Assembly: GCA_021792095.1 (NCBI GenBank) | Contig: JAJYVH010000001.1 | Coordinates: forward strand, 62,001 to 126,000 | Direction: 5' to 3' | DNA length: 64,000 nt | Origin: Microcaldota archaeon | GTDB taxonomy: Archaea > Micrarchaeota > Micrarchaeia > Micrarchaeales > CABMGC01 | Shown here: piece by piece, positions 1 to 64,000 of the stretch | Layout: every line of letters starts with the position of its first letter | How positions within the stretch are numbered: position 1 is the first letter of the stretch | The notes under the pieces: generated by a model | Told to the model about the DNA's origin: nothing | Database searches by the model: none | Seen by the model: the letters and a program-made list of their open reading frames with translations, nothing else | Position numbers and translations under genes: made by a program

Positions 1-432
1 GAGCGTGTAGGCAACAAAGGCATTGTTTACGCTATAGACTCGAGCGGAGCCGCGCTCTGCGAGCTCGCCAAAAACGCGGCGTCGGGACGCAGCACCGCAG
101 CCGAGATAAAGGCAAAGGAAGCTGACGTGTCAAACACAGGCATAGGCGCAGGCACAGTGGACATCGCCCTCTTCGCAAACGTGCTGCACGACATAAACGA
201 CAAGCGGAGCTTCCTCGAGGAGGTGAAGCGCATACTGAAACCCGGAGGCGTCGCCGTGGACATAGACTGGAATAGGGATGCGCCGAGGGAGTTCGGCCCG
301 CCATGGGAGATACGCATAGGCGAGCACGAGGCAGAGAAGCTGCTGCGGCAGAACGGGCTGGAGCCGGCAGGGAAGATAGACGCCGGTGAATGGCACTACG
401 GTATAGTGCTCAAGAGGGCGGCTGTTGCATGA
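1..432 (+). CDS. Class I SAM-dependent methyltransferase, C-terminal part (starts before the window)
   Basis: The reading frame is open from base 1, so the N-terminus with the SAM-binding glycine loop lies outside. What remains has the second half of a Rossmann methyltransferase: VDIALFANVLHDINDKRSFL (motif IV/post-IV, typical of UbiE/Methyltransf_11 proteins), then RILKPGGVAVDIDW, then a C-terminal EHEAEKLLRQNGLEPAGK segment. The substrate cannot be told from this fragment. The stop codon overlaps the start of the next gene (ATGA), so the two are probably translated together. Family assignment is firm; function is open. Confidence 0.8.
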   Translation, partial: ERVGNKGIVYAIDSSGAALCELAKNAASGRSTAAEIKAKEADVSNTGIGAGTVDIALFANVLHDINDKRSFLEEVKRILKPGGVAVDIDWNRDAPREFGPPWEIRIGEHEAEKLLRQNGLEPAGKIDAGEWHYGIVLKRAAVA

Positions 433-755
433 TAGTAGGAATACCCACGGATGACGGCAAGCACGTCAGCGACCACTTCGGCAGGTCAAGGTACATACTG
501 GTGGCGGACACGGGGAAGCCGGGGGAGCGCAACCTTGTCGAGAACCCGCACCAGCTCGCGGAGACAGAGCAGGGCGGCCACGGAATGCTGCTCAAGATGC
601 TCAGGGAAAGGGAAGTGCGAAGGGTGATCTGCTCCAACCTCAATCCGAGGATGCAGAAAAACCTGGAATCGCTGGGCATACAGGTGGTCAGGTGCGAGGC
701 GTCGGCTGAGATAGAAAGCGTAATCCGCGATGATGGCGATGACGCGAGCCGATAG
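429..755 (+). CDS. NifX/NifB-like iron-molybdenum cofactor-binding domain protein
   Basis: This is a 108-residue protein. I start it at the ATG at 429 because it overlaps the preceding stop and gives the normal family start MIVGIPTDDGKHVSDHFGRS. That motif, with a conserved His after the Asp-Asp-Gly and HFGRS, is typical of the dinitrogenase Fe-Mo cofactor biosynthesis domain (PF02579). Stand-alone archaeal members of this family bind iron-sulfur or metal clusters, and many occur without nitrogenase. No nif gene is nearby, so nitrogen fixation should not be inferred. The only visible partner is the upstream methyltransferase. Confidence 0.8.
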   Translation: MIVGIPTDDGKHVSDHFGRSRYILVADTGKPGERNLVENPHQLAETEQGGHGMLLKMLREREVRRVICSNLNPRMQKNLESLGIQVVRCEASAEIESVIRDDGDDASR

Positions 756-769
756 GCAGCACCTCCGCC

Positions 770-1264
770 TCATTTGCGCCTGATTTGTTTGACGCTTATG
801 CCGACAAGGACAGTTGCGCCCGAAAACTGCCCAGTGCCGCTTGCGTCCGCCACGAAGGGCTCAGAACTGTTACCCGCGGACCGGGGAGGGCCCACGCTGA
901 ACAGGGGCGGGCTCTGGCCGCCCACGATGCGCACCTCTCCTTCCCCAGGCGCGCTCGCCTGCACGAGCTCGCCGTCCAGGAGCGAGAAACTCCCTGGCAC
1001 GAGCGCGTCCGCATCGTCAACCAGATAGAACGCATTTCCGCCCAGCAGCGTGCGCAGCTCCTCGTTGCGCTTGAGCGTAGCCAGCGATTCCATGAGCGAC
1101 GGCTGCCTGTACTCCAGCGCGCCAAGCTTTACGGCAGAGTCGTAATACGAATACCTGACTTCCCTGTTCGCCGGCAAGACTACGCCCACGCCGCCCAGAT
1201 TCGCGTAGTACACGGAATCTATGCGCAGCACATCGTTGGCCCTGGTTTTCAACACCATTTGCAT
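770..1264 (-). CDS. Hypothetical protein, about 164 aa
   Basis: I do not recognise this protein. It has the GC-rich third positions of its neighbours and no membrane segment or signal peptide. The middle (LMESLATLKRNEELRTLLGGNAFYLVDD) looks alpha/beta. The C-terminal third is rich in Ser, Gly and Pro (GEVRIVGGQSPPLFSVGPPRSAG) and the tail is basic. A second ATG at 1258 is equally possible as the start. It is convergent with the NifX-like gene, with 14 nt between the stops. Confidence 0.55.
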   Translation of the reverse strand: MQMVLKTRANDVLRIDSVYYANLGGVGVVLPANREVRYSYYDSAVKLGALEYRQPSLMESLATLKRNEELRTLLGGNAFYLVDDADALVPGSFSLLDGELVQASAPGEGEVRIVGGQSPPLFSVGPPRSAGNSSEPFVADASGTGQFSGATVLVGISVKQIRRK

Positions 1265-1297
1265 CGCTGATTTAGCGCATCCTTGGAGGCACCTGCC

Positions 1298-1510
1298 TTA
1301 AATGTGTTGTGTGCAGCCATCGGTTCCGCTTCCGATAGCCGCAGGCGCAGACCGCAGCTTGGTCTCGTCTATCACGTAGCGCCTGCCGTACTTCGCCCTG
1401 CGCTTGCGCTCAGCGGCATCGTACGCAGCGTATTCGTTCCCCTTGCCCTTAACCTTAGTGGTGCCGTACGCCAGGAAGACGCGCCAGCCAAATACACTAT
1501 GCGTGAAACA
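1298..1510 (-). pseudogene. Open frame without start codon, possible gene remnant
   Basis: Between the hypothetical gene and the oxidoreductase, the minus strand has an open frame closed by stops at both ends. It reads VFLAYGTTKVKGKGNEYAAY, then AERKRRAKYGRRYVIDETKL. Codon choice matches real genes here, and the composition is basic and Tyr-rich. No ATG, TTG or early GTG lies in frame; the only GTG is about 23 codons from the end. It could be the tail of a decayed gene. I see no family match. Confidence 0.3.
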
Positions 1511-1526
1511 TTATTACTCGAAGCGG

Positions 1527-2177
1527 TCAGCCCTTCCTCACTATCTTGAAGCCGAAATTGGGGTGCTGCCACACGGCATGCAGCTGCATCAGCATAGGCA
1601 GGAGCATCTCCATGTACCGCGAAGCCTCAAGGCCTCCCAGGTCTATTATGTCGTTCCATCCGAACTTCTTCAGGAGCTCGGCCACGCGCTTCTTCGCGCT
1701 CTCGTCGTTGCCTGCAATGAATACAGTCAGCTCCTCGCCGAGCCTCTTGGGGTCCGTCATGAGCAGCGCGTTCACAGTATTCAGCGTCTTCACCACCTTG
1801 GCGTCTGGCGCGCTCGCCTGTATGCGCTCGCTCAGGGACTCGGTGTTTGAGACGAAAAGCTTCACGCCACTTGACCCCAGCTCCAGCGGGTTGCACGTGT
1901 CTATCACGATCTTGCCCCTGAAGTTCTCCGGCTTGGCCGCGCTGACCACTTCCAGGGCCGCAGCCCCATGCACGGCGAGCACCAGCATCTCGCCGAACTT
2001 CGCCGCTTCCTCGAAGGTGCCGTGCGACGCCTTGTGGCCTGTGTTCGCCCTGGCCCAGTCGCTCGCCGTCTTGTTGTCCGGGCTCCTCGAGCCCATCTTG
2101 ACCTCGTTGCCAAGCTGCGCGAGCTTTGTCGCCAGAGTTATGCCTACAGTTCCTGTACCAAGGACCCCTATCCTCAT
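1527..2177 (-). CDS. NADP/F420-dependent oxidoreductase-type NAD(P)-binding protein
   Basis: 216 residues. The N-terminus MRIGVLGTGTVGITLATKLAQLGNEVKMGSR is a Rossmann fold with GxGxxG, and the following basic residues favour NADP(H). The order beta-alpha-beta, HGAAALEVVSA, KIVIDTCNPLE, then TLNTVNALLMTDPKR fits the NADPH-dependent F420 reductase/YwqN-like family (PF03807). Family members move hydride between NADPH and F420 or act as ferric or dinucleotide reductases; whether this organism has F420 cannot be judged here. It is a single gene, divergent from the tRNA-Ser gene. Confidence 0.75.
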   Translation of the reverse strand: MRIGVLGTGTVGITLATKLAQLGNEVKMGSRSPDNKTASDWARANTGHKASHGTFEEAAKFGEMLVLAVHGAAALEVVSAAKPENFRGKIVIDTCNPLELGSSGVKLFVSNTESLSERIQASAPDAKVVKTLNTVNALLMTDPKRLGEELTVFIAGNDESAKKRVAELLKKFGWNDIIDLGGLEASRYMEMLLPMLMQLHAVWQHPNFGFKIVRKG

Positions 2178-2273
2178 TTGACCCCCGGCATACTGGGCGC
2201 TTAAAGCTTAATAAGCTGCACCGGCTTTCGGCACTATGCAAGGTATTAAACTTTAGCTCGCATAGGAATGCGA

Positions 2274-2395
2274 GCCAGGGTGGCAGAATCTGGTAATGCG
2301 CCGGTCTTGAATCCATAGGATTTCAAGAGCTGATTCGTGATGCGAAGAAAACCGGTGCCCTTCGGGGCTTTAGGGTTCAAATCCCTACCCTGGCG
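2274..2395 (+). tRNA. tRNA-Ser (anticodon TGA) with a 38-nt intron
   Basis: The acceptor GCCAGGG (2274-2280) pairs with CCCTGGC (2388-2394) and the discriminator is G. The anticodon stem CCGGT (2301-2305) pairs with ACCGG (2351-2355). With the intron (about 2312-2349) removed, the loop reads CTTGAAA, giving anticodon TGA. The long variable arm (GCCC TTC GGGGC) and T-arm TAGGG-TTCAAAT-CCCTA are those of a class II tRNA. The intron lies at the canonical archaeal site after position 37, where the splicing endonuclease cuts a bulge-helix-bulge. No 3' CCA is encoded. Confidence 0.93.
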
Positions 2396-2453
2396 AGCTT
2401 AATCCTCTGGAGCTTGAAATGCCATGCCGTTCGCGGGCGGAAGCATACGGACT

Positions 2454-3611
2454 TCAACTGTAGCTGACCACAGGCACCGCCATCTCTTCAGCGGACATGC
2501 CTGAATGCGAGCCGAGCATGCGGAAGCGCTTCGCAGGCCTGGTGTACGGATACTCGTAGTACAGCTTGACGTGGGGCCTTGCGAGCAGGACGTGGGTGCC
2601 GAACCTGTATTTTATGCTCTCGGCCACGCGCTTCTTGCCGAAAATGCCGGAGCGTATCAGCTCTTCTGTATCGAACAGCGCCGCGTCCCTTGCGTAGCGC
2701 TTGCGCACGTGCTCGCGCAGCGCGCCCTCCATGCCGTGCTGCACGTTGACGTACATCATGCGGCTGTCACCCCACGGCGGCGCGATGAGATACCTCATTA
2801 TGCCGCTCTTGCCGCTTATCTCCACCACTCTGGTGATCGCGGTCAGCCCGTGGTCAGCAGTTATCGTCAGATGGTAGCCGCTGCCCTCCAGTCTGGGAAG
2901 CAGCACCTCGTTCAGCTCACGCAGGAACAGCATAGCGCTGCGCAGCGCCGCCTCGGAGCCCGGGCCGTAGATGTGCTGCACCGAATCCAGGTCAGGATAG
3001 TAGGCGTAGATGAAACCGTGCGCCCCCTTGCCTACAAGCTCCTTGATTTTCAGCAGCATTGCAGGCAGGCCGGTGTACTGGATGCTGTCGCAGTTCTCAA
3101 GCGCGCCTATCGTCTCCTTGTTTATGAATTCCGGATAGAGATACGCAAGCCTCCTTTTGGCCGCTGCCCTCATCAGCAGCCTCGGTCTGGCGAACACGTT
3201 GCTTATGTGCGCCCTGCTGAGCACGAAATCACGAGATATCTGCGCTGCGTCCCTGTACGGCATCAGTATCATCCCGTGCTCCTTTGCGTAGACGTTCCAG
3301 CCCACCAGGCCGTGCTCAGCGGGCGTCTGCCCGGTCTCCATCGAGGTAAGCACAGTAAGGGTAGAGCTCGGCACCAGCGAGCTCGCCCTGCGCACGCGCG
3401 CGCCCTGCAGGAGCCGCCTTGACTCCTTGCCCCGCAGTATGCGCTCTATCAGGTTGTATCCGAGCCCGTCCGCCAGTATGAACACCTGCTTCTCGCCTTT
3501 CCTGCTGCGCTCCACGGCTCCCTTGATCGCGGACAGGTTGCTGTTCCTGTAGTCGGGAAGGACGTACCCGATGCGCTCCAGTTCCTGCTTTACGCTCGGC
3601 ACCAAAACCAC
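2454..3611 (-). CDS. Alkaline phosphatase superfamily (type I phosphodiesterase/nucleotide pyrophosphatase-like)
   Basis: The metal-binding motifs of the superfamily are in order: FILADGLGYNL (first Asp), VPSSTLTVLTSMETGQTPAEHG with the Thr/Ser nucleophile region, YPDLDSVQHIYGP (Asp and His ligands), TADHGL, and a final LGSHSGMS with His. This is the layout of Type I phosphodiesterases (PF01663), which cleave phosphodiester or pyrophosphate bonds; the substrate is unknown. There is no signal peptide. A longer frame exists upstream to 3701, but a TATA box at 3634-3641 puts the RNA start near 3611, so I choose GTG 3611 (leaderless). TTG 3605 and GTG 3602 are alternatives. Confidence 0.75.
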   Translation of the reverse strand: MVLVPSVKQELERIGYVLPDYRNSNLSAIKGAVERSRKGEKQVFILADGLGYNLIERILRGKESRRLLQGARVRRASSLVPSSTLTVLTSMETGQTPAEHGLVGWNVYAKEHGMILMPYRDAAQISRDFVLSRAHISNVFARPRLLMRAAAKRRLAYLYPEFINKETIGALENCDSIQYTGLPAMLLKIKELVGKGAHGFIYAYYPDLDSVQHIYGPGSEAALRSAMLFLRELNEVLLPRLEGSGYHLTITADHGLTAITRVVEISGKSGIMRYLIAPPWGDSRMMYVNVQHGMEGALREHVRKRYARDAALFDTEELIRSGIFGKKRVAESIKYRFGTHVLLARPHVKLYYEYPYTRPAKRFRMLGSHSGMSAEEMAVPVVSYS

Positions 3612-3633
3612 GACTAGAGCTAGGGCGCTGCTG

Positions 3634-3641
3634 TTTTTATA
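3634..3641 (-). promoter_or_regulatory. TATA box of the phosphodiesterase-like gene
   Basis: The minus strand reads TATAAAAACAG. Its centre is about 25 nt before GTG 3611, the spacing expected between an archaeal TATA box and the transcription start. It lies inside the longer open frame, which is why the longer start is unlikely. Confidence 0.6.
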
Positions 3642-3709
3642 GGCTACGTGCACGCCAGAAAAAACAACCCTTTTAAGCAGATAGCGCCATAGACAATCCA
3701 CAGAGTGTT

Positions 3710-4651
3710 ATGATGGCAAAGATGCACCTGAAGACGATAAAGGACCTGAGGCTGAAGAAAGGCATGAGCGTGAAGGAGCTTGTGGCTTCGATGAACGAGA
3801 TGGGGGGCTTCTCCGCGCAGCACCTTGGGCAGGGAACAGGCATAGTGCGCGAGATGCTTGACGACAAGGAGTGCTTCAACTTCCTCTCGTTCCCCGCTGA
3901 CATAGTGGCCACGGGCCTGCGCGGGGCGCTGGCGCAGGCTGTGAAGCACTTCGACGCCATAATAACCACGTGCGGCACGCTCGACCACGACCTGGCGAGG
4001 GCCTACGGGGGCAAGTACAGCTTCGGCAGCTTCTACGCGGACGACGCGGCGCTGCACAGGCAGAAGGTGTACAGGCTGGGCAACGTCTTCATAGAGCAGA
4101 AGGAGTACGGCCTCGCGGTGGAGGAGTACTTCAACGAGATAATGGACGACATACACGGGTCCAAGGACTACAAGAAGGAGTACAGCCCGAGCGAGCTCAT
4201 CTACGAGTTCGGGAAGCGAATGAAGGATGACGGTTCCATAATAAGACAGGCTTACCTGCACAACGTGCCCATCTTCAACCCCGGCATTGTGGACGGCGCG
4301 TTCGGCACGCAGCTCGCGATCTGGTCGCAGACGCACGACTTCAAGCTCAACGTCATCAAGGACGAGCTGAAGCTCAGCGACATATCGTTCGAGCACAAGA
4401 AGACTGGCGCGCTCATGGTAGGCGGGGGCATAAGCAAGCACCACGTCATCTGGTGGAACCAGTTCAAGGGGGGCCTCGATTATGCAGTATATATAACCAC
4501 GGCCACGCAGTTCGACGGGAGCCTGTCCGGCGCGCGGCTCACAGAGGCGGTCTCTTGGGGCAAGATTAGGGAGAACGCCAAGTACGTGACTATAGACGGG
4601 GACGCCACAATAATACTGCCGGTGATGCTTGCCGGTCTTGACATAGTGTAA
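3710..4651 (+). CDS. dys: Deoxyhypusine synthase
   Basis: The enzyme transfers the aminobutyl group of spermidine, in an NAD-dependent reaction, to a lysine of aIF5A, the first step of hypusine formation. The signature GGGISKHHVIWWNQFKGG contains the active-site Lys (KHH). It is followed by DYAVYITTATQFDGSLSGAR and AVSWGKI, which bind NAD and spermidine in the family. The 313-residue length is normal. Two adjacent ATGs (3710, 3713) can start it. The motif before the Lys region reads NPGIVDGAFGTQL, where many relatives have CPALTDGSIGD, so the substrate pocket is somewhat divergent. A TATA-like CTTTTAAGC lies near 3670. MetK follows after 18 nt, which links the two in one transcript. Confidence 0.92.
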   Translation: MMAKMHLKTIKDLRLKKGMSVKELVASMNEMGGFSAQHLGQGTGIVREMLDDKECFNFLSFPADIVATGLRGALAQAVKHFDAIITTCGTLDHDLARAYGGKYSFGSFYADDAALHRQKVYRLGNVFIEQKEYGLAVEEYFNEIMDDIHGSKDYKKEYSPSELIYEFGKRMKDDGSIIRQAYLHNVPIFNPGIVDGAFGTQLAIWSQTHDFKLNVIKDELKLSDISFEHKKTGALMVGGGISKHHVIWWNQFKGGLDYAVYITTATQFDGSLSGARLTEAVSWGKIRENAKYVTIDGDATIILPVMLAGLDIV

Positions 4652-4669
4652 GCTGCTCAAGGTGCGAAA

Positions 4670-7180
4670 ATGCCAAGATATCTTGTAACTGCGGAGAGCG
4701 TCACTGAGGGGCACCCGGACAAGGTCGCGGATGCGGTGTCGGACAGCGTGCTCGACGCCATAGTGGGCAAGGACCCCGCGGCGCACGTCGACGTGGAGAC
4801 GCTGATAATGCAGGGCATGGTAGTGGTCACGGGCCAGATAACCACGAAGGCTTACGTCAACATACCCAGCGTGGTAAGGGGCGTGCTCAGGGACATAGGG
4901 CTGGACAACGCCAAGGACGGGCTCGACTGGGCCACGTGCGGCGTGATAAGCTCCATAGAGGAGCAGTCGCCTGACATAGCGCTGGGCGTCGACGAGAAGA
5001 AGGGCCTCGACATGGGGGCCGGGGACCAGGGCTTCGTGTTCGGCTACGCGTGCAAGGAGACGAAGGAGCTCATGCCCTTGCCCACCATGCTCGCCCACAA
5101 GCTGGTCATGAGGCTGACCGAATGCAGGAAGAACGGCACGCTGCCGTACCTGAGGCCCGACGGTAAATCCCAGGTGACGGTAGAGTATGTCGATGGCGTG
5201 CCGAAGAGGGTCGACACTGTGGTGATAGCAGCCCAACACAGCAACGGCTCCAGCATAGAGAAGGTAAGGAGCGACATAAAGAAGGAGGTAATCGAGAAGA
5301 CCATACCTAAGGGCATGCTCGACGGCAGGACCAAGCTCATAATAAACGGCACTGGCAAATTCACGATAGGTGGCACGCTGGCCGATTCGGGCCTCACGGG
5401 CAGGAAGACAGTTGTCGACGGCTACGGGAGCACGGGCAAGTCTGGCGGGGGCTGCTTCTGCGTCGTCGGAAGCGCCCTTGTAAACACGCAGGACGGTATA
5501 GACATGATCTCCGACCTAGAAAATGTTGGCGGCAAACTTGTCAAAACAGATATTTCCCCAACCCCTGCGGGCGGCTGGTACTGCAACGGCGAGCTGTCTA
5601 CACTCAGGGTTCGAACGGAGGACGGATATGAGCTAGAGGGAACGCATAACCAGTCTATTAGGGTGGTAGATCAAAAAGGCAACTACGTATGGAGAAGATT
5701 GGATGAGCTGAATCCAACGGATTGGATAGCCATACAACGTAAAAACCGCTTGTTCGGAATGAAGTCATTGAATGGAAAGTTCGATTTCAAGCATAAAGCC
5801 GGCACGTCAAGGAAGAACGCATTCAGTTTTCCGGAGGAATTAACTGAAGACTATGCCTATCTTCTCGGATTGTTGATCGGGGACGGAAACTGCAAATCAC
5901 GGGATGGCATTTGGATATGCGCCTGCGAAAAGGGGATGGGGGATATCATACAGGGCCTTTATAGGCGACTTTTTGGCAGGTACGGGAAGATGTTCGGGCA
6001 TTGGGCGTTCTATGGCGGTGCAGAACTCCGCGCCTATCTCGAACACCTAGGTCTAGGCAAGGTTAGGTCTTACGATAAGGAAGTGCCAACATCTGTTTTC
6101 CATGCTCCGAAACCGGTCATGGCCGCTTTTATCAGAGGGCTTTTCGACATAGACGGGTCCGTGCTCAGGATTGGGAGAAATAGAAAGTCTGTGCACATCA
6201 AAATGTCATCGACATCCCAAAAACTGGTACAGCAGGTGCAGATGCTTTTATTGAATTTCGGAATAATAACACACATCCAGAAAATCGAGAACGTAGGAAA
6301 GGCGTCCGTGATCAGGGGGCACAGAGTCATAAGCAAGAGGCCCTTGTACGATCTTGGGGTCAAGGGAACCGAGAGCGCCCGCATTTTCAGCCGAGACATA
6401 GGTTTCGGACTTACGCGCAAAGCAGAGAAACTCGAGAGCCTGGTCTCTGAAGACAAACGCGATTTCACAAAAATTCCCTCACAGCAGAAACGCGTGGAGC
6501 GTTTATGGAGCAGGCTGCCACATAACGTGAGGGTCGCTGATGCGTGCAAGATAGGAAGATTTACAAGAGGTCACAACGGTAAAGCAACAAAGGAACTCAC
6601 CTACGAGAAGCTTAAAGAGTTTCTAGATACGTACGCAAGCATTCTTGAAGGCAACTACGATTTCGAGTATCTCAGAACCCTTTATTTGATGAACAACTAC
6701 TACACACGCATGAAGAGCATCGAACCCTCTAAGGCAGAGGTCTACGACCTGACAGTGCCAGGAGCGCACACGTTCACGGCCAACGGTTTCGTATGCCACA
6801 ATTCGGGCAAGGATCCCACCAAGGTGGACAGGTCGGGCGCCTACTACGCGCGCTACATAGCGAAGAACATAGTCGCTGCGGGGCTCGCCGAGAAATGCGA
6901 GGTGCAGATCGCCTACGCGATAGGCGTGGCAAGGCCCGTCTCCTTCTACGTCAACACGCTGGGCACCGGCAAGATAAGCGACGACAGGCTCGCCGAGCTA
7001 GTGAAGAAGCATTTCGACATGCGGCCTGGGGCCATGATCAGGGAGCTGGAACTGCGCAGGCCCATATTCAGGAAAACATCCGCCTACGGGCACTTCGGGC
7101 GCGAAGAGCCTGAGTTCAAGTGGGAGAGGACAGACAAGGCTGCGATGCTGAAAAAAGAGGCGGCAAGGCCTAGGCCATAA
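4670..7180 (+). CDS. metK: S-adenosylmethionine synthetase (bacterial type) interrupted by an intein
   Basis: The host protein makes SAM from methionine and ATP. The N-terminal extein (residues 1-263) has VTEGHPDKVADAVSDSVLDA and MGAGDQGFVFGY. The C-terminal extein (712-836) has SGKDPTKVDRSGAYYARYIA and YAIGVARPVSFYV. These are bacterial/eukaryotic MetK motifs, not those of the distinct archaeal MAT family. Without the intein the enzyme is about 388 aa, the normal length. Insertion falls in the conserved GGGxF-SGKDPTKVDRS loop, so unspliced protein should be inactive. The 3' end overlaps the convergent uS10 gene by 11 nt. The host parts share the GC-rich codon use of their neighbours; the intein does not. 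Confidence 0.95.
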   Translation: MPRYLVTAESVTEGHPDKVADAVSDSVLDAIVGKDPAAHVDVETLIMQGMVVVTGQITTKAYVNIPSVVRGVLRDIGLDNAKDGLDWATCGVISSIEEQSPDIALGVDEKKGLDMGAGDQGFVFGYACKETKELMPLPTMLAHKLVMRLTECRKNGTLPYLRPDGKSQVTVEYVDGVPKRVDTVVIAAQHSNGSSIEKVRSDIKKEVIEKTIPKGMLDGRTKLIINGTGKFTIGGTLADSGLTGRKTVVDGYGSTGKSGGGCFCVVGSALVNTQDGIDMISDLENVGGKLVKTDISPTPAGGWYCNGELSTLRVRTEDGYELEGTHNQSIRVVDQKGNYVWRRLDELNPTDWIAIQRKNRLFGMKSLNGKFDFKHKAGTSRKNAFSFPEELTEDYAYLLGLLIGDGNCKSRDGIWICACEKGMGDIIQGLYRRLFGRYGKMFGHWAFYGGAELRAYLEHLGLGKVRSYDKEVPTSVFHAPKPVMAAFIRGLFDIDGSVLRIGRNRKSVHIKMSSTSQKLVQQVQMLLLNFGIITHIQKIENVGKASVIRGHRVISKRPLYDLGVKGTESARIFSRDIGFGLTRKAEKLESLVSEDKRDFTKIPSQQKRVERLWSRLPHNVRVADACKIGRFTRGHNGKATKELTYEKLKEFLDTYASILEGNYDFEYLRTLYLMNNYYTRMKSIEPSKAEVYDLTVPGAHTFTANGFVCHNSGKDPTKVDRSGAYYARYIAKNIVAAGLAEKCEVQIAYAIGVARPVSFYVNTLGTGKISDDRLAELVKKHFDMRPGAMIRELELRRPIFRKTSAYGHFGREEPEFKWERTDKAAMLKKEAARPRP
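5459..6802 (+). mobile_element. LAGLIDADG homing intein inside MetK (448 aa)
   Basis: The intein starts with Cys (CVVGSALVNTQDG, block A) directly after GGGCF. It has block B with TxxH (EGTHNQSIRVV), two dodecapeptide helices (YLLGLLIGDGN, block C, and IRGLFDIDGSV, block E), block F (VYDLTVPGAHTFT), and ends ANGFVCHN followed by host Ser-712 (block G). All residues needed for class 1 splicing are present: Cys1, the block B His, the penultimate His, the terminal Asn and the +1 Ser. Both LAGLIDADG acidic residues (Asp) are kept, so the endonuclease may be active. Codons are visibly more AT-rich than in the extein, which suggests recent arrival. Confidence 0.95.
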
Positions 7181-7478
7181 GCGTTATCTCTATCTGCACT
7201 GCCTCAGGAACCGGTATGCGCATCACCTGCCTGAGCGCCTGGTCGCTCCCGTCTATCTCGACGAGCCACTTGTGTATGCGCATCTGCCAGTGGTCGTAGG
7301 TGTGCGAGCCGTCGCCGCAGTTCGTCTTCCTGGTGGGGATGGTCATGTGCTTTACAGGAAGCGGGATAGGTCCCTTGCACTTGACGTTTATGCCCTTCGC
7401 TATGGCCACTATCTGGTTGGCTATCTCGCGGATGGGCCTGGCGTCCTTGCTTATGAGCTTTATCCTCGCTATCGGCAT
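7170..7478 (-). CDS. rps10: 30S ribosomal protein uS10
   Basis: 102 residues starting MPIARIKLISKDARPIREIA, with the loop containing PLPVKHMTIPTRK and the C-terminal IPVPEAVQIEITL. These are archaeal/eukaryotic S10 signatures. It sits 2 nt after EF1A on the same strand, the usual end of the archaeal str operon, and should be co-transcribed with it. Its last 11 bases overlap the end of the convergent metK. Confidence 0.96.
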   Translation of the reverse strand: MPIARIKLISKDARPIREIANQIVAIAKGINVKCKGPIPLPVKHMTIPTRKTNCGDGSHTYDHWQMRIHKWLVEIDGSDQALRQVMRIPVPEAVQIEITLMA

Positions 7479-7480
7479 GC

Positions 7481-8749
7481 TCAGGCCTTCTTCACTACGT
7501 CAATCACTACTCCTGCTGCCACAGTCTGGCCCATGTCCCTTATCGCGAACCTGCCCAGCCTTGAGAAGTCGCTCGACTTCTCTACCACTACCGGCTTCGA
7601 AGGCTTGACCCTTATCACGGCGGCGTCTCCCGTTTTTATGAACTCCGGATTCTTCTGGAGGGTCGCGCCCGTCTTTGGATCCTTCTTCTCTATTATCTCG
7701 GTTATGGTTGCCGCTATCTGCATCGTGTGTATGTGGAACACAGGCGTGTAGCCCGGAGCTATTGCCGTAGGGTGGTTCAGCACTATTATCTGGCCCACGA
7801 ACTCGTCCGCCACTGTGGGCGGGTTCGACACAGGGCCTATGACGTCGCCCCTGTGTATGTCCTTCTTGTCTATGTTCTTTATGTTGAAGCCCACGTTGTC
7901 CCCGGGCTCCGCCTTCTGCAGCTGCTGGTGGTGCATCTCGATGCTCTTGATCTCCGTCTTGACGCCGCCCGGCATTATTATCACCTGGTCCCCTGGCTTC
8001 ATCACCCCGGACTCCACCCTGCCCACGGGCACGGTACCGAAGCCGGATATTGTGTAAACGTCCTGTATCGGGAGCCTGAGGGGCTTGTCGGTGAGCTTTA
8101 GCGGAGGCGTTATGGTGTCCAGCGCCGCTAGAAGCGTCGGCCCGTTGTACCACGCCATCTTGTCAGACTTCTCCTTCACGTTGTCCCCCTGTATGGCCGA
8201 GTAAGGCACAAACAGTATCTTGCTAGTGTCGTAGCCTATGGTCTGCAAAAAGCTGGTGAGCTGCGACTTCACGGCGTTATACTTCTCGACGTCGTAGTTC
8301 ACAGCGTCCATCTTGTTTACTCCCACTATGAGCTGGCCTATGCCCAAGACCTTGGCGAGCTGCGCGTGCTCCCTGGTCTGCGCCTGTATGCCTTCCTGGG
8401 CCGAGCACACCAGCACAGCCGCATCCGCCTGGCTGGCGCCTGTTATCATGTTCTTAACGAAGTCCCTGTGGCCAGGGGCGTCTATTATGGTGAAGTAGTA
8501 CCTAGGGGTCTGGAAGTCCTTGTGCGCTATGTCTATGGTGACTCCCCTCTCCCGCTCCTCCTTGAGCTGGTCCATGACGAAAGCAAACTCGAACGTAGAC
8601 TTGCCCAGTGCCTTGGCCTCTTCCTTTAGCTTGTTCATGTCCTGCTCGCTGACCGCGCCCGTCGCGTACATCAGCCTGCCGACTGTCGTGGACTTTCCGT
8701 GGTCCACGTGACCTATGAAAATCAAGTTCAGGTGCTGTTTCTCTGCCAT
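7481..8749 (-). CDS. tuf: Translation elongation factor aEF1A
   Basis: A GTPase that delivers aminoacyl-tRNA to the ribosome. G1 is GHVDHGKSTTVG, the switch II region DAPGHRDFVKNM, G4 is NKMD, and the SAL-type G5 is YSAIQGDN. Domain II/III motifs include SGFGTVPVGRVESG and NHPTAIAPGYTPVFH. The 422-residue length is normal for archaea. It is transcribed with uS10, away from the L1 operon on the other side of a 240-nt intergenic region. Confidence 0.97.
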   Translation of the reverse strand: MAEKQHLNLIFIGHVDHGKSTTVGRLMYATGAVSEQDMNKLKEEAKALGKSTFEFAFVMDQLKEERERGVTIDIAHKDFQTPRYYFTIIDAPGHRDFVKNMITGASQADAAVLVCSAQEGIQAQTREHAQLAKVLGIGQLIVGVNKMDAVNYDVEKYNAVKSQLTSFLQTIGYDTSKILFVPYSAIQGDNVKEKSDKMAWYNGPTLLAALDTITPPLKLTDKPLRLPIQDVYTISGFGTVPVGRVESGVMKPGDQVIIMPGGVKTEIKSIEMHHQQLQKAEPGDNVGFNIKNIDKKDIHRGDVIGPVSNPPTVADEFVGQIIVLNHPTAIAPGYTPVFHIHTMQIAATITEIIEKKDPKTGATLQKNPEFIKTGDAAVIRVKPSKPVVVEKSSDFSRLGRFAIRDMGQTVAAGVVIDVVKKA

Positions 8750-8917
8750 TCGATCTACCTATTTAGCGTAAACATATGGCTAAAAGCGGGCACTCATGCT
8801 TTACAAAGCAGGAAACGCGCCCCCTTTGAGCACAACGTATTGGCAACCAACCTATTTAAATGTTTGTGTAAAAATCGACGGAAAGCTGCACACAAGGTAC
8901 CACAGGCGCAGGAAAGG

Positions 8918-8984
8918 TATATATGTTTTTATGGCAAAGCATATCTGCTTCTTTTCCCGCAATCACTGCATTTTGCAGGAGGGG
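8918..8984 (+). promoter_or_regulatory. Promoter and leader of the L1-L10-P1 operon
   Basis: TATATAT at 8918-8924 predicts a transcript start near 8946-8950. The leader of about 42 nt ends in a strong Shine-Dalgarno (CAGGAGGGG, 8976-8984) seven bases before ATG 8991. This differs from the many leaderless promoters in the window. L1 is known in other archaea to repress its own mRNA by binding the leader, so this short leader is a candidate site; I did not find a clear L1-binding fold by eye. Confidence 0.55.
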
Positions 8985-8990
8985 TTTGGA

Positions 8991-9626
8991 ATGCTTGGTA
9001 AGGACTACGGCGAATTTGAGAAATTCCTGTCGGAGAACAGGAACGCAAGGAAGTTCGAGCAGAGCGTGGAGCTCGCCATAAACTTCAAGGAGATAGATTT
9101 TTCCAAGGCGGCCAACAGGCTGAACCTTGGCGTCAGCCTGCCCAACGGCACGGGCAGGGGCGGCAGGCTGGCCATATTCGCGAGCGACAGGAACTACCTA
9201 GAGGCGGCCTCGAAGAACGGGATAGAGGTGCTGGACGGCAACTCGCTGGCCTCAATAGCCGACGACAAGGAGAGGCTCAAGCAGCTCCTTGACTACTCGC
9301 TCCTGGCGCAGCCGAGCCTCATGCCCGGCATCGCGAAGGCGCTCGGCTCTTTCCTGGGGCCCAGGAACAAGATGCCGAAGCCGGTGATGAACGTCCAGGA
9401 CATGGCAAGGGCGGGCGGAGAGCTAGGGAGCAAGATAACTATAAGGAGCAAGGGCAGGATGCTGCCCACGGTGCACTGCGTGGTCGGCACTGAGAAGATG
9501 GACGCGGGCAAGCTGTACGATAACATAAAGGAAGTGGTCGAGCAGGTCGCGAAGACTGTGGGCGTGGGCAGGATAAGGAGCGTGTACGTCAAGCTCACGA
9601 TGAGCAAGCCCCTGAGGCTGGTGTGA
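8991..9626 (+). CDS. rpl1: 50S ribosomal protein uL1
   Basis: The protein forms the mobile L1 stalk next to the E site and, in several archaea, represses its own operon. I start it at ATG 8991, which has a strong ribosome-binding site, although the frame is open far upstream. Motifs include FKEIDFSKAANRLNLGVSLP, SLMPGIAKALGSFLGPRNKM (the RNA-binding loop) and VGRIRSVYVKLTMSKP. 211 residues is typical. The stop overlaps a possible GTG of L10. Confidence 0.95.
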   Translation: MLGKDYGEFEKFLSENRNARKFEQSVELAINFKEIDFSKAANRLNLGVSLPNGTGRGGRLAIFASDRNYLEAASKNGIEVLDGNSLASIADDKERLKQLLDYSLLAQPSLMPGIAKALGSFLGPRNKMPKPVMNVQDMARAGGELGSKITIRSKGRMLPTVHCVVGTEKMDAGKLYDNIKEVVEQVAKTVGVGRIRSVYVKLTMSKPLRLV

Positions 9627-9628
9627 TT

Positions 9629-10468
9629 ATGGCTAGCACCAAACAGCAGAAAGCTGAATACGTGGCAATGCTCCAGAAGGAGCTGGGCACGGCCAGGACC
9701 GTGGCTATAATGCCCCTGGACGGCATGCCCGACAGGCTGCTGCAGAAAGTGAGGAACGCTCTCAAGCCAGGCTCCAGGATAGTGATAGCGAGGAAGAAGC
9801 TCGTGGAGAGGGCGATGGGAGAGAGGCTGCTTCCGAAGCTCGAGGGCGGGATGAACAGGAACTTCGCAGTGGTGACCAGCGACAAGGAACCGTTCGAGCT
9901 CTACAAGAGCCTGAACTCCAACAGGCTCAGACTCATGGCGAAGCCTAACCAGATAGCTCCGCAGGAAATAGTCATAGAGCCCGGAGACACGAGCGTGGCC
10001 CCGGGGCAGACGGTGACTGAGCTGAAGAACGCTGGCATAGACGTGCAGATAAAGCAGGGCAAGGTGGTCATAGCGAAGCGCAAGGTGCTGGTGGAGCGCG
10101 GCAGCAAGATAAGCAAGGCGATAGCCAACGCGCTGAAGATACTAGAGGTAACGCCGTTCGAGGTGGTGCCGAAGCTCAGCGTCGCGTTCTCGTCAGAGCT
10201 CGTTTACAACGAGGCCGCGCTGATGATAGACTCCGACTACGTCTCTTCGGAGCTGGCGAAGTCGTTCAACGAGGCCGACACGCTCAGCACCAGCATAGGC
10301 ATGGTGACGCAGTACAACGTAAGCAGGCTCGTGGTCAGGGCGTACAGGAGCGCCATGGCTGTTGGCGTAGAGGGAAAGATATTAGAGCCAGAGATAATAA
10401 GCATACTCATGGCCGATGCGGCTTCCGCCGCGAGCAGCGTGGCGAAGCAGGCGGGCGTTGACGCTTGA
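9629..10468 (+). CDS. rpl10: 50S ribosomal protein uL10 (P0 stalk base)
   Basis: It binds 23S rRNA and carries P1 dimers that recruit translation factors. The N-terminal RNA-binding domain includes KQQKAEYVAMLQKELGTART and GSRIVIARKKLVERA. The middle carries the archaeal insertion (EPGDTSVAPGQTVTELKNAG), followed by VEGKILEPEIISILMADAAS. The acidic P-type tail common in archaea is missing: the protein ends SVAKQAGVDA at 279 aa. ATG 9629 is preferred over the GTG at 9623. Confidence 0.94.
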   Translation: MASTKQQKAEYVAMLQKELGTARTVAIMPLDGMPDRLLQKVRNALKPGSRIVIARKKLVERAMGERLLPKLEGGMNRNFAVVTSDKEPFELYKSLNSNRLRLMAKPNQIAPQEIVIEPGDTSVAPGQTVTELKNAGIDVQIKQGKVVIAKRKVLVERGSKISKAIANALKILEVTPFEVVPKLSVAFSSELVYNEAALMIDSDYVSSELAKSFNEADTLSTSIGMVTQYNVSRLVVRAYRSAMAVGVEGKILEPEIISILMADAASAASSVAKQAGVDA

Positions 10469-10480
10469 AGGTGTAACGAG

Positions 10481-10780
10481 ATGGAATACATATATGCAGC
10501 TCTATTGCTTGATGCAGTAGGCAAGGAAGTGACCGAGGACAGCATAAAGAGCGTAGTCAAGGCGGCGGGCAAGGAGCCCGACGAGGCGATGGCCAAGTCA
10601 GTGGTGAGCGCGCTCAAGGGCGTGAACATAAAGGACGTGATAAAGAACGCACAGGCCGTCCAGGCTACGGCCCAGGCGGCGGCGCCACAGGCAGCCAAGC
10701 AGGAGGAGAAGAAGAGCGAAGCTGAGGAGAAAAAGAGCGAGGAAGCAGCGGCTAGCGGCCTTGCGAGCCTCTTCGGCTGA
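10481..10780 (+). CDS. rpl12: 50S ribosomal protein P1 (aL12)
   Basis: 99 residues with the archaeal P1 layout. The N-terminal dimerisation domain (MEYIYAALLLDAVGKEVTED) is followed by an alanine-rich hinge (QATAQAAAPQAAKQ), a charged KKSEAEEKKSEEAAA stretch and the factor-binding tail GLASLFG. It is the last ribosomal gene of the L1-L10-P1 operon, 12 nt after L10. Confidence 0.95.
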   Translation: MEYIYAALLLDAVGKEVTEDSIKSVVKAAGKEPDEAMAKSVVSALKGVNIKDVIKNAQAVQATAQAAAPQAAKQEEKKSEAEEKKSEEAAASGLASLFG

Positions 10781-10844
10781 GCCGATGGCCAGGGAAGCGC
10801 GCCCGGTACGTTCCGCTGTCCAGGGCGAGCGGTAGGTAGATGTC

Positions 10845-11201
10845 ATGGACGTGTACGTGGAGAAGGAGAAGTGCACAGGGTGCCAGCACTGCAAGGACGT
10901 GTGCCCCGTCGCAGTTTTCGAGATGCACCACAGGGACAGCCAGGACGCTAACAAGGACACGGCGCCCCCGGAGCACCAGTGGAAGGGCCAGACCGACCCT
11001 GCAGTTGCCCAGAAATGGAAGGACGTGCAGGACGGGCACAGGCACTTCGCGCCCGACAACGACGGCACGAGCGGGGGCATATCAGTAGCCGTCAACGGCT
11101 CGGCGTGCATCCTGTGCCAGGCCTGCCTCATAGAGTGCGAGGGCGAGTGCATAGTCATAAAGGACGACAGCGGAAACGAGTACAGGTCGATATACAAGTG
11201 A
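10845..11201 (+). CDS. Ferredoxin with two [4Fe-4S] motifs and a central insertion
   Basis: Two cluster motifs are clear: CTGCQHCKDVCP near the N-terminus and CILCQACLIECEGEC near the C-terminus. A loop of about 65 residues rich in His, Asp and Gln separates them (DANKDTAPPEHQWKGQTD), which is unusually long for a bacterial-type 2[4Fe-4S] ferredoxin; zinc or seven-iron ferredoxins of some archaea have His-rich extra segments instead. It is an electron carrier with unknown partner. It begins 64 nt after P1 and may share its transcript. Confidence 0.85.
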   Translation: MDVYVEKEKCTGCQHCKDVCPVAVFEMHHRDSQDANKDTAPPEHQWKGQTDPAVAQKWKDVQDGHRHFAPDNDGTSGGISVAVNGSACILCQACLIECEGECIVIKDDSGNEYRSIYK

Positions 11202-11297
11202 ACCAAGCCATTGAATGCAATACTACACACATAACAACAAATAGGATGCTTCCTTTTGGCCAAAGAGTGTCAATGCCTTGCTGTCAAACAAAATTGC

Positions 11298-12974
11298 TCA
11301 TATAGGGCAAGTCTGACCTAATTGGCCGTATGACCAACTGAGATACACGCTGCCTCCTGCGCCACCCGACCATATACCTGCCCCCGCACCATTGCTGGCC
11401 CCAGCACCACCGCTGCCATCAGTTCCAGGGCCTCCGGCAGCACCATTGCTGCCACCAACACCTGCACTGCCGCCGCCTCCGCCGCCGCCTCCGCCATAGC
11501 CTCCTCCTCCACCAGAGGCCGAACCGCCGTTACCTTGTGAGCCTCCACCACCACCATCATACTGTTGGCCTTTCGAGCCAACGGCACTTCCACCACTGCC
11601 ACCTGCATACTGACTACCAGCATTTCCGCCAGAAGCCGAGCTTAACCCACAGCTGGAGCTGCAGCCTGCAGACCCTCCAGAACCACCAACTGTACAGGTC
11701 CCGCCGCCACCAGGACCACCGTTTCCTGAATTTCCGCCAAGTCCTCCGTCAGCACACACTGTGACACTTCCGGCCACTAAAATAGCAGAACTGCCGCCGC
11801 CTCCGCCGCCGCCTGCTGGGCTACTGCCTCCAGCACCACCACCGCCTCCGCCGTAGTAACCGCTTCCTCCGCCACCTCCGACTCCGCTGGAAGACCCCCC
11901 TCCACCTCCAACATAAACTGTCAGAGTCTGGCCTGCAGTAATAGAGAAACTACCTGTGCTCTCTTGCCCGTTAGATCCACTGCCAGCTCCACCTCCACCT
12001 CCACCGCCTCCGCCATACGCAGTGTAATATACAGTAGCAGAATCAGGTGCTGTAATAGACCAATAGTCTATTACTGTAGTAGAGTTGGTGCACGGAGCTA
12101 TTGTTGTGGTGGAGGAGAGGGTGGAGGACGAAGATGAGACATAGGTGGTTGTGGATTGGTAGGTGGTGGTCGAAGAAGATGATTGGTATGTTGTTGTGGA
12201 GGAGAGGGTGGAGGATGAGAACTGCACCTGCACGAACGAGGCGGAAAGCGAGTCTGTGCCTGTGCCGTAGACCGTCGTGGACTGCGACGAGCTGCTGAGC
12301 GTCAGGTTGCTTCCGTGCGCCCATGAGCCGAAGCTGTAGCCGTTCGGCTGCACCGCATACACGGTGTGCTTTATGCCGTACACCCACACCACGTTCGCTC
12401 CCGGGGCGTAATCCGCACCGTCAATCGCAATCTGGCCCGTGCCTGTGCTGGTCGCGAGGTGCACTACGAAGAGCAGCTCCCTGTAGGGTACGGCGGTAGA
12501 GATGGCCTGGCCGCTGGTGTTGTACACCTGCCCCCCGCAGGACGGCGAACAAATCTGGTAGGAGAGCGAGAACCTGGGGTTGAGCTGCGTGCCGATTGTG
12601 AGGCTGCTCGGAACTGTGGCTGTGCAGGTTATGAGTGCCCCCGGGCCTGCGTCCTGGGGCGTGCACGTGCCGCCATACGATGCGCTGCTGTAGTAGAACG
12701 GCACAACAATGAATGAGTTTGCGCTCGCGAACTTTATGCTGGTGCCCATGTTGTTGTTGAGCATAGCGATGAACTGGGTGGATATGGAGTTGGTCATGAT
12801 CAGGGCCTGGATGCAGTAGAGCTGAGGCGTTATGTAGCAGGATTGCGGGGCGTATGTGAGCGTGCCGGTGCTGGGCACGGACACTATGGTCACCACCGAA
12901 ACTACGAATATGCCCAGTATCAGGAAAGCCCACGAGTATGTGGTAAGGAACTCCAGAGCCGACTGGGATCGCAT
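11298..12974 (-). CDS. Pilin-like signal surface protein with Ser/Thr stalk and giant glycine-rich domain
   Basis: 558 residues. The N-terminus RSQSALEFLTTYSWAFLILGIFVV is a class III (archaellin/pilin-type) signal followed by a hydrophobic helix, so the protein should be exported and assembled or anchored. Residues of about 40-230 form a beta-rich domain with paired cysteines. A Ser/Thr/Tyr stalk (SSSTTTYQSTTTYVSSSSST) follows, likely glycosylated. The last 230 residues are a Gly-rich domain with runs of up to nine Gly, TAGQTLTVYVGGGGG and regularly placed Cys pairs. A TATA-like TTTTATC (12998-13004) predicts a nearly leaderless mRNA. The repeated GGN codons make the opposite strand look open too; those frames are shadows. 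Confidence 0.8.
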   Translation of the reverse strand: MRSQSALEFLTTYSWAFLILGIFVVSVVTIVSVPSTGTLTYAPQSCYITPQLYCIQALIMTNSISTQFIAMLNNNMGTSIKFASANSFIVVPFYYSSASYGGTCTPQDAGPGALITCTATVPSSLTIGTQLNPRFSLSYQICSPSCGGQVYNTSGQAISTAVPYRELLFVVHLATSTGTGQIAIDGADYAPGANVVWVYGIKHTVYAVQPNGYSFGSWAHGSNLTLSSSSQSTTVYGTGTDSLSASFVQVQFSSSTLSSTTTYQSSSSTTTYQSTTTYVSSSSSTLSSTTTIAPCTNSTTVIDYWSITAPDSATVYYTAYGGGGGGGGGAGSGSNGQESTGSFSITAGQTLTVYVGGGGGSSSGVGGGGGSGYYGGGGGGAGGSSPAGGGGGGGSSAILVAGSVTVCADGGLGGNSGNGGPGGGGTCTVGGSGGSAGCSSSCGLSSASGGNAGSQYAGGSGGSAVGSKGQQYDGGGGGSQGNGGSASGGGGGYGGGGGGGGGSAGVGGSNGAAGGPGTDGSGGAGASNGAGAGIWSGGAGGSVYLSWSYGQLGQTCPI

Positions 12975-13010
12975 CGTATAGTGTTACCATAGGAAGGGAT
13001 AAAAGCGCTT

Positions 13011-13787
13011 TCAATGGACGATGATGTCCAGAACGACCTCCACGTCCGTGGCCGAGTAGGGCCTTACTATGCGCCATCCAGCCAGGCCGAAACGCCTGCC
13101 GCCGGCCTCCACGGCCTTTTTCACTCCGCCCATCATCTCGCTTATGCCGTCGCGCCTGCAGAACGCGTAGTAGTGCACGATGCAGCGCCTGCCGCACATA
13201 GCGAGCGCGCTCCCGAGGAACCTGCGCGAGCTTGCAGGTAGTGGCATCACTATCCTGTCAGCGACCCCCTTGTGCCCGAGCGCCAGCCTGCCTGCGTCTC
13301 CCCGCTCCACGAGCACGTTGCCCACCTTGTTCAGCCTCGCGTTCTCCTCCATGTACCTGCACGCGGCGGCGTTTAGCTCCATCGCTATCACGCTGCCCTT
13401 CCTGTCCCGCTTGGCGATCTCTATCGCGTACGGGCCTACGCCGGCGAACATGACAACAACATGCTCACCGTCCCTGACCAGCTCGCTCACGCGCTTGCGC
13501 TCGAAAGCCAGCCTCGTGGAGAAGAAGACCTTAGCCACGTCGAACCTGAAGACGCAGTTGTTCTCCCTGTACTCTGCTAGCGTGCTCCTCCTGCCCGCCA
13601 CGTATACGAACTTCCTGGTCCTGTACCTGCCGCTCACCGCGCCGCCCTTCCTCAGCACCGTCTTGACGTTCCTGTTCTCGAGCATCAGCCTCCTCGCCAT
13701 CGCCTGCGCCGCGCCCGGCGCAGCCTCTACCACTGCTATGCTACCGTACAGGTCGTAGCCCCTCGCTGCCCCCCTTTGCGGCGCCAT
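13011..13787 (-). CDS. trm5: tRNA (guanine37-N1)-methyltransferase Trm5
   Basis: It uses SAM to make m1G37, which prevents frameshifting. Signatures are AEYRENNCVFRFDVAKVFFS and RLAFERKRVSELV, the SAM-binding MFAGVGPYAIEIAKR, then ELNAAACRYMEENARLNKV, and the catalytic-region MPLPASSRRFL. The frame is open upstream to 14003, but that part is Cys/Leu-rich noise; ATG 13787 (MAPQRGAARGYDL) is the sensible start and gives 258 aa. A TATA-like TTTATTAAT lies 30-40 nt upstream. This is on the short side for Trm5, as in forms lacking the first domain. Confidence 0.9.
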   Translation of the reverse strand: MAPQRGAARGYDLYGSIAVVEAAPGAAQAMARRLMLENRNVKTVLRKGGAVSGRYRTRKFVYVAGRRSTLAEYRENNCVFRFDVAKVFFSTRLAFERKRVSELVRDGEHVVVMFAGVGPYAIEIAKRDRKGSVIAMELNAAACRYMEENARLNKVGNVLVERGDAGRLALGHKGVADRIVMPLPASSRRFLGSALAMCGRRCIVHYYAFCRRDGISEMMGGVKKAVEAGGRRFGLAGWRIVRPYSATDVEVVLDIIVH

Positions 13788-13819
13788 AAGAATCGCTCCG
13801 GCTAGGAATGGGCAACACA

Positions 13820-13901
13820 TTAATAAATGAACTGCTCCAAATAAGCATGGTTGCTCTAGGGCAAGCCTTGTTTTCATTGTATTGGGGCTTGAGCAGAGCA
13901 A
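13820..13901 (+). promoter_or_regulatory. Promoter and 5' hairpin of the spt5-rpl11 transcript
   Basis: A TATA-like TTAATAAATG (13820-13829) predicts RNA start near 13848. The first bases of that RNA can form a strong hairpin: TTGCTCT...GCAAGCC (13851-13867) pairs with GGCTTG...AGAGCAA (13886-13901), 13 base pairs with one small internal loop. It ends 17 nt before the start codon. This may be a regulatory leader or an mRNA-stabilising structure. Confidence 0.5.
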
Positions 13902-13918
13902 GGTAACGGAGTGATAGC

Positions 13919-14365
13919 ATGTATTACATAGTAAGGGTAACCTCGAGCCAGGAGCGCATAACTGCCGACATCCTCCAGAACAAGGTGGAGAAGGGCAGCA
14001 CACAAGTTTATGCGCTCATAGTGGTAGAGGGCATGCGCGGCTACCTAATACTCGAAGCGCAGGACGAGAACGCGGCGCGCGAGATAATACGCGACGAGCC
14101 GCACGTCAAGGGCATACTGGCCAAGGCGCTGAGCGAGGAGGAACTGGACAGGATGCTGGCTGCGAAGAAGGTGGTGGAGGAGATAGGGGTCAACGACATA
14201 GTAGAGTTCAGCGGCGGGCCGTTCAAGGGCTACAAGGCAAAGGTGATAAAGGTGGACACCACTAAGGAGGAGATGACGGTAGAGCTGATGGACGTGGCTG
14301 TGCCTATACCTGTGACCACAAAGATGAGCACGGCCAAGATACTCCAGAAGGCGGAGAAGGTGTAA
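13919..14365 (+). CDS. spt5: Transcription elongation factor Spt5 (NusG family)
   Basis: 148 residues with an N-terminal NGN domain (MYYIVRVTSSQERITADILQ, then LIVVEGMRGYLILEAQDENA) that binds the RNA polymerase clamp with Spt4. The C-terminal KOW domain reads VNDIVEFSGGPFKGYKAKV. It supports processive transcription and couples polymerase to ribosomes. The downstream partner L11 starts 2 nt after the stop, the standard archaeal order. An A/G-rich site (CGGAGTGA) precedes ATG 13919. Confidence 0.95.
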   Translation: MYYIVRVTSSQERITADILQNKVEKGSTQVYALIVVEGMRGYLILEAQDENAAREIIRDEPHVKGILAKALSEEELDRMLAAKKVVEEIGVNDIVEFSGGPFKGYKAKVIKVDTTKEEMTVELMDVAVPIPVTTKMSTAKILQKAEKV

Positions 14366-14367
14366 GC

Positions 14368-14835
14368 ATGGCAGAGACAACTATAAAGGGTTTGATAGAA
14401 GGAGGCAAGGCTACAGGCGGGCCGCCCTTCGGGCCGGCGCTGGGGCCTCTGGGCGTGAACGTTTCAAAGATAATAGAGGACATAAACAAGCAGACGGCTG
14501 CGTACGCTGGCATAAAGGTGCCCGTCAAGATAATCGTGGACACGGGCACCAAGGCTTACAGGGTGGAGGTGGGCTCTCCGCCCAGCAGCGCGCTGATACT
14601 GAAGGAGATAGGCATACAGAAGGGGGCCAAGACCAAGGACGAGGTGGCTGGCAACGTGACGATAGAGCAGCTGAAGAAGGTCGCGCAGTCGAAGGAAGGC
14701 AGCCTCTACGGCAGGTCGCTGAAGGAACGCGTTAAGCAGCTGGCTGGCACGTGCAAGAGCATGAACGTGACCATAGAGGGCATGCCGGCTAGGGAAGCGA
14801 TAGCGAAGATAGCCAAGGGCGAGCTGAAGGTCTGA
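14368..14835 (+). CDS. rpl11: 50S ribosomal protein uL11
   Basis: It forms the GTPase-associated centre with 23S rRNA. Hallmarks are the N-terminal GGKATGGPPFGPALGPLGVN and the C-terminal RNA-binding domain with VEVGSPPSSALILKE and the final MNVTIEGMPAREAI. 155 residues is normal for archaea. It is translated right after Spt5. Confidence 0.96.
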   Translation: MAETTIKGLIEGGKATGGPPFGPALGPLGVNVSKIIEDINKQTAAYAGIKVPVKIIVDTGTKAYRVEVGSPPSSALILKEIGIQKGAKTKDEVAGNVTIEQLKKVAQSKEGSLYGRSLKERVKQLAGTCKSMNVTIEGMPAREAIAKIAKGELKV

Positions 14836-14936
14836 AGAAGCGCACTAGCGCCCTATAAGCCATTACATAAAACGACAATCGCCAAAGCCGGACTGGATTG
14901 TTTAAATATGAGGAATGCCAATCCTCTGCGAAACGT

Positions 14937-15743
14937 ATGCCCAAAAAATTGTACCTATTGAAAATAGGCGGCAGCATAATAACAGACACTACCAAGCCCA
15001 GCGCAGCAAAGAGGGCGGAGATAAGGCGGATAGTGAGGGAAATAAAGGCGGCCAAGGACGAGGGCGATTTCAATCTGATAATAGGCCATGGCAGCGGCTC
15101 GTTCGCGCACAGGCCAGCGAAAAAGTACAGGACGAATGAAGGCATAGTTAACAAGGATAGCAGGAAAGGCGCGACCATAACACACATGGTAGCCAAGGAA
15201 CTCAACGACATATTCGTAGAGGAAGCGCTGAAGAGTGGACTTGATGTATTCCCGTTTTCGCCATCGAGCTTCGGCGTGCACAACGGCGAACACTGGGCTT
15301 CGGGCACAACCGAACCGATTAAGGAAGCTATGAACAGGAGCATGATTCCCGTCACCTATGGCGACGTAGTGATGAATTCTAAGAACGGCTTCTCCATAGC
15401 CTCCACAGAGCGGGTATTCGAGTTCATCGCATCCAGGCTGAAACCTGACAAAGTCATACTTGCTACTGACGTTGATGGGGTCTTCGACAAGGACCCGAGA
15501 AAGTGCAAAGATGCAAAGCTCGTGAGGAACATAGACAGAAACAACATAACCGCTGCGCTTAAATGGGCAAAGGGCTCGCACAAGGTAGACGTTACAGGTG
15601 GAATGCACTCGAAGCTCTCGTTCCTCTACGGCATCGCGAAGATGTCTGGCGGAGAGGGCGTTATACTCAACGGCAAGAAGGACGGCAGGATAAGGGATGC
15701 ACTCCTTGGAAGGTACGGCACAGCAACAGTCGTGAGGCCGTAA
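14937..15743 (+). CDS. ipk: Isopentenyl phosphate kinase
   Basis: It phosphorylates isopentenyl phosphate to IPP with ATP, the last step of the archaeal variants of the mevalonate pathway. It is an amino acid kinase fold protein: LYLLKIGGSIITD binds phosphate; GHGSGSFAHRPAKKY carries the conserved catalytic His; PVTYGDVV, ATDVDGVFDKDP and DVTGGMHSKL complete the nucleotide site. I choose ATG 14937 because a TATA box (TTTAAATA, 14901-14908) places the RNA start just before it. 268 aa is normal. A second, divergent IPK lies at 21171. Confidence 0.9.
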   Translation: MPKKLYLLKIGGSIITDTTKPSAAKRAEIRRIVREIKAAKDEGDFNLIIGHGSGSFAHRPAKKYRTNEGIVNKDSRKGATITHMVAKELNDIFVEEALKSGLDVFPFSPSSFGVHNGEHWASGTTEPIKEAMNRSMIPVTYGDVVMNSKNGFSIASTERVFEFIASRLKPDKVILATDVDGVFDKDPRKCKDAKLVRNIDRNNITAALKWAKGSHKVDVTGGMHSKLSFLYGIAKMSGGEGVILNGKKDGRIRDALLGRYGTATVVRP

Positions 15744-15774
15744 TCGCAAACAATACATTACGCTAGGTGAACTT

Positions 15775-15933
15775 ATGACAAAAACAAAACAACAGAATAA
15801 TGAAGCCGGAGCCCAGAAAGTGGTGGCAAACGTTTCAGATAAGAAAGAATTGGATTCAGCGGTAAAGAACGCGACAAGGCCAAAAAGCACTAAGCAGACG
15901 CTCTACATGGGTAGTTGGGACGAGTTCGATTGA
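15775..15933 (+). CDS. Possible small protein, 52 aa
   Basis: An ATG with a plausible site (TAGGTGA) begins a frame coding MTKTKQQNNEAGAQKVVANV, a Lys/Ser-rich middle and the end KQTLYMGSWDEFD. It follows ipk by 31 nt on the same strand. The hydrophilic, charged sequence with a conserved-looking aromatic/acidic tail suggests a real small protein, but I know no family. Its end overlaps the tail of the decayed gene on the other strand. Confidence 0.4.
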   Translation: MTKTKQQNNEAGAQKVVANVSDKKELDSAVKNATRPKSTKQTLYMGSWDEFD

Positions 15934-15967
15934 AAAAGTGTGCATGCACGCAGACTATCAACAGTTC

Positions 15968-16607
15968 TCACTTGCCGTAGGCATCGATTATGCGATTCAG
16001 CAACATCCTTAGCCATTGGAGTGAAGCTGCCCGGTGCCTCTTGAATCTCTGCCTTTAGGTTTCCTAGCGAAACCCATCTGTAACCCATGCCTGTGGCTAC
16101 AGCGTGGGCGATTTGGGAAATTTTGTGCAGCGCGTCATCCTCCCACAGATCTACACCATACGCAGTCAGTATCGCCCCTATGGTTGCCACGGTGACGGCA
16201 GCACTGCTTCCAAGCCCAGATTTGGACAGCTTGGATTTGCCATCGCCCAGCCTATAAGCGAAAGCTGCATCATTTTCAGTTCTAATCTTCAGGCCAGAGA
16301 TCTTGTTCCCAATGCCGCGCACATACATTAATGCGATTTGGGTCGCTGTTTTGACTAATCGAAGTTCGTTTGTTGTACTTGCATTAATAGCTCCTGTTTC
16401 GATATCCACAGCGCCGGTCAATCTTTGGCCGAACTGAGGAACATCAATTATTACAGAATCATCTTGCGCAAGTCTGATACTTACATTAACACCAGCATCC
16501 ACAGTTGTGACGTACCCTATGTTTGGTTTTTCAAGTACTGAATATCCGCCCAGCCAGAGTATTTTACCGTGTGCAGTTGTTCGCACTTCGCCCATAGCAT
16601 CACACAT
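15968..16607 (-). pseudogene. Truncated phosphomevalonate kinase joined to an IDI C-terminal fragment
   Basis: The first 170 codons are a GHMP-type phosphomevalonate kinase: HGKILWLGGYSVLEKPN, then SKSGLGSSAAVTVATIGAIL and KISQIAHAVATG. Exactly where relatives continue with KVGSGFD, the sequence switches to MGYRWVSLGNLKAEIQE, the C-terminus of type 1 isopentenyl-diphosphate isomerase. A one-base frameshift near 16014-16018 follows: the original IDI frame reads WLRMLLNRIIDAYGK and stops at 15968, while the shifted frame runs on to 15903. The kinase has lost its whole C-terminal half, so it should be inactive. The start is ATG 16607 or 16595, 10 nt after the decarboxylase gene. Confidence 0.8.
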
Positions 16608-16617
16608 CTTAGGAATT

Positions 16618-17676
16618 TCAATTTCTAAACTTAGGCTTAAAGAGTTTTGCGTCTATCAGATGCGCTTTGTTTTCTTCCAGCAGACGCGGTCCGCCTCCTA
16701 CGTGCGATTCTAAGACACTCCGAACGCCTCTTATATTACGCAGAGCATTGTAGACAATTTGTTTATTTTTCTCGAGTGCAATAATATGCGCATTTGGGCC
16801 TGCATCAAAAGTGTACGCTGCAACAGTGTGCTTTTCCTTCGCATTCAATTCGTGAACCGCATATATTACATCACGCGATATATCGTTCATATAGAATATA
16901 GGAGGCCACGTGTCCAGCATTATAGCATGCATGTCATTACTATCACGCATTGTTATTTCTGCAAAGGTCTCGAAATCCCTATTTTTTATCGCCGTTTCTA
17001 GCCGGCCTGCCGCCTCCTCGGCGTGCCTGATTCTAGAATTGTACAGAACGCTTGTCTCAACACTTTGCTTCATGCCAGACCTCGAAGACACCTTCTTTTT
17101 TGAAAGGGACACTATCGCAATCACATCTATCAATTCGGGCCAGTGATTCTCGTCCCTGATTTGAACTGCAAATGAATCAGACCCGTCTGCCTTTACTCCC
17201 CTTCGCCATTTGACAAACCCGCCGAGTGTGCTCCTACAAGCGCTCCCGCTCACCTGGCGCGCAAAAATAGACAGCTCTTGGGAAGACAGTGCGATACCCA
17301 GTGCTTTAGAAACTGCAAATGCAAGCGTTGCTGCACCCGATGCGCTCGAAGCTATGCCTGCAGAAGTAGGAAATGAATTTTTAGATACAATTAGTGCGTG
17401 CGCATTACTACCGGCTAATTCCCGAAGCCTGCCAAGAATCGCAAAACGTTCCGCTGCTTCTGGGTCTTCCAAGTCTTGCTCGACGCCATTTATAAATATC
17501 GCATCTTTTCTCAGTTTTCTCGAAAACACTACGCTTGTTTTCGTGTAAAGAGGATTTGACAAAGTCATGCTTATAGATGAATTGTATGGCAGTATGAGTT
17601 TGTTGTCCCTCTTGCCCCAATACTTGATAAGTGCTATGTTAGGGGCTCCAACCGCTGTGTATACCCTATCTTCCAT
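16618..17676 (-). CDS. mvaD: Diphosphomevalonate decarboxylase
   Basis: GHMP-family enzyme that decarboxylates (di)phosphomevalonate. Motifs: APNIALIKYWGKRDNKLILP, SFPTSAGIASSASGAATLAF (phosphate loop), SGSACRSTLGGFVKW, GMKQSVETS, PPIFYMND and AYTFDAGPNA with the catalytic Asp. These match classical eukaryotic/bacterial-type enzymes closely, more than haloarchaeal phosphomevalonate decarboxylases. The TATA box at 17711-17718 is about 38 nt before ATG 17676. With the next kinase gene broken, its natural substrate here is uncertain: mevalonate diphosphate if another kinase exists, mevalonate phosphate otherwise. Confidence 0.9.
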   Translation of the reverse strand: MEDRVYTAVGAPNIALIKYWGKRDNKLILPYNSSISMTLSNPLYTKTSVVFSRKLRKDAIFINGVEQDLEDPEAAERFAILGRLRELAGSNAHALIVSKNSFPTSAGIASSASGAATLAFAVSKALGIALSSQELSIFARQVSGSACRSTLGGFVKWRRGVKADGSDSFAVQIRDENHWPELIDVIAIVSLSKKKVSSRSGMKQSVETSVLYNSRIRHAEEAAGRLETAIKNRDFETFAEITMRDSNDMHAIMLDTWPPIFYMNDISRDVIYAVHELNAKEKHTVAAYTFDAGPNAHIIALEKNKQIVYNALRNIRGVRSVLESHVGGGPRLLEENKAHLIDAKLFKPKFRN

Positions 17677-17733
17677 AAGTACAACTCTGTTGAATTTGAG
17701 ACGCTAGAGCATATATTCTTTTGGCACCATCGC

Positions 17734-18783
17734 CTAACGCCTAAGTATGCGCTCGAGCTGCCCCTTAACCCCCATGTCAGTGGTCTCTATCCTTTCTACA
17801 TTGAAACCTACACGGCGCATCGCGTCTGCTATCTGTAGGTTATTATAAGGCTCGCAGTTTACTATGCCCATTCCGCCTCCACCTCCGCCAGAGAGCTTTG
17901 CGCCGTATGCGCCGTTCTTGTTTGCAATTCTGGTCATCTGGTCTAATTTTTCGCTCGACACTCCAAGCTCGACGAGCAGGCGTTGATTTGCGTTCATAAG
18001 TTTGCCGAGTTTCATTGCGTTCCCTGTTCCTAGTGCCTCGACTTCATCGTCTATTATCGAGTCTATGGAGCTAAATATTTCTCGAGCCCTTTCCGGATAT
18101 GTTTTGGCCTTTACAGACACCACAAAAACAGTATCGGAAGTTGGCACTTTCGGGCCTACGTTTACCGCCAAAAGATTAGGAGGCTGGGAAACCTGCATCC
18201 TAGAGTAGCCTGATTTCGGCGACCCGACAACGTAGCCGCCATAATACACTGGTGGTACGTCTACAGCCCCGGCGTTCGGATTCTTGTGTATTATCCTGTC
18301 TACGTCCCTTATCACATCCACGATATCGGCGTCTTTGAGCATTACATTTGCTTGCGCCAGAACGGCTCCTACGAATGATGCGCCTATCGATGTGCTGCTT
18401 CCCCAGCCCTCCCGAACCGGAACCTTGGATGTCGAGTGAAAAGTGGCGCCAGTTACAGGGACATCGTATTCAAGATACAGCCTGGAGGCCACATACGCGA
18501 ATGCCAGATGCGATCTTGAGAGGCGGTTGTTCGTTGATATAAACGAATTCACGTCGGCCTTCTCCTCCCACGACCTGTTGATGCTTTTCAGATCTTCTTT
18601 CGTGAATTTCTGGGTGTGCTCTGGCTTTAGGTCGTCCAGGGATAGGGTAACTTGGTCAGAACCATCACTTTCTACCCATGTATCCGCAAGCTTATACACA
18701 GCAGCGGATATGCACTTGGTTCCATGGACTACTGAATGCTCGCCTGCAATCTTTATGTTGGCTGGGGCCGATATATTAAGCAT
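17734..18783 (-). CDS. mvk: Mevalonate kinase
   Basis: It phosphorylates mevalonate at O5. GHMP motifs: SAPANIKIAGEHSVVHGTK (motif 1), KVPVREGWGSSTSIGASFVG (ATP loop; the usual GLGSSA is GWGSSTS), and AKLSGGGGGGMGIV (motif 3). The longer frame starts at 18819, but the palindromic TATA box CTTTATAAAG (18804-18813) is centred 25 nt before ATG 18783, so I take that ATG as a leaderless start, giving the usual N-terminus MLNISAPANIKIAGEHS. It is followed by the decarboxylase, which has its own promoter in the 57-nt gap. Confidence 0.9.
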   Translation of the reverse strand: MLNISAPANIKIAGEHSVVHGTKCISAAVYKLADTWVESDGSDQVTLSLDDLKPEHTQKFTKEDLKSINRSWEEKADVNSFISTNNRLSRSHLAFAYVASRLYLEYDVPVTGATFHSTSKVPVREGWGSSTSIGASFVGAVLAQANVMLKDADIVDVIRDVDRIIHKNPNAGAVDVPPVYYGGYVVGSPKSGYSRMQVSQPPNLLAVNVGPKVPTSDTVFVVSVKAKTYPERAREIFSSIDSIIDDEVEALGTGNAMKLGKLMNANQRLLVELGVSSEKLDQMTRIANKNGAYGAKLSGGGGGGMGIVNCEPYNNLQIADAMRRVGFNVERIETTDMGVKGQLERILRR

Positions 18784-18859
18784 GATCTGCCTTTCTTCGG
18801 CTGCTTTATAAAGATTCACTTATAGGCTTTGGTCTCTGCCAGCAGCACAAGTCCGCACG

Positions 18860-19384
18860 CTACCGGGCACTCCTTACCCTATCAATTATTAGCCTAAGCC
18901 ATGGGGTAAACATGGTAGGGTTCTCCCTTATCTCGTTAGACAATTCGTCAAGCGAAACCCATCTGTAACCCATGGCCTCTTCGCTGTTGGGCTTGGGCTC
19001 GCCGTCGTAGCTGCCGAACAGCACATGGTCGTACTCGTGCTCCGTCAGCCCATTGCCAACATCCGCCTTGTACGTGAACGCGAACACCTCGTGCATCGGG
19101 CAGTCGAAGCCCATCTCCTCCTGCAGCCTCCTGTGCGCGGCCGCCTCTATGCTCTCGCCGGGATACGGGTGGCTGCAGCAGGTGTTCGACCATAGTCCCT
19201 TGCTGTGATATTTGGTCATCGCGCGCTGCTGCAGCATCGTCTCGCCCTTGCTGTTGAACACGAATATGGAAATGGCTCTGTGGAGCTTGGCGCCGTTCTG
19301 GTGCGCCTTCAGCTTGTCTTCGAGGCCGATCTCCCTGTCGTTCTCGTCAACCAGTATTACTTTCTGCGTATCATTGCTGTCCAT
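18860..19384 (-). CDS. idi: Isopentenyl-diphosphate delta-isomerase, type 1
   Basis: It interconverts IPP and DMAPP; a Nudix-fold metal enzyme. Motifs: LHRAISIFVFNSKGETMLQQRA, SNTCCSHPYPGES (catalytic Cys), AAHRRLQEEMGFDCP (Nudix-like helix) and EHEYDHVLFG with metal-binding Glu. The start at ATG 19384 gives the usual VILVDENDREIG N-terminus; the ATG at 19408 is an alternative. A TATA box (AATATATTAG) is at 19421-19430. Its last 35 codons are homologous to the fragment in the broken kinase gene, including one stretch of 24 identical bases. Confidence 0.92.
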   Translation of the reverse strand: MDSNDTQKVILVDENDREIGLEDKLKAHQNGAKLHRAISIFVFNSKGETMLQQRAMTKYHSKGLWSNTCCSHPYPGESIEAAAHRRLQEEMGFDCPMHEVFAFTYKADVGNGLTEHEYDHVLFGSYDGEPKPNSEEAMGYRWVSLDELSNEIRENPTMFTPWLRLIIDRVRSAR

Positions 19385-19546
19385 GTTCCTAACGCCAATA
19401 AGAACCATTTTACACGAAGCAATATATTAGTACGTACTCTTTACACAATTGACGAAGCTTAAACTATAGCTTAAATAGGCAGAAAACTAATTTGCTAGCA
19501 GAGGCTGGCGATCAGTTTGTATGTGAGCGCTGGTTTTTGTGATTAA

Positions 19547-20623
19547 ATGAACAACGGAGAGTTTGAGGATTACCTCAGGAGCAAAGCTGCCGCAATAAAT
19601 TCAAAATTGGCAGAATACCTTGTAAAGGAGTCATCCGACAGGTACGTAGGCCGACTGCTCGGAAGAGCAGGCCACAAGTATCATCATGAATCTCTAAGCA
19701 AGGCTATTTTCGAACCGGCGTGGTACCTGATAGGTCTCGGGGGCAAACGGTGGAGGTCTACGCTTATGGCGTTGACTATCGAAGCGCTTGGGAAGGACTC
19801 GGACTATTATGCAGAGTTTTGCATGGTTCCAGAGATAATACACAATGCTACGCTGATACATGATGATATAGAGGATGGCTCGGTTACACGTAGAGCCGCA
19901 CCAGCAGTCCATATAAAGTACGGGATAGATATAGCAACAAACCTAGGGGATTTCATGTTTTATTTCCCTGTGGTGGCACTTCTCGACAGCAAAAAACTTT
20001 CAATAAAAACTAAAAATAAATTCCTTTCTATATACGTAAGAGAGATGCTACGCGCTACCACAGGACAAGCGACAGATCTTGCATGGCACAATTTTTTAGT
20101 CAACCCGGCCAGTATAGAAGAGGAGAACTACCTTCAGATGGTCTACGATAAAACTGGTGTACTGGCAAGAATGGCGTGCAAGCTCGGCGGGGTGCTTTGC
20201 GAGACTGATGACGCTACTATAGAGGCGCTTGGAAACTTCGGGGCCACAATAGGGGTTGCGTTCCAGATACAAGACGACCTGCTAAACCTTTATCCCAGCA
20301 GGGTTTCTGAAACTAAAGGAGGAGTGGGAGAAGATATCACAGAAGGTAAAATTTCCCTTCCTGTGATATATGCGTTGCAGCACTCAAAACAAAAAGACAG
20401 GAAGAAACTGCTTGAGATACTTAAAATGCACACAACGAACCAGAAACTCAAGGGAGAGGCAATAGGAATAATCGATGCATCAGGAGCAAAAACATACTGT
20501 GAGTATGTAGAACACAAAATAGTAAAAGAGGCATGGGCTCGGGTCAACAAGAAATTGCCTAAGTCTGAAGCTAAGGATAGACTAGAGATGATGGCTCACT
20601 TCCTTATAGACCGTTCGAGATAG
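19547..20623 (+). CDS. Polyprenyl (geranylgeranyl-type) diphosphate synthase
   Basis: A trans-prenyltransferase that condenses IPP onto allylic diphosphates. First Asp-rich motif: NATLIHDDIEDGSVTRRAAP; second: GVAFQIQDDLLNLYPSR; the conserved Gly-Gly-Lys-Arg site appears as GLGGKRWRSTL. The Ala five residues before the first DD is small, which in this family allows products longer than C15. It leads an operon with a Nudix gene (17 nt later) and a second IPK. Base composition is more AT-rich than in the second synthase at 22931, so the two have different histories. Confidence 0.88.
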   Translation: MNNGEFEDYLRSKAAAINSKLAEYLVKESSDRYVGRLLGRAGHKYHHESLSKAIFEPAWYLIGLGGKRWRSTLMALTIEALGKDSDYYAEFCMVPEIIHNATLIHDDIEDGSVTRRAAPAVHIKYGIDIATNLGDFMFYFPVVALLDSKKLSIKTKNKFLSIYVREMLRATTGQATDLAWHNFLVNPASIEEENYLQMVYDKTGVLARMACKLGGVLCETDDATIEALGNFGATIGVAFQIQDDLLNLYPSRVSETKGGVGEDITEGKISLPVIYALQHSKQKDRKKLLEILKMHTTNQKLKGEAIGIIDASGAKTYCEYVEHKIVKEAWARVNKKLPKSEAKDRLEMMAHFLIDRSR

Positions 20624-20640
20624 GTATTTGAGGTGTTAAA

Positions 20641-21171
20641 GTGGCAGATGTAGTAGGAATATTTACTGTAATAGACGGTGGCGCTCTGTATTTTCGGCGA
20701 CGTAGCGATGATTGGCTTCCGGACAAGTGGAACATTGTGTCTGGACACATAGAACCTGGCGAAACGCCAACAGAGGCAGCAAAAAGGGAGTTTAAAGAAG
20801 AGGTAGGAATCGACGCTGAAGAAACCAAATTTATTCACATATCTGATTTCGAAGACGCAGTGATTACACCGAAAGGCAGAGTTCCGCTACGCGTTCACCT
20901 CTACACGTACATAAACGAGTCTCTAAAACTAGACAAGATTACTGTATGTGAAGATGAATATGTTGCCAAACGCGTTATACCTCTAAACGGGATAGAACTT
21001 GTTGTGGCAAGCAGAGACGAAAGCGGAAAAGATAGCCCCTTTACTTCTACTGACATAAGAGTAATCAAAGAGCAGATGAACAACATACGAGCGCTCGTTG
21101 TACAGACCGAGCACGAGAGGAGTGCGGAGCCGGTACAAGGTAGTGCACTCCTAAAAACCAAGGTGCCCTAG
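20641..21171 (+). CDS. Nudix hydrolase in the prenyl synthase-IPK operon
   Basis: A Nudix box is complete: GHIEPGETPTEAAKREFKEEVGI fits G-x5-E-x7-REUxEExGU. The N-terminus (VVGIFTVIDGGALYFRRRSDD) is like MutT/ADP-ribose pyrophosphatase-type proteins. It starts at GTG 20641. The stop overlaps the GTG start of the second IPK by one base, so translation is coupled. In plants, some Nudix enzymes hydrolyse IPP or GPP to monophosphates that IPK re-phosphorylates; a similar pairing is possible here but unproven. Confidence 0.82.
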   Translation: MADVVGIFTVIDGGALYFRRRSDDWLPDKWNIVSGHIEPGETPTEAAKREFKEEVGIDAEETKFIHISDFEDAVITPKGRVPLRVHLYTYINESLKLDKITVCEDEYVAKRVIPLNGIELVVASRDESGKDSPFTSTDIRVIKEQMNNIRALVVQTEHERSAEPVQGSALLKTKVP

Positions 21172-21896
21172 TGATTGTTTTGAAAGTGGGAGGTTCTGCT
21201 CTTACAGATAAGAAAACAGGCAGGTCGTTTGTCGATGAAGTAACGACTAGGGTATCGCGTGAAATATCTAAATCTGCTGAACTCGTAATAGTGACCGGCG
21301 CAGGATACGAAGGGCACAGATTTGCAAAACGCCACAAGCTAAGGTCTCTAGATAGAAACCAGAGGAACTGGGCACGCCTTAGATACATTGTTGGGGAGAA
21401 TTCGAAAAAACTTGTAAAAAAATTAATAGACAGGAGACTCGCCCCTATGGAAATCTCAACCATCGGATTATTTATCACATCCGGTGGTCACATCAAGAAG
21501 TTTAACAGCAGATTCATCTATGATTACGTAAAAATAGGATTCATACCCGTATTACATGCGGACGCACCGATTGATGTGAAGAAAGGCGTATCTGTGCTAT
21601 CTGGCGATGCTATAGCCACAGAGATCGCACATTCGCTAAGGGCGAAACTACTGATATATGGCAGTGACGTGGAGGGCATATATGATAAAAACGGCAACCT
21701 GCTAAAAAAAGTAGACCAGAACAACTTAGAAAGCGTGCACTTCTGGAAAGTTAATGACGTTAGTGGTGGGCTCATGAACAAGATAAAAGAGACAAGAAAG
21801 TTACACGGCACCAAGGTAGTAATGATAAACCTGCGGAAAGATGGCAGGCTCCGCGATGTGATGCTCGGAAAACGCGTCGGCACAATTATAGGCTGA
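21171..21896 (+). CDS. Second isopentenyl phosphate kinase-like protein
   Basis: 241 residues of the amino acid kinase fold: IVLKVGGSALTDKKTGRSF, GAGYEGHRFAKRHKL (the equivalent of the IPK GGGSFGHxxAKKY motif, catalytic His kept), PVLHADAPID, YGSDVEGIYDKNG, and DVSGGLMNKIKETRKL. It is clearly of the IPK family but divergent from the IPK at 14937 and shorter. The substrate might be IP, DMAP or a longer prenyl phosphate; known archaeal family members include geraniol/geranylgeraniol phosphate kinases. It is coupled to the Nudix gene. Confidence 0.82.
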   Translation: MIVLKVGGSALTDKKTGRSFVDEVTTRVSREISKSAELVIVTGAGYEGHRFAKRHKLRSLDRNQRNWARLRYIVGENSKKLVKKLIDRRLAPMEISTIGLFITSGGHIKKFNSRFIYDYVKIGFIPVLHADAPIDVKKGVSVLSGDAIATEIAHSLRAKLLIYGSDVEGIYDKNGNLLKKVDQNNLESVHFWKVNDVSGGLMNKIKETRKLHGTKVVMINLRKDGRLRDVMLGKRVGTIIG

Positions 21897-21915
21897 AGAA
21901 CAACTACAATATACG

Positions 21916-22707
21916 TCATCGTTTCCTAATCTTGCGTCTCCTGTAGTCTCCTAGATTGAATTTCCTTAAAATCAAACTCTGAACCTCTGCAGCTATGTCT
22001 TCCCTTGATCTAGTTGCATCTATCAGGTCTATCCTTCCGAGTTCTCTGATTACCAAAAATTTGTAGAGTTCTGCTGTTATTGATGAGTACAGTATATCTC
22101 CATTATTGTATACTCTCTGCTCTCTCCGAACTTCCCTAACTTTAATGTCCTTTATAGGCAAATCTAGCATTATGGTAAGGTCTGGCCAACGTATAAGAGG
22201 CTTCAACGAAATAAAAATTTGATATAATATATTTATTTCGCGCACACACTTCTTCATGCATTTTTGTGCGTATTCGCCCACAAGAACTTCGAATTCAACA
22301 TGCGTGCGCAAGCTCTCCGCACTTATCAGCTTTGCCAAACCCTGTGGGCTTGACGTTTCAGCGCCTAATGTTTTGGCTATCTGAATCAGCACAACTCTAG
22401 TCGCTGAATGGGTAAAGGCAGCATCTACGTACCTGCCCATTATCACTATGTGGGGGACACCATCAAACTCAGCAACTAAGTCTGCATAACTCTGCTTAAG
22501 CAGGGCCATAAATACAAGCAAGTCTACACCTGGATCCACTTTTGGCAGGAAAGCAGACCACATCTGCTCCCTAGGGTTCTTTGATATGGCCCCAAGAGCC
22601 GCCTCGAGCATTTTATGCGTAAACATCTTATGAAGCACAACATTGTAGTGCTTCCAAAGATAAGCACCTAGAGCGTCAGCTTGTGTTGTCTTCCCAGAAT
22701 TGCCCAT
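21916..22707 (-). CDS. Thymidylate kinase-like P-loop kinase with unclear start
   Basis: The Walker A reads GMGNSGKTTQA and the fold resembles dTMP kinase: IMGRYVDAAFTHSA, PDLTIMLDLPI and a basic lid KVREVRREQRVY. At about 263 aa it is longer than usual, and its role as a deoxynucleotide kinase is not certain. The first ATG (22707) lies inside the P-loop, so the true N-terminus must be upstream (LVINFEGMGNSGK). No ATG, GTG or TTG exists there before an in-frame stop; a TATA-like TTAAATA near 22780 would start RNA at an ATT codon at 22758. Confidence 0.65.
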   Translation of the reverse strand: MGNSGKTTQADALGAYLWKHYNVVLHKMFTHKMLEAALGAISKNPREQMWSAFLPKVDPGVDLLVFMALLKQSYADLVAEFDGVPHIVIMGRYVDAAFTHSATRVVLIQIAKTLGAETSSPQGLAKLISAESLRTHVEFEVLVGEYAQKCMKKCVREINILYQIFISLKPLIRWPDLTIMLDLPIKDIKVREVRREQRVYNNGDILYSSITAELYKFLVIRELGRIDLIDATRSREDIAAEVQSLILRKFNLGDYRRRKIRKR

Positions 22708-22930
22708 GCCCTCGAAATTTATTACTAAATTGTCGTCCCTTGCTATCCCAACACCAATACCACATCTATCTTGACGTATTTAAGAAGCTACCCTTAAATG
22801 GCATGCTTTGCACTTGATGACGCGATAGCCTAAAATTCCGCAATTGACGAAGTAGACACATTTACTTAAAAACCCTGAAAACACACTATTCCACAACGGG
22901 AAGAGATAGCGTGAGATTGTACTCTGCACA

Positions 22931-23968
22931 ATGAGGCGATTTAGTATAAACTTCAAAGAATACATAGAGCAGTACAGGCAAAAGGTCTACTCAAAAATAT
23001 GCGAGTACGTGCCGCTCCGCGAGAAGGAGGGGAACGCGAACAGGATAATGCGCGACTACATAGACAGGCAGGGCAGCTACAGGAGACCAGGCCTGGTACT
23101 GCTGACCGGCGAACTTTTCGGGGGCAAGGAGGAGGACCTCATACTGCCAGCCGCCGCGGAACAGCTGTCCGAGGACTGGATACTTATGCAGGACGACACA
23201 GAGGACGACTCTGAGCTGCGAAGGGGCAAGCCGGCTGTGCAGCGGATACACGGCTGGGTGCACGCATTCAACGCGACCAATGCGGGTCAGATGGCAATGT
23301 GGCGCATGCTCAAGGACTACATGAAAATATATCCGGAAAAGGGTGACAGGCTCTACGAGAAGTTCTACCACATGCTTGACTACACCGTGGAGGGGCAGCA
23401 TGTCGAGAACCAGTTCATACACCACACCAAGGACCTCAGCAAGGCTGACGAGGCCCTGTACTACAGGATACTCGACAGCAAGACGTGCTACAATACAGTA
23501 TATGGGCCTATGCAGCTCGGGGCGATAGCGGCAGGGCAGACAGGCGAGACGCTGGAGATGCTCAGGGAGATAGGCAAGCCTGCGGGCATAGCCTTCCAGA
23601 TAGTCGACGACATACTGGACATGACGGCCGACGAGAAGATATTCGGCAAGAAGAACTTCGGCGACCTCTACGAGGGCAAGCTCACGCTTATGATACTCAA
23701 GACGTACAAGGACGCTACTCCAGAGGAAAAGGCTAAGATCGACGTTATATACAGGAAGAAGAGGCAGGACAAGACAGAGGAGGAGATAGGCTTCCTCAAG
23801 GAGATGATAGGCAAGTATGACGGCCTTGGATACGCGCAGCAGAAGGCAGAGTTCTACGGGAACAAGGCCAAGGAGGCGCTCGACGGCTACAAGGACAGGC
23901 TGCCTATGAACGACCTCACCCCGCTCGTCTGCTCGGCGATGGAGGAGCTGTACGTGAGGAAGAAGTAG
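22931..23968 (+). CDS. Polyprenyl diphosphate synthase (second)
   Basis: Motifs: SYRRPGLVLLTGELFGG, first Asp-rich EDWILMQDDTEDDSELRRGK, second GIAFQIVDDILDMTADEK. The position five before the first DD is Trp, which is bulky, suggesting a shorter-chain product than the first synthase. The C-terminal third (TEEEIGFLKEMIGKYDGLG) is charged and helical. Codons are GC-rich like the ribosomal genes, unlike the 19547 gene. It is a single gene with a TATA-like TTACTTAAAAA near 22862. Confidence 0.87.
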   Translation: MRRFSINFKEYIEQYRQKVYSKICEYVPLREKEGNANRIMRDYIDRQGSYRRPGLVLLTGELFGGKEEDLILPAAAEQLSEDWILMQDDTEDDSELRRGKPAVQRIHGWVHAFNATNAGQMAMWRMLKDYMKIYPEKGDRLYEKFYHMLDYTVEGQHVENQFIHHTKDLSKADEALYYRILDSKTCYNTVYGPMQLGAIAAGQTGETLEMLREIGKPAGIAFQIVDDILDMTADEKIFGKKNFGDLYEGKLTLMILKTYKDATPEEKAKIDVIYRKKRQDKTEEEIGFLKEMIGKYDGLGYAQQKAEFYGNKAKEALDGYKDRLPMNDLTPLVCSAMEELYVRKK

Positions 23969-24083
23969 AGGCGCTGCCGCTTTCCGGAAGCAGGCACAAC
24001 CATAGAGAGTATGATAATGAGGCAGGGCTAAGGTTCATCACAGCATTCGGCGAGCGGATAGGCCATCCGGACCCCACCCTCTC

Positions 24084-24120
24084 CCGCCTCCAATAGGCGG
24101 CATACGCCCACCACTGGGCG
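24084..24120. other. Two GC-rich hairpins just beyond the 5S rRNA 3' end
   Basis: CCGCCT/AGGCGG (24084-24100) and CGCCCA/TGGGCG (24105-24120) are perfect inverted repeats. They follow the 5S gene on its own strand by 9 nt, with a T-rich stretch between. They may form a processing or termination structure for the 5S transcript. Nothing else is visible in the stretch 23969-24128. Confidence 0.4.
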
Positions 24121-24128
24121 AAAACAAA

Positions 24129-24244
24129 TGCCAAACAGCAACGCGCTTTCCCGCCTGATCGGCAGTATTTCGCGTCGTGAGCGGGCTTGACTTCGAAGTT
24201 CGGAATGGGTTTCGGTATTGCCCCGCTCCTGTGGCCGTTTGACA
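24129..24244 (-). rRNA. rrf: 5S ribosomal RNA
   Basis: The minus strand reads GGGGCAATACCGAAACCCAT, then TTCCGAACTTCGAAGTCAAG, the conserved loop B/C region of 5S rRNA. Stem I is formed by GTCAAAC (5' end, about 24243) with GTTTGGC (3' end, about 24130), extended by a T-A pair. The length of about 116 nt is normal. No 16S or 23S gene is adjacent, so the 5S gene stands alone between a prenyl synthase and a Nudix gene. Confidence 0.88.
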
Positions 24245-24275
24245 GCGCTATTGGGCAGGCAAGGCTTAAAAAACA

Positions 24276-24770
24276 TCACTTCCTCTGCAGCCTGTCCCTC
24301 GCTATGCCCCACGCGCCCTCGAACCATGGCGCTGCCCGGCCCGAGCTTATAATTTCGTCGAGCTTGCCGGGCGCGTAGAACTTCGCGCTCTCGGTCTCGC
24401 TCCTGTCCAGCTTTATCGCAGCGTCGCTCCTTGCGCAGAAAACAGCGATCATCTCGTGCTCTGGAGGATGGTCGTGCGTGTACTTGCCCAGGTACTCGAC
24501 TCGGGCGGAGACGCCTGTCTCCTCTTGCAGCTCGCGTTTCGCAGCCTGCTCGTACGTCTCCCCGAAGGTCACGTGGCCCGATGCAGAGCACTCGTAGCAG
24601 CTCGGGAAGTTCTTCTTTTCGGCGCTGCGCCACTGCACGAGCACATCGCCGTCGCCCCTGAGCAGGAATATAACTACGGAGCGGTGCAGCACGTCGTTCT
24701 TGTGGGCCTCCTCCCGCTCTATGCTGCCGAGCACGTTGTCCGCTTCGTCCACGCGGTAGAGCAGCTCCAT
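24276..24770 (-). CDS. Nudix hydrolase, IDI/YfcD-like
   Basis: It begins ELLYRVDEADNVLGSIEREEAH and LHRSVVIFLLRGDGDVLVQWRS, as in the YfcD/IDI-like Nudix group. The Nudix box GHVTFGETYEQAAKRELQEETGV is complete, which real isomerases lack in this form, so hydrolysis of a diphosphate is more likely than isomerisation. It lies at the end of the spc ribosomal cluster but has its own TATA box (CTTAAATAGGC, 24791-24801), overlapping the S5 stop region and 26 nt before ATG 24770: a leaderless start. Confidence 0.82.
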   Translation of the reverse strand: MELLYRVDEADNVLGSIEREEAHKNDVLHRSVVIFLLRGDGDVLVQWRSAEKKNFPSCYECSASGHVTFGETYEQAAKRELQEETGVSARVEYLGKYTHDHPPEHEMIAVFCARSDAAIKLDRSETESAKFYAPGKLDEIISSGRAAPWFEGAWGIARDRLQRK

Positions 24771-24791
24771 GCGTGCCTATCGCGCGTCCGC

Positions 24792-25448
24792 CTATTTAAG
24801 CTTGTCTACGTTCTTCATCTGCGACAGGCTCTTCAGCGCGTCGTACGTGGCCAGCGCCATGTTGAATATGTCCCTGGTCCTGCCCCTGGCGAAGGTCCAG
24901 ACGTCCTTGACGCCAGCGAACTCGAGCACCACCCTAGCCGTCTCCCCTGCCACGACGCCTACCCCGCGCGGCGCGGGCTTGAGTATTATCTCGGCCGTGC
25001 CCACCTTCGCCCTGAGCGTTATAGGCAGAGAGTGCTGCGTCCCGCAGCTGCACTCCCAGGAGCCGCAGCCCAGGTTGAGGCTTATGATGTGAAGCTTCGC
25101 GTCCTTCTCTGCCTCGTCCATGGCTGGCCTCGCCTCCGCCGCCTTGCCCACGCCCAGGCCCACGTGGCCCTTCCTGTCGCCTACAACTACAGTCATGCGC
25201 AGCTTGGCCTTCCTCGCGTCCTTGGTCATGCGCTGCACGCTAGCGCGCTCAAGCAGCTTGCTCTCCAGGCCGGGGAGCAGCGCCTCCACTATGCCTACCT
25301 CCTTTATGGGCTTGCCCATCGCGAATATCTGCTCTATGCTAGTTATCTGGCCCGCCTTCACCATCTGGCCGAGCTTGGTCTTGGGCTGCCACGCCTCTAC
25401 GTTGAATACCGGCTTCTCCTCCTCCACTCTGCTTCTCCTGTAGAACAA
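24792..25448 (-). CDS. rps5: 30S ribosomal protein uS5
   Basis: A decoding-site protein. Archaeal features: MTKDARKAKLRMTVVVGDRK, GHVGLGVGKAAEARPAMDEA and LKPAPRGVGVVAGETARVVL. 218 aa is normal. It is the last ribosomal gene in this cluster: the L30 and L15 genes that usually follow S5 in archaea are absent here. It follows L18 by 1 nt. Confidence 0.95.
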   Translation of the reverse strand: MFYRRSRVEEEKPVFNVEAWQPKTKLGQMVKAGQITSIEQIFAMGKPIKEVGIVEALLPGLESKLLERASVQRMTKDARKAKLRMTVVVGDRKGHVGLGVGKAAEARPAMDEAEKDAKLHIISLNLGCGSWECSCGTQHSLPITLRAKVGTAEIILKPAPRGVGVVAGETARVVLEFAGVKDVWTFARGRTRDIFNMALATYDALKSLSQMKNVDKLK

Positions 25449-25449
25449 A

Positions 25450-25995
25450 TCAACTACCCTTCAATATCTTCTCCCTTACCTGTCCGAAAAGCGCAGGCAG
25501 AGAGCTGGGCGCGCCGCCCTTCGCTATGTAGGCTCCGAACTGCCTCTTTAATACTTCGCTGTCCTTGCCGAGCCGCTCCGCGTACCTGGCTATCAGTGTG
25601 CCGTCGTACTGCTCCTCCTTCATGTCGAACGTCCCCTTGAGCTTCATGCCCCCGTCGATGCAGCCCTTCGCGAACACGAAAGGCACCGAGCCCCTCACCG
25701 GCGCCGCTATGCCTATGTCGAGCACGAGCTCTCCCTCCGCCTTCGCCTTCTTCGCGAGCAGCAGGCCGGAGAGGTAGGCGGTGGGCTTGTTGTTCCTGCT
25801 CGGCCAGCCGAGCTTCTCCAGCTCCCTGGAGTCCACGCTCGCCATCACCTTGTCCCCGCGCTCCTCGTAGGCCACCACCTGGCCCATGATGCGCTTGTTG
25901 CTGCGCCTTACCACAACGCGCTGAAGCCCGCTCTTCACCAGCTCCAGCCTCTTCCTGTAGTCGGTGAGGCCCTGCCTCCTTCTCCTGAACTTCAT
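25450..25995 (-). CDS. rpl18: 50S ribosomal protein uL18
   Basis: It binds 5S rRNA. MKFRRRRQGLTDYRKRLELV, VRRSNKRIMGQVVAYEERGD and YLSGLLLAKKA are typical archaeal L18. I prefer ATG 25995 to the upstream 26013 start because it gives the standard N-terminus. It lies 22 nt after L19e and 1 nt before S5. Confidence 0.94.
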   Translation of the reverse strand: MKFRRRRQGLTDYRKRLELVKSGLQRVVVRRSNKRIMGQVVAYEERGDKVMASVDSRELEKLGWPSRNNKPTAYLSGLLLAKKAKAEGELVLDIGIAAPVRGSVPFVFAKGCIDGGMKLKGTFDMKEEQYDGTLIARYAERLGKDSEVLKRQFGAYIAKGGAPSSLPALFGQVREKILKGS

Positions 25996-26017
25996 GCTAG
26001 CACTTGCACGCACACTA

Positions 26018-26491
26018 TCACCTATATGCCTTCTTGGCGAACTCGTTGATCTGCTTCATCTCCTCCTCGCTCACCTTTATCCCGTCGTCGCTCAGGTGGA
26101 GCAGCAGCGAGCGCTTGTCCGGGAACGCGTTGCCCTTCGTCAGCAGGTAGTACCTCCTGAACACCTTCCTGTCCAGCTTGCCCATGCGCCTGAGCTGGTC
26201 CAGCAGCGTGCGCTGGGCCCTGGTCTTCTTCTCCCAGCTCATTCCGCGCCTGGCGTTGGCCGTGCCCTTCCTCTTGCCCGGGCCCCTGTACCTCTTCCTC
26301 CTCGCACGTCTCTTGTGCAGCTCCCGCTTCGTCTTTACCGCTGTTATCGCGCCGTCCTTTATCAGGCGCCTCACGTCGTCCCTGGTTATGGCCTTGCCTA
26401 TCTCCTCGAGCGACTCGGGCCTGAACCTTATCGATGCCTCGCCACGCCCGAGCTCCTCGGCAGCCACTCGCCTTGCAAGTCTTACGCTCAT
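26018..26491 (-). CDS. rpl19e: 50S ribosomal protein eL19
   Basis: An archaeal/eukaryotic-only protein: SVRLARRVAAEELGRGEASI, then the very basic KRELHKRRARRKRYRGPGKR and the C-terminal RRMGKLDRKVFRRYYLLTKG. 157 aa. Its start overlaps the end of L32e by 4 nt. Confidence 0.95.
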   Translation of the reverse strand: MSVRLARRVAAEELGRGEASIRFRPESLEEIGKAITRDDVRRLIKDGAITAVKTKRELHKRRARRKRYRGPGKRKGTANARRGMSWEKKTRAQRTLLDQLRRMGKLDRKVFRRYYLLTKGNAFPDKRSLLLHLSDDGIKVSEEEMKQINEFAKKAYR

Positions 26492-26859
26492 GATCGCACC
26501 CTGTTGATTACGCGTATTCCGGCCTTCGCCGCCTCCCTCTCGAGCTCCAGCTTCGTCCTGCGCGACAGCCCGTGCGCTAGCACGGCTGCGCTCCTCCCGT
26601 CCCTGGGCACAGAGAGCAGCTCCGCGGCGTTATGCACCAGCACCTCCAAGGCGCCGTCCTTCCTAGCGAACCTCACTACGCTTGCGTTCTTGTAGCCTAT
26701 CCTGGGGCTGGCGCCGTAGCCTGACCAGTACCTCCGCTTCTTGTTGTCCTCGCCGCGCTGGGTGCGCCACCTCGGCTTCAGGCGCTTCCTGCTCTTCGCG
26801 CCGTAATTCGGCACAGCAAACCTCGGGTGCCTCCTCTTCTCGACTCTCATGACCATCAT
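26488..26859 (-). CDS. rpl32e: 50S ribosomal protein eL32
   Basis: 123 residues with PRFAVPNYGAKSRKRLKPRW, GYGASPRIGYKNASVVRFAR and SRRTKLELEREAAKAGIRV. It is specific to archaea and eukaryotes. Three ATGs (26859, 26856, 26850) could start it; the first overlaps the L6 stop. The cluster order L6-L32e-L19e-L18-S5 is the archaeal one. Confidence 0.95.
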   Translation of the reverse strand: MMVMRVEKRRHPRFAVPNYGAKSRKRLKPRWRTQRGEDNKKRRYWSGYGASPRIGYKNASVVRFARKDGALEVLVHNAAELLSVPRDGRSAAVLAHGLSRRTKLELEREAAKAGIRVINRVRS

Positions 26860-27386
26860 TCCTCGCTCTCGTAGTATATGCCGTCCTGGAAGACGCGCGA
26901 GTCCTTGTGCTTGGCGAACGAGAGCTTGTGTATGTTCGCTGCCGTCTGGCCCACGTCGTACACGTCCACGCCCCTGACAGTAAGGTCCTGCTGCTTCACC
27001 TCCACCTTCGTGTCGCCTATTATCCTGGCCACCCTGGGCTTCTTCTCGCCGAACATGTTCTTCGCCTGCACCGTGCCGTCCTTGACCTCAACAGTTATAG
27101 GGAAATGGGCGAACAGTATCTTCATCCTGCGCTCGTAGCCGCTCTCCACCCCGCGCATCGCGCTCTTCGCCTCCGAGCCCAGCGCCTGGGCCGCTAGCGC
27201 CGCCTTCTTGGCCAGCTTCTTCGAGTCCGCCTCCTTGATCACGAGCCTGCTCCCGTCGACGCTGACCTGCAGGAGGTGCGTGTTTATGCGCTTGGTGCAC
27301 GAGCCGAGCTTGCCGCTGATGGTTAGCTCGTCCCGGTCCTTGGACAGCTGCACCTTCACGCCGCTTGGTATCTCTATTTCCTGCAT
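26856..27386 (-). CDS. rpl6: 50S ribosomal protein uL6
   Basis: MQEIEIPSGVKVQLSKDREL-like N-terminus, YERRMKILFAHFPITVEVKD, and FGEKKPRVARIIGDTKVEVK are archaeal L6/L9e features. I choose ATG 27386 over the GTG or ATG slightly upstream because it gives the usual beginning. 176 aa. It lies 8 nt after S8 and overlaps L32e. Confidence 0.94.
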   Translation of the reverse strand: MQEIEIPSGVKVQLSKDRDELTISGKLGSCTKRINTHLLQVSVDGSRLVIKEADSKKLAKKAALAAQALGSEAKSAMRGVESGYERRMKILFAHFPITVEVKDGTVQAKNMFGEKKPRVARIIGDTKVEVKQQDLTVRGVDVYDVGQTAANIHKLSFAKHKDSRVFQDGIYYESEE

Positions 27387-27394
27387 ATGCACCA

Positions 27395-27778
27395 CTAGTA
27401 CACGTAGGCAAGCAGCCTGCCGCCCGTGCGCCTCTCCTTAGCCTCCTTGTTGCTCATCACTCCCTGCGGGGTGGACACTATCAGCAGCCCGAAGTCCCTG
27501 CTGGGTATGTAGCGCGTCTCGTATTTCTGGTACTCGCTCAGCTTGACGGCGTGCCTGGGCTTGACGACGCCTATGTCGTTTATCCTGTTGGCGAGCTTGA
27601 TGCGCAGTTCCTTGAACCTCCCGTTCTGCACCTCCTCGAAGTCGCTTATATACTCGTTCTTCTTCAGCGTGATTGCTATGTTCCTCATGAGCTTCGTGGA
27701 GGCCACGTCGCACTCCTGCCTGCCAAGGCTTTCGTAGCCCTTTATCTTGTTCAGCGCGTCTGCGAGCAAATCAGCCAT
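27395..27778 (-). CDS. rps8: 30S ribosomal protein uS8
   Basis: MADLLADALNKIKGYESLGR and the C-terminal YIPSRDFGLLIVSTPQGVMS (16S rRNA-binding SxxG loop) identify S8. 127 aa. It follows the small S14 gene by 7 nt. Confidence 0.95.
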   Translation of the reverse strand: MADLLADALNKIKGYESLGRQECDVASTKLMRNIAITLKKNEYISDFEEVQNGRFKELRIKLANRINDIGVVKPRHAVKLSEYQKYETRYIPSRDFGLLIVSTPQGVMSNKEAKERRTGGRLLAYVY

Positions 27779-27785
27779 AAAACCA

Positions 27786-27941
27786 CTACTGCTTCTTGAA
27801 CCCCATGTCCTCGGCTATCTCCCTGAAGCACCTCCTGCACACGTAGAGCCCGTAGGAGCGTATCAGGCCCCTGGACGTGCCGCATATCCTGCACTTCCTC
27901 AGGCCCCTTCCCTTGTACTTCTCTTCGTAGCCTACCTTCAT
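27786..27941 (-). CDS. rps14: 30S ribosomal protein uS14 (zinc-binding)
   Basis: A 51-residue gene on the minus strand between L5 and S8: [39 protein letters not shown], ending GFKKQ. The CxxC...CxxC zinc knuckle and the position in the cluster make the identification secure. It starts at ATG 27941, 4 nt after the L5 stop. Confidence 0.96.
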
Positions 27942-27945
27942 GACA

Positions 27946-28458
27946 TCACTCCGCGACCTTTATCCCGTAAGCGCCTGACAGGTACTCCAGCAGCTCCTCC
28001 CTGCCTATCGTGCTGTGCCCCGCTCCGGGCCTGCTCCTTGCCCTCTTCCTAAGCGCTACCCGCGCGCCCCTCCTCGAGAAGGCGGCGTTCACGTTCAGGC
28101 CGAGCATGCCTATCTTGGGGTCGTACTTCACACCGCTGAACTCTATGTACTCATGTATGCCGAAGCTCAGGCTGTTGTCAGTTACGGAACTCGCCTTGAG
28201 CGTGCCGTTCAGCGCCTCGAGCGCCTTCCTTAGGAACCCGTCCGCCTGCCTGCCGCGCAGCGTCACCATCGCGCCTATCTTCTGCCCCTGCCTTATGTTG
28301 AACTCCGGCATCCTCTTGCGCGCCTCGGTGTGGGTGGCCTCCATGCCCGTGAGCTTCTTGAGCAGCGCCTTCGCGTTGTCGAGCTTGTCCTCGGTGCTGC
28401 CTATGCCTATGTTCACCACCACCTTGTTCAGCCTTATGCCGAGCATCGCGTTCTGCAT
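27946..28458 (-). CDS. rpl5: 50S ribosomal protein uL5
   Basis: It binds 5S rRNA and the P-site t[43 protein letters not shown] and [20 protein letters not shown] are archaeal L5. I take ATG 28458, directly behind the S4e stop; an upstream ATG inside S4e is less likely. Confidence 0.95.
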
Positions 28459-28459
28459 A

Positions 28460-29143
28460 TCAGGCACCTACCACCATGACGTTCCCGACCAGTGTCTTGA
28501 ACTGCCCGGAGCCGCTCTGCACAGTTACAGTAGCCGGACTGGACGCGTTGCCCTTCTTTATCTCGGCTATCGAGCCGCGCTCGGCGGCGTGAGTGCCGCT
28601 TATCACAAGGCACTGCGCGCCCTCCTCGAACTTGAGCACTTTCTCTATACCGTTTCCGGACAGCACCACCGTGTCGTTGACTCCGGCCCCCTTGCCGTCC
28701 TTCATCACCGATCCGTCGTGGAGCCTCAGCATCTGGCTGCCACCCCTGGCCAGGTACCTGCCTATGACCTTGAGCATCCTGCTGCCCTTCTTGCCCTCGA
28801 GCTTCTCTACGCCTATCACGCCGTGCCTGGCTATGCCTATCGAGTAGCTCTCCCCGGAGCCCGCCAGCGTTATAGTGTCGCCGAAGCCTACCGGGTACCG
28901 CGGCTCTGTCACCTTGGCGCCGTTGACCTCTACCATGCCCCGCCCTATTATCTTCCTGGCCTCGGCCGCGTTGGCCGCTATGCCGAACTTGTCCCTCACC
29001 AGCGCCAGCAGCGCCACGCTGTCCTCGAGCGAGTGCCTGCCCGGGTTTGGCTTGACCAGGTATGTGGACGCCTTCCTGGCCGGCTTCGAGTAGCCGCTCG
29101 CCGCCAACCGCTTCACGTGCCTAGAGTTGCCGTGCCTGGCCAT
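28460..29143 (-). CDS. rps4e: 30S ribosomal protein eS4
   Basis: 227 residues, archaeal/eukaryotic-specific. MARHGNSRHVKRLAASGYSK begins it; an S4 domain (ARKIIGRGMVEVNGAKVTEP) and a KOW-like C-terminal region follow. It sits between L24 and L5 as in other archaea. Confidence 0.95.
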   Translation of the reverse strand: MARHGNSRHVKRLAASGYSKPARKASTYLVKPNPGRHSLEDSVALLALVRDKFGIAANAAEARKIIGRGMVEVNGAKVTEPRYPVGFGDTITLAGSGESYSIGIARHGVIGVEKLEGKKGSRMLKVIGRYLARGGSQMLRLHDGSVMKDGKGAGVNDTVVLSGNGIEKVLKFEEGAQCLVISGTHAAERGSIAEIKKGNASSPATVTVQSGSGQFKTLVGNVMVVGA

Positions 29144-29147
29144 AGCA

Positions 29148-29567
29148 TCACTTCTTCTCCTCGGGCGCCTTCGCGCCTGCAGCAGGGCCCTGCTCCGCCG
29201 CCTGCCTCTGCACCCTTAGCTTGCCGGCCCTGAGCTTGTCCGACAGGTCGAAATCGGTTATGTAAACGGCCGAAGCGCTTATAGGTATGGGCTTCTCCTT
29301 GCCCTTAGCGTCCTTGCGCACCACGCCCTCCACGAAGACAGTGGCTTCCTTCAGGCTCACGCCGGTCACCTTGCCGCTCTTGCCCCTGCTCTTCCCGCTC
29401 ATTATCCTTACAGTGTCGCCCTTCCTCACGCTGGCGCTCCTGAGCCTTATGCCTAGCTTCTTGGCCAGCTCCTTGGACACGTGCGCGTGGGCGAGCTTCT
29501 GCCTCTCGCTGTTGCTGGCCGTGTACCTGAAGAGCCTCTGCTTCCTCGGCTTTCCGCTCGCTATCAT
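29148..29567 (-). CDS. rpl24: 50S ribosomal protein uL24
   Basis: KPRKQRLFRYTASNSERQKL and the KOW motif (VRKGDTVRIMSGKSRGKSGK) with VFVEGVVRKDAKGKE mark it as L24/L26e. The tail QGPAAGAKAPEEKK is an extra low-complexity extension. ATG 29567 is chosen over 29576; the latter overlaps L14. Confidence 0.93.
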   Translation of the reverse strand: MIASGKPRKQRLFRYTASNSERQKLAHAHVSKELAKKLGIRLRSASVRKGDTVRIMSGKSRGKSGKVTGVSLKEATVFVEGVVRKDAKGKEKPIPISASAVYITDFDLSDKLRAGKLRVQRQAAEQGPAAGAKAPEEKK

Positions 29568-29572
29568 AACAA

Positions 29573-29971
29573 TCACACTATCCTGGACGCCACGCCGGCC
29601 ATCTTGGCGAACCTCTCGACCACTTCCCTGGCCATCGCGCCCTTTATCTCAGTGCCTATCGGCAGGTTGTCGTCGCCGACCATTATGCCTGCGTTGTCCT
29701 CGAAGCGCACGCGCAGCCCGTTGCCCCTGCGTATCGGCGAGCGCTGCCTTATTATCATCACGCGCACCGGTTTCTTGAGGTACGTGGGCGTGCCCTTTAT
29801 CACGCTCGCCCTGACTATGTCGCCAATCCCAGCCGCCGCCAGGCCCGAGCGCTTGTGACCCTTGCCCAGCTTGTGTATTATCTTGAACGTCGCTGCGCCG
29901 CTGTTGTCAGCGCACGTCAGCGTGGACATGGGCACGAGCGTCTTGGTTATCCTGCTGCTTAGCGCCCTCAT
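29573..29971 (-). CDS. rpl14: 50S ribosomal protein uL14
   Basis: STLTCADNSGAATFKIIHKL, GDIVRASVIKGTPTYLKKPV and RFEDNAGIMVGDDNLPIGTE are diagnostic. 132 aa. It overlaps the end of S17 by 4 nt, indicating translational coupling. Confidence 0.96.
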   Translation of the reverse strand: MRALSSRITKTLVPMSTLTCADNSGAATFKIIHKLGKGHKRSGLAAAGIGDIVRASVIKGTPTYLKKPVRVMIIRQRSPIRRGNGLRVRFEDNAGIMVGDDNLPIGTEIKGAMAREVVERFAKMAGVASRIV

Positions 29972-30282
29972 GAGCTCGCCCCGGCGGGCTTGGCTATGCC
30001 CGTTATCACGAACGACTTGGTCTTGCTGATCCTCCTTGCCTCAGCTATGTCCACTATGTCGCCCACCTTCGCGTTTATGCAGTCTGGGTTGTGGGCCGGT
30101 ATGCGGGAGTGCTTCCTCAAGTACCTCTCGTACTTGTGCAGGTACATGGTGTAGTCTATGCGCACTATGGCCGTCTTCTTGGCCTTGCTGCTGACCACGG
30201 GCCCGGTGAACCTGGCTCCCCTGACCTTCATGCCCCCGTGTACGGGGCAGTGGGGATCGTTGCACGCTTGCTCCTTCGCCAT
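29968..30282 (-). CDS. rps17: 30S ribosomal protein uS17
   Basis: DPHCPVHGGMKVRGARFTGP is the archaeal S17 N-terminus, with CxxxxHCxxH-like metal-binding potential. It is followed by VRIDYTMYLHKYERYLRKHS and the beta-barrel end KVGDIVDIAEARRISKTKSF. The ATG at 30282 overlaps the stop of the RNase P gene (ATGA). Confidence 0.95.
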   Translation of the reverse strand: MAKEQACNDPHCPVHGGMKVRGARFTGPVVSSKAKKTAIVRIDYTMYLHKYERYLRKHSRIPAHNPDCINAKVGDIVDIAEARRISKTKSFVITGIAKPAGASS

Positions 30283-30590
30283 CAAACCTCCCTTCTCTTG
30301 TAATACTTCATTCCTTTCTCTATCCTGTCCTCCGGCCTGAACGCTATCTCGTCTCCACGTACCACGAACGACTGCCTTCCGGCGTAAAAGCGAAAGGTAG
30401 ACGTTGCTTTCACCAGCCTTATGAGCCGGTTGCCCGTGTCTACTACGAGAGTGTTCTTGCTCTCATCCTTTACCATTCCCTGCAACCCAGCCTGCTTCGC
30501 ATCCCTGCACGAGAGCACGCGGACCCTGAGGCCTATGAGCTCCCGCAGCACTATGTTCCTGTTATTGTAGCTGCTGTAATCTTCACTCAT
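30282..30590 (-). CDS. rnp1: Ribonuclease P protein component 1 (p29/POP4)
   Basis: A small Sm-like barrel protein of the RNase P holoenzyme that processes pre-tRNA 5' ends. VLRELIGLRVRVLSCRDAKQ, GLQGMVKDESKNTLVVDTGN and KATSTFRFYAGRQSFVVRGD fit the family. ATG 30590 (MSEDYSSYNN) is 25 nt after the TATA box, so the message should be leaderless; the frame extends to 30623 but lies across the promoter. It heads the spc cluster here; L29 and S3, which often precede it, are not upstream. Confidence 0.9.
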   Translation of the reverse strand: MSEDYSSYNNRNIVLRELIGLRVRVLSCRDAKQAGLQGMVKDESKNTLVVDTGNRLIRLVKATSTFRFYAGRQSFVVRGDEIAFRPEDRIEKGMKYYKRREV

Positions 30591-30610
30591 GTGGTTGATT
30601 GCTCTCATCT

Positions 30611-30620
30611 TATATAAAAG
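30611..30620 (-). promoter_or_regulatory. TATA box of the spc ribosomal cluster
   Basis: The minus strand reads CTTTTATATA. Its distance to ATG 30590 is about 25 nt, giving a leaderless transcript that covers rnp1 through S5. A second AT-rich patch (TTTAAATAG) lies just upstream. Confidence 0.65.
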
Positions 30621-30639
30621 CATCTATTTAAAACTTACC

Positions 30640-30792
30640 AGAGAGGGGTGGAGGCAACGAGCCGCACCAAAGCGCAGTCCGCGATGCCCCGCGCGGTCTG
30701 CCCTAGCATTTCATCAGCGATATCGCAACGGGATGCAATTCTCTAACCACTAAGCGTCTTTGCGGGTGTTGACCAGTCATCCCGCTTCTTGC
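30640..30792. other. Intergenic stretch with a degenerate tRNA-like D-arm
   Basis: There is no credible gene here. The minus strand holds GCTTAGTGGTTAGAG (about 30746-30760), which matches a tRNA D-arm, followed by a CATCCCG loop-like piece, but no proper acceptor or T-arm. It could be the remnant of an integration site belonging to the adjacent AbiE pair. A TGATGA box also occurs but no complete C/D RNA could be traced. Confidence 0.25.
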
Positions 30793-31494
30793 TTATTCGA
30801 TCCACATCTTTATGGCGTTACTGACCTCATCAAACTCTGGCAATCTATCCAATACAATGCCTGCAAGTTCTTTTGAAAAGTAGCCTTTCCTGCTCTCAAC
30901 TTCCTGCAGAAATTCTGTCTTTGAGAATTGCTTTTTGTAATATTCTAGCTTCTTGTCTATCAAATCAGGTTTCAGGACTATCTTTTTCTCCCCTATCAGA
31001 TAGTAAAGATCGTACATGTCTCTTGCCTTTTTCCTAGTAAGTATCGCCCTTACTTTCTCTGCGCCGACCTCCTCCAGATTCATGCCCAGCAAGCGTTGGA
31101 CGGGCAACTGGTATTCAGGATGATCGGATCTCAGCGGAATGCCCTTCTCGATAACCGGCTCTCTTTTGCTTATTTCCACATAGATTATGCACCTGTCATT
31201 TTCATTCGTGTTCAACGGCCCCCTAGCGCTTATCCTAAACGAGAGTGTCTTTTCATCATTGGTTATCATTTTCAATGCATTCTCAATTCCGAATAAATCC
31301 AGGCTGTTCGAGGTCTTCTGGGCAAGGTCTTCCGGCAGGTTTTCTGACGCAGTGAAGTCCAGATCCTCAGAGAACCTCCTCAACCCATGGAAAAACCAAA
31401 GGTATGTACCTCCTTTGAAGACAAGCGGCCATTCTGAAACCGCATTCAGAATTAACGACTGCATATAGTGTTTCTCCTGCTGCCATGGCCTCAA
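30793..31494 (-). CDS. AbiEii-family nucleotidyltransferase toxin (AbiE pair 1)
   Basis: The toxin of type IV AbiE toxin-antitoxin systems is a nucleotidyltransferase fold protein. Motif I is visible: LVFKGGTYLWFFHGLRRFSEDLDFT (G-G-T and D-x-D). Later come VEISKREPV (third Asp position as Glu), EKVRAILTRKKARDMYDLYYL (motif with K-x-RDxYDL). The first usual start codon is TTG 31494, but the family-like sequence DKAQLLEIAKPNGLRPWQQE continues upstream to about 31548 without ATG, GTG or TTG. It overlaps the antitoxin gene's 3' end if that longer form is real. Confidence 0.82.
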   Translation of the reverse strand: MRPWQQEKHYMQSLILNAVSEWPLVFKGGTYLWFFHGLRRFSEDLDFTASENLPEDLAQKTSNSLDLFGIENALKMITNDEKTLSFRISARGPLNTNENDRCIIYVEISKREPVIEKGIPLRSDHPEYQLPVQRLLGMNLEEVGAEKVRAILTRKKARDMYDLYYLIGEKKIVLKPDLIDKKLEYYKKQFSKTEFLQEVESRKGYFSKELAGIVLDRLPEFDEVSNAIKMWIE

Positions 31495-31514
31495 GCCATT
31501 CGGTTTTGCTATTT

Positions 31515-32108
31515 CTAATAGCTGTGCTTTGTCGATGATTCTATCACCTTTCTTATTTTCTTGCTTCCCCTCCCGTTAAACTGCTTAATGAGAATCTTGA
31601 GCCTTAGGCGGTCCAGCTTATCCATGTATTCCGCAAGCTCTTTTTTTGAGTATATGTTAAGATAGAGTCCATCCACCAAAGCCTTGGCGGGTTCGGCCAC
31701 AAAGGTATAACTTTTACCCCTGCTGTACCTCTTATAGCCAAAGAAGAGTTTTTTGGGAATTTTATGGTAGCGTATGCCAAGGCCTTTGTAGTTTATTGAA
31801 TTTCTGGTGGTCACGCATTCGGTATTTTTAGTTATCTGAGTTACTATCCCGTGAAACAAGAGGGCAGAATCCAAAGAAACGTACGAGGGTTCAATCAACT
31901 GGGTTGCAATGACAAGATCGTCCTTCTCGAACGATATCCTTCCCTTCAATACTCTGGAAGCAAGGCCCCTATTCACCAATCTAGCTGAATAGACGGTGAC
32001 GATGGTCCTTGGCTTGCTTATCAGGTTGGAAAGTTGCTGTATAGAAAAGACAGTTCTGCCGGAATCGAGTGCAGCGTCTCTGATCTGATATAACGACAGC
32101 TTTTTCAT
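31515..32108 (-). CDS. AbiEi-family antitoxin/transcription regulator (AbiE pair 1)
   Basis: 197 residues: an N-terminal winged helix (LYQIRDAALDSGRTVFSIQQ, LVNRGLASRVLKGRISF) and the AbiEi core (SYVSLDSALLFHGIVTQITK, YHKIPKKLFFGYKRY, VAEPAKALVDGLYLN). Such proteins repress their own operon and block the toxin. A small inverted repeat ATAAC-N6-GTTAT (32125-32140) lies at the promoter. The toxin gene follows on the same strand, in the usual antitoxin-first order. Confidence 0.85.
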   Translation of the reverse strand: MKKLSLYQIRDAALDSGRTVFSIQQLSNLISKPRTIVTVYSARLVNRGLASRVLKGRISFEKDDLVIATQLIEPSYVSLDSALLFHGIVTQITKNTECVTTRNSINYKGLGIRYHKIPKKLFFGYKRYSRGKSYTFVAEPAKALVDGLYLNIYSKKELAEYMDKLDRLRLKILIKQFNGRGSKKIRKVIESSTKHSY

Positions 32109-32251
32109 ATATCATCATCCCTAAATAACTATATTGTTATACAGTAGTGACAATAGATATTTAATAGTTCCCCAAGCCACCCTGTATTCTAAGTAATTAT
32201 ATGAAATGAGGGGGCGAAGTTCCTTATTTCATTCCATATCGCATCTGCCTG

Positions 32252-32306
32252 TGGCTCTGATATTTCATGGGTCAGATTAATCTAATTTGACCTATGCCAT
32301 GAGCCA
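32252..32306. promoter_or_regulatory. Nested inverted repeat before the first DUF4143 ATPase gene
   Basis: Outer arms TGGCTC (32252-32257) and GAGCCA (32301-32306); inner arms CATGGGTCA (32266-32274) and TGACCTATG (32288-32296), one mismatch. The right edge touches the TATA stretch (TATTTATATATA, about 32307-32318). A protein bound here would occlude the promoter. The RNA is predicted to start near ATG 32339. Confidence 0.5.
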
Positions 32307-32338
32307 TATTTATATATATTGCCCATGAAAACCTTCTT

Positions 32339-33646
32339 ATGGACAGAAGGGCGCTCCTGGAGATACTGGGCGATTATAACTACTGGGGAAGCTTCAATAA
32401 ACCCCTTTTTGAGCGGAAGGAGTATCAGACTCTATTGGAGAACAACCTTAAAGCCAACATAATAGGCATTGTGAAAGGCGTCCGCAGAGCCGGAAAATCC
32501 AGCATCATACTCAAATATATCGCTGGCCTGGGCGATGCGAAAAAGGCGCTTGTATTGAACCTGGAGGATCCGAGGCTGCCCCAAAATATTGACGCTGTAT
32601 TTTTAATGGATACCATTGATGCGTATTCTGTATCGGTTGACCCTGACGGACCCGCACTGGTGGTTATAGATGAGGCGCAGCACGCCAAAGGCTGGGAAAA
32701 GTTCGCTAGATACCTGGTAGAGACCAGAGGAATAAAATGCATCGTGACCGGATCTTCTGCTGCACTGCTGAGCGAAGAATATGCAACATCGATCACTGGC
32801 AGACATATCGACATGGAGGTATTCCCCCTCTCTTTTAACGAGTTTGTCTTGTTTAAGGGTATAAAAGCTTCCGGCGAGCTGGATATAACCAAAAACAGGC
32901 ACAAGATAAGGCGTGTTTTTGAAGAATATATCAGATATGGCGGATTCCCTGAAGTGATCATCAATGACGATGAAAGGGTAAAAGGAGAGCTCTTAAGGAA
33001 CTATTTCAACGACATACTGATAAAAGATATCGCAAAAAGGTACGGCATAAAGCTGCACAGCCAGCTTGAAGCAATCTCCAAGGATTATGTATCAAACATA
33101 GGCACCAGGCTATCGCTTAGGAGGATAAGCTCCTCTTATAAGATAGGGCTGCATACAGCAGAGAGATTCTCGCAGTACCTATCAAACGCGTACCTGCTAT
33201 TCTATATTGACAGGTTCAGCTTTTCAAAGAAGGCGCAAGGCAGGAGCATAAAGAAAGTCTATACTATAGATAACGGATTTTATTCGATGCTTGGATTCAA
33301 GTTCATGGAGCAGCGAGATAAACTGATGGAGAATCTGGTCGCCATAAAGTTCCTGGTTGATGCATCGCGTAGACACGGCATGGAGATTTATTACTGGCAG
33401 GACTATCAGCAGCACGAAGTCGATTTTGTGGTGAAGGACGGCAATTCAGTAAAACAACTTGTGCAGGTAACATACGCATCATCGAGGAGGGACATAAATG
33501 CACGTGAAACAGGCAATTTGGTACGAGCATCCCGCCAACTACGTTGCAAGGAGCTTCTGTGTATAACCTGGGACTACGAAGGCGAGATAAGAGAATCAGG
33601 CAAAGGGATAAAGTGCATTCCTCTCTGGAAGTGGCTGCTGGGATAG
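32339..33646 (+). CDS. P-loop ATPase with DUF4143 C-terminal domain (first copy)
   Basis: 435 residues. The N-terminal AAA-like ATPase has Walker A GVRRAGKSSIILKY, Walker B ALVVIDEAQHAKGWE, the sensor region CIVTGSSAALLSEE and the family motif VFPLSFNEFVLFKG. The middle has a winged-helix-like part (YIRYGGFPEVI, RISSSYKIGLHTAERF), and the C-terminus a PD-(D/E)XK-like fold (IYYWQDYQQHEVDFVVKDGN, then QLVQVTYAS). The family (PF13173 plus PF13635) is common in archaea and often mobile; its function is not established. It is leaderless by TATA spacing. Confidence 0.88.
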   Translation: MDRRALLEILGDYNYWGSFNKPLFERKEYQTLLENNLKANIIGIVKGVRRAGKSSIILKYIAGLGDAKKALVLNLEDPRLPQNIDAVFLMDTIDAYSVSVDPDGPALVVIDEAQHAKGWEKFARYLVETRGIKCIVTGSSAALLSEEYATSITGRHIDMEVFPLSFNEFVLFKGIKASGELDITKNRHKIRRVFEEYIRYGGFPEVIINDDERVKGELLRNYFNDILIKDIAKRYGIKLHSQLEAISKDYVSNIGTRLSLRRISSSYKIGLHTAERFSQYLSNAYLLFYIDRFSFSKKAQGRSIKKVYTIDNGFYSMLGFKFMEQRDKLMENLVAIKFLVDASRRHGMEIYYWQDYQQHEVDFVVKDGNSVKQLVQVTYASSRRDINARETGNLVRASRQLRCKELLCITWDYEGEIRESGKGIKCIPLWKWLLG

Positions 33647-33688
33647 CTATGCGAGGCTATTTATGTTTTCCCTTGGCAATTTAGCAGT

Positions 33689-34732
33689 GTGGGCTGCATG
33701 GAAGCGGAAAGGTTAACACACACACACACACACACACAACCAAGCGCCAAAAATAGATTAGCCGGAGCAAGCGGCCCCGATGCAGCTCCTTCCAGAAAAC
33801 TGCGCTCCCAATCTGCCATGGAGTACCTGATGACCTACGGCTGGGCCATACTGATAATAGCAGTTGTCCTGGGCGCCCTCTTCAGTTTGGGGGTCTTCAA
33901 CGGCGCGAACTTCGCCCCCAAGGCGCCGCCGGGCGCATGCCAGGTCTTCAGGCCCAACGGACCGGGCAGCACGAGCTTCATCAATCTCGAGGGTGTGTGC
34001 AGCGGCGAGCTGCCGGAGTATGCTTTTTCATTCCCGAATACTACCACACAGGGCGACGTGGTCCCGGAATCCCAATCGCTGGATTCGGCGTGGGACGGCG
34101 GCTCGTGGACCATAGCCGCATGGTTCAAGGAGACTACTGTGCTCGGCCCTGGAGAAGCTAGGTTTCTGATAGATGAAACAGCAGGATGCGTTAGCGGCTT
34201 GGTGACCGGAGAGTCCTCGGCCACACAGTACAGCATATATACAGCACAGTGGTACAGCTCAGGCGGTTTGTGCATCAATGATGGAGTTGTTGCAGCAGGA
34301 TTCGGGGGCATACCCTACAACACATGGGTGTTCATTGTGAGCACGTTCCACTACATACCGCCGTCGGGAGGCTGGGTAGCAGCATGCGTAGACGGGGCGT
34401 GCGACAACTCATCATGGACCGCCAACGACCCCACTGATTATGCAGCGTATGGTTATGCGTTCCAGATACAGGACAACAACTGCTGCGGAGGCTTCCTGTA
34501 TGGAGGTGAACTTGCGGACGTACAGCTCTACAACACAAGTCTCTCCGCATCCACAATGAACGCGATGTACTATGAAGGCATAGGGGGAGCCCCTATACAG
34601 CTGCAGAACCTTGTGGGCTGGTGGCCGCTGAACGGCAACGGCCAGGATTACTCAGGAAACAACAACAACGGCGCAGTGAACTCCGGAGACAGCTTCGACG
34701 GTTCCTGGATGAGCGGCTATGCCACGCCGTAG
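33689..34732 (+). CDS. Pilin-type-signal surface protein with LamG-like domain and CA-repeat N-terminus
   Basis: The predicted RNA start (TATTTATG at 33658-33665) is close to GTG 33689; ATG 33698 is the next option. Codons 10-17 are a CA microsatellite giving Thr-His repeats. Then comes the class III signal region KLRSQSAMEYLMTYGWAILI with a hydrophobic helix. The ectodomain has SFINLEGVCSGELPEYAFSF and a concanavalin/LamG-like lectin fold (SWTIAAWFKETTVLG, NTWVFIVSTFHYIPP, GELADVQLYNTSLSASTMNA, LVGWWPLNGNGQDYSGNNNN). It is a likely exported, pilus-like or surface adhesin subunit. The gene at 63695 shares the same first 70 residues after the signal. Confidence 0.8.
   Translation: MGCMEAERLTHTHTHTQPSAKNRLAGASGPDAAPSRKLRSQSAMEYLMTYGWAILIIAVVLGALFSLGVFNGANFAPKAPPGACQVFRPNGPGSTSFINLEGVCSGELPEYAFSFPNTTTQGDVVPESQSLDSAWDGGSWTIAAWFKETTVLGPGEARFLIDETAGCVSGLVTGESSATQYSIYTAQWYSSGGLCINDGVVAAGFGGIPYNTWVFIVSTFHYIPPSGGWVAACVDGACDNSSWTANDPTDYAAYGYAFQIQDNNCCGGFLYGGELADVQLYNTSLSASTMNAMYYEGIGGAPIQLQNLVGWWPLNGNGQDYSGNNNNGAVNSGDSFDGSWMSGYATP
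33716..33738 (+). repeat. (AC)n dinucleotide microsatellite
   Basis: About 11.5 AC units in a row lie a few codons after the likely start codons of the LamG surface protein. Gain or loss of one unit would shift the frame before the signal peptide. Confidence 0.95.
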
Positions 34733-34743
34733 CCTTTGGGGCG

Positions 34744-35988
34744 CTACTTTATCACTATCTTGTCCGATATGTCCACTATCCTGTCCACACTGTAGCGCAC
34801 AGGGTTCCCGAAGCTCGTGTCCACCACCAAGCCGCCTTTCCTCGTGTCCACGCCGGCCACCTTGCCTATCAGCGTGCCGAACTCATTGACTACGAGCTTG
34901 CCCTTCAGCCTCTTGCTCTTGACGACGCGCTTCCTCAGCCCGCCCGTGATCATGGACACGGCTACGCCTATCGCTATCGCTGCTATAGTGAAGAGCAGTA
35001 ACTCGCTGAAGTATATCTGGTCCAGTATCCAGGACACGAACGAGTAGGCGAGCACCCAGAGGATCACTGATGAGCCTATGTACGTGCCGTAGCGGAAGTT
35101 GCGGAACAGGTACTTGTTGGATTTGGTGTCCAGTATCCTGCCCAGCAGGTACAGCAGCAGCATTATTGGCAGCAGGAGCAGGAAGCCCTCGACTGCATAC
35201 GCAGTCGCCACGCCCTGGTCGCTGCTCGAGTGCATGTAGCTCAGGTAATTGCTGGAGCCCACGAATATGGCTGCTATGAAGAACACGAGCGCGCTGAGGT
35301 AAAATACGAAGCTCAGCCTGTCTATGCTGAACCCGAAGCCCCTGAAGCTGCCTATGAGCGTCTCCTCCAGCCCGAAGCCCTTGATCACCATGTACAGTCC
35401 TATCAGGCCGACGGGCACCTCCCAGCCGAGGCCCAGCAAGTAGCTGACAGCGAAAAGGAGCAGGATGACGGCGGGTATGCCGAAGACGATGCGGGCGTAG
35501 TGGGGCTCCTTGAGCTTCTCCAGCACTGTTATGTACGTGCTCTCCAGCGCCTTGCTCTGCTTCACAGTAACGCTCTTCACGCTGCCTATCTTGATCCTCG
35601 ACTCTACGAGCGGAAGGACGCGCTCGTCACTGGCCCCGTCGGTCACGAAGACGCAGGAATCGGCCTTGGTCTGGTCCAGGACGTGCTCTAGCTGGATGGT
35701 TATGGCCCTGTCGGCAGCGTAGCCCTCGCTCTCTGCGCCGGTAACCGTGGCTATGCTGACGCTGTAGCCCTCCTTCTTGAGCTCGTCGTAGAGCTTGACC
35801 GCCTGGAACATAGTGTTCGCATCGGTATCCTCAGGATCTGCCAGGGAGAGCTGCGTGGCCGCGTTGAGGTTCTGCACGCGCCCCAACAGCGGACCCCCTA
35901 TGCCGGTCTTCCTGTACAGGTCGTTGTCGACGTCTATCGCAAGCACTAGGAGGCGCTCCGACTTATCTATCCCGCGGCGCTCTGCCAT
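34744..35988 (-). CDS. DUF373 family membrane protein
   Basis: An archaeal membrane protein of unknown function (PF04123). The N-terminal cytoplasmic part (LLVLAIDVDNDLYRKTGIGG, DTDANTMFQAVKLYDELKKE, ADSCVFVTDGASDERVLPLV) resembles a nucleotide-binding or hydrolase-like fold. About seven hydrophobic helices follow from residue 190 to 350, and the protein ends in a small soluble barrel (EFGTLIGKVAGVDTRKGGLV). ATG 35988 is chosen because the TATA box (36011-36020) is centred about 27 nt upstream. Confidence 0.88.
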   Translation of the reverse strand: MAERRGIDKSERLLVLAIDVDNDLYRKTGIGGPLLGRVQNLNAATQLSLADPEDTDANTMFQAVKLYDELKKEGYSVSIATVTGAESEGYAADRAITIQLEHVLDQTKADSCVFVTDGASDERVLPLVESRIKIGSVKSVTVKQSKALESTYITVLEKLKEPHYARIVFGIPAVILLLFAVSYLLGLGWEVPVGLIGLYMVIKGFGLEETLIGSFRGFGFSIDRLSFVFYLSALVFFIAAIFVGSSNYLSYMHSSSDQGVATAYAVEGFLLLLPIMLLLYLLGRILDTKSNKYLFRNFRYGTYIGSSVILWVLAYSFVSWILDQIYFSELLLFTIAAIAIGVAVSMITGGLRKRVVKSKRLKGKLVVNEFGTLIGKVAGVDTRKGGLVVDTSFGNPVRYSVDRIVDISDKIVIK

Positions 35989-36035
35989 GCTGTTAATTCC
36001 CAAACGTTAGTATTTATAACTGACGCAACGCTTCG

Positions 36036-36338
36036 CTAGCCCCTGTGTTTTTTGCGTCCCAGCGTCTTCCTGAACTTGAGGAAGTTCTGCACCAGCTTCT
36101 CGTAGCGCGAGTGCAGCACCAAAAGCACGAACACGAAGGCGGTTATTACCACCTCTGCCGAGAGTGAAAGGTTGAGCAGGTATTGTATGTTGTGGAGCTC
36201 GGGCGAGTATATGTTTATGGACACTAGAGTGACTATGGCTATGGCGAAATCGAGCACGAGCGAGCCGTAGGCTATGTAGTCCAGCAGTTTCCTTAGCTTC
36301 TCGGCCCTTAGGAACTCCATATATTGCACAAGAACCAC
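36036..36338 (-). CDS. Small membrane protein, two to three helices
   Basis: 100 residues: a short amphipathic start (MEFLRAEKLRKLLDYIAYGS), helices LVLDFAIAIVTLVSI and AEVVITAFVFVLLVL, and a very basic tail (KFRKTLGRKKHRG). It resembles small ion-channel-like or UPF membrane proteins of archaea, but I know no exact family. GTG 36338 fits a TATA box near 36361 (leaderless); ATG 36320 is another start. Confidence 0.6.
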   Translation of the reverse strand: MVLVQYMEFLRAEKLRKLLDYIAYGSLVLDFAIAIVTLVSINIYSPELHNIQYLLNLSLSAEVVITAFVFVLLVLHSRYEKLVQNFLKFRKTLGRKKHRG

Positions 36339-36420
36339 ACGGGAGAACTAATTTAGCTCGCAATATATTTTATAATTGTGTCTTGTTTCGGCGGGAAAGT
36401 GGAAGTGAAGCCATGCGTGC

Positions 36421-36582
36421 CTACTCGATGCGCTCCACCATGGCGCCCAGCGCTATGTCGTCAGCACCAGAGATGTCGCTGCACGTCTCCGCGTGCTTCT
36501 TCGCCGCCTCCAGGACCTTGGCCAGGCTCTCGTCCTCGAACTCAAACCTGCCGCATGTGCATACGAACCTGTACTTTGTCAT
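36421..36582 (-). CDS. Small DUF1059-like protein
   Basis: 53 residues: KYRFVCTCGRFEFEDESLAK, VLEAAKKHAETCSD. The pattern of a CxCG near the start, a helix with KxHA and a late Cys matches the DUF1059 group of small metal-binding proteins of archaea and bacteria. ATG 36582 is preferred to 36615 because the TATA-like CTTTTAAAATG lies at about 36615-36625, across the longer start. Confidence 0.6.
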   Translation of the reverse strand: MTKYRFVCTCGRFEFEDESLAKVLEAAKKHAETCSDISGADDIALGAMVERIE

Positions 36583-36655
36583 TCCCAGTACCAGGCATAG
36601 TTGGTCGCCAATCATTTTAAAAGTTTGCAGGCAGAGAGATTAGACTGGGGCTCAG

Positions 36656-37300
36656 ATGCAGTTCGAATCCCTCGCCAACGGCGAGGTGTGGAAGAGAGGC
36701 ATGCGGCACATAAGCAGGAAAGACAGGAAGCTCGCCAGGGTGGTGGCCCGCTTCGGGGCGATAGACAGCGACTGGGGTCCGTCAGACCCTTACGAGGCGA
36801 TAGTCGAGTCGTTCATCTACCAGCAGATATCCGGAGCGGCCGCGGACTCCATAGCGAGGAGGTTCAGGGGCCTCTACGGCGGGAGGCTGCCCAGCCCAAC
36901 CCAGTTCCTGAAGACTCCGGTAGCAAAGGTGAGGCGCGCTGGCGTATCGCCGCAGAAGTACTCGTACATACGCGGCCTGTGCGAAAGGATAGAGGGCGGG
37001 GAGCTCGACCTGGAGAGCCTCCGCAGGCTGCCCGACGAGGAGGTGATCGCAATACTTGACGACATCAAGGGCATAGGCAGGTGGACGGCCGAGATGTTCC
37101 TTATGTTCAGCCTGAAGCGCGTCGACATCTTCCCCATGGACGACCTTGGCATACAGAACGGTATCAAGGAAGTATACGGCATGAGGCGCAGGCCGGGCAG
37201 GGAAGAGATGCTCGAACTTTCTGAAAGATGGAGGCCCTACAGGTCGGTGGCTGCGCTTTACCTTTGGAGGAGCCAGGATCAGCAGCTTCCCGGCCAGTGA
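36656..37300 (+). CDS. DNA-3-methyladenine glycosylase, AlkA-like (HhH-GPD)
   Basis: A base-excision repair enzyme that removes alkylated purines. PYEAIVESFIYQQISGAAAD is the family start of the helical domain; ILDDIKGIGRWTAEMFLMFS is the helix-hairpin-helix; VDIFPMDDLGIQNGIKEVYG carries the catalytic Asp. 214 aa is the compact form without the AlkA N-terminal domain. It stands alone between small conserved genes. Confidence 0.9.
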   Translation: MQFESLANGEVWKRGMRHISRKDRKLARVVARFGAIDSDWGPSDPYEAIVESFIYQQISGAAADSIARRFRGLYGGRLPSPTQFLKTPVAKVRRAGVSPQKYSYIRGLCERIEGGELDLESLRRLPDEEVIAILDDIKGIGRWTAEMFLMFSLKRVDIFPMDDLGIQNGIKEVYGMRRRPGREEMLELSERWRPYRSVAALYLWRSQDQQLPGQ

Positions 37301-37315
37301 TGGCTCTTACGACTG

Positions 37316-37391
37316 CAAAACCGAAACACACCCTAAACGAACCCAAGACAAACCTAAACAAAACCGAAGTGTCGAAATAACTATTTTAAAA
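37316..37391 (+). promoter_or_regulatory. C/A-rich short repeats and TATA box before the membrane HTH gene
   Basis: CAAAACCGAA occurs at 37316-37325 and 37359-37368, and CCTAAAC at 37332-37338 and 37353-37359 (21 nt apart, two helical turns). A TATA-like CTATTTTAAAATG follows at 37381. The spacing suggests a bound regulator, perhaps the product of the gene itself. Confidence 0.4.
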
Positions 37392-37418
37392 TGAACGTAG
37401 CAGCTATCACTGAATTCC

Positions 37419-39194
37419 ATGAGCAAGACGTGGGAGACCAAGCGCAGGATACTGCAGTTGCTTTCCGGCAAGTCCAAGACGCTGAGCATACTGAGCGCGG
37501 AACTGGACCTTGCCCCTTCGACCGTAAGCGAGCACATAGAGGAACTCGAGAACGTGGGGGCTGTGCGCAGGGTCGACAACCCCTTCATAAAGAAATGGAA
37601 ATACTACGAGAGGAACCCAGACTTCAATCCTGCCGACCTTGATGCGCATGCGCGCGGAGCGGGCAACGGAGTGAAGATCGCAGCGGGGCTCGCCGTCATA
37701 GTGGGGCTGATAGCGGCGTTTGTGGTGTATGCGCCGGCGATGGGCGGGGCTCCTGGCGCCGCAAGCACGGTGGGCTTCCTGCTCACAGACCCGCCCCAGG
37801 TGCCGGCTGGCACGCAGGCGCTCAACATAACCTATTCGTCGCTGCAGGCGCATGTAATAGACACAAGCAACACTGCCGCCTCGGGGTGGATAAACGGCAC
37901 GGGCGGCGGGAGCCTCGACCTTATGCAGCTGCTCAACGTGACGCAGGACATAGGCAGCGCCAACATACCCGCAAACGCTGAGATAAACGCGGTCAGGTTC
38001 CGCATAGCGAACGCTAGCATAGTGGTGAACGGCACGGCGTACAAGGCAGTAGTGCCCAGCGGGAACCTTACCGCCTCGGTGATAGGCGCGGCGTCGGCCA
38101 ACACAAGCATACTGCTTGACCTCAGCCCCGTCGTGGTGAGCATATTCACCAACAACACTGCGGCGTTCGTACTCGTGCCCTCGGTTAAGGCGGTGATAGT
38201 GGGCAACCAGAGCGTGCAGCCGACCGGGGCCAAAAAGATGCTCAACGCTGTGGAGACCAGGCAGCTGTACGCTGCCCCTGGCATAACAATAACCAACGCC
38301 AGCCTGAGCGTGAGCGGGAACAGCACGGTGCTCAGCGTCACAGTAAAGAACGATGCTAACGAGAGCGTTAACATAAGCCACGTCACTCTGTTCGGGATTG
38401 GGGCCAGCGCTGTCGCTGCCCGGGACGCCAACACGAGCATAGGAGACAACGCGAATAACATACCCGTGGCGATTGGTGACGGCCAGGCGATCGGCGTGTC
38501 TGCTATCAACGGAATGGGCTACGGGACCGTCAACACCAGCGCCGGAGCGCAACAGAACGCGACTGCGGGCGCCGCCATAAGCACGGCCTACAACGGCACG
38601 TACGCCGGCGGGTCCAGGACCTATAAGAACGGGGGAGCCGCAGGAAGCGTATTCGGGCACATGATAGTAAACGCACCGGGACTAAGCGCGAACATAAGGG
38701 GCATCGTGGTCACGAACGCCAACACCAGCGGCATTGGGGGCATGCCGATGCCCGCAAGCGTCTACACGGGGAACGGGGTGGAGGACCATGCATTCGTACC
38801 GTTCTTGATTAACACGAACAACAGCTTCGGCGTGCCGAAGGTGGTGATAGACAGCATGCTCGGGGCGCTCGACTTCCTGGTAAGACCCAACGGCACGCTT
38901 GCGCTCCCGTTTGCAGGCGTATGCGGCGGCCAGTGCGCTTCGGGTGAGATATGCCCTTACATGGCGTGCATCACCAACGCGGGCGAGGCTACAGGCGGGA
39001 ACGCGACCAACGTGGTATACGAAGGGCAGGGCTACGACCTTGCCGCCGGAGCCTCAGTGACGCTGACATTCTCCGGAGAGATAGACTATGCAGGCGGGCA
39101 TGTGCTGGTGCTCCCTCAAAAGGGCAGCGCCTGGAGACTCGTGGTAATCGGGGATGACGGGGTTGAGGCAGACACCGGAGTGACTGCTTCGTGA
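37419..39194 (+). CDS. Membrane-spanning winged-helix protein with large outer domain (DUF4382-like)
   Basis: 591 residues. Residues 1-65 are a winged helix of the ArsR/MarR sort (TKRRILQLLSGKSKTLSILS, LDLAPSTVSEHIEELENVGA). One membrane helix follows (IAAGLAVIVGLIAAFVVYAP, about 88-108). The rest is outside the cell: a DUF4382-like beta domain (VGFLLTDPPQVPAGTQALNI, LDLMQLLNVTQDIGSANIPA), many N-glycosylation sites (NxS/T), then Ig-like beta segments and a Cys-rich patch (CGGQCASGEICPYMACI). This layout suggests a one-component regulator that senses something outside. Function is inferred only from architecture. Confidence 0.78.
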   Translation: MSKTWETKRRILQLLSGKSKTLSILSAELDLAPSTVSEHIEELENVGAVRRVDNPFIKKWKYYERNPDFNPADLDAHARGAGNGVKIAAGLAVIVGLIAAFVVYAPAMGGAPGAASTVGFLLTDPPQVPAGTQALNITYSSLQAHVIDTSNTAASGWINGTGGGSLDLMQLLNVTQDIGSANIPANAEINAVRFRIANASIVVNGTAYKAVVPSGNLTASVIGAASANTSILLDLSPVVVSIFTNNTAAFVLVPSVKAVIVGNQSVQPTGAKKMLNAVETRQLYAAPGITITNASLSVSGNSTVLSVTVKNDANESVNISHVTLFGIGASAVAARDANTSIGDNANNIPVAIGDGQAIGVSAINGMGYGTVNTSAGAQQNATAGAAISTAYNGTYAGGSRTYKNGGAAGSVFGHMIVNAPGLSANIRGIVVTNANTSGIGGMPMPASVYTGNGVEDHAFVPFLINTNNSFGVPKVVIDSMLGALDFLVRPNGTLALPFAGVCGGQCASGEICPYMACITNAGEATGGNATNVVYEGQGYDLAAGASVTLTFSGEIDYAGGHVLVLPQKGSAWRLVVIGDDGVEADTGVTAS

Positions 39195-39223
39195 TGCCGG
39201 AACCACACAGGGGCGCGGCCGGG

Positions 39224-40537
39224 CTACAGATAGCCCCAGCTCAGGAGCATGTCGCTGTCCCTGCTCCACCTCTGGCCTATGTCAGAGCGGTAGAACATGT
39301 TGGGTATCATCACGTTGCCGACGTTCTGGTATGCATTCCTTATCGCGTCGGACATCGCGGCTCCCGAGCCCGTTATTATGAGCGCGTAGCCTGATTGGCC
39401 TGCTATGAACCAGTCGTCCTTGTCCTTCTTCACCTCGCCGATGTGCACGCCGTTTAGGCTCTGGCGCTTGAAGAGCATCGCGGCCCCCTCGGAGTATTTC
39501 TTGAACGCCTTCTGGTCCTCGAAGGGGAACGGCGGTATCGCGACCACTACGCCGACCTGGTAGCCCTTCTTCGTCCTGAGCTGCGTGTCGCCCTTTCCGT
39601 GCGCGAGGTCGTATATGAACTGGCCCATCTCGCTCGTTATGCCCTCCATCTGTATGCTTATTGTGGGATAGCCTAGCCTGGACGTGAATTCCAAAGGCCA
39701 GATACCCTTTGCATTAGCGATGCAGTTTATGTCTATGTAGCCGACATAGCCGCTCGTCGCAATCCTGTCCCTCATCTTGAGCAGCGTCGCCTCGAAGATC
39801 ATGTTCCCTTTTGACCAGTACATGCTGGTCCCCATCTCGCCGGTGCTTGGGCCTATCTCCCCAGGGAACAGCTTCTTGTGCTCGAAATTGATGTTCACGG
39901 GCATGATGAAGTCTTTGCCGTTGAAGAACGCGCCGACCGCCACCTCCACCCCGTCCGCGTACTTCTGCATCAGGAACGTCTTTATCTTCTTCGACCATGT
40001 AGCCTTGTAGTGCTCGAGCACCTGCAGTATGTCCTTGCCGTCTTCTTCCTGGCCCGCGAAGAGCAGCTCCTTCTCGTCCTGTATCTCGCCGCTTGGCTTG
40101 AGCACGTACCTGTCGGGATTCGACTTTACGAACACGATGGCATCGTCGAACGATGTAAAGTTGGCGCTTGGCAGTATGGCCACCCCCGCCGCCTTCAGCT
40201 CCTCCTGCCCGAACTGCCTGTCCAGCTCGAGCCTGTCCGCGTATGCTGATCCGCCGAAAACCGCCTTGCCTTCCTTGCGGAGCGCGTCCGCCTTCGCGCC
40301 GAAACCCACATCGTCGAACAGGATCACGTCCGCCCAGTCCTTCTGCTTCTCCCAGTCATCCACCTTCTCGAAGAAACCGTCGCCGACGTCTTTCTCGGGC
40401 TGGTCGTGGCAGTAGAACTTGACATCGTGCCCCTCCTTGGCAAGCTGCCATGCAAGATCCGCGCTGAGCGCCTCCTGAGTAACAAACAAGAATTTGTATC
40501 TCTGTTTCTGGTCGCCATTTGCCCCGTTCGCAGCCAT
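39224..40537 (-). CDS. PurD-like ATP-grasp ligase
   Basis: The protein resembles phosphoribosylamine-glycine ligase: YADRLELDRQFGQEELKAAG, YVLKPSGEIQDEKELLFAGQ (ATP-binding Lys), FNGKDFIMPVNINFEHKKLF, PSTGEMGTSMYWSK and DINCIANAKGIWPLEFTSRL (metal ligands). The N-terminus KFLFVTQEALSADLAWQLAK lacks the usual GxGGREHA, so it may act on a different carboxylate-amine pair. No purine genes are near. ATG 40537 is preferred because the TATA-like GTAATAAAAC lies near 40570-40580. Confidence 0.78.
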   Translation of the reverse strand: MAANGANGDQKQRYKFLFVTQEALSADLAWQLAKEGHDVKFYCHDQPEKDVGDGFFEKVDDWEKQKDWADVILFDDVGFGAKADALRKEGKAVFGGSAYADRLELDRQFGQEELKAAGVAILPSANFTSFDDAIVFVKSNPDRYVLKPSGEIQDEKELLFAGQEEDGKDILQVLEHYKATWSKKIKTFLMQKYADGVEVAVGAFFNGKDFIMPVNINFEHKKLFPGEIGPSTGEMGTSMYWSKGNMIFEATLLKMRDRIATSGYVGYIDINCIANAKGIWPLEFTSRLGYPTISIQMEGITSEMGQFIYDLAHGKGDTQLRTKKGYQVGVVVAIPPFPFEDQKAFKKYSEGAAMLFKRQSLNGVHIGEVKKDKDDWFIAGQSGYALIITGSGAAMSDAIRNAYQNVGNVMIPNMFYRSDIGQRWSRDSDMLLSWGYL

Positions 40538-40648
40538 CCACTCGTGCAAAATGTTTTGTTGCTTATGCACGTGAAGTTTTATTACATCATTGCACTGAAA
40601 AGCGTGTATCTCAGGTTCGCATGTTTTATTTCAGTAAAGACATTGCGG

Positions 40649-41755
40649 TCATACGCGCCTGTAAATTTCATCGATGCTTGCTTTGTCCACGCTGCCTGAA
40701 GGAACGACTCCGTCATGCGTGATCCTGAAATAGAACGGACGAGGGTCGTAGGAACTCCCTCTCATCTTTACTATCGACGCTTTCCCTATTCCAGTAGTGG
40801 CGTCCTCCGTCTCCAATTTTATAACTCCGGAAACCAGATACTCCTCAATCCCGTACACGCTCAGGTCGCTCTGCCCCGATGGGCTGGTCACAAGGACATA
40901 GGCGTTCGGCACGGCCAGTCGCATGAAGAATCTGTTTATGAAATCATCATTTCTAGCAAGCATAGGGGTTATTGGGTCGATGACGAGGCGCGTCAGGTTC
41001 GACTCCGCAACCAACTGCAGCATTTCGCTGCTTAGCCTGTTGATATAATCGGTTCCGTTTTTCGTGCTGCGGAGCATGTCTTCCTTTAGCTCCTTCAACT
41101 TCTCCGTAAGCTCGATTACCTCTATAGTGCCCTCTTTGCGGTACTTTTCAAAGCCGAAGCTGAAAGTTTTAGCGTTGCTAATGAACTCTGCGCCTTTGGT
41201 ATCGGTAAGTATTATCGCGCCTTTCTCCCCCTTCCCCGCACCATCGACGAGGAACTGCGTGGCGAGCGTGGTCTTTCCGGTTCCGGTCTTTCCGGAAACC
41301 ATGTACACGTTGCCCTTTTTCATAGCGCCCCTGAGCGATTCGTCAAGCTCCTTCACTCCAAAAATATCAGACTCGCGCCTAAAGGGCTGCCGCTGGTCGA
41401 CTACTGCAATACCGTATGCGCGCGCCATGTTGGTTTCTGTGGCTTCCAGGCCTCTCTCTACAGAAAGTGCCTTCCGCTTAATGCCGCAGTCTGCAGCCCG
41501 CGCGTTGAACAGCATGATGTCGCCGACGAGGTCGTCCGAGACTCCGCGAAGCACGGCTACCTTTGCGCTCTCGTCACCGTCTGGCCAGAGAACAAGGTCG
41601 AACACGTGTTCCGCGCCAGATTTACCGGTCATCTTTACGTTGGTGCTCCAGCCAAAGCCTGCGACCAGCCCGGACGCTTCTGCTACCCGCTTCACGTCGG
41701 TTGACCTCTGCTGCGGCTCTTTCGTCCCGTCCACTTTCACACTGCAGTAATGCAC
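40649..41755 (-). CDS. KaiC/RadA-like ATPase with N-terminal extra domain
   Basis: The C-terminal 230 residues are a RecA-type ATPase: MVSGKTGTGKTTLATQFLVD (Walker A), NLTRLVIDPITPMLARND (Walker B), LVTSPSGQSDLSVYGIEEYL and GVIKLE. The N-terminal 125 residues (KVAVLRGVSDDLVGDIMLFN, VFDLVLWPDGDES) look like a small restriction-endonuclease-type or PIN-like fold of unknown role. KaiC-like archaeal proteins act in signalling or archaellum regulation; none can be named here. The TATA stretch at 41763-41775 places RNA start near 41745, so GTG 41740 could also be the start. Confidence 0.8.
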   Translation of the reverse strand: MHYCSVKVDGTKEPQQRSTDVKRVAEASGLVAGFGWSTNVKMTGKSGAEHVFDLVLWPDGDESAKVAVLRGVSDDLVGDIMLFNARAADCGIKRKALSVERGLEATETNMARAYGIAVVDQRQPFRRESDIFGVKELDESLRGAMKKGNVYMVSGKTGTGKTTLATQFLVDGAGKGEKGAIILTDTKGAEFISNAKTFSFGFEKYRKEGTIEVIELTEKLKELKEDMLRSTKNGTDYINRLSSEMLQLVAESNLTRLVIDPITPMLARNDDFINRFFMRLAVPNAYVLVTSPSGQSDLSVYGIEEYLVSGVIKLETEDATTGIGKASIVKMRGSSYDPRPFYFRITHDGVVPSGSVDKASIDEIYRRV

Positions 41756-41798
41756 GCTCCCGGGGTATATATAATTTGGCTCCGGCGGCGGCGCTGAC

Positions 41799-42050
41799 GT
41801 GAGTGGTGGGCCCGCGGAAATTCACATTCCTTATTCTTTAAAAGCATTATTAATCGCTATCGCAATAGTATTTATAGGAAGTGGGATTTTTGCTTATTAT
41901 CTTAGTTCATACCTTGCAATAGGATACTTAAATTATGTTATTGTTCTAATCCTACTAATACCACATATTTTTAGGGTTAAGCCGTGTACAGAATATTATG
42001 AACGCCCAACTAAATCTAACTTTAATCTTCGCAGTCGGCCTTTCTCTACC
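41799..42050 (+). pseudogene. Membrane-protein fragment at the left edge of the tRNA-Val element
   Basis: This AT-rich frame gives SLKALLIAIAIVFIGSGIFA and YLNYVIVLILLIPHIFRV, two good membrane helices, then degenerates. The only in-frame start is a GTG left of the attachment repeat, so the original N-terminus may have been lost at integration. The adjacent small membrane ORF is in another frame; the two may be halves of one broken gene. Confidence 0.3.
41807..41818. repeat. Left attachment repeat (copy of tRNA-Val 3' end)
   Basis: TGGGCCCGCGGA here is identical to 47960-47971, which is the 3' end and discriminator of tRNA-Val(CAC). Base composition falls sharply right after this copy, as expected at the edge of inserted DNA. 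Confidence 0.7.
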
Positions 42051-42186
42051 ATTTATAGGCATCTTTTATCTAATCTTTCGATACCTGCTAAAATTCGGGT
42101 CTTATTCTTTAATAAGTTCTGTAATTGTAGGAGGTATTTGCGGTGTGCTGTTGCTCATATACCTCCACAACAACAATTATATATAA
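41998..42186 (+). CDS. Small two-helix membrane protein
   Basis: 62 residues: LTLIFAVGLSLPFIGIFYLI and YSLISSVIVGGICGVLLLIY are two hydrophobic helices, ending HNNNYI. It is AT-rich and unlike neighbours to the left. No ribosome site is evident. It may be a small membrane protein of the element or the second half of a broken gene. Confidence 0.35.
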   Translation: MNAQLNLTLIFAVGLSLPFIGIFYLIFRYLLKFGSYSLISSVIVGGICGVLLLIYLHNNNYI

Positions 42187-42394
42187 ACTCGGAAGGAAGC
42201 GTCCCCACACGCTCGTCGCTCCGCTACTCGCTCCTCGCTCTGCCCAATTCCAAGCTTATGGAAGCGAGGCCGCCGAACCGCTCCCTTCGAGAGCGCAAGC
42301 CGGCGGCCGAAGCACTATGGCTCAGGGCCCAGCCCTACACCGCCCGGAGCGGAATATGCCCCATCTGCGACCAGGGACTCGGAAGGAAGCGTTC
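42187..42394. repeat. 16-nt direct repeat ahead of the integrase gene
   Basis: ACTCGGAAGGAAGCGT occurs at about 42187-42202 and 42379-42394. The 175 nt between are GC-rich, unlike the AT-rich DNA on the left. It could be a duplication during insertion or a recombinase accessory site. Confidence 0.5.
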
Positions 42395-42428
42395 TCAAAT
42401 GGTTTTAGAGAATTGGAGGCGTTGGTAA
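42258..42428 (+). CDS. Possible 56-aa basic protein with CPIC motif
   Basis: MEARPPNRSLRERKPAAEAL followed by ARSGICPICDQGLGRKRSQM. It contains one CxxC in a Gly/Lys setting, and its TAA overlaps the integrase ATG by one base, as in coupled genes. No other metal ligands are seen, so a complete zinc finger is not formed. Weakly supported. Confidence 0.25.
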   Translation: MEARPPNRSLRERKPAAEALWLRAQPYTARSGICPICDQGLGRKRSQMVLENWRRW

Positions 42429-43244
42429 TGCTCGATGATGCTACCTTAGATGAACTGGAACGCATCAAGGCTCAGCTAAACGCACTGCTACCCAAGCTTA
42501 CCAAGTGGAAGGTGGAAGAGCTCCAGAAAGGCATATCAGCGTTCTACATGAAGAAATGGAAGCGCAACAAGATAAGGAAGTATGGCTCTATCTCTAAGGC
42601 CTTCACGCAGGACGAGCTTGACAGGTTCTTCAGCGTTATAAAGGACGACCGCTGGCTGTTGCTCTTTGAATATCAGACCTATCTGGCTCTGAGGATAAGA
42701 GAGGCTTGCGTGCTAAACCTAAAGGACTTTGACTTCACGATTAGGGAGCTTAGAGTGCATACGGAGAAGGCCCACACGCTTGACACGCTAAAGATTCCAG
42801 AATTCCTTTATGAGCAAACAATGGCTTACATAGAGAGGCATCAGAAAGAGATAGAAGAGCACGCTGGCTACCTGTTCTATCCCGATAAGATGGGGCATAG
42901 CAGTATGCCTTACGTCAATCTTAACTACGCACGCACGGTATTCCGCTACTACGCCTCTATGGCTGGGCTCGTGGAGGTCTATGACACGAGCGACGAGAGC
43001 GTGCCGAATAGGGCCAAGAGAAAGCTACATAGGCTTACCACGCACTCGTTAAGGCATTACGCCATTTACTCGCTTTAATCGTGCTGTTCATGGCGACATA
43101 ATCTTAACGCAACGCTACGCAAGGCATAGAGAGATTTCGAGCACTCAGGTTTATATCCACACTTCTAAGGAAGAGCTTTATGATGCTATCGATACTGCTT
43201 TCTCAAAAAATGAGATTCTAGAGGGTAGATTATATGAAAAGTAA
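42428..43244 (+). pseudogene. Tyrosine recombinase (integrase) with a frame break at codon CTT-TAA
   Basis: The N-terminal SAM-like core-binding domain (RIKAQLNALLPKLTKWKVEE, AFTQDELDRFFSVIKDDRWL) is followed by the catalytic domain: YLALRIREACVLNLKDFDF (Arg I), then THSLRHYAIYS (H-x-x-R). There the frame stops at TAA 43076-43078. Shifted by +1, the reading continues NRAVHGDIILTQRYARHREI, SSTQVYIHTSKEELYDAIDT (His and nucleophile Tyr) to 43244. All catalytic residues exist if both parts are joined. A Shine-Dalgarno GGAGG (42415-42419) supports ATG 42428. Either a mutation or a programmed +1 frameshift separates the parts. Confidence 0.8.
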
Positions 43245-44391
43245 AATTTCACCCTCAACACAAGTACTAAATTATTTAGTATATAAAGAGGGGTATATGG
43301 GATGGACAAAACCAGAGTATAGCCTCACAAAAGTTGATAAAGCAGGAGATTTTTTAACTGCAGTGGATACTGGAAAAATTAAATTGGGCGATGCTAACCC
43401 TGAAAAATTGAAAAACGCCATTGATGTTCTTGCTAATTGGAGATCAGCACACAGTTTTCCATTAAACACTTTTCAAGTGCACTTAAGAGCATTGGCTAAA
43501 GAAATTGATCCAAGTGCAATAATTGGTCAACGATTAAAAAGAGTGCCATCTATTCTTTATAAACTGAGTAGAGAGCAAACCCATACGATGAAACTTTCAC
43601 AGATGCAAGACATCGGAGGGTGTAGGGCCATAGTTTCAGATATAGAAAAGGTCAGAAAATTAGAAGAAGCATACAATAAAAGTCAGATAAAACACAAACC
43701 AAAACCAAAGTTAAAAAAAGATTATATATCAAGTCCCAAAAAAGATGGATATAGAAGTATACATTTTGTTTATAAGTATTTTAGCGATAAAAATAATGTA
43801 TATAATAAAGGCATACTAATAGAAATCCAGATTAGATCCAAATTACAACATGCTTGGGCAACAGCGGTAGAAACAGTAGGCACATTTACAAAACATGCAT
43901 ATAAATCAGATAAAGGGGATACTGAGTGGCTTAATTTCTTCAAACTAGCAAGTACTGCCTTTGCTGTTATTGAAAATACACCTCCAGTGCCAGATACCCC
44001 AACAGATATCAAAGAGCTATGTAAAGAATTACGAAACAGCATATCAAAGTTAGATGTTTTTCAAAAAATGAGAGCATTTGCAAGCGCATTAAAAGCGGTC
44101 CAAGAATCCCCAGCCCAGCATTTCTTTCTATTAGAACTTGATATAGAAAAGGAGCAACTGAAAATTACTAGTTTCCCTAAATCACAAGAAAAAAATGCTA
44201 CAGAAGCATATAATAGAGCAGAAGATGAAATTAAACAAATGGAAGGTGGAAAAATTAAGAAAGATGTAGTCCTTGTAGCTGCTGACTCAATAGAAGAATT
44301 AAAAAGAGCATACCCAAATTATTTTGCAGATACTGAGGCTTTTATTAATTATTTAAACAATTTTTTGGAAGACCATAAAGAAGCGGGATAA
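43234..44391 (+). CDS. RelA/SpoT-domain nucleotide synthetase-like protein (possible toxSAS)
   Basis: 385 residues. The synthetase core has RVPSILYKLSREQ, MQDIGGCRAIVSDIEKVRKL, YISSPKKDGYRSIHFVYKYF, and ILIEIQIRSKLQHAWATAVE with the catalytic Glu of the (p)ppGpp synthetase fold (PF04607). There is no hydrolase domain. The C-terminal 130 residues (HFFLLELDIEKEQLKITSFP, VLVAADSIEELKRAYPNYFA) are a separate domain. Such single-domain synthetases are rare in archaea; in bacteria some are growth-stopping toxins that modify tRNA or nucleotides, often near phage genes. It is strongly AT-rich and its ATG overlaps the integrase 3' end. Confidence 0.82.
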   Translation: MKSKISPSTQVLNYLVYKEGYMGWTKPEYSLTKVDKAGDFLTAVDTGKIKLGDANPEKLKNAIDVLANWRSAHSFPLNTFQVHLRALAKEIDPSAIIGQRLKRVPSILYKLSREQTHTMKLSQMQDIGGCRAIVSDIEKVRKLEEAYNKSQIKHKPKPKLKKDYISSPKKDGYRSIHFVYKYFSDKNNVYNKGILIEIQIRSKLQHAWATAVETVGTFTKHAYKSDKGDTEWLNFFKLASTAFAVIENTPPVPDTPTDIKELCKELRNSISKLDVFQKMRAFASALKAVQESPAQHFFLLELDIEKEQLKITSFPKSQEKNATEAYNRAEDEIKQMEGGKIKKDVVLVAADSIEELKRAYPNYFADTEAFINYLNNFLEDHKEAG

Positions 44392-44427
44392 AATGACCAG
44401 CACAAAACTAATCCTAAATAAGAAGAA

Positions 44428-44442
44428 TGGGGAGCCGGTGAG
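44428..44442. repeat. Left copy of inner direct repeat (tRNA 3'-end type)
   Basis: TGGGGAGCCGGTGAG matches TGGGGAGCCGGAGAG at 46450-46464 with one mismatch. The right copy is part of a tRNA-like T-arm and acceptor. The pair frames the GNAT and deacetylase genes. Confidence 0.5.
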
Positions 44443-44604
44443 TTAGGCATTATGTGCAGTTCGTTTTGTATGGCAATGGATAGCCTCTAATAAGCCGCGC
44501 ATGCAAAACCAATCGCGGTGTTTGTAGGAAAGGATTAAATCTATTATTTTCCAAGCTTTATCTCTGCAAAACTGTGCAATTGATACATCATCATACGTGG
44601 TTTT

Positions 44605-45153
44605 ATGATCGAGCCGGATAAGGTACTTTCTACTTTCAAGGCTAAGAACGGCGTGCAAGTTATACTGAGGACGCCCGATATGCATGATCTGGATGACCTG
44701 CTGAAGCTCATAAACAGCCTCGTTACGGAGAGGGCTATGATCACGGCAAACACAAAGCAGAGCCTTGAGGCTGAAGCCGACTATTTGGCTAGGATAATCA
44801 CGGACAACATAAAGGGCAATTCCATACACATAGTGGCTGAAGCGGACGGCCATGTAGTAGGCAACGCGGAAATAAGCCGCGGCAAGGGGCAGTCGGCGCA
44901 TACCTGCATACTCGGCATAGGCCTTGCAAGGAATTACAGGAGCATTGGCATAGGGAGCGCACTCATAAAGGAGCTATTCAAGCATGCAAAAAAGCTCGGC
45001 CTGAGGATAGTTTACTTGGAAGTTTTCGCAAGTAATACGCACGCACAGAACCTGTACAAAAAGATGGGATTTAAGATGACCGGCTCATTTCCAAAGAAAA
45101 TCCACTACGGCAGCAAGCATGTGGATTCGATTATTATGACAAAGGAGCTGTGA
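44605..45153 (+). CDS. GNAT N-acetyltransferase
   Basis: 182 residues. Motif A with acetyl-CoA-binding loop: ILGIGLARNYRSIGIGSALI, then KELFKHAKKLGLRIVYLEVF and NTHAQNLYKKMGFKMTGSFP. The N-terminal LRTPDMHDLDDLLKLINSLV is typical of RimI/RimJ-like or antibiotic-type acetyltransferases. The substrate is unknown. It starts at ATG 44605; the 213 bases before it hold no gene I can support. Confidence 0.85.
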   Translation: MIEPDKVLSTFKAKNGVQVILRTPDMHDLDDLLKLINSLVTERAMITANTKQSLEAEADYLARIITDNIKGNSIHIVAEADGHVVGNAEISRGKGQSAHTCILGIGLARNYRSIGIGSALIKELFKHAKKLGLRIVYLEVFASNTHAQNLYKKMGFKMTGSFPKKIHYGSKHVDSIIMTKEL

Positions 45154-45189
45154 GCCTAGTGCAAGGCGCAGGCCTAATGAAGCAACGAC

Positions 45190-45209
45190 AAAGGAAGGTT
45201 GCTTCCTTT
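45190..45209. promoter_or_regulatory. Perfect inverted repeat between GNAT and deacetylase genes
   Basis: AAAGGAAG-GTTG-CTTCCTTT forms an 8-bp palindrome just before the TATA box (ATTTAAAA, 45220-45229) of the deacetylase gene. It could be an operator, or a terminator hairpin for the GNAT gene. Confidence 0.45.
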
Positions 45210-45249
45210 GGAAGACAGGTATTTAAAAATTCAGCATCCTAATTCCATA

Positions 45250-45999
45250 ATGCAAAAAATAGCTTACCTGACCATAGACGATGCGCCATCAAGTGATTTT
45301 AGGCGCAAAGTAGATTATCTTTCGGCAAAGTCAATCCCAGCAGTCTTCTTCTGTATAGGCAAGTTGCTGGAGAGAAGGCAGGTAGATGCAGTATATGCCG
45401 TAAGGAGGGGCTTTATCTTGGGCAACCACTCATACAGCCACATTCCGTTCTCGGATATGTGCTTGTATGACTGCTATAAGGATATTGCGCGCGCTGATGC
45501 CCTGATAGATCGAATATATAAAAGGGCCAAGAAGCCGCGGCCGGCAAAGTTCTTCAGGTTCCCTTTTGGAGATAAAGGTGGTTTGAAGCATACGGAAGTA
45601 TTCGAAAGGTATACTGCTGCTGGAGAAAGAAGAAAGGAAAAGCTTCAGCAGTTTTTAAAGAGCCTCGGCTACAGACAGCCCAAATTCCCCAGAATCACGT
45701 ACAAATACTATAAGAAAGCAGGATTGCTTGATGATGTTGACTGGCACTGGACCTATGATGTAATGGAGTACGCAATCTTTGAGAAGGAGCACCCATTCGG
45801 AATTGACACCATAAAAAAGGTATTTGACAGAATGGACGAAAACGTGCCAGAAGGCTGCCGAGGTCTTAACTATAGGGGCTCGGATGAGATAATACTGGTT
45901 CACGACCATGCCAATTCAGCAAAGCTCTTCATGCCCATAATAGAAAGACTGCTTTCCAAAGGGCTCTCCTTTAGGCTTCCTATCTCATTTAGCCGCTAA
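45250..45999 (+). CDS. Polysaccharide deacetylase-like (NodB homology) protein
   Basis: AYLTIDDAPSSDFRRKVDYL has the motif 1 Asp pair; LGNHSYSHIPFSDM is motif 2 (H-S/T-x-x-H); KFFRFPFGDKGG is motif 3 (RxPF/Y); EIILVHDHANSAKLF carries the late His. The family removes acetyl groups from polymeric or N-linked sugars using a metal. No signal peptide is present, so it acts inside the cell or on precursors. ATG 45250 lies about 25 nt after the TATA box and is a leaderless start. Confidence 0.85.
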   Translation: MQKIAYLTIDDAPSSDFRRKVDYLSAKSIPAVFFCIGKLLERRQVDAVYAVRRGFILGNHSYSHIPFSDMCLYDCYKDIARADALIDRIYKRAKKPRPAKFFRFPFGDKGGLKHTEVFERYTAAGERRKEKLQQFLKSLGYRQPKFPRITYKYYKKAGLLDDVDWHWTYDVMEYAIFEKEHPFGIDTIKKVFDRMDENVPEGCRGLNYRGSDEIILVHDHANSAKLFMPIIERLLSKGLSFRLPISFSR

Positions 46000-46175
46000 T
46001 TTTCTTGAAAGGCCTGCTTTTGCCTAGTCTTCTGCTTAGCTAGTTAAGTACTCATAAATTAGGTATCTGGGCTATCTAACGGATAGCACCATAAGAGGGG
46101 CGCCTCTGCATAAGCCAACTCCTAACCGATACACAAAGCAATAGGGTTAATAACTACATAAAGCTGACCGGTAAC
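46000..46175. other. Intergenic stretch without recognisable features
   Basis: The bases after the deacetylase gene hold no open frame with sensible codon use and no RNA gene that I can identify. Confidence 0.4.
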
Positions 46176-46412
46176 TTACTCTAGCCTGCAGTTAGGCTTC
46201 CGCGCTATTAAATCAGGCGAATGCTTTGCACTGCTCGTTATTACCAAATTGTTGCCTTCATGCAACTTGTTTATTGCCTTTACTAATAGCCGTTTGTGCT
46301 CTTCACTGCCAAGCTTGTCTGATTGCAGTGCCAGAATGTGCTCAGGCTCCTACTCGTGCCTGTACGGCTTCCAGACGTCATCAACTGCGGTGCCTATACT
46401 ACTAGTATAACC
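46176..46412 (-). pseudogene. Decayed coding remnant with internal stop
   Basis: The minus strand reads IGTAVDDVWKPYRHE, then a TAG, then EPEHILALQSDKLGSEEHKR, LLVKAINKLHEGNNLVI and a final SPDLIARKPNCRLE before TAA. It has protein-like composition but lacks a start and is interrupted. No family can be named. Confidence 0.3.
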
Positions 46413-46449
46413 ATTCAATCTAATCTACCCCATCCCACGTAAAGGTAAG

Positions 46450-46495
46450 TGGGGAGCCGGAGAGTCGAACTCCGGCCTCAAGCGCGTAAGACGGC
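46450..46495 (-). repeat. 3' fragment of a tRNA gene
   Basis: On the minus strand a T-arm (CGGAG-TTCGACT-CTCCG) and acceptor 3' strand GCTCCCC with discriminator A are intact. The matching 5' acceptor GGGGAGC is not found upstream, and no proper anticodon arm forms. It is a truncated tRNA, as left by integration of DNA at a tRNA 3' end. Confidence 0.6.
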
Positions 46496-46648
46496 ATCTA
46501 TTAGTTCTTGCCTTCTTTTTCCAGCTTCATTCTGGCGCCTTAATCACAGATTCTCCGAATCTGAACACAAGCCACTTGACATCATCCTTGTAGCTGCTGC
46601 AATTTAGTCTAATATTTTTGTTCTATTAAAAGAAAGAAATTTAACTAA

Positions 46649-46670
46649 ATCTTTCTTTAAAAAGAAAGAT
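46649..46670. promoter_or_regulatory. Perfect 10-bp inverted repeat before the second DUF4143 gene
   Basis: ATCTTTCTTT-AA-AAAGAAAGAT. Its right arm runs into the TATA box (AGATATAATAA, 46667-46677). A half-site AAAGAAAGAAA lies at about 46628-46638. A repressor here would block the promoter 36 nt before ATG 46706. Confidence 0.6.
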
Positions 46671-46705
46671 ATAATAACATGCCCGTCAGATAGTATACGA
46701 TTAAC

Positions 46706-47959
46706 ATGGACGATTTCGAATTAAAGAACACAATAAAAGAGTTGCTCGTGAGATTTCATTCTTCGCAATTGCCCGACGCCATTAACCGAGACATAACCGT
46801 CCCAAATTTCAGAAAGGCTAACAAAGTTATAGTAGTAATAGGACCGCGAAGAGCCGGCAAAACTTTCGTCCTCTACCAACTTATGAAACAACTTATCGAG
46901 CTAGGCATGCAGCTTACAGATTTTATTTATCTCAATTTCGAGAACGAAAAGCTTGCCGAACTCAAGTCGAACCAACTAGATTTAATCCTGACTACTTATA
47001 ATGAACTCTATACAGAGAAGCGACCCATCTTTTTCCTCGATGAGATACAGAATATAACAGGATGGGAAAGATTTGTAAGAAGGCTCAATGATGAGGGCTA
47101 TCGGGTCTACATTTCAGGATCTAATTCAAAATTGTTGAGCAAAGAGATAGCTACAGCATTAAGAGGTAGGGATTACCCCGTCCAAGTCCTACCATTTTCT
47201 TTCAGGGAGTTCATAACTGCAAAGGGGCTGCTGCTGGAAAAAAACTGGGAGTTCGGCCCGACTAGGACGAAGGTAAAGAAGGCATTTGAAGAGTACATCT
47301 CGCTGGGCGGATTTCCGGAAGTCGTTCTGGAGAACAGGCTGGAATTTGTCGACCAGTATTTCAAAACTATGCTTTTTCAGGACATAATAGAGAGATACAA
47401 AATAACGAACACAGAATTAATGCGGTTATTTATGCTGTTCCTAGCGAAACAGTACGGCGGTGACTATTCAATCAATAAATTCAATAATTTTGCCAAGAGC
47501 TCTTCCTATAAATCAAGCACTTCTACAGTACAAAAATACTCGAGGATTGTAGAGGACATATACTTCTGTTTTTTCCTGAAAGCAAAGCAAAAATCGTTCA
47601 AGAAAGAATCAGCATATCTAAAAAAGGAGTATCTTTACGACCACGGTTTTATAAATTATTACAACACCGAGAAGAATATGGGGAGGTTGTTGGAGAATAT
47701 AGTAGCAATAGAGTTGATGCGACGAAAAGGGTCCCAGCCAAATTACTATAAAAACGGATTTGAATGCGATTTCATAACAAAAGATAGCTCAATCCAGGTA
47801 TGCCATACGATAACTGATGAAAATAAAAAGAGAGAGATTGCTGGCCTCCTCGAAGCTGTCAGGAAATTTGGCAACACTCCCGTGTTAATAACTTATGACC
47901 AAGAAATGGAAATCGAGGGTGTGAAGACTATCCCTGCATGGAAATGGTTATTACAATGA
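46706..47959 (+). CDS. P-loop ATPase with DUF4143 C-terminal domain (second copy)
   Basis: 417 residues. Walker A: VIVVIGPRRAGKTFVLYQLM; Walker B: RPIFFLDEIQNITGWERFVR; then VYISGSNSKLLSKEIATALR and QVLPFSFREFITAKG. The C-terminal PD-(D/E)XK-like part is MGRLLENIVAIELMRRKGSQ, YYKNGFECDFITKDSSIQVC. It shares architecture with the copy at 32339 but is diverged and AT-rich. The stop codon abuts the tRNA-Val 3' end, so it is the last gene of the element. Confidence 0.88.
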   Translation: MDDFELKNTIKELLVRFHSSQLPDAINRDITVPNFRKANKVIVVIGPRRAGKTFVLYQLMKQLIELGMQLTDFIYLNFENEKLAELKSNQLDLILTTYNELYTEKRPIFFLDEIQNITGWERFVRRLNDEGYRVYISGSNSKLLSKEIATALRGRDYPVQVLPFSFREFITAKGLLLEKNWEFGPTRTKVKKAFEEYISLGGFPEVVLENRLEFVDQYFKTMLFQDIIERYKITNTELMRLFMLFLAKQYGGDYSINKFNNFAKSSSYKSSTSTVQKYSRIVEDIYFCFFLKAKQKSFKKESAYLKKEYLYDHGFINYYNTEKNMGRLLENIVAIELMRRKGSQPNYYKNGFECDFITKDSSIQVCHTITDENKKREIAGLLEAVRKFGNTPVLITYDQEMEIEGVKTIPAWKWLLQ

Positions 47960-48030
47960 TGGGCCCGCGGAGAGTCGAACTCCGCTCTCCACTCTGTGAA
48001 AGTGGCGTCTTACCGATGGACCACGAGCCC
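47960..48030 (-). tRNA. tRNA-Val (anticodon CAC)
   Basis: Acceptor GGGCTCG pairs with CGGGCCC; the discriminator is A. Anticodon stem CCACT/AGTGG holds loop TTCACAG, so anticodon CAC. T-arm: CGGAG-TTCGACT-CTCCG. No CCA is encoded. Its 3' end is duplicated at 41807 and forms the right boundary of the integrated element. Confidence 0.95.
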
Positions 48031-48082
48031 TTCGTAGGCTTTACGTATCGCACTATATTAAATTTAGAGTAGTATGGCATGC

Positions 48083-48619
48083 ATGGCCTACTACACGGGC
48101 AAGGGTGACAGGGGCGCCACGGGGCTCCTCGGCGCGGGCAGGATGGCGAAGAGCGATCCTGTGTTCGCCGCGATAGGCGGGGTGGACGAGCTCAACAGCG
48201 CCATAGGCGTCGCACTCTACTACACTCACGACGACAGGGTGAGGGCGATGCTGCGCAGCATACAGAACGACCTTTTCATAGTAGGGGCAGGTCTCGCCTC
48301 AAGGAAGGCGAATATAAGCAAGGCGGAGCTGGGTGGCGGAGCGGTGGCAAGGCTGGAGGGCGCGATAGACGAGATGGGCAAGCAGCTGCCCCCGCTGAAA
48401 AAATTCGTGCTGCCCGGAGGCTGCGAGGCCGCTGCGCATCTGCACGCTGCGCGTTCGATAGCAAGGAGGGCTGAGCGCAGCGTCGTGGAGGCCGGGAGGA
48501 AAGCAAGGGTGGGCGCTAACGTGCTCGCATACATGAACAGGCTCTCCTCGTACCTGTTCGTGGCCGCAATATACCTGAACTACATAGAGGGCATCAAGGA
48601 GTCGCACCCTTCCTACTAG
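48083..48619 (+). CDS. ATP:cob(I)alamin adenosyltransferase, PduO type
   Basis: It transfers adenosyl from ATP to cob(I)alamin. AYYTGKGDRGATGLLGAGRM is the ATP-binding N-terminus; FAAIGGVDELNSAIGVALYY, KFVLPGGCEAAAHLHAARSI, ARRAERSV and YMNRLSSYLFVAAIYLNY are conserved. ATG 48083 fits the TATA stretch TATATTA (48053-48059) as a leaderless start; ATG 48074 is the alternative. No cobalamin genes are in the window. It overlaps the convergent scpB by 26 nt. Confidence 0.9.
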   Translation: MAYYTGKGDRGATGLLGAGRMAKSDPVFAAIGGVDELNSAIGVALYYTHDDRVRAMLRSIQNDLFIVGAGLASRKANISKAELGGGAVARLEGAIDEMGKQLPPLKKFVLPGGCEAAAHLHAARSIARRAERSVVEAGRKARVGANVLAYMNRLSSYLFVAAIYLNYIEGIKESHPSY

Positions 48620-49082
48620 GGCTTGGGTTGAAGTACTCCCTGAACTTGTTGGTAACGCCGAGCCTCCAGCTCCTGCCCTGCTTCCTCCGCTCTACGAAGC
48701 CCTGCTCGAGCAGCTCCTTCACGTGGTCGTAAGTCGAGCCACCGAATATCTTGACCAGCCTGCTCTGCAGCACGCTGTCGTTCTCGCTGACGTACGCGAG
48801 CACGCGCAGCGCGCCCTTGGTAATGTCCGGACCCCTAGCCAGGCCGCTCACCCTGCTGGCATACGGCTCGCGAAGCGTCAGCATGTACCTCTTGTCTATC
48901 TCGAGCACCTGCAGCGCAGTACCTTTCGAGTCGTATTCCTGCGCCAGCTCCGCCAGCATGGACTCTATGTGCCCCGTGGACTTCACGCCCGTTATTTCGG
49001 AGAGCTCCTGCACGCTGAGCGCGTTCGGCGACATGAAGAGCGCGGCCTCTATCAGCCTCTTGTAGTCGAGCTGCTCGCCCAT
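48594..49082 (-). CDS. scpB: Segregation and condensation protein B
   Basis: 162 residues: DYKRLIEAALFMSPNALSVQ, ELSEITGVKSTGHIESMLAE, a second winged helix (GALRVLAYVSENDSVLQSRL, STYDHVKELLEQGFVERRKQ). ScpB and ScpA join SMC at its head to organise chromosomes. It lies 7 nt after scpA on the same strand. It is shorter than bacterial ScpB, as usual in archaea. Confidence 0.9.
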   Translation of the reverse strand: MGEQLDYKRLIEAALFMSPNALSVQELSEITGVKSTGHIESMLAELAQEYDSKGTALQVLEIDKRYMLTLREPYASRVSGLARGPDITKGALRVLAYVSENDSVLQSRLVKIFGGSTYDHVKELLEQGFVERRKQGRSWRLGVTNKFREYFNPSPSRKGATP

Positions 49083-49089
49083 GCGACCA

Positions 49090-49776
49090 CTAGTTAAGCA
49101 CCACCACTATGTCCCCGAAGAACGTCTCCTGTATAAGCAGCACCTTAGCCTTGCTCGCGAGAAAGAGGAGCGGGACGAAGACCGAGACCAGCGAGTTCTC
49201 CTTGTTAGCCACCTCGCAGAGCGTCGAGTACGTCACCATCCTGCTGCTGTCGGCGTGCGCCTTCACCAGCGAGAATACCGATTCTATCTCTGCCTCTATG
49301 TCCGTGTGCTCCAGGCGTATGGGCACTGCTGCAGGCGCGGCTGCGGCCTGCTCCTTGTACTCCTTGAGCTTCATCGCTTCCTCGAGCGCCCCTATCAGCT
49401 CGTTGAGCGTAACGCGCCTCCTAGGCTGCAGGCGCATGCGCAGCGTTATGCCGTTCGGAGGCACGTACTGCACCTGCTCCTCCTGGCCTTCGCCGGGCTC
49501 CTGCTGCGCCTGCTCCTCTATCTGCAGCAGCTCGCTCTTGAGCCTCAGCAGTATGGCTGCCGCGAGTATTATGTTGGCCGGCACGCGGAGGTCGAGCACC
49601 TTCATGCGCTTCACTGCGCCTACGTAGCGCTCCACTATGTCCGCTATGTCTATGTCCCACGGGTCGAGCTCGTTCTTCCTGACGAGCTCCATCAGCACGT
49701 CCTTCCACGTTGCCTCGGTCACCAGCGCCTCTATGTCGAACTCGTTAGCGCTCGCCTGGCCGCTCTCTGCCCGCAC
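49090..49776 (-). CDS. scpA: Segregation and condensation protein A (kleisin)
   Basis: FDIEALVTEATWKDVLMELV, RKNELDPWDIDIADIVERYV and NIILAAAILLRLKSELLQIE are the N-terminal kleisin domain that binds SMC. A charged linker follows, and the winged helix at the end (FVPLLFLASKAKVLLIQETF). The frame is open to 50118 across the divergent aldehyde dehydrogenase, but the TATA box ACTTATTTAAC (about 49806-49817) sets the start at GTG 49776, giving 228 aa. Confidence 0.88.
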   Translation of the reverse strand: MRAESGQASANEFDIEALVTEATWKDVLMELVRKNELDPWDIDIADIVERYVGAVKRMKVLDLRVPANIILAAAILLRLKSELLQIEEQAQQEPGEGQEEQVQYVPPNGITLRMRLQPRRRVTLNELIGALEEAMKLKEYKEQAAAAPAAVPIRLEHTDIEAEIESVFSLVKAHADSSRMVTYSTLCEVANKENSLVSVFVPLLFLASKAKVLLIQETFFGDIVVVLN

Positions 49777-49884
49777 CGTGTCGCCTGTATTCCATTTGCC
49801 GAGAGAGTTAAATAAGTTTTCGATGGCTACACGCGAACCTTCTGCAAGGCTTATTAGCTTTAATTGCGAAAATAGCACGATACT

Positions 49885-51516
49885 ATGCCTACTTTTCAGA
49901 ACGAATCCACGTACAGGAAGTATTCCGAGGAGGGAAAGGAACTGGAGTTCGACAGGCTCTTCGACGAGGCGGTGGCGAACGCGAAGCGCGACGTCCTTGG
50001 CAAGCGGCACGCAATGCACATAGGCGGCAAGGAGGTGTTCGCAAGCGAGGAGCTCGCCGAGAAATCGCCCATAGACGGCACGCTGATAGGCAGCTTCCAG
50101 AAAGGCACCAGGGAGCACGCCAGGCAGGCCGTGGCGGCTGCAGCCGAAGCGTTCGGGTCTTGGGGCAGGGCCGGCTACAAGGAGCGGGCTGCAATCATGG
50201 CGAAGGCGGCCGAGCTCTTCAGGAAACGCAAGTTCGAAGTGGCCGCGGTGCTGAGCATAGAGAACGGCAAGACGCGCTACGAGTCGGTGGGCGAGGTGGA
50301 CGAGGCGATAGACTTCCTCAACTACTACTCGCAGGAGCTGCTAAGGAACAGGGGCTTCGCCAGGAAGACGGTCATAGGAGCGAGCAGCAAGAGCGTGAGC
50401 GCCGGCTTCCAGGGAGCGCCAGGAGCCGAGGAAAGGATAACAGTAGCGATGAAGCCGTATGGCGTGTTCGGCGTCATCGCACCGTTCAACTTCCCTGTTT
50501 CCATATCAGTAGGCATGAGCAGCGGCGCGCTGATAACGGGCAATGCTGTGGTGTTCAAACCAAGCTCAACTGACAACATGTCGATGCTGACTGGCCTGAA
50601 GATATACGAGATATTCAAGGAAGCTGGCGTGCCGGACGGCGTCTTCAACTACATCACGGGCCCGGGCTCCGAGGTCGGTGACGCGCTGGCGACAGACCCG
50701 GCAGTGGCAGGCATAGTCTTCACCGGCTCGAGGGGCACCGGCATGGGCATGATAAGGAAGAGCCTCGAGCTGGGTATGCAGAAGGTCTTCGTGGTAGAGA
50801 TGGGGGGCAAGAACCCGGCCATAGTGGGGAAGAGCGCTGACATGGACGAGGCAGTAGACGGCATCGCGAGCGCGGCCTTCGGCTTCGACGGGCAGAAATG
50901 CAGCGCCTGCTCCCGCGTCTACGTGCAGGAGCAGATAAAGGAGGAGTTCGTGAGCAGGCTGATAGAGAAGCTGCGCAGCTTCAGGATAGGCGACCCGTTG
51001 AGGAAAGAGGCGTACATGGGGCCCCTGATAAGCCAGAAGGCGCTGGCGAAGTACAACGCAAGCGTGCAGGAAGCGAAGAGCGCAGGCAAGGTGCTCTACG
51101 GCGGCAAAAGCGTGGACACAGGCCTGCAGGGCGCATACGTGGAGCCCACGCTCATAGAGGTGCCGCACAAGAGCAGGCTCATGCAGGAGGAGCTCTTCGT
51201 GCCCATACTATCGCTGGACACGTTCAAGAAGTTCGACGAGGCGCTGCAGAAGGCGAACGACGTCGAGTTCGGGCTTACGGCGGGGCTGTACACCAGGGAC
51301 AGCAAGGAGATAAGGAGCTTCTCCGCTGGCATAGAGGCCGGCGTGGTGTACGTGAACAGGCGCATAAGCGCCACCACCGGGGCGATAGTGGGCATGCACA
51401 CGTTCGTCGGCTGGAAGGGCAGCGGGCTGACGGGCAAGGGCACGGGCAGCAGGCAGTACCTGCAGCAGTTCATGCGCGAGCAGAGCCTCTCCGTTTCGAA
51501 GAGGAGTGGAGCCTGA
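49885..51516 (+). CDS. Aldehyde dehydrogenase, 1-pyrroline-5-carboxylate dehydrogenase type
   Basis: 543 residues. GVFGVIAPFNFPVSISVGMS, VVFKPSSTDNMSMLTGLKIY and VFTGSRGTGMGMIRKSLELG bind NAD(P). FVVEMGGKNPAIV holds the general-base Glu, and FGFDGQKCSACSRVYVQEQI the catalytic Cys in the context typical of RocA/PruA enzymes. These oxidise glutamate semialdehyde to glutamate. No proline dehydrogenase is next to it, so the substrate is only inferred. It shares a 108-nt divergent promoter region with scpA and overlaps the next gene (ATGA). Confidence 0.88.
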   Translation: MPTFQNESTYRKYSEEGKELEFDRLFDEAVANAKRDVLGKRHAMHIGGKEVFASEELAEKSPIDGTLIGSFQKGTREHARQAVAAAAEAFGSWGRAGYKERAAIMAKAAELFRKRKFEVAAVLSIENGKTRYESVGEVDEAIDFLNYYSQELLRNRGFARKTVIGASSKSVSAGFQGAPGAEERITVAMKPYGVFGVIAPFNFPVSISVGMSSGALITGNAVVFKPSSTDNMSMLTGLKIYEIFKEAGVPDGVFNYITGPGSEVGDALATDPAVAGIVFTGSRGTGMGMIRKSLELGMQKVFVVEMGGKNPAIVGKSADMDEAVDGIASAAFGFDGQKCSACSRVYVQEQIKEEFVSRLIEKLRSFRIGDPLRKEAYMGPLISQKALAKYNASVQEAKSAGKVLYGGKSVDTGLQGAYVEPTLIEVPHKSRLMQEELFVPILSLDTFKKFDEALQKANDVEFGLTAGLYTRDSKEIRSFSAGIEAGVVYVNRRISATTGAIVGMHTFVGWKGSGLTGKGTGSRQYLQQFMREQSLSVSKRSGA

Positions 51517-51962
51517 TGCTCGACCGGCTCATCTACGAGATAGCGCTGAAAAACGGGGTCTACGCCAGGGGCACGGTGCTCTACAAGAGGCACAGGATAA
51601 GCGTGGAGCTCGCCGACAGCTTCGTGAAGAAGATGATAGGCCTGATGCACAGACCGGGCATTGGCGAAGACGAGGGCATGCTATTCGTGCTAAGCTCGCC
51701 CAGCATAACGATGGCATCCATCACCATGCTCAGCATGCGCTTCAGCATAGACGCCGTGTGGCTCGACGGGGGCATGAGGATAGTGGACATAGCCAGGAAT
51801 CTCGAACCTTCGCGCTCGATCTTCGACACACATGCGCCCAAGCGGGAGGCGAAGTATGTGCTAGAGCTCAAGGCCGGGACAGCAAAGAGACTTGGCATGA
51901 AGGCTGGCGACAGGCTGGAGCTAAGGCTGCGCCGCAGCCCGGGGCAGGTGACCCGCAAGTAA
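51516..51962 (+). CDS. DUF192 family protein
   Basis: 148 residues: ISVELADSFVKKMIGLMHRP, EDEGMLFVLSSPSITMASIT, MLSMRFSIDAVWLDGGMRIV and YVLELKAGTAKRLGMKAGDR. This is the full DUF192 (PF02643) domain, a small beta-rich fold found in bacteria and archaea with unknown activity. Family members usually carry FxM-type motifs as seen here. It is translationally coupled to the aldehyde dehydrogenase. Confidence 0.85.
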   Translation: MLDRLIYEIALKNGVYARGTVLYKRHRISVELADSFVKKMIGLMHRPGIGEDEGMLFVLSSPSITMASITMLSMRFSIDAVWLDGGMRIVDIARNLEPSRSIFDTHAPKREAKYVLELKAGTAKRLGMKAGDRLELRLRRSPGQVTRK

Positions 51963-52021
51963 AATCCCGGCCAGCAACCCATATAAAGGAAGCGAAGGAA
52001 AGCACTTGGGGGCGTGGTGGC

Positions 52022-52807
52022 ATGGGGCTCGATGCGCTGGGGGACGAATACTGGATCCGGGAGTCAGGGACTAGGCTTGAGAATGCAGCGGCAAGCGGCG
52101 ACGCGGCGTGGGTCAAGAAGGAGCTTGAAGAAAATTTTACCTATTCCATGCGGAACATATTCAGCCAGAGCGCGGACAGAACGCTGTTGCGCTCTGTATA
52201 CATGAGCGACAGGAAGGGCTATGCAGACATAGCAATCCTGCTCCTGAACGGCACTGGCTTCGCAGACTCGCTGTCATACCAGGGCCTCCTGATGGCCAAC
52301 GAGAGGGCGAAGGAGAAAAACAGCGAGGAGCTGTCCGCTCTTCTTTCGGCGATGTTGGAGCACAAAACTCAAGCAATCAAGGAGCTGGAAGGGGCCAAAG
52401 AAGGCATGGCGGCATTGAGCTACCTGGAACACCTGAAAACAAGAACAGTCTCGAATGCGGACGGGGATGAGGTGATGCTCACAGGCCCTGATGACGCATT
52501 GATGTACGCCATAGAAAACGGGGAAATGCTCAGCCTGATCAAATTAGCCAATTCGGACATGCACAGGGAACTGGATGCAGAGAAGCTCAGTTTCATGAGA
52601 AGCAGGGCGGAGAGGCTGCCTGCCCATCCCGCACAGCTCAAAGAAGTGGCGATTTTCGTGCTGGACGTGATGGAGAGGGATGGGAAGAGGGATGAGATAG
52701 TTGAAAGGACGCTGGAGCGCAGCGGCGAGCTTGCCGGACTTGCAAGCACGCTGGTGCAACTCAGCAGGCCCTCAGGCACGGCAAAGGAAAAGAACAGGAG
52801 CATGTGA
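52022..52807 (+). CDS. Helical hypothetical protein, ankyrin-like in parts
   Basis: 261 residues, almost entirely helical and charged. Segments such as LENAAASGDAAWVKKELEEN and KGYADIAILLLNGTGFADSL, then LMYAIENGEMLSLIKLANSD resemble degenerate ankyrin or TPR-like helix pairs. No catalytic motif or membrane segment is seen. ATG 52022 follows a TATA-like CATATAAAGG (51979-51988) by about 38 nt. The frame is open far upstream but only as a shadow of other genes. Confidence 0.6.
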   Translation: MGLDALGDEYWIRESGTRLENAAASGDAAWVKKELEENFTYSMRNIFSQSADRTLLRSVYMSDRKGYADIAILLLNGTGFADSLSYQGLLMANERAKEKNSEELSALLSAMLEHKTQAIKELEGAKEGMAALSYLEHLKTRTVSNADGDEVMLTGPDDALMYAIENGEMLSLIKLANSDMHRELDAEKLSFMRSRAERLPAHPAQLKEVAIFVLDVMERDGKRDEIVERTLERSGELAGLASTLVQLSRPSGTAKEKNRSM

Positions 52808-52841
52808 ACAGCACGAGGCGCTGCCCAGGCCTAGAGAACAG

Positions 52842-52916
52842 TGGAGCCGCTGGCGAGGATTGAACTCGCGGCCTTCTGCTTACCATGCAGACGCTCTACC
52901 ACTGAGCTACAGCGGC
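52842..52916 (-). tRNA. tRNA-Thr (anticodon GGT), CCA encoded
   Basis: Acceptor GCCGCTG/CAGCGGC, D-arm GCTCAGTGGTAGAGC, anticodon stem TCTGC/GCAGA with loop ATGGTAA (anticodon GGT), T-arm GCGAG-TTCAATC-CTCGC. The discriminator T is followed by an encoded CCA at 52842-52844, unlike the other tRNAs in the window. Confidence 0.95.
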
Positions 52917-52931
52917 GCGGTAATGAAGTGG

Positions 52932-53186
52932 CTAAGAAACCTTATATACAGTATCCCCTTCGTGCACCTTCCCGTCGACCTTCAGGCCGACGTCGTCTCC
53001 GGCCTTGCATGCGCTGACCTCCTTGTGGTCTATCTGCATGCTCGCCACTTTCTGCGAGAGCTTGGTGCTTGCCCCTTCTATCTCTACGCTGTCCCCGAGC
53101 TTCAGTTCGCCCTTGAGCTGCACCACCGCAACCCCTATGTTGCCGTAGTAGTGCGTCACCGTCCCTACACTGCTCCTTTCCACCAT
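52932..53186 (-). CDS. Translation-factor-like beta-barrel protein (EF-Tu domain II fold)
   Basis: 84 residues: VGTVTHYYGNIGVAVVQLKG, ELKLGDSVEIEGASTKLSQK, VASMQIDHKEVSACKAGDDV and GLKVDGKVHEGDTVYKV. This is the stand-alone domain II barrel found in many archaea, related to EF-Tu and SelB but without a GTPase. Function is unknown. ATG 53186 is preferred over upstream in-frame starts because it gives the family N-terminus. tRNA-Thr follows on the same strand after 15 nt. Confidence 0.82.
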   Translation of the reverse strand: MVERSSVGTVTHYYGNIGVAVVQLKGELKLGDSVEIEGASTKLSQKVASMQIDHKEVSACKAGDDVGLKVDGKVHEGDTVYKVS

Positions 53187-53313
53187 GCATCTAATAGCGT
53201 GCCAAAACCTAACTACCTTTGCATCAAAACAGGGCAAGGCGCCACAACGTAACCCGAATCCTATAACATGGTTATAAAAACTTTGGTGGCCTATGCCTTG
53301 CGGTGTGGAACGC

Positions 53314-54282
53314 ATGAGGTTTCTAGGGGCAATCGGCGCGCTGATCCTGGCGCTTGCGCTTGCGGGCACAGCTTCCGCGGCCGGCTACGGCACTTCCAGC
53401 ATCTCCCTGTCGGCGAATTCGGCCAGCGCGATAGCTGGCAACTCGATAACAGTCAACTACACGGTCAGCCTTGCGAGCGGGGGCACGTGGGGTACCACGC
53501 TGAACGTGCAAGCAAACAGCGGACTCGCTTCGCACGGCATAAAGGTCACACTCAGCAACCAGTACGGGGATCCGCCTTATTCCGGCGCAATGAGCATAAG
53601 CACTAACACATCAACGGCGCCGGGCAGCTATGCCATAGTGCTTCAGGCGACAGGGGATGACCCGTCTACAGCCAATGCGACCTTCACACTCACAGTTCTT
53701 GCACCAGCAGCAACGACGGCCACAACAACTGTCGCTAATTCAAGCAATGTATCTCCAAGCGTCTCGGTCCAGGCCACTGTGCCACCCACAACAGTTGCGC
53801 ATCAAGTTGCAGTGGGCGCGCAATCCTACTACACGCAGGCAAGCGCTGCCGCATACGCATCGTACGCGGTCATAATACTGGCCATTATAGCGGCGATAGC
53901 GGGCGTATTCCTGTGGAGGTCGGCCAGGGCTAGGTTTGCGGTAATAGGCGCTGCTCTCATCGTGATAGGCATAATCATATGGCTGTATGGCGACTACAGC
54001 GGGGGTGCGATGCAGTACATAGCTGCAGGCCTCATCGCTATAACAGCCGGGACGCTTGCCTGGCTCTACGGCGACATCAAGGAAGGCGCATACAGGAATG
54101 GCGCGGCCAACACAACGTCCTTGAGCGTGGCGCTCATCATAATAGGCATTATGGTCTGGCTCTATGGCGACTACTACGGCGGTGGATTAAGCGCTGTGTG
54201 GGCCGGTGTAGCGCTGCTTGCGATAGGCGTGCTTGTGTGGCTCTACGGCAACGCCAGGGCGGGCTACTTCTCCAGGCACTGA
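53314..54282 (+). CDS. Secreted/membrane protein: signal peptide, Ig-like domain, repeated WLYGD membrane segments
   Basis: A Sec signal peptide (MRFLGAIGALILALALAGTA-SAA) leads a beta-sandwich ectodomain (ISLSANSASAIAGNSITVNY, PGSYAIVLQATGDDPSTANA), then a Thr/Ser/Val-rich linker and five to six hydrophobic helices. The helices end with near-identical WLYGDYSGG, WLYGDIKEG, WLYGDYYGG and WLYGNARAG motifs, so the C-terminal half arose by internal duplication. The role is unknown. The TATA box TTATAAAAA (53272-53280) places RNA start near 53300; ATG 53314 or GTG 53305 follows. Confidence 0.7.
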   Translation: MRFLGAIGALILALALAGTASAAGYGTSSISLSANSASAIAGNSITVNYTVSLASGGTWGTTLNVQANSGLASHGIKVTLSNQYGDPPYSGAMSISTNTSTAPGSYAIVLQATGDDPSTANATFTLTVLAPAATTATTTVANSSNVSPSVSVQATVPPTTVAHQVAVGAQSYYTQASAAAYASYAVIILAIIAAIAGVFLWRSARARFAVIGAALIVIGIIIWLYGDYSGGAMQYIAAGLIAITAGTLAWLYGDIKEGAYRNGAANTTSLSVALIIIGIMVWLYGDYYGGGLSAVWAGVALLAIGVLVWLYGNARAGYFSRH

Positions 54283-54329
54283 AGCAGGCAATAAATGATT
54301 TATTAATCGCTCAATCAGATAATACGCTT

Positions 54330-54971
54330 ATGAGCGAAATCTGCGACAAGCTGCACGCCCTTTTCAACTCGCTGCCTAGGTTCACTTTTCCGTTTGACGA
54401 GAGCCGCATACCCCAGAACGGCATATACGTGCTCTTCGAGAAGGGCGAGCGCGGCCATGGCGCGGACAGGATCGTCAGGATAGGGACGCACACCGGAGAC
54501 GGGCAGCTCAGGTCAAGGCTCAGGCAGCATTTCGTCAGCGAGAACAAGGACAGGAGCATCTTCAGGAAGAACATAGGGAGGGCACTGCTGAACAGGGCCG
54601 GCGACCCATTCCTGGCGCAATGGAACGTGGACCTGACGACCAGCGCGGCAAAGCGAATGCTTTCAGGGAGCATGGACGTGGAAAAGCAGATGCGTGTGGA
54701 GGGGCAGGTCAGCGCTTACATGAGGGCAAACCTCTCTTTCGCGGTTGTGGGAGTGGAGACGAAGGAAGAGAGACTGAGACTGGAGTCCGAGATCATATCG
54801 GCAGTCTCGCTTTGCGACGAATGCGGACCTTCACAGTCATGGCTCGGCCTCAGCTCGCCTATCGCGAAGATAAGGGAGAGCGGGCTCTGGCTCGTGAACG
54901 AGCTCTACAAGGAGCCCATCGGCGAAGACGGCTTCAGGAGGCTGGAGGAACTGGCGCGGCGGCAGGGCTGA
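54330..54971 (+). CDS. GIY-YIG nuclease-like protein
   Basis: 213 residues. NGIYVLFEKGERGHGADRIV, then RIGTHTGDGQLRSRLRQHFV, fits the GIY-YIG core: GIY, a degenerate YIG (RIGTHT) and the catalytic Arg (RSRLRQH). The distant Glu may be in LRLESEIISAVSL. Whether it cuts DNA is not shown. The TATA-like GATTTATTAATC (about 54297-54308) gives a leaderless ATG 54330. It ends 8 nt before the direct repeat that opens the AbiE cassette. Confidence 0.72.
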   Translation: MSEICDKLHALFNSLPRFTFPFDESRIPQNGIYVLFEKGERGHGADRIVRIGTHTGDGQLRSRLRQHFVSENKDRSIFRKNIGRALLNRAGDPFLAQWNVDLTTSAAKRMLSGSMDVEKQMRVEGQVSAYMRANLSFAVVGVETKEERLRLESEIISAVSLCDECGPSQSWLGLSSPIAKIRESGLWLVNELYKEPIGEDGFRRLEELARRQG

Positions 54972-54978
54972 GCGGCAT

Positions 54979-55001
54979 TTTGCAGGGGGAGAGATTTGAA
55001 C
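54979..55001. repeat. Left copy of the tRNA-Leu 3'-end repeat
   Basis: The 23 bases here, including GCAGGGGGAGAGATTTGAAC, are identical to 56536-56558. The right copy is the acceptor and T-arm of tRNA-Leu(TAA). The sequence beyond diverges at once. Confidence 0.9.
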
Positions 55002-55052
55002 CCTAGTGTCCACTAAGGGTTTGAGAACATACCTGGCTGTTTCACACCCAGC

Positions 55053-55868
55053 TTATTCCTGGAGACTGCCCAGCTTAGCAAGCAGATCATTCTTCAGCTC
55101 TTCCCAGTTCTTTGGCCTGAGCGCCGCAGGAATGAAGGGATTCGTAAGGTTTCGTTGTTTATCAGAGCTTGTTTTTTCGAGACGCGCGATAGTTTTCTGC
55201 AAGAACTCTGTCACTGATTGGTCTTCTCCCTCGGATTTCAGCATCAACCCTATCGCCTTTTTGAGCACCTCTTTTGAACACAGAGGCAAAGCGGCGTGAA
55301 TATCGTACATATCCTTGCCCTCAGCACGCATAGCCAGAGCATTCATCTTGCGCGCAGTGAGATCGTCTATAGAATAGACCAGTATCCCGGTTACGGATGC
55401 GGAAACGAATTCTGAGCTTATCGTCTTAATTTGCGGTTGGCGGACAGAAAGCAGCCTTTTGGGCACTATGTCAATCCTCACATGATCAACGCCGCCCAGC
55501 GGAGTCTCATAAGCGCAATAGAACTGCACAGTAGAGCGGATTTTGCGGAGCCCGTTTATCTCATAGCCTTCTAACCCTTTGGCTAGGTTCCTGCTGAAGC
55601 CGAGCAGTTCCCTCGTTGCACTCTCTGATACAAGGTCAAAGTCAGCGTCTTCAGAAAACCTTTGCGTCCCTTGCAAGTAGACCTTGTTGAGCGCTGTCCC
55701 TCCTTTGAGCACCAACGGACCGGTGCCTGAGTTCGCCGAAAGATAAGTCGCGACTTGCGATAGTGCGTCCATCAGGTGAAATTCCTTAAACACGAACTGC
55801 AGGGGGAGCCCGTATCGGATAGCTATGGTCCTGCACACTTCTAAATCCAGCTTCATGAAATCAGCCAT
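55053..55868 (-). CDS. AbiEii-family nucleotidyltransferase toxin (AbiE pair 2)
   Basis: 271 residues. Motif I: PLVLKGGTALNKVYLQGTQR followed by FSEDADFDLV (D-x-D); VDHVRIDIVPKRLL gives the third Asp; VYSIDDLTARKMNALAMRAE and GKDMYDIHAALPL are the AbiEii motifs with Lys and RxxKDxYD. Type IV toxins of this family add nucleotides to tRNA acceptor ends in some studied systems. Its start overlaps the antitoxin end by 8 nt, so expression is coupled. Confidence 0.88.
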   Translation of the reverse strand: MADFMKLDLEVCRTIAIRYGLPLQFVFKEFHLMDALSQVATYLSANSGTGPLVLKGGTALNKVYLQGTQRFSEDADFDLVSESATRELLGFSRNLAKGLEGYEINGLRKIRSTVQFYCAYETPLGGVDHVRIDIVPKRLLSVRQPQIKTISSEFVSASVTGILVYSIDDLTARKMNALAMRAEGKDMYDIHAALPLCSKEVLKKAIGLMLKSEGEDQSVTEFLQKTIARLEKTSSDKQRNLTNPFIPAALRPKNWEELKNDLLAKLGSLQE

Positions 55869-56466
55869 TTTTTGCTATGCTTATTTTTACGCTCTCGAAT
55901 TCAGGACGTGTCCTGTCTGTAGCAAAGCGCGCCACATACGAATCGAACTCCCTTAGCTCTGCCTTGCTTAGCGGCGCGTCAGCATACGCCAAGATGAGCT
56001 TGCCCCTCTCAACCGAGTATTTGCCCAGATAAATGCAATCAAACAGTGTTTTTGCCCTGGTAGAGACAGTTAGATTCCCGATACTCTCAAAACCGATCGC
56101 CTTTTCCTTGAGCGCTACTGCCCTGAACTCATACGCGCCTATGCGTTTAGATCCTGATTTGTAAGCAGTCACTACAGTAACGACAAACGGCAACTCTGCA
56201 ATAAGCTTGTGTATGTACAGAGCGCTAGAAAAACCAAGATAGCCGGCATAAATGCGCTGCGCTGCCGTAAACACGTCGTTTATAGGGTTTGCTGAGTATA
56301 CACCGCGCCTAAGCCGTATGAGTTTGCCCGCTTTGCACAGCCTGCTCATCGTCGTCTTTAGGGTGAAGGCGTCGCAGAGCTGCAGGCTCTCCAGCGTCTC
56401 GAGCTCGGCGATGCTATCTGGAGAATTCTGAACCGCCTTTACCAGCCTCTCTGTCAGTTTATCCAT
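55861..56466 (-). CDS. AbiEi-family antitoxin (AbiE pair 2)
   Basis: 201 residues. A winged helix (CDAFTLKTTMSRLCKAGKLI, RLRRGVYSANPIND) is followed by the AbiEi core (YAGYLGFSSALYIHKLIAEL, YEFRAVALKEKAIGFESIGN, VSTRAKTLFDCIYLGKYSVE). It should neutralise the downstream toxin and repress the operon through the inverted repeat at 56475-56493. It lies 70 nt from the tRNA-Leu repeat. Confidence 0.87.
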   Translation of the reverse strand: MDKLTERLVKAVQNSPDSIAELETLESLQLCDAFTLKTTMSRLCKAGKLIRLRRGVYSANPINDVFTAAQRIYAGYLGFSSALYIHKLIAELPFVVTVVTAYKSGSKRIGAYEFRAVALKEKAIGFESIGNLTVSTRAKTLFDCIYLGKYSVERGKLILAYADAPLSKAELREFDSYVARFATDRTRPEFESVKISIAKNG

Positions 56467-56474
56467 AGAGGGAT

Positions 56475-56493
56475 AATAAACAATATGTTTATT
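56475..56493. promoter_or_regulatory. Operator-like inverted repeat of AbiE pair 2
   Basis: AATAAACA-ATA-TGTTTATT, perfect 8-bp arms, 9 nt before the antitoxin ATG 56466. In AbiE systems the antitoxin binds inverted repeats at its own promoter. The AT-rich stretch just upstream can serve as TATA box. Confidence 0.65.
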
Positions 56494-56537
56494 TTAATCT
56501 TTTGTTTAACGCGCACAACCCACTCGAACCCAGAATT

Positions 56538-56639
56538 TGCAGGGGGAGAGATTTGAACTCTCGAAGGCACTAGGCCACGGGATCTTAAGTCCCGCGCATT
56601 TTCCGTGGCTCAAGCCGTTCCGGACTCTGCCACCCCTGC
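56538..56639 (-). tRNA. tRNA-Leu (anticodon TAA) with a 17-nt D-loop insertion
   Basis: Acceptor GCAGGGG/CCCCTGC, discriminator A; anticodon stem CGGGA/TCCCG with loop CTTAAGA (TAA); variable arm GGCCTAGTGCC; T-arm GAGAG-TTCAAAT-CTCTC. The D-arm is too long: GCAGAGTCCGG, then about AACGGCTTGAGCCACGG, then AAAATGC. Without the extra piece it matches the D-arm of the tRNA-Ser in this window. The insert has its own hairpin (GGC TTGA GCC) and may be a non-canonical intron. Confidence 0.9.
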
Positions 56640-56654
56640 ACCGCTGAAGCGTCA

Positions 56655-57389
56655 CTAGGCATAGGAAGGCGGGCCGAACTCCTGCGCGCTCTTTGCGTAG
56701 TGATCGTGCGACTCCTTAGCCTTCTTGAGCATGTCGCCGACCTTCTTGTTAACCTCTTTCGCCTCCTCCTCGAGCTCCTTGGTGTCTATCTCTATGCCTG
56801 TCAGCGCACCCAGGCCCTTTATCGCCACCTCGGCGTACTTGGGGTCCATGAGCTCCGGGTTCACCTCCACGAGCAGGTCTATCACAGGTATGCCCAGCTC
56901 CACGGCGCTGGTCATCAGCATGGCGCTGACCCCAGCTATCACTCCCTCGCTCACGGGCTTGAGCCCCTGCTTGCTGCTCTTGCCCACAAGGTTGGGCTGC
57001 GAGGATATGACGTAGGCTGCGCCTGACGGGTTCTGCGAAGGCATCCCGCCTATCGAGATTATCTTGCTTATTCCATTCTTCCTTACGAACGATATGAGCT
57101 CGTCTGCGAGCGGATATATGCTGTCCACAGGTATCATGAACTCCGAGAACACCACTGCGAGCTTGCTCTTCTGGTCCGCGTAGAGCCTGGCCGTATGCAT
57201 GGGCACGCCCCCGTGCACCGCCGCGATCGGGGGAAACCTGTCGCTGTATATGTAGCCTATCATCTCCATACCAAGCTTCTCTATTATGTAGCTTGCAGCC
57301 ATCGGCCCCACCAGGCCGGTGCCTGGGAAGCCCTCTATCAGCGTGTAGCCCTTGAGGCTCTTTTCCGAGCTTATTTTGATTTCCATCAT
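56655..57389 (-). CDS. PAC2-family protein (proteasome assembly chaperone-like)
   Basis: 244 residues: GYTLIEGFPGTGLVGPMAAS is the PAC2 (PF09754) hallmark, then YIYSDRFPPIAAVHGGVPMH, ISIGGMPSQNPSGAAYVISS and GVIAGVSAMLMTSAVELGIP. Archaeal homologues of Pba1/Pba2 bind proteasome alpha subunits or act as ATP-independent chaperones. The C-terminal coiled-coil (KELEEEAKEVNKKVGDMLKK) ends without the HbYX motif; the last residues are PPSYA. A TATA box at 57411-57420 gives a nearly leaderless mRNA. Confidence 0.88.
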   Translation of the reverse strand: MMEIKISSEKSLKGYTLIEGFPGTGLVGPMAASYIIEKLGMEMIGYIYSDRFPPIAAVHGGVPMHTARLYADQKSKLAVVFSEFMIPVDSIYPLADELISFVRKNGISKIISIGGMPSQNPSGAAYVISSQPNLVGKSSKQGLKPVSEGVIAGVSAMLMTSAVELGIPVIDLLVEVNPELMDPKYAEVAIKGLGALTGIEIDTKELEEEAKEVNKKVGDMLKKAKESHDHYAKSAQEFGPPSYA

Positions 57390-57450
57390 GAATCAGATTG
57401 GCTAATAAGATATAAAAAGCAGCGCAGGGACCGATGCTTGTATTTTGCTC

Positions 57451-57509
57451 TCGGTGCACCGACGATAAGCTTAAAAAGAGAGAGTGATATGTTATTCTCG
57501 GTGAACCGA
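57451..57509 (+). promoter_or_regulatory. Paired palindromic operators around a promoter
   Basis: TCGGTGCACCGA (57451-57462, perfect 12-bp palindrome) and TCGGTGAACCGA (57498-57509) lie 47 nt apart. The TATA box CTTAAAAAG (57470-57478) sits between them; the right copy covers the expected RNA start and touches ATG 57510. This is the layout of a repressor that bends or blocks the promoter. Confidence 0.65.
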
Positions 57510-57734
57510 ATGGCCGAAAGAATGACAGACGAAAAGATCAAGAGAGAGGACGGCTACCTTTACTACCTAGGTAAGGATGGCTACGTCTGGAGGACTCCCA
57601 TGAAGAGCAACTCGCGGGGGAGGAAGGCAAAGATGGGCAGCGAGAAGGTAAAGAGAGAGGAAGGATACCTCTACTACATAGACAAGGCTGGCTATGTGGC
57701 TAGGGCAAAGATGAACAGGAGGGGCAGGAGATAA
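57510..57734 (+). CDS. Small basic protein with two GYLYYxxKxGYV repeats
   Basis: 74 residues. The unit KIKREDGYLYYLGKDGYVWR is repeated as KVKREEGYLYYIDKAGYVAR, separated by a basic linker (SNSRGRKAKMG) and ending in KMNRRGRR. The aromatic, hairpin-like units and high charge suggest a nucleic-acid-binding or chromatin protein. I recall similar unnamed proteins in DPANN genomes but no function. ATG 57510 is chosen over 57489 because of the TATA position and operator. Confidence 0.75.
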   Translation: MAERMTDEKIKREDGYLYYLGKDGYVWRTPMKSNSRGRKAKMGSEKVKREEGYLYYIDKAGYVARAKMNRRGRR

Positions 57735-57758
57735 AACCTGTCAGTCGTTTCCTGAGTT

Positions 57759-57783
57759 GGCTGCCCACACATTGTGGGCAGCC
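57759..57783. other. 11-bp perfect hairpin at the start of the DUF218 gene
   Basis: GGCTGCCCACA-CAT-TGTGGGCAGCC. The right arm contains the GTG at 57774. It might terminate the upstream small gene or hide the start of the next. Confidence 0.55.
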
Positions 57784-58460
57784 CGAAGGTGTTTTTTACG
57801 GCACGCTATGCTGTACTGCCGGGCTACGGGCTGTTCGACGAATCGAACAAGGACTACAAGGCCTATCTGGACAGGTTCGCTGCCTTTTGCAGAAGGAAGA
57901 AAATTGACGTAGCTGTGCTCTGCGGCGGTCACACGAACGTCAAGCTACCAGAAAAGTCAGAGGCGGGCACTATGGCGGATTACCTCAGGCCGCTGGTTCC
58001 CGGCTCCACGAGGCTGGAGCTCGAGGAGCATTCGACTAACAGCATCGAGAACATAAGGAACGCGAGGAACTACGTAGACCTGGCCGAGGGCAACGCCGTA
58101 TTCTTCATCTCCGACAGCGTCAGGTTCGTCAAGCACTACTTCACCATCTTGAGCTTGTGGTTCGGGCTTAGCAAGAAGGAAGTACTGCTGCAGCTCGCCG
58201 ACATAGTTGAGAAGACCTACGAGAACCCGAGGAAGAAATCGATAAACATAGAGGCTAGGGACATGAACAGGCTACTCGCCTACAAAAACGTTAAGGTGGT
58301 GATAGACAAGCTGCATAGGAACTATGCGCACGACGGGCTCCATGTGATCGTCACCGAGGCAATAGAAATCGACGCCCTCTACGACCCTGAAATAGAGAAT
58401 GCGATAAGGAGGTACAACAGGACAAAGGAGGAGGCAAGGGCAAAATTCGGTCTCAAGTAG
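57774..58460 (+). CDS. DUF218 (YdcF-like) domain protein
   Basis: 228 residues. VAVLCGGHTNVKLPEKSEAG, TMADYLRPLV, LELEEHSTNSIENIRNARNY and VFFISDSVRFVKHYFTILSL match the DUF218 fold (PF02698), a Rossmann-like domain found in SAM-binding or envelope-related proteins. The family motif E-x-x-S-x-x-T-x-x-N is present as EEHSTNSIENI. GTG 57774 or GTG 57789 may be the start. No membrane segment is seen. Confidence 0.72.
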   Translation: MGSPKVFFTARYAVLPGYGLFDESNKDYKAYLDRFAAFCRRKKIDVAVLCGGHTNVKLPEKSEAGTMADYLRPLVPGSTRLELEEHSTNSIENIRNARNYVDLAEGNAVFFISDSVRFVKHYFTILSLWFGLSKKEVLLQLADIVEKTYENPRKKSINIEARDMNRLLAYKNVKVVIDKLHRNYAHDGLHVIVTEAIEIDALYDPEIENAIRRYNRTKEEARAKFGLK

Positions 58461-58539
58461 GACGCGGCACAGCAAGAGCATACACAAAAAACAACGCGTA
58501 TCTTAATTAAGAGACTGACAACAATAGTAGCGTGGTAGA

Positions 58540-58917
58540 ATGGGGGCTGACAATACAAGACTGGCTACTGGATCTGCAAAACGCGATATGACAGGAGAAA
58601 AGACAGGGTTCGTGTTAGGGTTCATCCACGGCGAAGATAGAATAGTAAGAGGAGGAGAGTTCGAAATTGTCAGAGAGGAGCCAACAGGCACCTATGGGAT
58701 GCTGGTAGTGGTTAAGGAAAAGAATGGATACTTAGGTGTGATCGGAGGTGTGACCGCCCTATGGCAGGCAGACGCAGTTGCAAAAGAGGAAGGCAAGGAT
58801 ATAGCCACCATCACTGACGCGCGCAATAACATGAGCTTTTTGAAGCAATATTCAGAGCGATTCCTAATATTTATAGACGATACTCCGAACCTTGACCGAC
58901 TTAAGAGGCCAGAGTAG
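58540..58917 (+). CDS. Hypothetical protein, 125 aa
   Basis: I do not recognise it. It has a beta-rich start (GEKTGFVLGFIHGEDRIVRG, GTYGMLVVVKEKNGYLGVIG) and a helical end (LWQADAVAKEEGKDIATITD, FLKQYSERFLIFIDDTPNLD). It looks like a compact soluble alpha/beta domain. A palindromic TCTTAATTAAGAG (58501-58513) lies about 30 nt before the ATG and may be promoter and operator together. Confidence 0.6.
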   Translation: MGADNTRLATGSAKRDMTGEKTGFVLGFIHGEDRIVRGGEFEIVREEPTGTYGMLVVVKEKNGYLGVIGGVTALWQADAVAKEEGKDIATITDARNNMSFLKQYSERFLIFIDDTPNLDRLKRPE

Positions 58918-58929
58918 GCACAATAATCG

Positions 58930-59212
58930 CTACCTACAGATTATCCTTATTCTGTCGTATTTCACTGCTAGCAGCAACTGCACTACGCAGAGCGCAAACA
59001 TAACAGCCGCAGCTATTAGCAGTGGCAGTGTGTTCATGTACATGGCATACGCAAACCAGAAAACCTAGCCAGTTGCCAATGCGCCTAACCAGTAGAAAGA
59101 GAGGTCCCTGGCCTCCTTGATTTTTTACCGTCCTGTATATCTCAGAACGCGGAGAGACGGTCGTAAAGAAGGCGGCAACATATCCGAGCAGGTCTATGTA
59201 GAAAGTATACAA
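58930..59212 (-). pseudogene. SemiSWEET/PQ-loop sugar transporter, broken
   Basis: The minus strand reads FYIDLLGYVAAFFTTVSPRS and EIYRTVKN, then after a frameshift ARDLSFYWLGALATG, a TAG stop, and VFWFAYAMYMNTLPLLIAAA, VMFALCVVQLLLAVKYDRI. Joined, this is a complete three-helix SemiSWEET with the PQ-loop-like P-x-x-x-x-T-x-K pattern. One frameshift and one stop make it inactive. No clear start codon remains (TTG 59212 is possible). Confidence 0.65.
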
Positions 59213-59398
59213 AACATACCTAAACGGCAAAAGCCAATCGGCACAATTCACCGCAAGCTTTAATCCCTTTGCACGGCCAAGAGACGGGCACGGCGGGATT
59301 TGAACCCGCAACCAACAGTTCCGCAATCTTTGTGGGCGTAAGGTAGCAAAACACATAAATACATAATGGTTATAAAATAATATAACTAAGGCGTAACT

Positions 59399-60046
59399 AT
59401 GGAACTGCCTATTTCAAGCCTGCTGAAGAGTAGAAACGAGCTAGAGACGGCGCAGCTCGAAGACGAAGTTGTAGATATGCTCTTCGGCATTACAGACAAG
59501 ATTTCGCTGCACGGAGGCACCGCGGTATGGAGGTGTTATGGGGGCAAGCGGTTTTCGAAGGACATAGACGCATACATCTGGGCAGAAGGATTCAGAGAAA
59601 AGTTCATCGAACGCGCAGAAAGGATTGGAATCGAGGTTACGAAGTTCAGGGAAAAGAGGATAACCTATATACACGTCAGGAAGGGGGATACTGAGATAAA
59701 AATCGAGCCGAACAATGCAGAGAAGACAGCGATACTGGTCCCTTATGAGAGGATCGACGGATCCAGGATAAACGTGCTCGCCCTATCGCCGGAGGATTTG
59801 GTCATAGAAAAGATCGCCGCGTATAGCGATAGGCGCGCATACAAAGACCTGTACGACATCACAGTACTCCTGAACCACATAAAGTTCCCGGAAAAGATCA
59901 AAGGGCGCTTGTCCGAATTTGCCAAGCGTATTCCCAGCCCGGATGAAGAATTCCAGACGTATGCGAGTTTCAGGAGCGTCATCTACGCCGGCACTGTGCC
60001 GTCTTACGAAAGAATGGTTGAGTTTATAAGGAGGTGGACGTTGTGA
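59399..60046 (+). CDS. AbiEii-like nucleotidyltransferase toxin (AbiE pair 3)
   Basis: 215 residues. ISLHGGTAVWRCYGGKRFSK followed by DIDAYIW is the nucleotidyltransferase motif (G-G-T, D-x-D); EIKIEPNNAEKTAILVPYER gives the third acidic site; ALSPEDLVIEKIAAYSDRRA and YKDLYDITVLLNHI are the Lys and (R/K)DxYD motifs. It is shorter than pair 2. An imperfect operator GTTATA-N6-TATAAC (59369-59386) overlaps the TATA region. It precedes its antitoxin, the reverse of pairs 1 and 2. Confidence 0.85.
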   Translation: MELPISSLLKSRNELETAQLEDEVVDMLFGITDKISLHGGTAVWRCYGGKRFSKDIDAYIWAEGFREKFIERAERIGIEVTKFREKRITYIHVRKGDTEIKIEPNNAEKTAILVPYERIDGSRINVLALSPEDLVIEKIAAYSDRRAYKDLYDITVLLNHIKFPEKIKGRLSEFAKRIPSPDEEFQTYASFRSVIYAGTVPSYERMVEFIRRWTL

Positions 60047-60636
60047 AGTACGTGAAACAGTTCCTTAGGTACTTCGAACAGTTTCCAGCATTCACAACAA
60101 GGGACGTCAAGCTATTCCTGCGCAAGAACGGTGCCAGTAAGGGGTACTACAGGGTCTTTATGCACAATCTGGTAAGGAGCGGGAGGGCATTCGGCATCAA
60201 AAAAGGAGCTTACACACTATACGACGACCCGATGATGGGTGGGTTCACGTTCTCCCCGTTCTACTATGGGCTTGAAACTGCGCTCACATACCATAAATTG
60301 TGGGACTACGTGACCCCGGTAACGATAGTGACCACACGCAGAATCACGGGCAGCAAGATAGAACTACTGGGAAGAAACACGACCGTAAGGAGGATTCAAA
60401 GGAAGCTGTTCTTCGGCTATTCGATGGTGGGATACGGCGGAGGCTTCTACATACCTATGGCCGATATAGAAAAAACACTCATCGATTCGGTTTACTTCCA
60501 CACGCGCTTCAGCAGAGACGTTTACTTGAAGATGGCCAAGAGAATCGACGCTGCAAAACTCAACAGCTACCTAAAGCAATACAGCGGCATCGTGAAGAAA
60601 CAGGTAAACGGCTACTTACAGGATTACGAAGAATAG
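60043..60636 (+). CDS. AbiEi-like antitoxin (AbiE pair 3)
   Basis: 197 residues: a winged helix (FEQFPAFTTRDVKLFLRKNG, ASKGYYRVFMHNLVRSGRAF, GIKKGAYTLYDDPMMGG) and the AbiEi core (FSPFYYGLETALTYHKLWDY, RRIQRKLFFGYSMVGYGGGF, DIEKTLIDSVYFHTRFSRDV). GTG 60043 is chosen: a strong AAGGAGG (60028-60034) lies 8 nt upstream and the start overlaps the toxin stop (GTGA). Confidence 0.84.
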   Translation: MKYVKQFLRYFEQFPAFTTRDVKLFLRKNGASKGYYRVFMHNLVRSGRAFGIKKGAYTLYDDPMMGGFTFSPFYYGLETALTYHKLWDYVTPVTIVTTRRITGSKIELLGRNTTVRRIQRKLFFGYSMVGYGGGFYIPMADIEKTLIDSVYFHTRFSRDVYLKMAKRIDAAKLNSYLKQYSGIVKKQVNGYLQDYEE

Positions 60637-60741
60637 TGGTCATTGGATGTGTTTTGGGAAAATTCCAACTTATCGGGAAGGTGCCATAGTGATTGGCATG
60701 AAGCCGGACTCCGACAAAAAGCACGGGCTATAAAACAGGGA

Positions 60742-60816
60742 CGGGCACGGCGGGATTTGAACCCGCGGCCAACAGCTCCGCAAGCTGCCGTGCTATCCAA
60801 GCTACACCACGTGCCC
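60742..60816 (-). tRNA. tRNA-Arg (anticodon GCG)
   Basis: Acceptor GGGCACG/CGTGCCC, discriminator G; D-arm GTGTAGCTTGGATAGCAC; anticodon stem GCAGC/GCTGT with loop TTGCGGA (GCG); T-arm GCGGG-TTCAAAT-CCCGC. No CCA encoded. Its 3' half is duplicated at 59283 and forms the right end of the AbiE cassette. Confidence 0.95.
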
Positions 60817-60870
60817 TAAGCCCTTTTATGTGTTTCCCTATTAAATAAGGTTGCATTCCTCAGTGAAAGC

Positions 60871-61038
60871 ATGGCACAATTAGCAGGCAAAATCTGCACC
60901 TCGTGCGGCAGGCTGACGTCAGCGTACACCGAATTCAAGTGCCCGGGCTGCGGCAAGAGCACCATAATAAGGTGCAATGAATGCAGGAAGACTTACAACA
61001 AGTACAAGTGCAAGGAGTGCGGCTTCGAGGGACCTTGA
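60871..61038 (+). CDS. Archaeal zinc-ribbon protein (HVO_2753-like)
   Basis: 55 residues with four zinc knuckles in two pairs: KICTSCGRLTSAYTEFKCPG, CGKSTIIRCNECRKTYNKYK, CKECGFEGP. This CxxC-rich small protein lies next to aEF1B in most archaea, and its stop overlaps the aEF1B start (ATGA... coupling). A TATA-like TATTAAATAAGG precedes it. Homologues have two zinc-binding sites; the molecular role is not settled. Confidence 0.9.
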   Translation: MAQLAGKICTSCGRLTSAYTEFKCPGCGKSTIIRCNECRKTYNKYKCKECGFEGP

Positions 61039-61283
61039 TGGGCGAGGTGGCTGTCCTTTTCAGGGTCTACGCGGAAGAGGGCAAGGAAGAGGCAGTGCTG
61101 GAAGAGATAACGAAGCAGATGGGCCCCAAGGGCTCGCAGCTCGAGGAGATAGCCTTTGGCATAAAGGCGATAAAGGTGCTCTTCGTGCATCCGGACACGG
61201 AGGGCAGCTCGGCCATAGAGGACAAGCTCAGGCGCATACCTGGCGTTAAGGAAGTGGAGACGCTGGAGGAGAGCCTGACCTGA
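61038..61283 (+). CDS. ef1b: Translation elongation factor aEF1B (guanine nucleotide exchange)
   Basis: 81 residues: GEVAVLFRVYAEEGKEEAVL, QLEEIAFGIKAIKVLFVHPD, SSAIEDKLRRIPGVKEVETL. The ferredoxin-like fold exchanges GDP for GTP on aEF1A. The ATG at 61038 overlaps the zinc-ribbon gene; the longer upstream frame is not coding. Confidence 0.93.
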   Translation: MGEVAVLFRVYAEEGKEEAVLEEITKQMGPKGSQLEEIAFGIKAIKVLFVHPDTEGSSAIEDKLRRIPGVKEVETLEESLT

Positions 61284-61352
61284 TGCGTGCCTGCCGCCTG
61301 GGAACGCTTATATATTTTCAAACAGCATAGCATCAGCCTTTGCAGTGGGGGA

Positions 61353-63659
61353 ATGCTGGAAGCCATAGAGCTCAGGAACTGGAAGACGCACAAGAGCACG
61401 AAGCTCAGTTTCGCGAGGGGCACGAACATACTCGTGGGCCAGATGGGCGCAGGCAAGAGCAGCATAATGGACGCCATCTCGTTTGCGCTCTTCGGAACCT
61501 ATCCGGCGCTGCAGCACAGGCGCGTCGGGGTCGACGGACTGATAACGAACAGGCCAGAGCAGCAGCAGGAGGCGAGCGTGAGCCTGGAGTTCGGCAGCGA
61601 TGGAGCGTCCTATGTAATAAGGAGGGACCTGTCGCTCAGCGGCGCCACGAAGGCGACGTTGAGCAGGGACGGCTCATACCTGCAGAGCCAGCCGCAGCGC
61701 GTCAACGAGGAGATAGAGCGCATACTAAAGATAGACTACGACCTCTTCTCTAGGGCCGTGTACTCGGAGCAGAACAGGCTCACCTACTTCCTAGAACTGA
61801 GGCCCAGCGAGAGGAAGAGCCAGATAGACAGGTTGCTGGGCCTGGACAGGTTCGCGGCTGCGCAGGAGAACGCGACGACGCTCATAAACAGGATAAAGGA
61901 TGCGGCCGGGGAGGAGGAGAAGGCTGTCGCGAGCTTCGACCTGGAAAAGCTGAAAGCGCAGAGCGAGGCCGCGAGGGCGGAGCTGGGCAGGCTCGACGCA
62001 GACAGGAAGAGCATCGCCGACGAGGCCAAGAGGAGCAGGGCGGAGCTGGAGTCTGGGGAGAGGGCCCTGGCCGAGGCGAAGGCCAAGTACAGCGCGAGGG
62101 TGGCGCTGCAGCAGAAGCTCGCGGAGCTGAGGAGCAAGCTCGACATGCTCGAGAAGGAGATAAGCGGCGCCAGCAGCCAGGGGGTGGAGGGGAAGGAAGC
62201 GGTGCTGAAGAGGCTGGAGGAGGCCAGGTCGCGCTTCGAGGAGCTCAGGAAAGACGAGCAGAGGGCCTACGAGGCGGAGAAGGGCGCGCTGGAGGAGGCG
62301 GCCAGGCTGGAGTCGGAGCTGAAGAGGGCCGGCAGCGACATGGAAGAGATGGCAAAGGCGAGGAAGGAGCTCGGCGGTAGGAAATCTGAGGTGGCGGAGG
62401 CCGAGCTTGAGGGCAAGAGCAAGGAGGCAGCGAAGGCAAGGAAGGAACTGGAGGCCGCGAAGGCCGAGAGGGACGAGGACAGGAAGTGGATCGCCGAGCT
62501 GGAGAAGCACCTGGCGAAGTGCCCGATATGCGAGCGGGAGCTCAGCGACGACATGAGGGACAGGATAATGGGCGAGAAGAGGCGGCACATAGGCTCGCTG
62601 GAGGCCGCGATATCGGAGCGCGAGAAGCGCGCAATGGACATGGAGAGGGAGCTGGAGGCCATGTCCAGGGAGATACAGCAGCTGAAAGTGGCGGAGGCGA
62701 GGATCGCAGGCTATGGCGACATCGAGAAGCGTGCCTCGCTGCTGAAAGCAAAGGCGGCCGAAGCGAAGGAGGCGAACGAGAAGGCTAAGAAGGAGAAGGA
62801 AACGGCTAGCGAGGCTGCGATCAGGGCCAAGGGAAGCGTTGCCGAGCTCGAGGCGGCCAGGGAGAGGGCGGAGAGGCTGGAGAGGCACAAGGAGGAGAGG
62901 AAGGCGCTCGAGGCCGAGGCGAAAGGCAGGGAGCAGGAGCTGCTCGCGATAAAGGTGACGGAGCAGGACGTGGAGAGGCTGCAGGGCAGCGTCACGGCCG
63001 CGAACGGGAGACTGAGGGAAACAGAGGCGAGGCTCGAATCGCTGGAGGCTCTGGCCGCTGAGAAGCGGAAGCAGCTGGAAGAGAGGGAGGGGCAGGTCAG
63101 GCTGATAGAGGGGCTGCAGCGGAGCGTGTCCAGGAAGAAGGGCATGCTGTCCAGCATAGCGATGTTCAAGGACGCGCTCGAGGAGACGCAGGTGGCGCTC
63201 AGGACGAGGCTCATAGGCTCGATAAACAGCATAATGCGCGAGATATGGCCGGAGCTGTACCCATATGGCGACTACAGGAGCATAACTCTGGAGCCCACGA
63301 GCGACGACTACGTGCTGAAGGTCAAGACATCACGCGCAGGAGAGAACGGCTGGGAGGAGGTGGAGGCGATAGGCAGCGGGGGTGAGAAGAGCATCGCCTG
63401 CCTGGCGATGCGGGTCGCCTTCGCGCTGGTGCTCGTGCCCAACCTGCGATGGCTCATCCTGGACGAGCCCACGCACAACATAGACCAGCGCGGCCTAGAC
63501 AAGTTCGTCAAGGCGATAAACGAGGTGCTGCCGAGGCTCGTGGAGCAGGTCTTCATAATAACCCACGACGAGACGCTGAAGCAGGTGGCCAACGCCAAGG
63601 TGTACGTGCTGGACAGGGACAAGGAGCAGGGCGGAAGCACCAGGATAGAGGCCTACTAG
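61353..63659 (+). CDS. rad50: DNA double-strand break repair ATPase Rad50
   Basis: 768 residues, an SMC-like ATPase working with Mre11. Walker A: GTNILVGQMGAGKSSIMDAI; Q-loop region YSEQNRLTYFLELRPSER; long coiled coils of about residues 170-370 and 410-600 around the zinc hook CPICERELSDDMRD (CxxC near residue 390); signature AIGSGGEKSIACLAMRVAFA; Walker B RWLILDEPTHNIDQRGLDKF. The start at ATG 61353 is set by GTGGGGG and the TATA box near 61307. Mre11 and HerA-NurA genes are not in the window. Confidence 0.95.
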   Translation: MLEAIELRNWKTHKSTKLSFARGTNILVGQMGAGKSSIMDAISFALFGTYPALQHRRVGVDGLITNRPEQQQEASVSLEFGSDGASYVIRRDLSLSGATKATLSRDGSYLQSQPQRVNEEIERILKIDYDLFSRAVYSEQNRLTYFLELRPSERKSQIDRLLGLDRFAAAQENATTLINRIKDAAGEEEKAVASFDLEKLKAQSEAARAELGRLDADRKSIADEAKRSRAELESGERALAEAKAKYSARVALQQKLAELRSKLDMLEKEISGASSQGVEGKEAVLKRLEEARSRFEELRKDEQRAYEAEKGALEEAARLESELKRAGSDMEEMAKARKELGGRKSEVAEAELEGKSKEAAKARKELEAAKAERDEDRKWIAELEKHLAKCPICERELSDDMRDRIMGEKRRHIGSLEAAISEREKRAMDMERELEAMSREIQQLKVAEARIAGYGDIEKRASLLKAKAAEAKEANEKAKKEKETASEAAIRAKGSVAELEAARERAERLERHKEERKALEAEAKGREQELLAIKVTEQDVERLQGSVTAANGRLRETEARLESLEALAAEKRKQLEEREGQVRLIEGLQRSVSRKKGMLSSIAMFKDALEETQVALRTRLIGSINSIMREIWPELYPYGDYRSITLEPTSDDYVLKVKTSRAGENGWEEVEAIGSGGEKSIACLAMRVAFALVLVPNLRWLILDEPTHNIDQRGLDKFVKAINEVLPRLVEQVFIITHDETLKQVANAKVYVLDRDKEQGGSTRIEAY

Positions 63660-63694
63660 CAGAAACCAATTTATTCCTGAGCCTCGAAGAGGGT

Positions 63695-64000
63695 GTGGAG
63701 AGGGAGCAGGTGGGAAAGCACTTGAGAAGACGCGGCAAAAGGCTGCAGTCCGCGATGGAGTACCTCATGACCTACGGCTGGGCCATACTGATAATAGCGG
63801 TGGTGCTCGGCGCGCTCTTCCAGCTGGGCGTCTTCAATCCTGCAAATTTCGCACCTAAGGCCCAGCCCGGGGCCTGCAACGTCTACAGACCCGATGGGCC
63901 GTACAGCAAGAGCTTCATAAACCTCGAAGGCGTCTGCAACGGCGAGCTGCCGGAGTATGCTGCAAATCTTAATCAAGGATATATAACTACCCTAAATGCA
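63695..64000 (+). CDS. Pilin-type-signal surface protein, N-terminal part (runs off the window)
   Basis: GTG 63695 is about 25 nt after a TATA-like AATTTATTCC and in frame with KRLQSAMEYLMTYGWAILII, a class III signal and hydrophobic helix. The following GVFNPANFAPKAQPGACNVY and SFINLEGVCNGELPEYAANL are nearly the same as in the LamG protein at 33689, so the two are paralogues. The remaining ectodomain lies beyond the window. Confidence 0.85.
   Translation, partial: MEREQVGKHLRRRGKRLQSAMEYLMTYGWAILIIAVVLGALFQLGVFNPANFAPKAQPGACNVYRPDGPYSKSFINLEGVCNGELPEYAANLNQGYITTLNA

Follow-up and report, generated by a model that had tools for sequence, protein, structure and literature searches.

The window, by which we mean the whole 64,000-nucleotide stretch of DNA analysed here, contains an open reading frame of 234 amino acids (15903-16607, minus strand) in which the start of a phosphomevalonate kinase (PMK) gene is fused to the 3′ end of idi, the gene for type 1 IPP isomerase. 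On one side of this fusion lie a small ORF (15776-15934, plus strand) and the isopentenyl phosphate kinase gene IPK1 (14937-15743, plus strand; NF040647, 214 bits), and on the other, all on the minus strand, a diphosphomevalonate decarboxylase (MDD) gene of the classical SSRxGM type (16618-17676; TIGR01240, 324 bits), an MVK gene (17734-18783) and an intact idi. The MVK is of a type found in the same genus, being 53% identical to that of G005, 62% to a fragment in G001 and about 33% to others. The genome assembly consists of one contig of 771,545 bp with 0.15% contamination; it is 93% complete by marker genes and no terminal overlap that would indicate circularity was found, so that the absence of a gene here falls short of proof. 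The closest relative in the comparison, G004, belongs to the same genus (NusG 95%, S5 97% and IPK1 84% identical) and has an assembly that is only 71% complete.

Truncation of the phosphomevalonate kinase gene

Residues 9-173 of the fused frame match TIGR01220 with 43.5 bits over positions 2-159 of 358 in the profile. The searches with Pfam and NCBIfam, the identity to relatives and a genome-wide profile search all define the kinase part as codons 1-173 (16090-16607, minus strand) of a gene whose C-terminal half is absent. Compared with intact PMKs of 370-392 amino acids, this half is 49-60% identical to its closest relatives and down to 40% identical to more distant ones, and it breaks off at AHAVATG, where the relatives continue with ATGKVGSGFD. 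Profiles and relatives thus confirm the original prediction that the kinase is cut right before KVGSGFD and joined to a frameshifted idi 3′ end. A full-length enzyme has N- and C-terminal domains that include KVGSGFD and a C-terminal PGAGG loop, and the PMK half falls short of this; because the motif and the loop are missing, the truncated enzyme should be inactive.

The part that remains shows no sign of long decay, which we could rule out since no conserved residue has been lost and the branch is not long: of the invariant residues in the N-terminal half, the 12 that could be tested are all kept, and the end branch of the PMK half (0.34) is no longer than those of its intact kin. Taken together, the retained residues and the ordinary branch length suggest that the cut is probably recent. 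It was also foreseen that the pathway might lack this kinase, and the search of the genome bears this out. No second PMK and no separate PMK C-terminal half were found in the 771,545-bp assembly with a profile built from 11 intact PMKs, which matched there only over its positions 4-169 of 385, and a copy elsewhere in the genome was likewise not detected with TIGR01219 or with the N-terminal half.

The two idi ends and the 24-bp repeat

Directly after the PMK half follow 24 in-frame codons of an idi 3′ end (MGYRWVSLGNLKAEIQEAPGSFTP). Near 16016 a single additional base throws the reading out of frame, and the last 15 codons (WLRMLLNRIIDAYGK-stop) are found in the next frame, running to 15968. 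The remnant therefore amounts to 39 codons, not the 35 first proposed, although its identification as an idi 3′ end stands. It begins with one copy of a 24-bp direct repeat (16066-16089, minus strand), which abuts the PMK junction, and its remainder (15968-16065, minus strand), which ends in a stop codon of its own, is part of a tail 76% identical in nucleotides (72/95) to that of the G004 idi. The other copy of the repeat lies within the intact idi (18951-18974, minus strand). The 24 identical bases and the position of this second copy had been correctly predicted, but the first copy had been placed one base off, at 16065-16088.

The gene order in G004 is NusG-uL11-IPK1-small ORF-idi, with PMK, MDD and MVK absent in between, and its IPK1 is syntenic with that of the window. 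From IPK1 the two sequences align collinearly across the small ORF, which is thus present in both, and across the idi 3′ end, as far as the junction with PMK. Because of this collinearity the remnant is best read as the 3′ terminus of the native idi, which has kept its position beside its native neighbour IPK1, and the view of it as a diverged second copy of idi is to be rejected. Upstream of about codon 10 of idi the window and G004 diverge, so that the locus must have undergone more than one rearrangement.

The intact idi passes the curated cut-off for type 1 IPP isomerases (PRK03759, 175.6 bits; TIGR02150, 136.4 bits) and is, by composition and alignment, a chimera of a GC-rich, G004-like front and a foreign low-GC tail, with the changeover at the 24-bp block. 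Its 5′ part (18975-19408, minus strand) is 82% identical in nucleotides (322/392) and 87% in amino acids to the idi of G004, to which it is sister with an SH-aLRT support of 97, and the tail (18860-18950, minus strand) shares only 53% of nucleotides (48/90) with G004. GC3 falls from 0.82-0.85 upstream of the block to 0.40-0.43 in the tail, the largest fall among 17 idi genes, the other 16 reaching 0.20 at most. MVK, MDD and the PMK half have a GC3 of 0.42-0.53, the native genes NusG and uL11 one of about 0.77, and the ORFs of the window a median of 0.66. The block is one of few exact repeats of at least 20 bases in the window; its two copies agree at 24/24 positions and each matches G004 at only 16/24, indicating that it was duplicated or homogenised after the two lineages split. 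In idi genes generally the tail is less conserved than the remainder, so that tail identity by itself is a weak argument, and it is collinearity, GC3 and the 24-bp block that jointly carry the case.

Possible histories of the locus

We infer the direction and the mechanism of the event from these features. The PMK truncation is real, and most likely it arose by recombination into idi, an event of a known kind. The account that we consider probable is that a segment of 2,861 bp (16090-18950, minus strand), running from the idi tail through MVK and MDD to the PMK half, recombined into idi, rebuilding that gene and truncating PMK, rather than that DNA was deleted between neighbours; this segment is absent between idi and IPK1 in G004 and has the 24-bp repeats at its bounds. 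The donor segment would have carried the 3′ end of another idi, then MVK, MDD and PMK, and would have recombined with the native idi at the conserved GYRWVSL codons. On the idi side the join would have been seamless, so that the gene acquired a new tail and its frame stayed intact; on the other side the segment, which had broken within PMK, would have joined the native idi where the same 24-bp stretch begins, with almost no microhomology, the joint between PMK and idi showing an overlap of 1-2 bases. The native idi 3′ end would thereby have been stranded as scrap beside IPK1 and the C-terminal half of PMK lost. Candidate routes are an integration that was homologous on one side and illegitimate on the other, or the single-crossover integration of a small circle. 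No donor was found, a decarboxylase scan of named genomes giving Micrarchaeota as the nearest named kin, and the viral contigs contained neither the PMK-idi junction nor kin of the MVK.

Some elements insert at the 3′ end of a gene, which they reconstitute in doing so. The present locus resembles them in that the target is rebuilt with a new tail, the native tail is displaced to the far end and an identical core repeat stands at both ends, but the 2.86-kb segment carries nothing besides the idi tail, MVK, MDD and the PMK half and has no integrase, transposase or other mobility gene. Another parallel is homology-facilitated illegitimate recombination, of which we know of no report in this lineage. 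That process likewise yields a seamless join in a homologous gene, almost no homology at the other end and the addition of foreign genes (PMC3240628), and the chimeric idi does show, on one side, an exchange within a homologous gene that left no seam. The present locus differs from it in that both ends meet within 24 bp in one gene and in the want of a donor.

The original prediction instead invoked a deletion that joined two neighbouring genes of an older mevalonate cluster. In its fullest form this would start from an ancestral order idi_B-PMK-MDD-MVK-idi_A, from which the stretch running from PMK codon 173 to halfway through idi_B disappeared in the lineage of the window, and G004 lost the whole cluster through recombination between the two idi genes. 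Deletion between direct repeats is common, and an ancestral neighbourhood of idi and PMK with two idi copies is possible. In G001, an outgroup within the genus, an MVK of the window type is reduced to its C-terminal half and lies directly beside uL11 (L239:6356-6928), with no PMK or MDD over threshold in that genome; this suggests that MVK was once at the locus, and that the cluster may be old there and was lost in G004, which counts against an insertion. It also counts against an insertion that none of the relatives examined has an idi that immediately precedes MVK in the same orientation, and that the G004 assembly is incomplete. Yet the deletion history requires two independent deletions as well as gene conversion to account for identical 24-bp copies that are each 8/24 off G004, it leaves the GC3 break within the intact idi unexplained, and PMK adjoins idi in no relative examined. 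Indeed, in none of the seven relatives having a located PMK and a type 1 idi above the cut-off were the two on the same contig, contrary to the gene order that had been expected. With IPK1, the small ORF and idi continuous in G004 and the intact idi chimeric, we regard this history as unlikely. Still far less probable is an artefact of assembly, in which the 24-bp repeat caused sequence from another molecule or from a mixed population to be built into the contig. In an assembly graph such a repeat does make a chromosome with the insert equivalent to an insert-free chromosome plus a circle; on the other hand, 24 bp is shorter than the k-mers or reads usual for such assemblies, the genome is a single 771-kb contig with 0.15% contamination, and the joint between PMK and idi has hardly any overlap (1-2 bases), so that it must exist in the reads. 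If recombination into idi is indeed the correct account, the near-empty site of the relative G004 reveals a pathway gene amputated by the very recombination that imported its neighbours.

Mevalonate pathway content and decarboxylase type

The genome contains MVK, one decarboxylase, two IPKs over the cut-off, IDI and two prenyl synthases. HMG-CoA reductase was not found in it; within the genus, G002, G003 and G005 do have the gene. Hence, of the classical mevalonate pathway, MVK and MDD are present and PMK and HMG-CoA reductase absent, and with PMK truncated and no second copy in the genome, the classical route, judged from its gene content, cannot run in the genome as assembled. The archaea-type route via AcnX (phosphomevalonate dehydratase, PF04412) was ruled out, as PF04412 is absent from the genome, and Thermoplasma-type decarboxylases (M3K/MBD) were discounted, as the genome has only one decarboxylase homologue. 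Since no HMG-CoA reductase was found, we infer that the organism probably takes its precursors from a host. The Micrarchaeota symbiont Ca. Micrarchaeum harzensis has late mevalonate genes and no HMG-CoA reductase, and is likewise inferred to obtain lipid precursors from its host (PMC8975820); its enzymes are, however, of the Thermoplasma type, in contrast to the classical type with a cut PMK plus an IPK seen here.

It seems that the type of decarboxylase and its partner kinase are linked throughout the order. In a survey of 164 genomes both PMK and IPK were present in 11, PMK only in 42, IPK only in 69 and neither in 42 (Fisher p = 8e-7), and among the genomes with a decarboxylase the corresponding numbers were 9, 41, 42 and 3 (p = 2e-14), although these p-values overstate the evidence because the genomes are related to one another. 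By neighbour within 4 kb, 45 of 47 PMK-linked decarboxylases have the GM form of the motif and 30 of 33 IPK-linked ones the GH form. The window decarboxylase, with SSRSGM, is one of two IPK-linked GM cases, and it belongs to the PMK-linked clade as the sister of the PMK-linked enzyme of G003 (tree support 100/98). By motif and tree position the window therefore breaks the order-wide rule, having a decarboxylase of the PMK type with an IPK and without PMK. The motif is a lead to the substrate, but to take it as proof would be unjustified: particular Tyr, Lys and Ser residues are given for enzymes that use MVAPP (PMC3857490), and the IPK-linked GH-type decarboxylases of the order (e.g., L102:1474-2532) share these residues, keeping the known diphosphate-binding Tyr, Lys and Ser.

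In view of IPK1, the alternative mevalonate pathway of PMD and IPK (PMC3857490) has to be considered, which the window resembles in that an IPK is present and PMK is absent beside the decarboxylase gene. The decarboxylase itself is not of the IPK-linked type on which that pathway would depend; judged by position in the motifs, its residues are those given for enzymes that use MVAPP (PMC3857490, Table 4), and it falls in their classical clade and lacks the known MPD residues. It is possible, if doubtful, that the loss of PMK is tolerated through a bypass in which mevalonate 5-phosphate is the substrate of the decarboxylase and IPK1 carries out the last step to IPP, a reading that fits either history of the locus. 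The adjacent IPK1, conserved in G004, would agree with this, as would the intact frames of MVK and MDD and the rarity with which PMK and IPK coexist in the order. The same may be said of G109, where the genes for a GH-type decarboxylase, IPK and MVK are followed by a PMK start of 90 residues (L238:9811-10110); on its sequence, this genome, which has an IPK, lost PMK independently. Against a bypass stand the SSRxGM motif of the window decarboxylase and its PMK-linked sister, its residues of MVAPP-using enzymes, and the absence of HMG-CoA reductase, owing to which mevalonate would have to be imported.

A stronger version, that the genome is midway in a switch between forms of the mevalonate pathway, in which a PMK-partnered decarboxylase that has just lost its kinase now works, or starts to work, on mevalonate 5-phosphate with IPK1, seems to us improbable. 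If it were true, phosphomevalonate decarboxylase would have arisen a separate time in the IPK-linked GH type of the order, with the known diphosphate-binding residues kept. In G007, of the same genus, a decarboxylase with an unusual STSEAM motif (L117:8564-9601), placed weakly in the GM clade, is flanked by IPK and idi, again at the uL11 locus, and is possibly a later stage of the same switch. In any case the window provides a natural example of a classical decarboxylase that remains in a genome with an IPK and without PMK. Since the GM or GH motif goes with PMK or IPK as partner kinase across the order, the substrate that these decarboxylases use can be tested directly.

Several further observations concern the window and the relatives. 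A second run of low GC3 (0.42-0.47; 19547-22707), between idi and a high-GC3 prenyl synthase, comprises a prenyl synthase, a Nudix gene, IPK2 and a kinase-like gene, the Nudix gene and IPK2 overlapping by one base at 21171. The ORF at 43234-44388 has a GC3 of 0.22, far under the window median, and is possibly foreign. Exact direct repeats of at least 20 bases, about 30 kb apart and in register at two or more places, begin at 33830 and 63767 and suggest a duplicated gene. Finally, the genomes G073 (C7) and G105 (C29; L293) each contain two full-length PMK genes within 3 kb.
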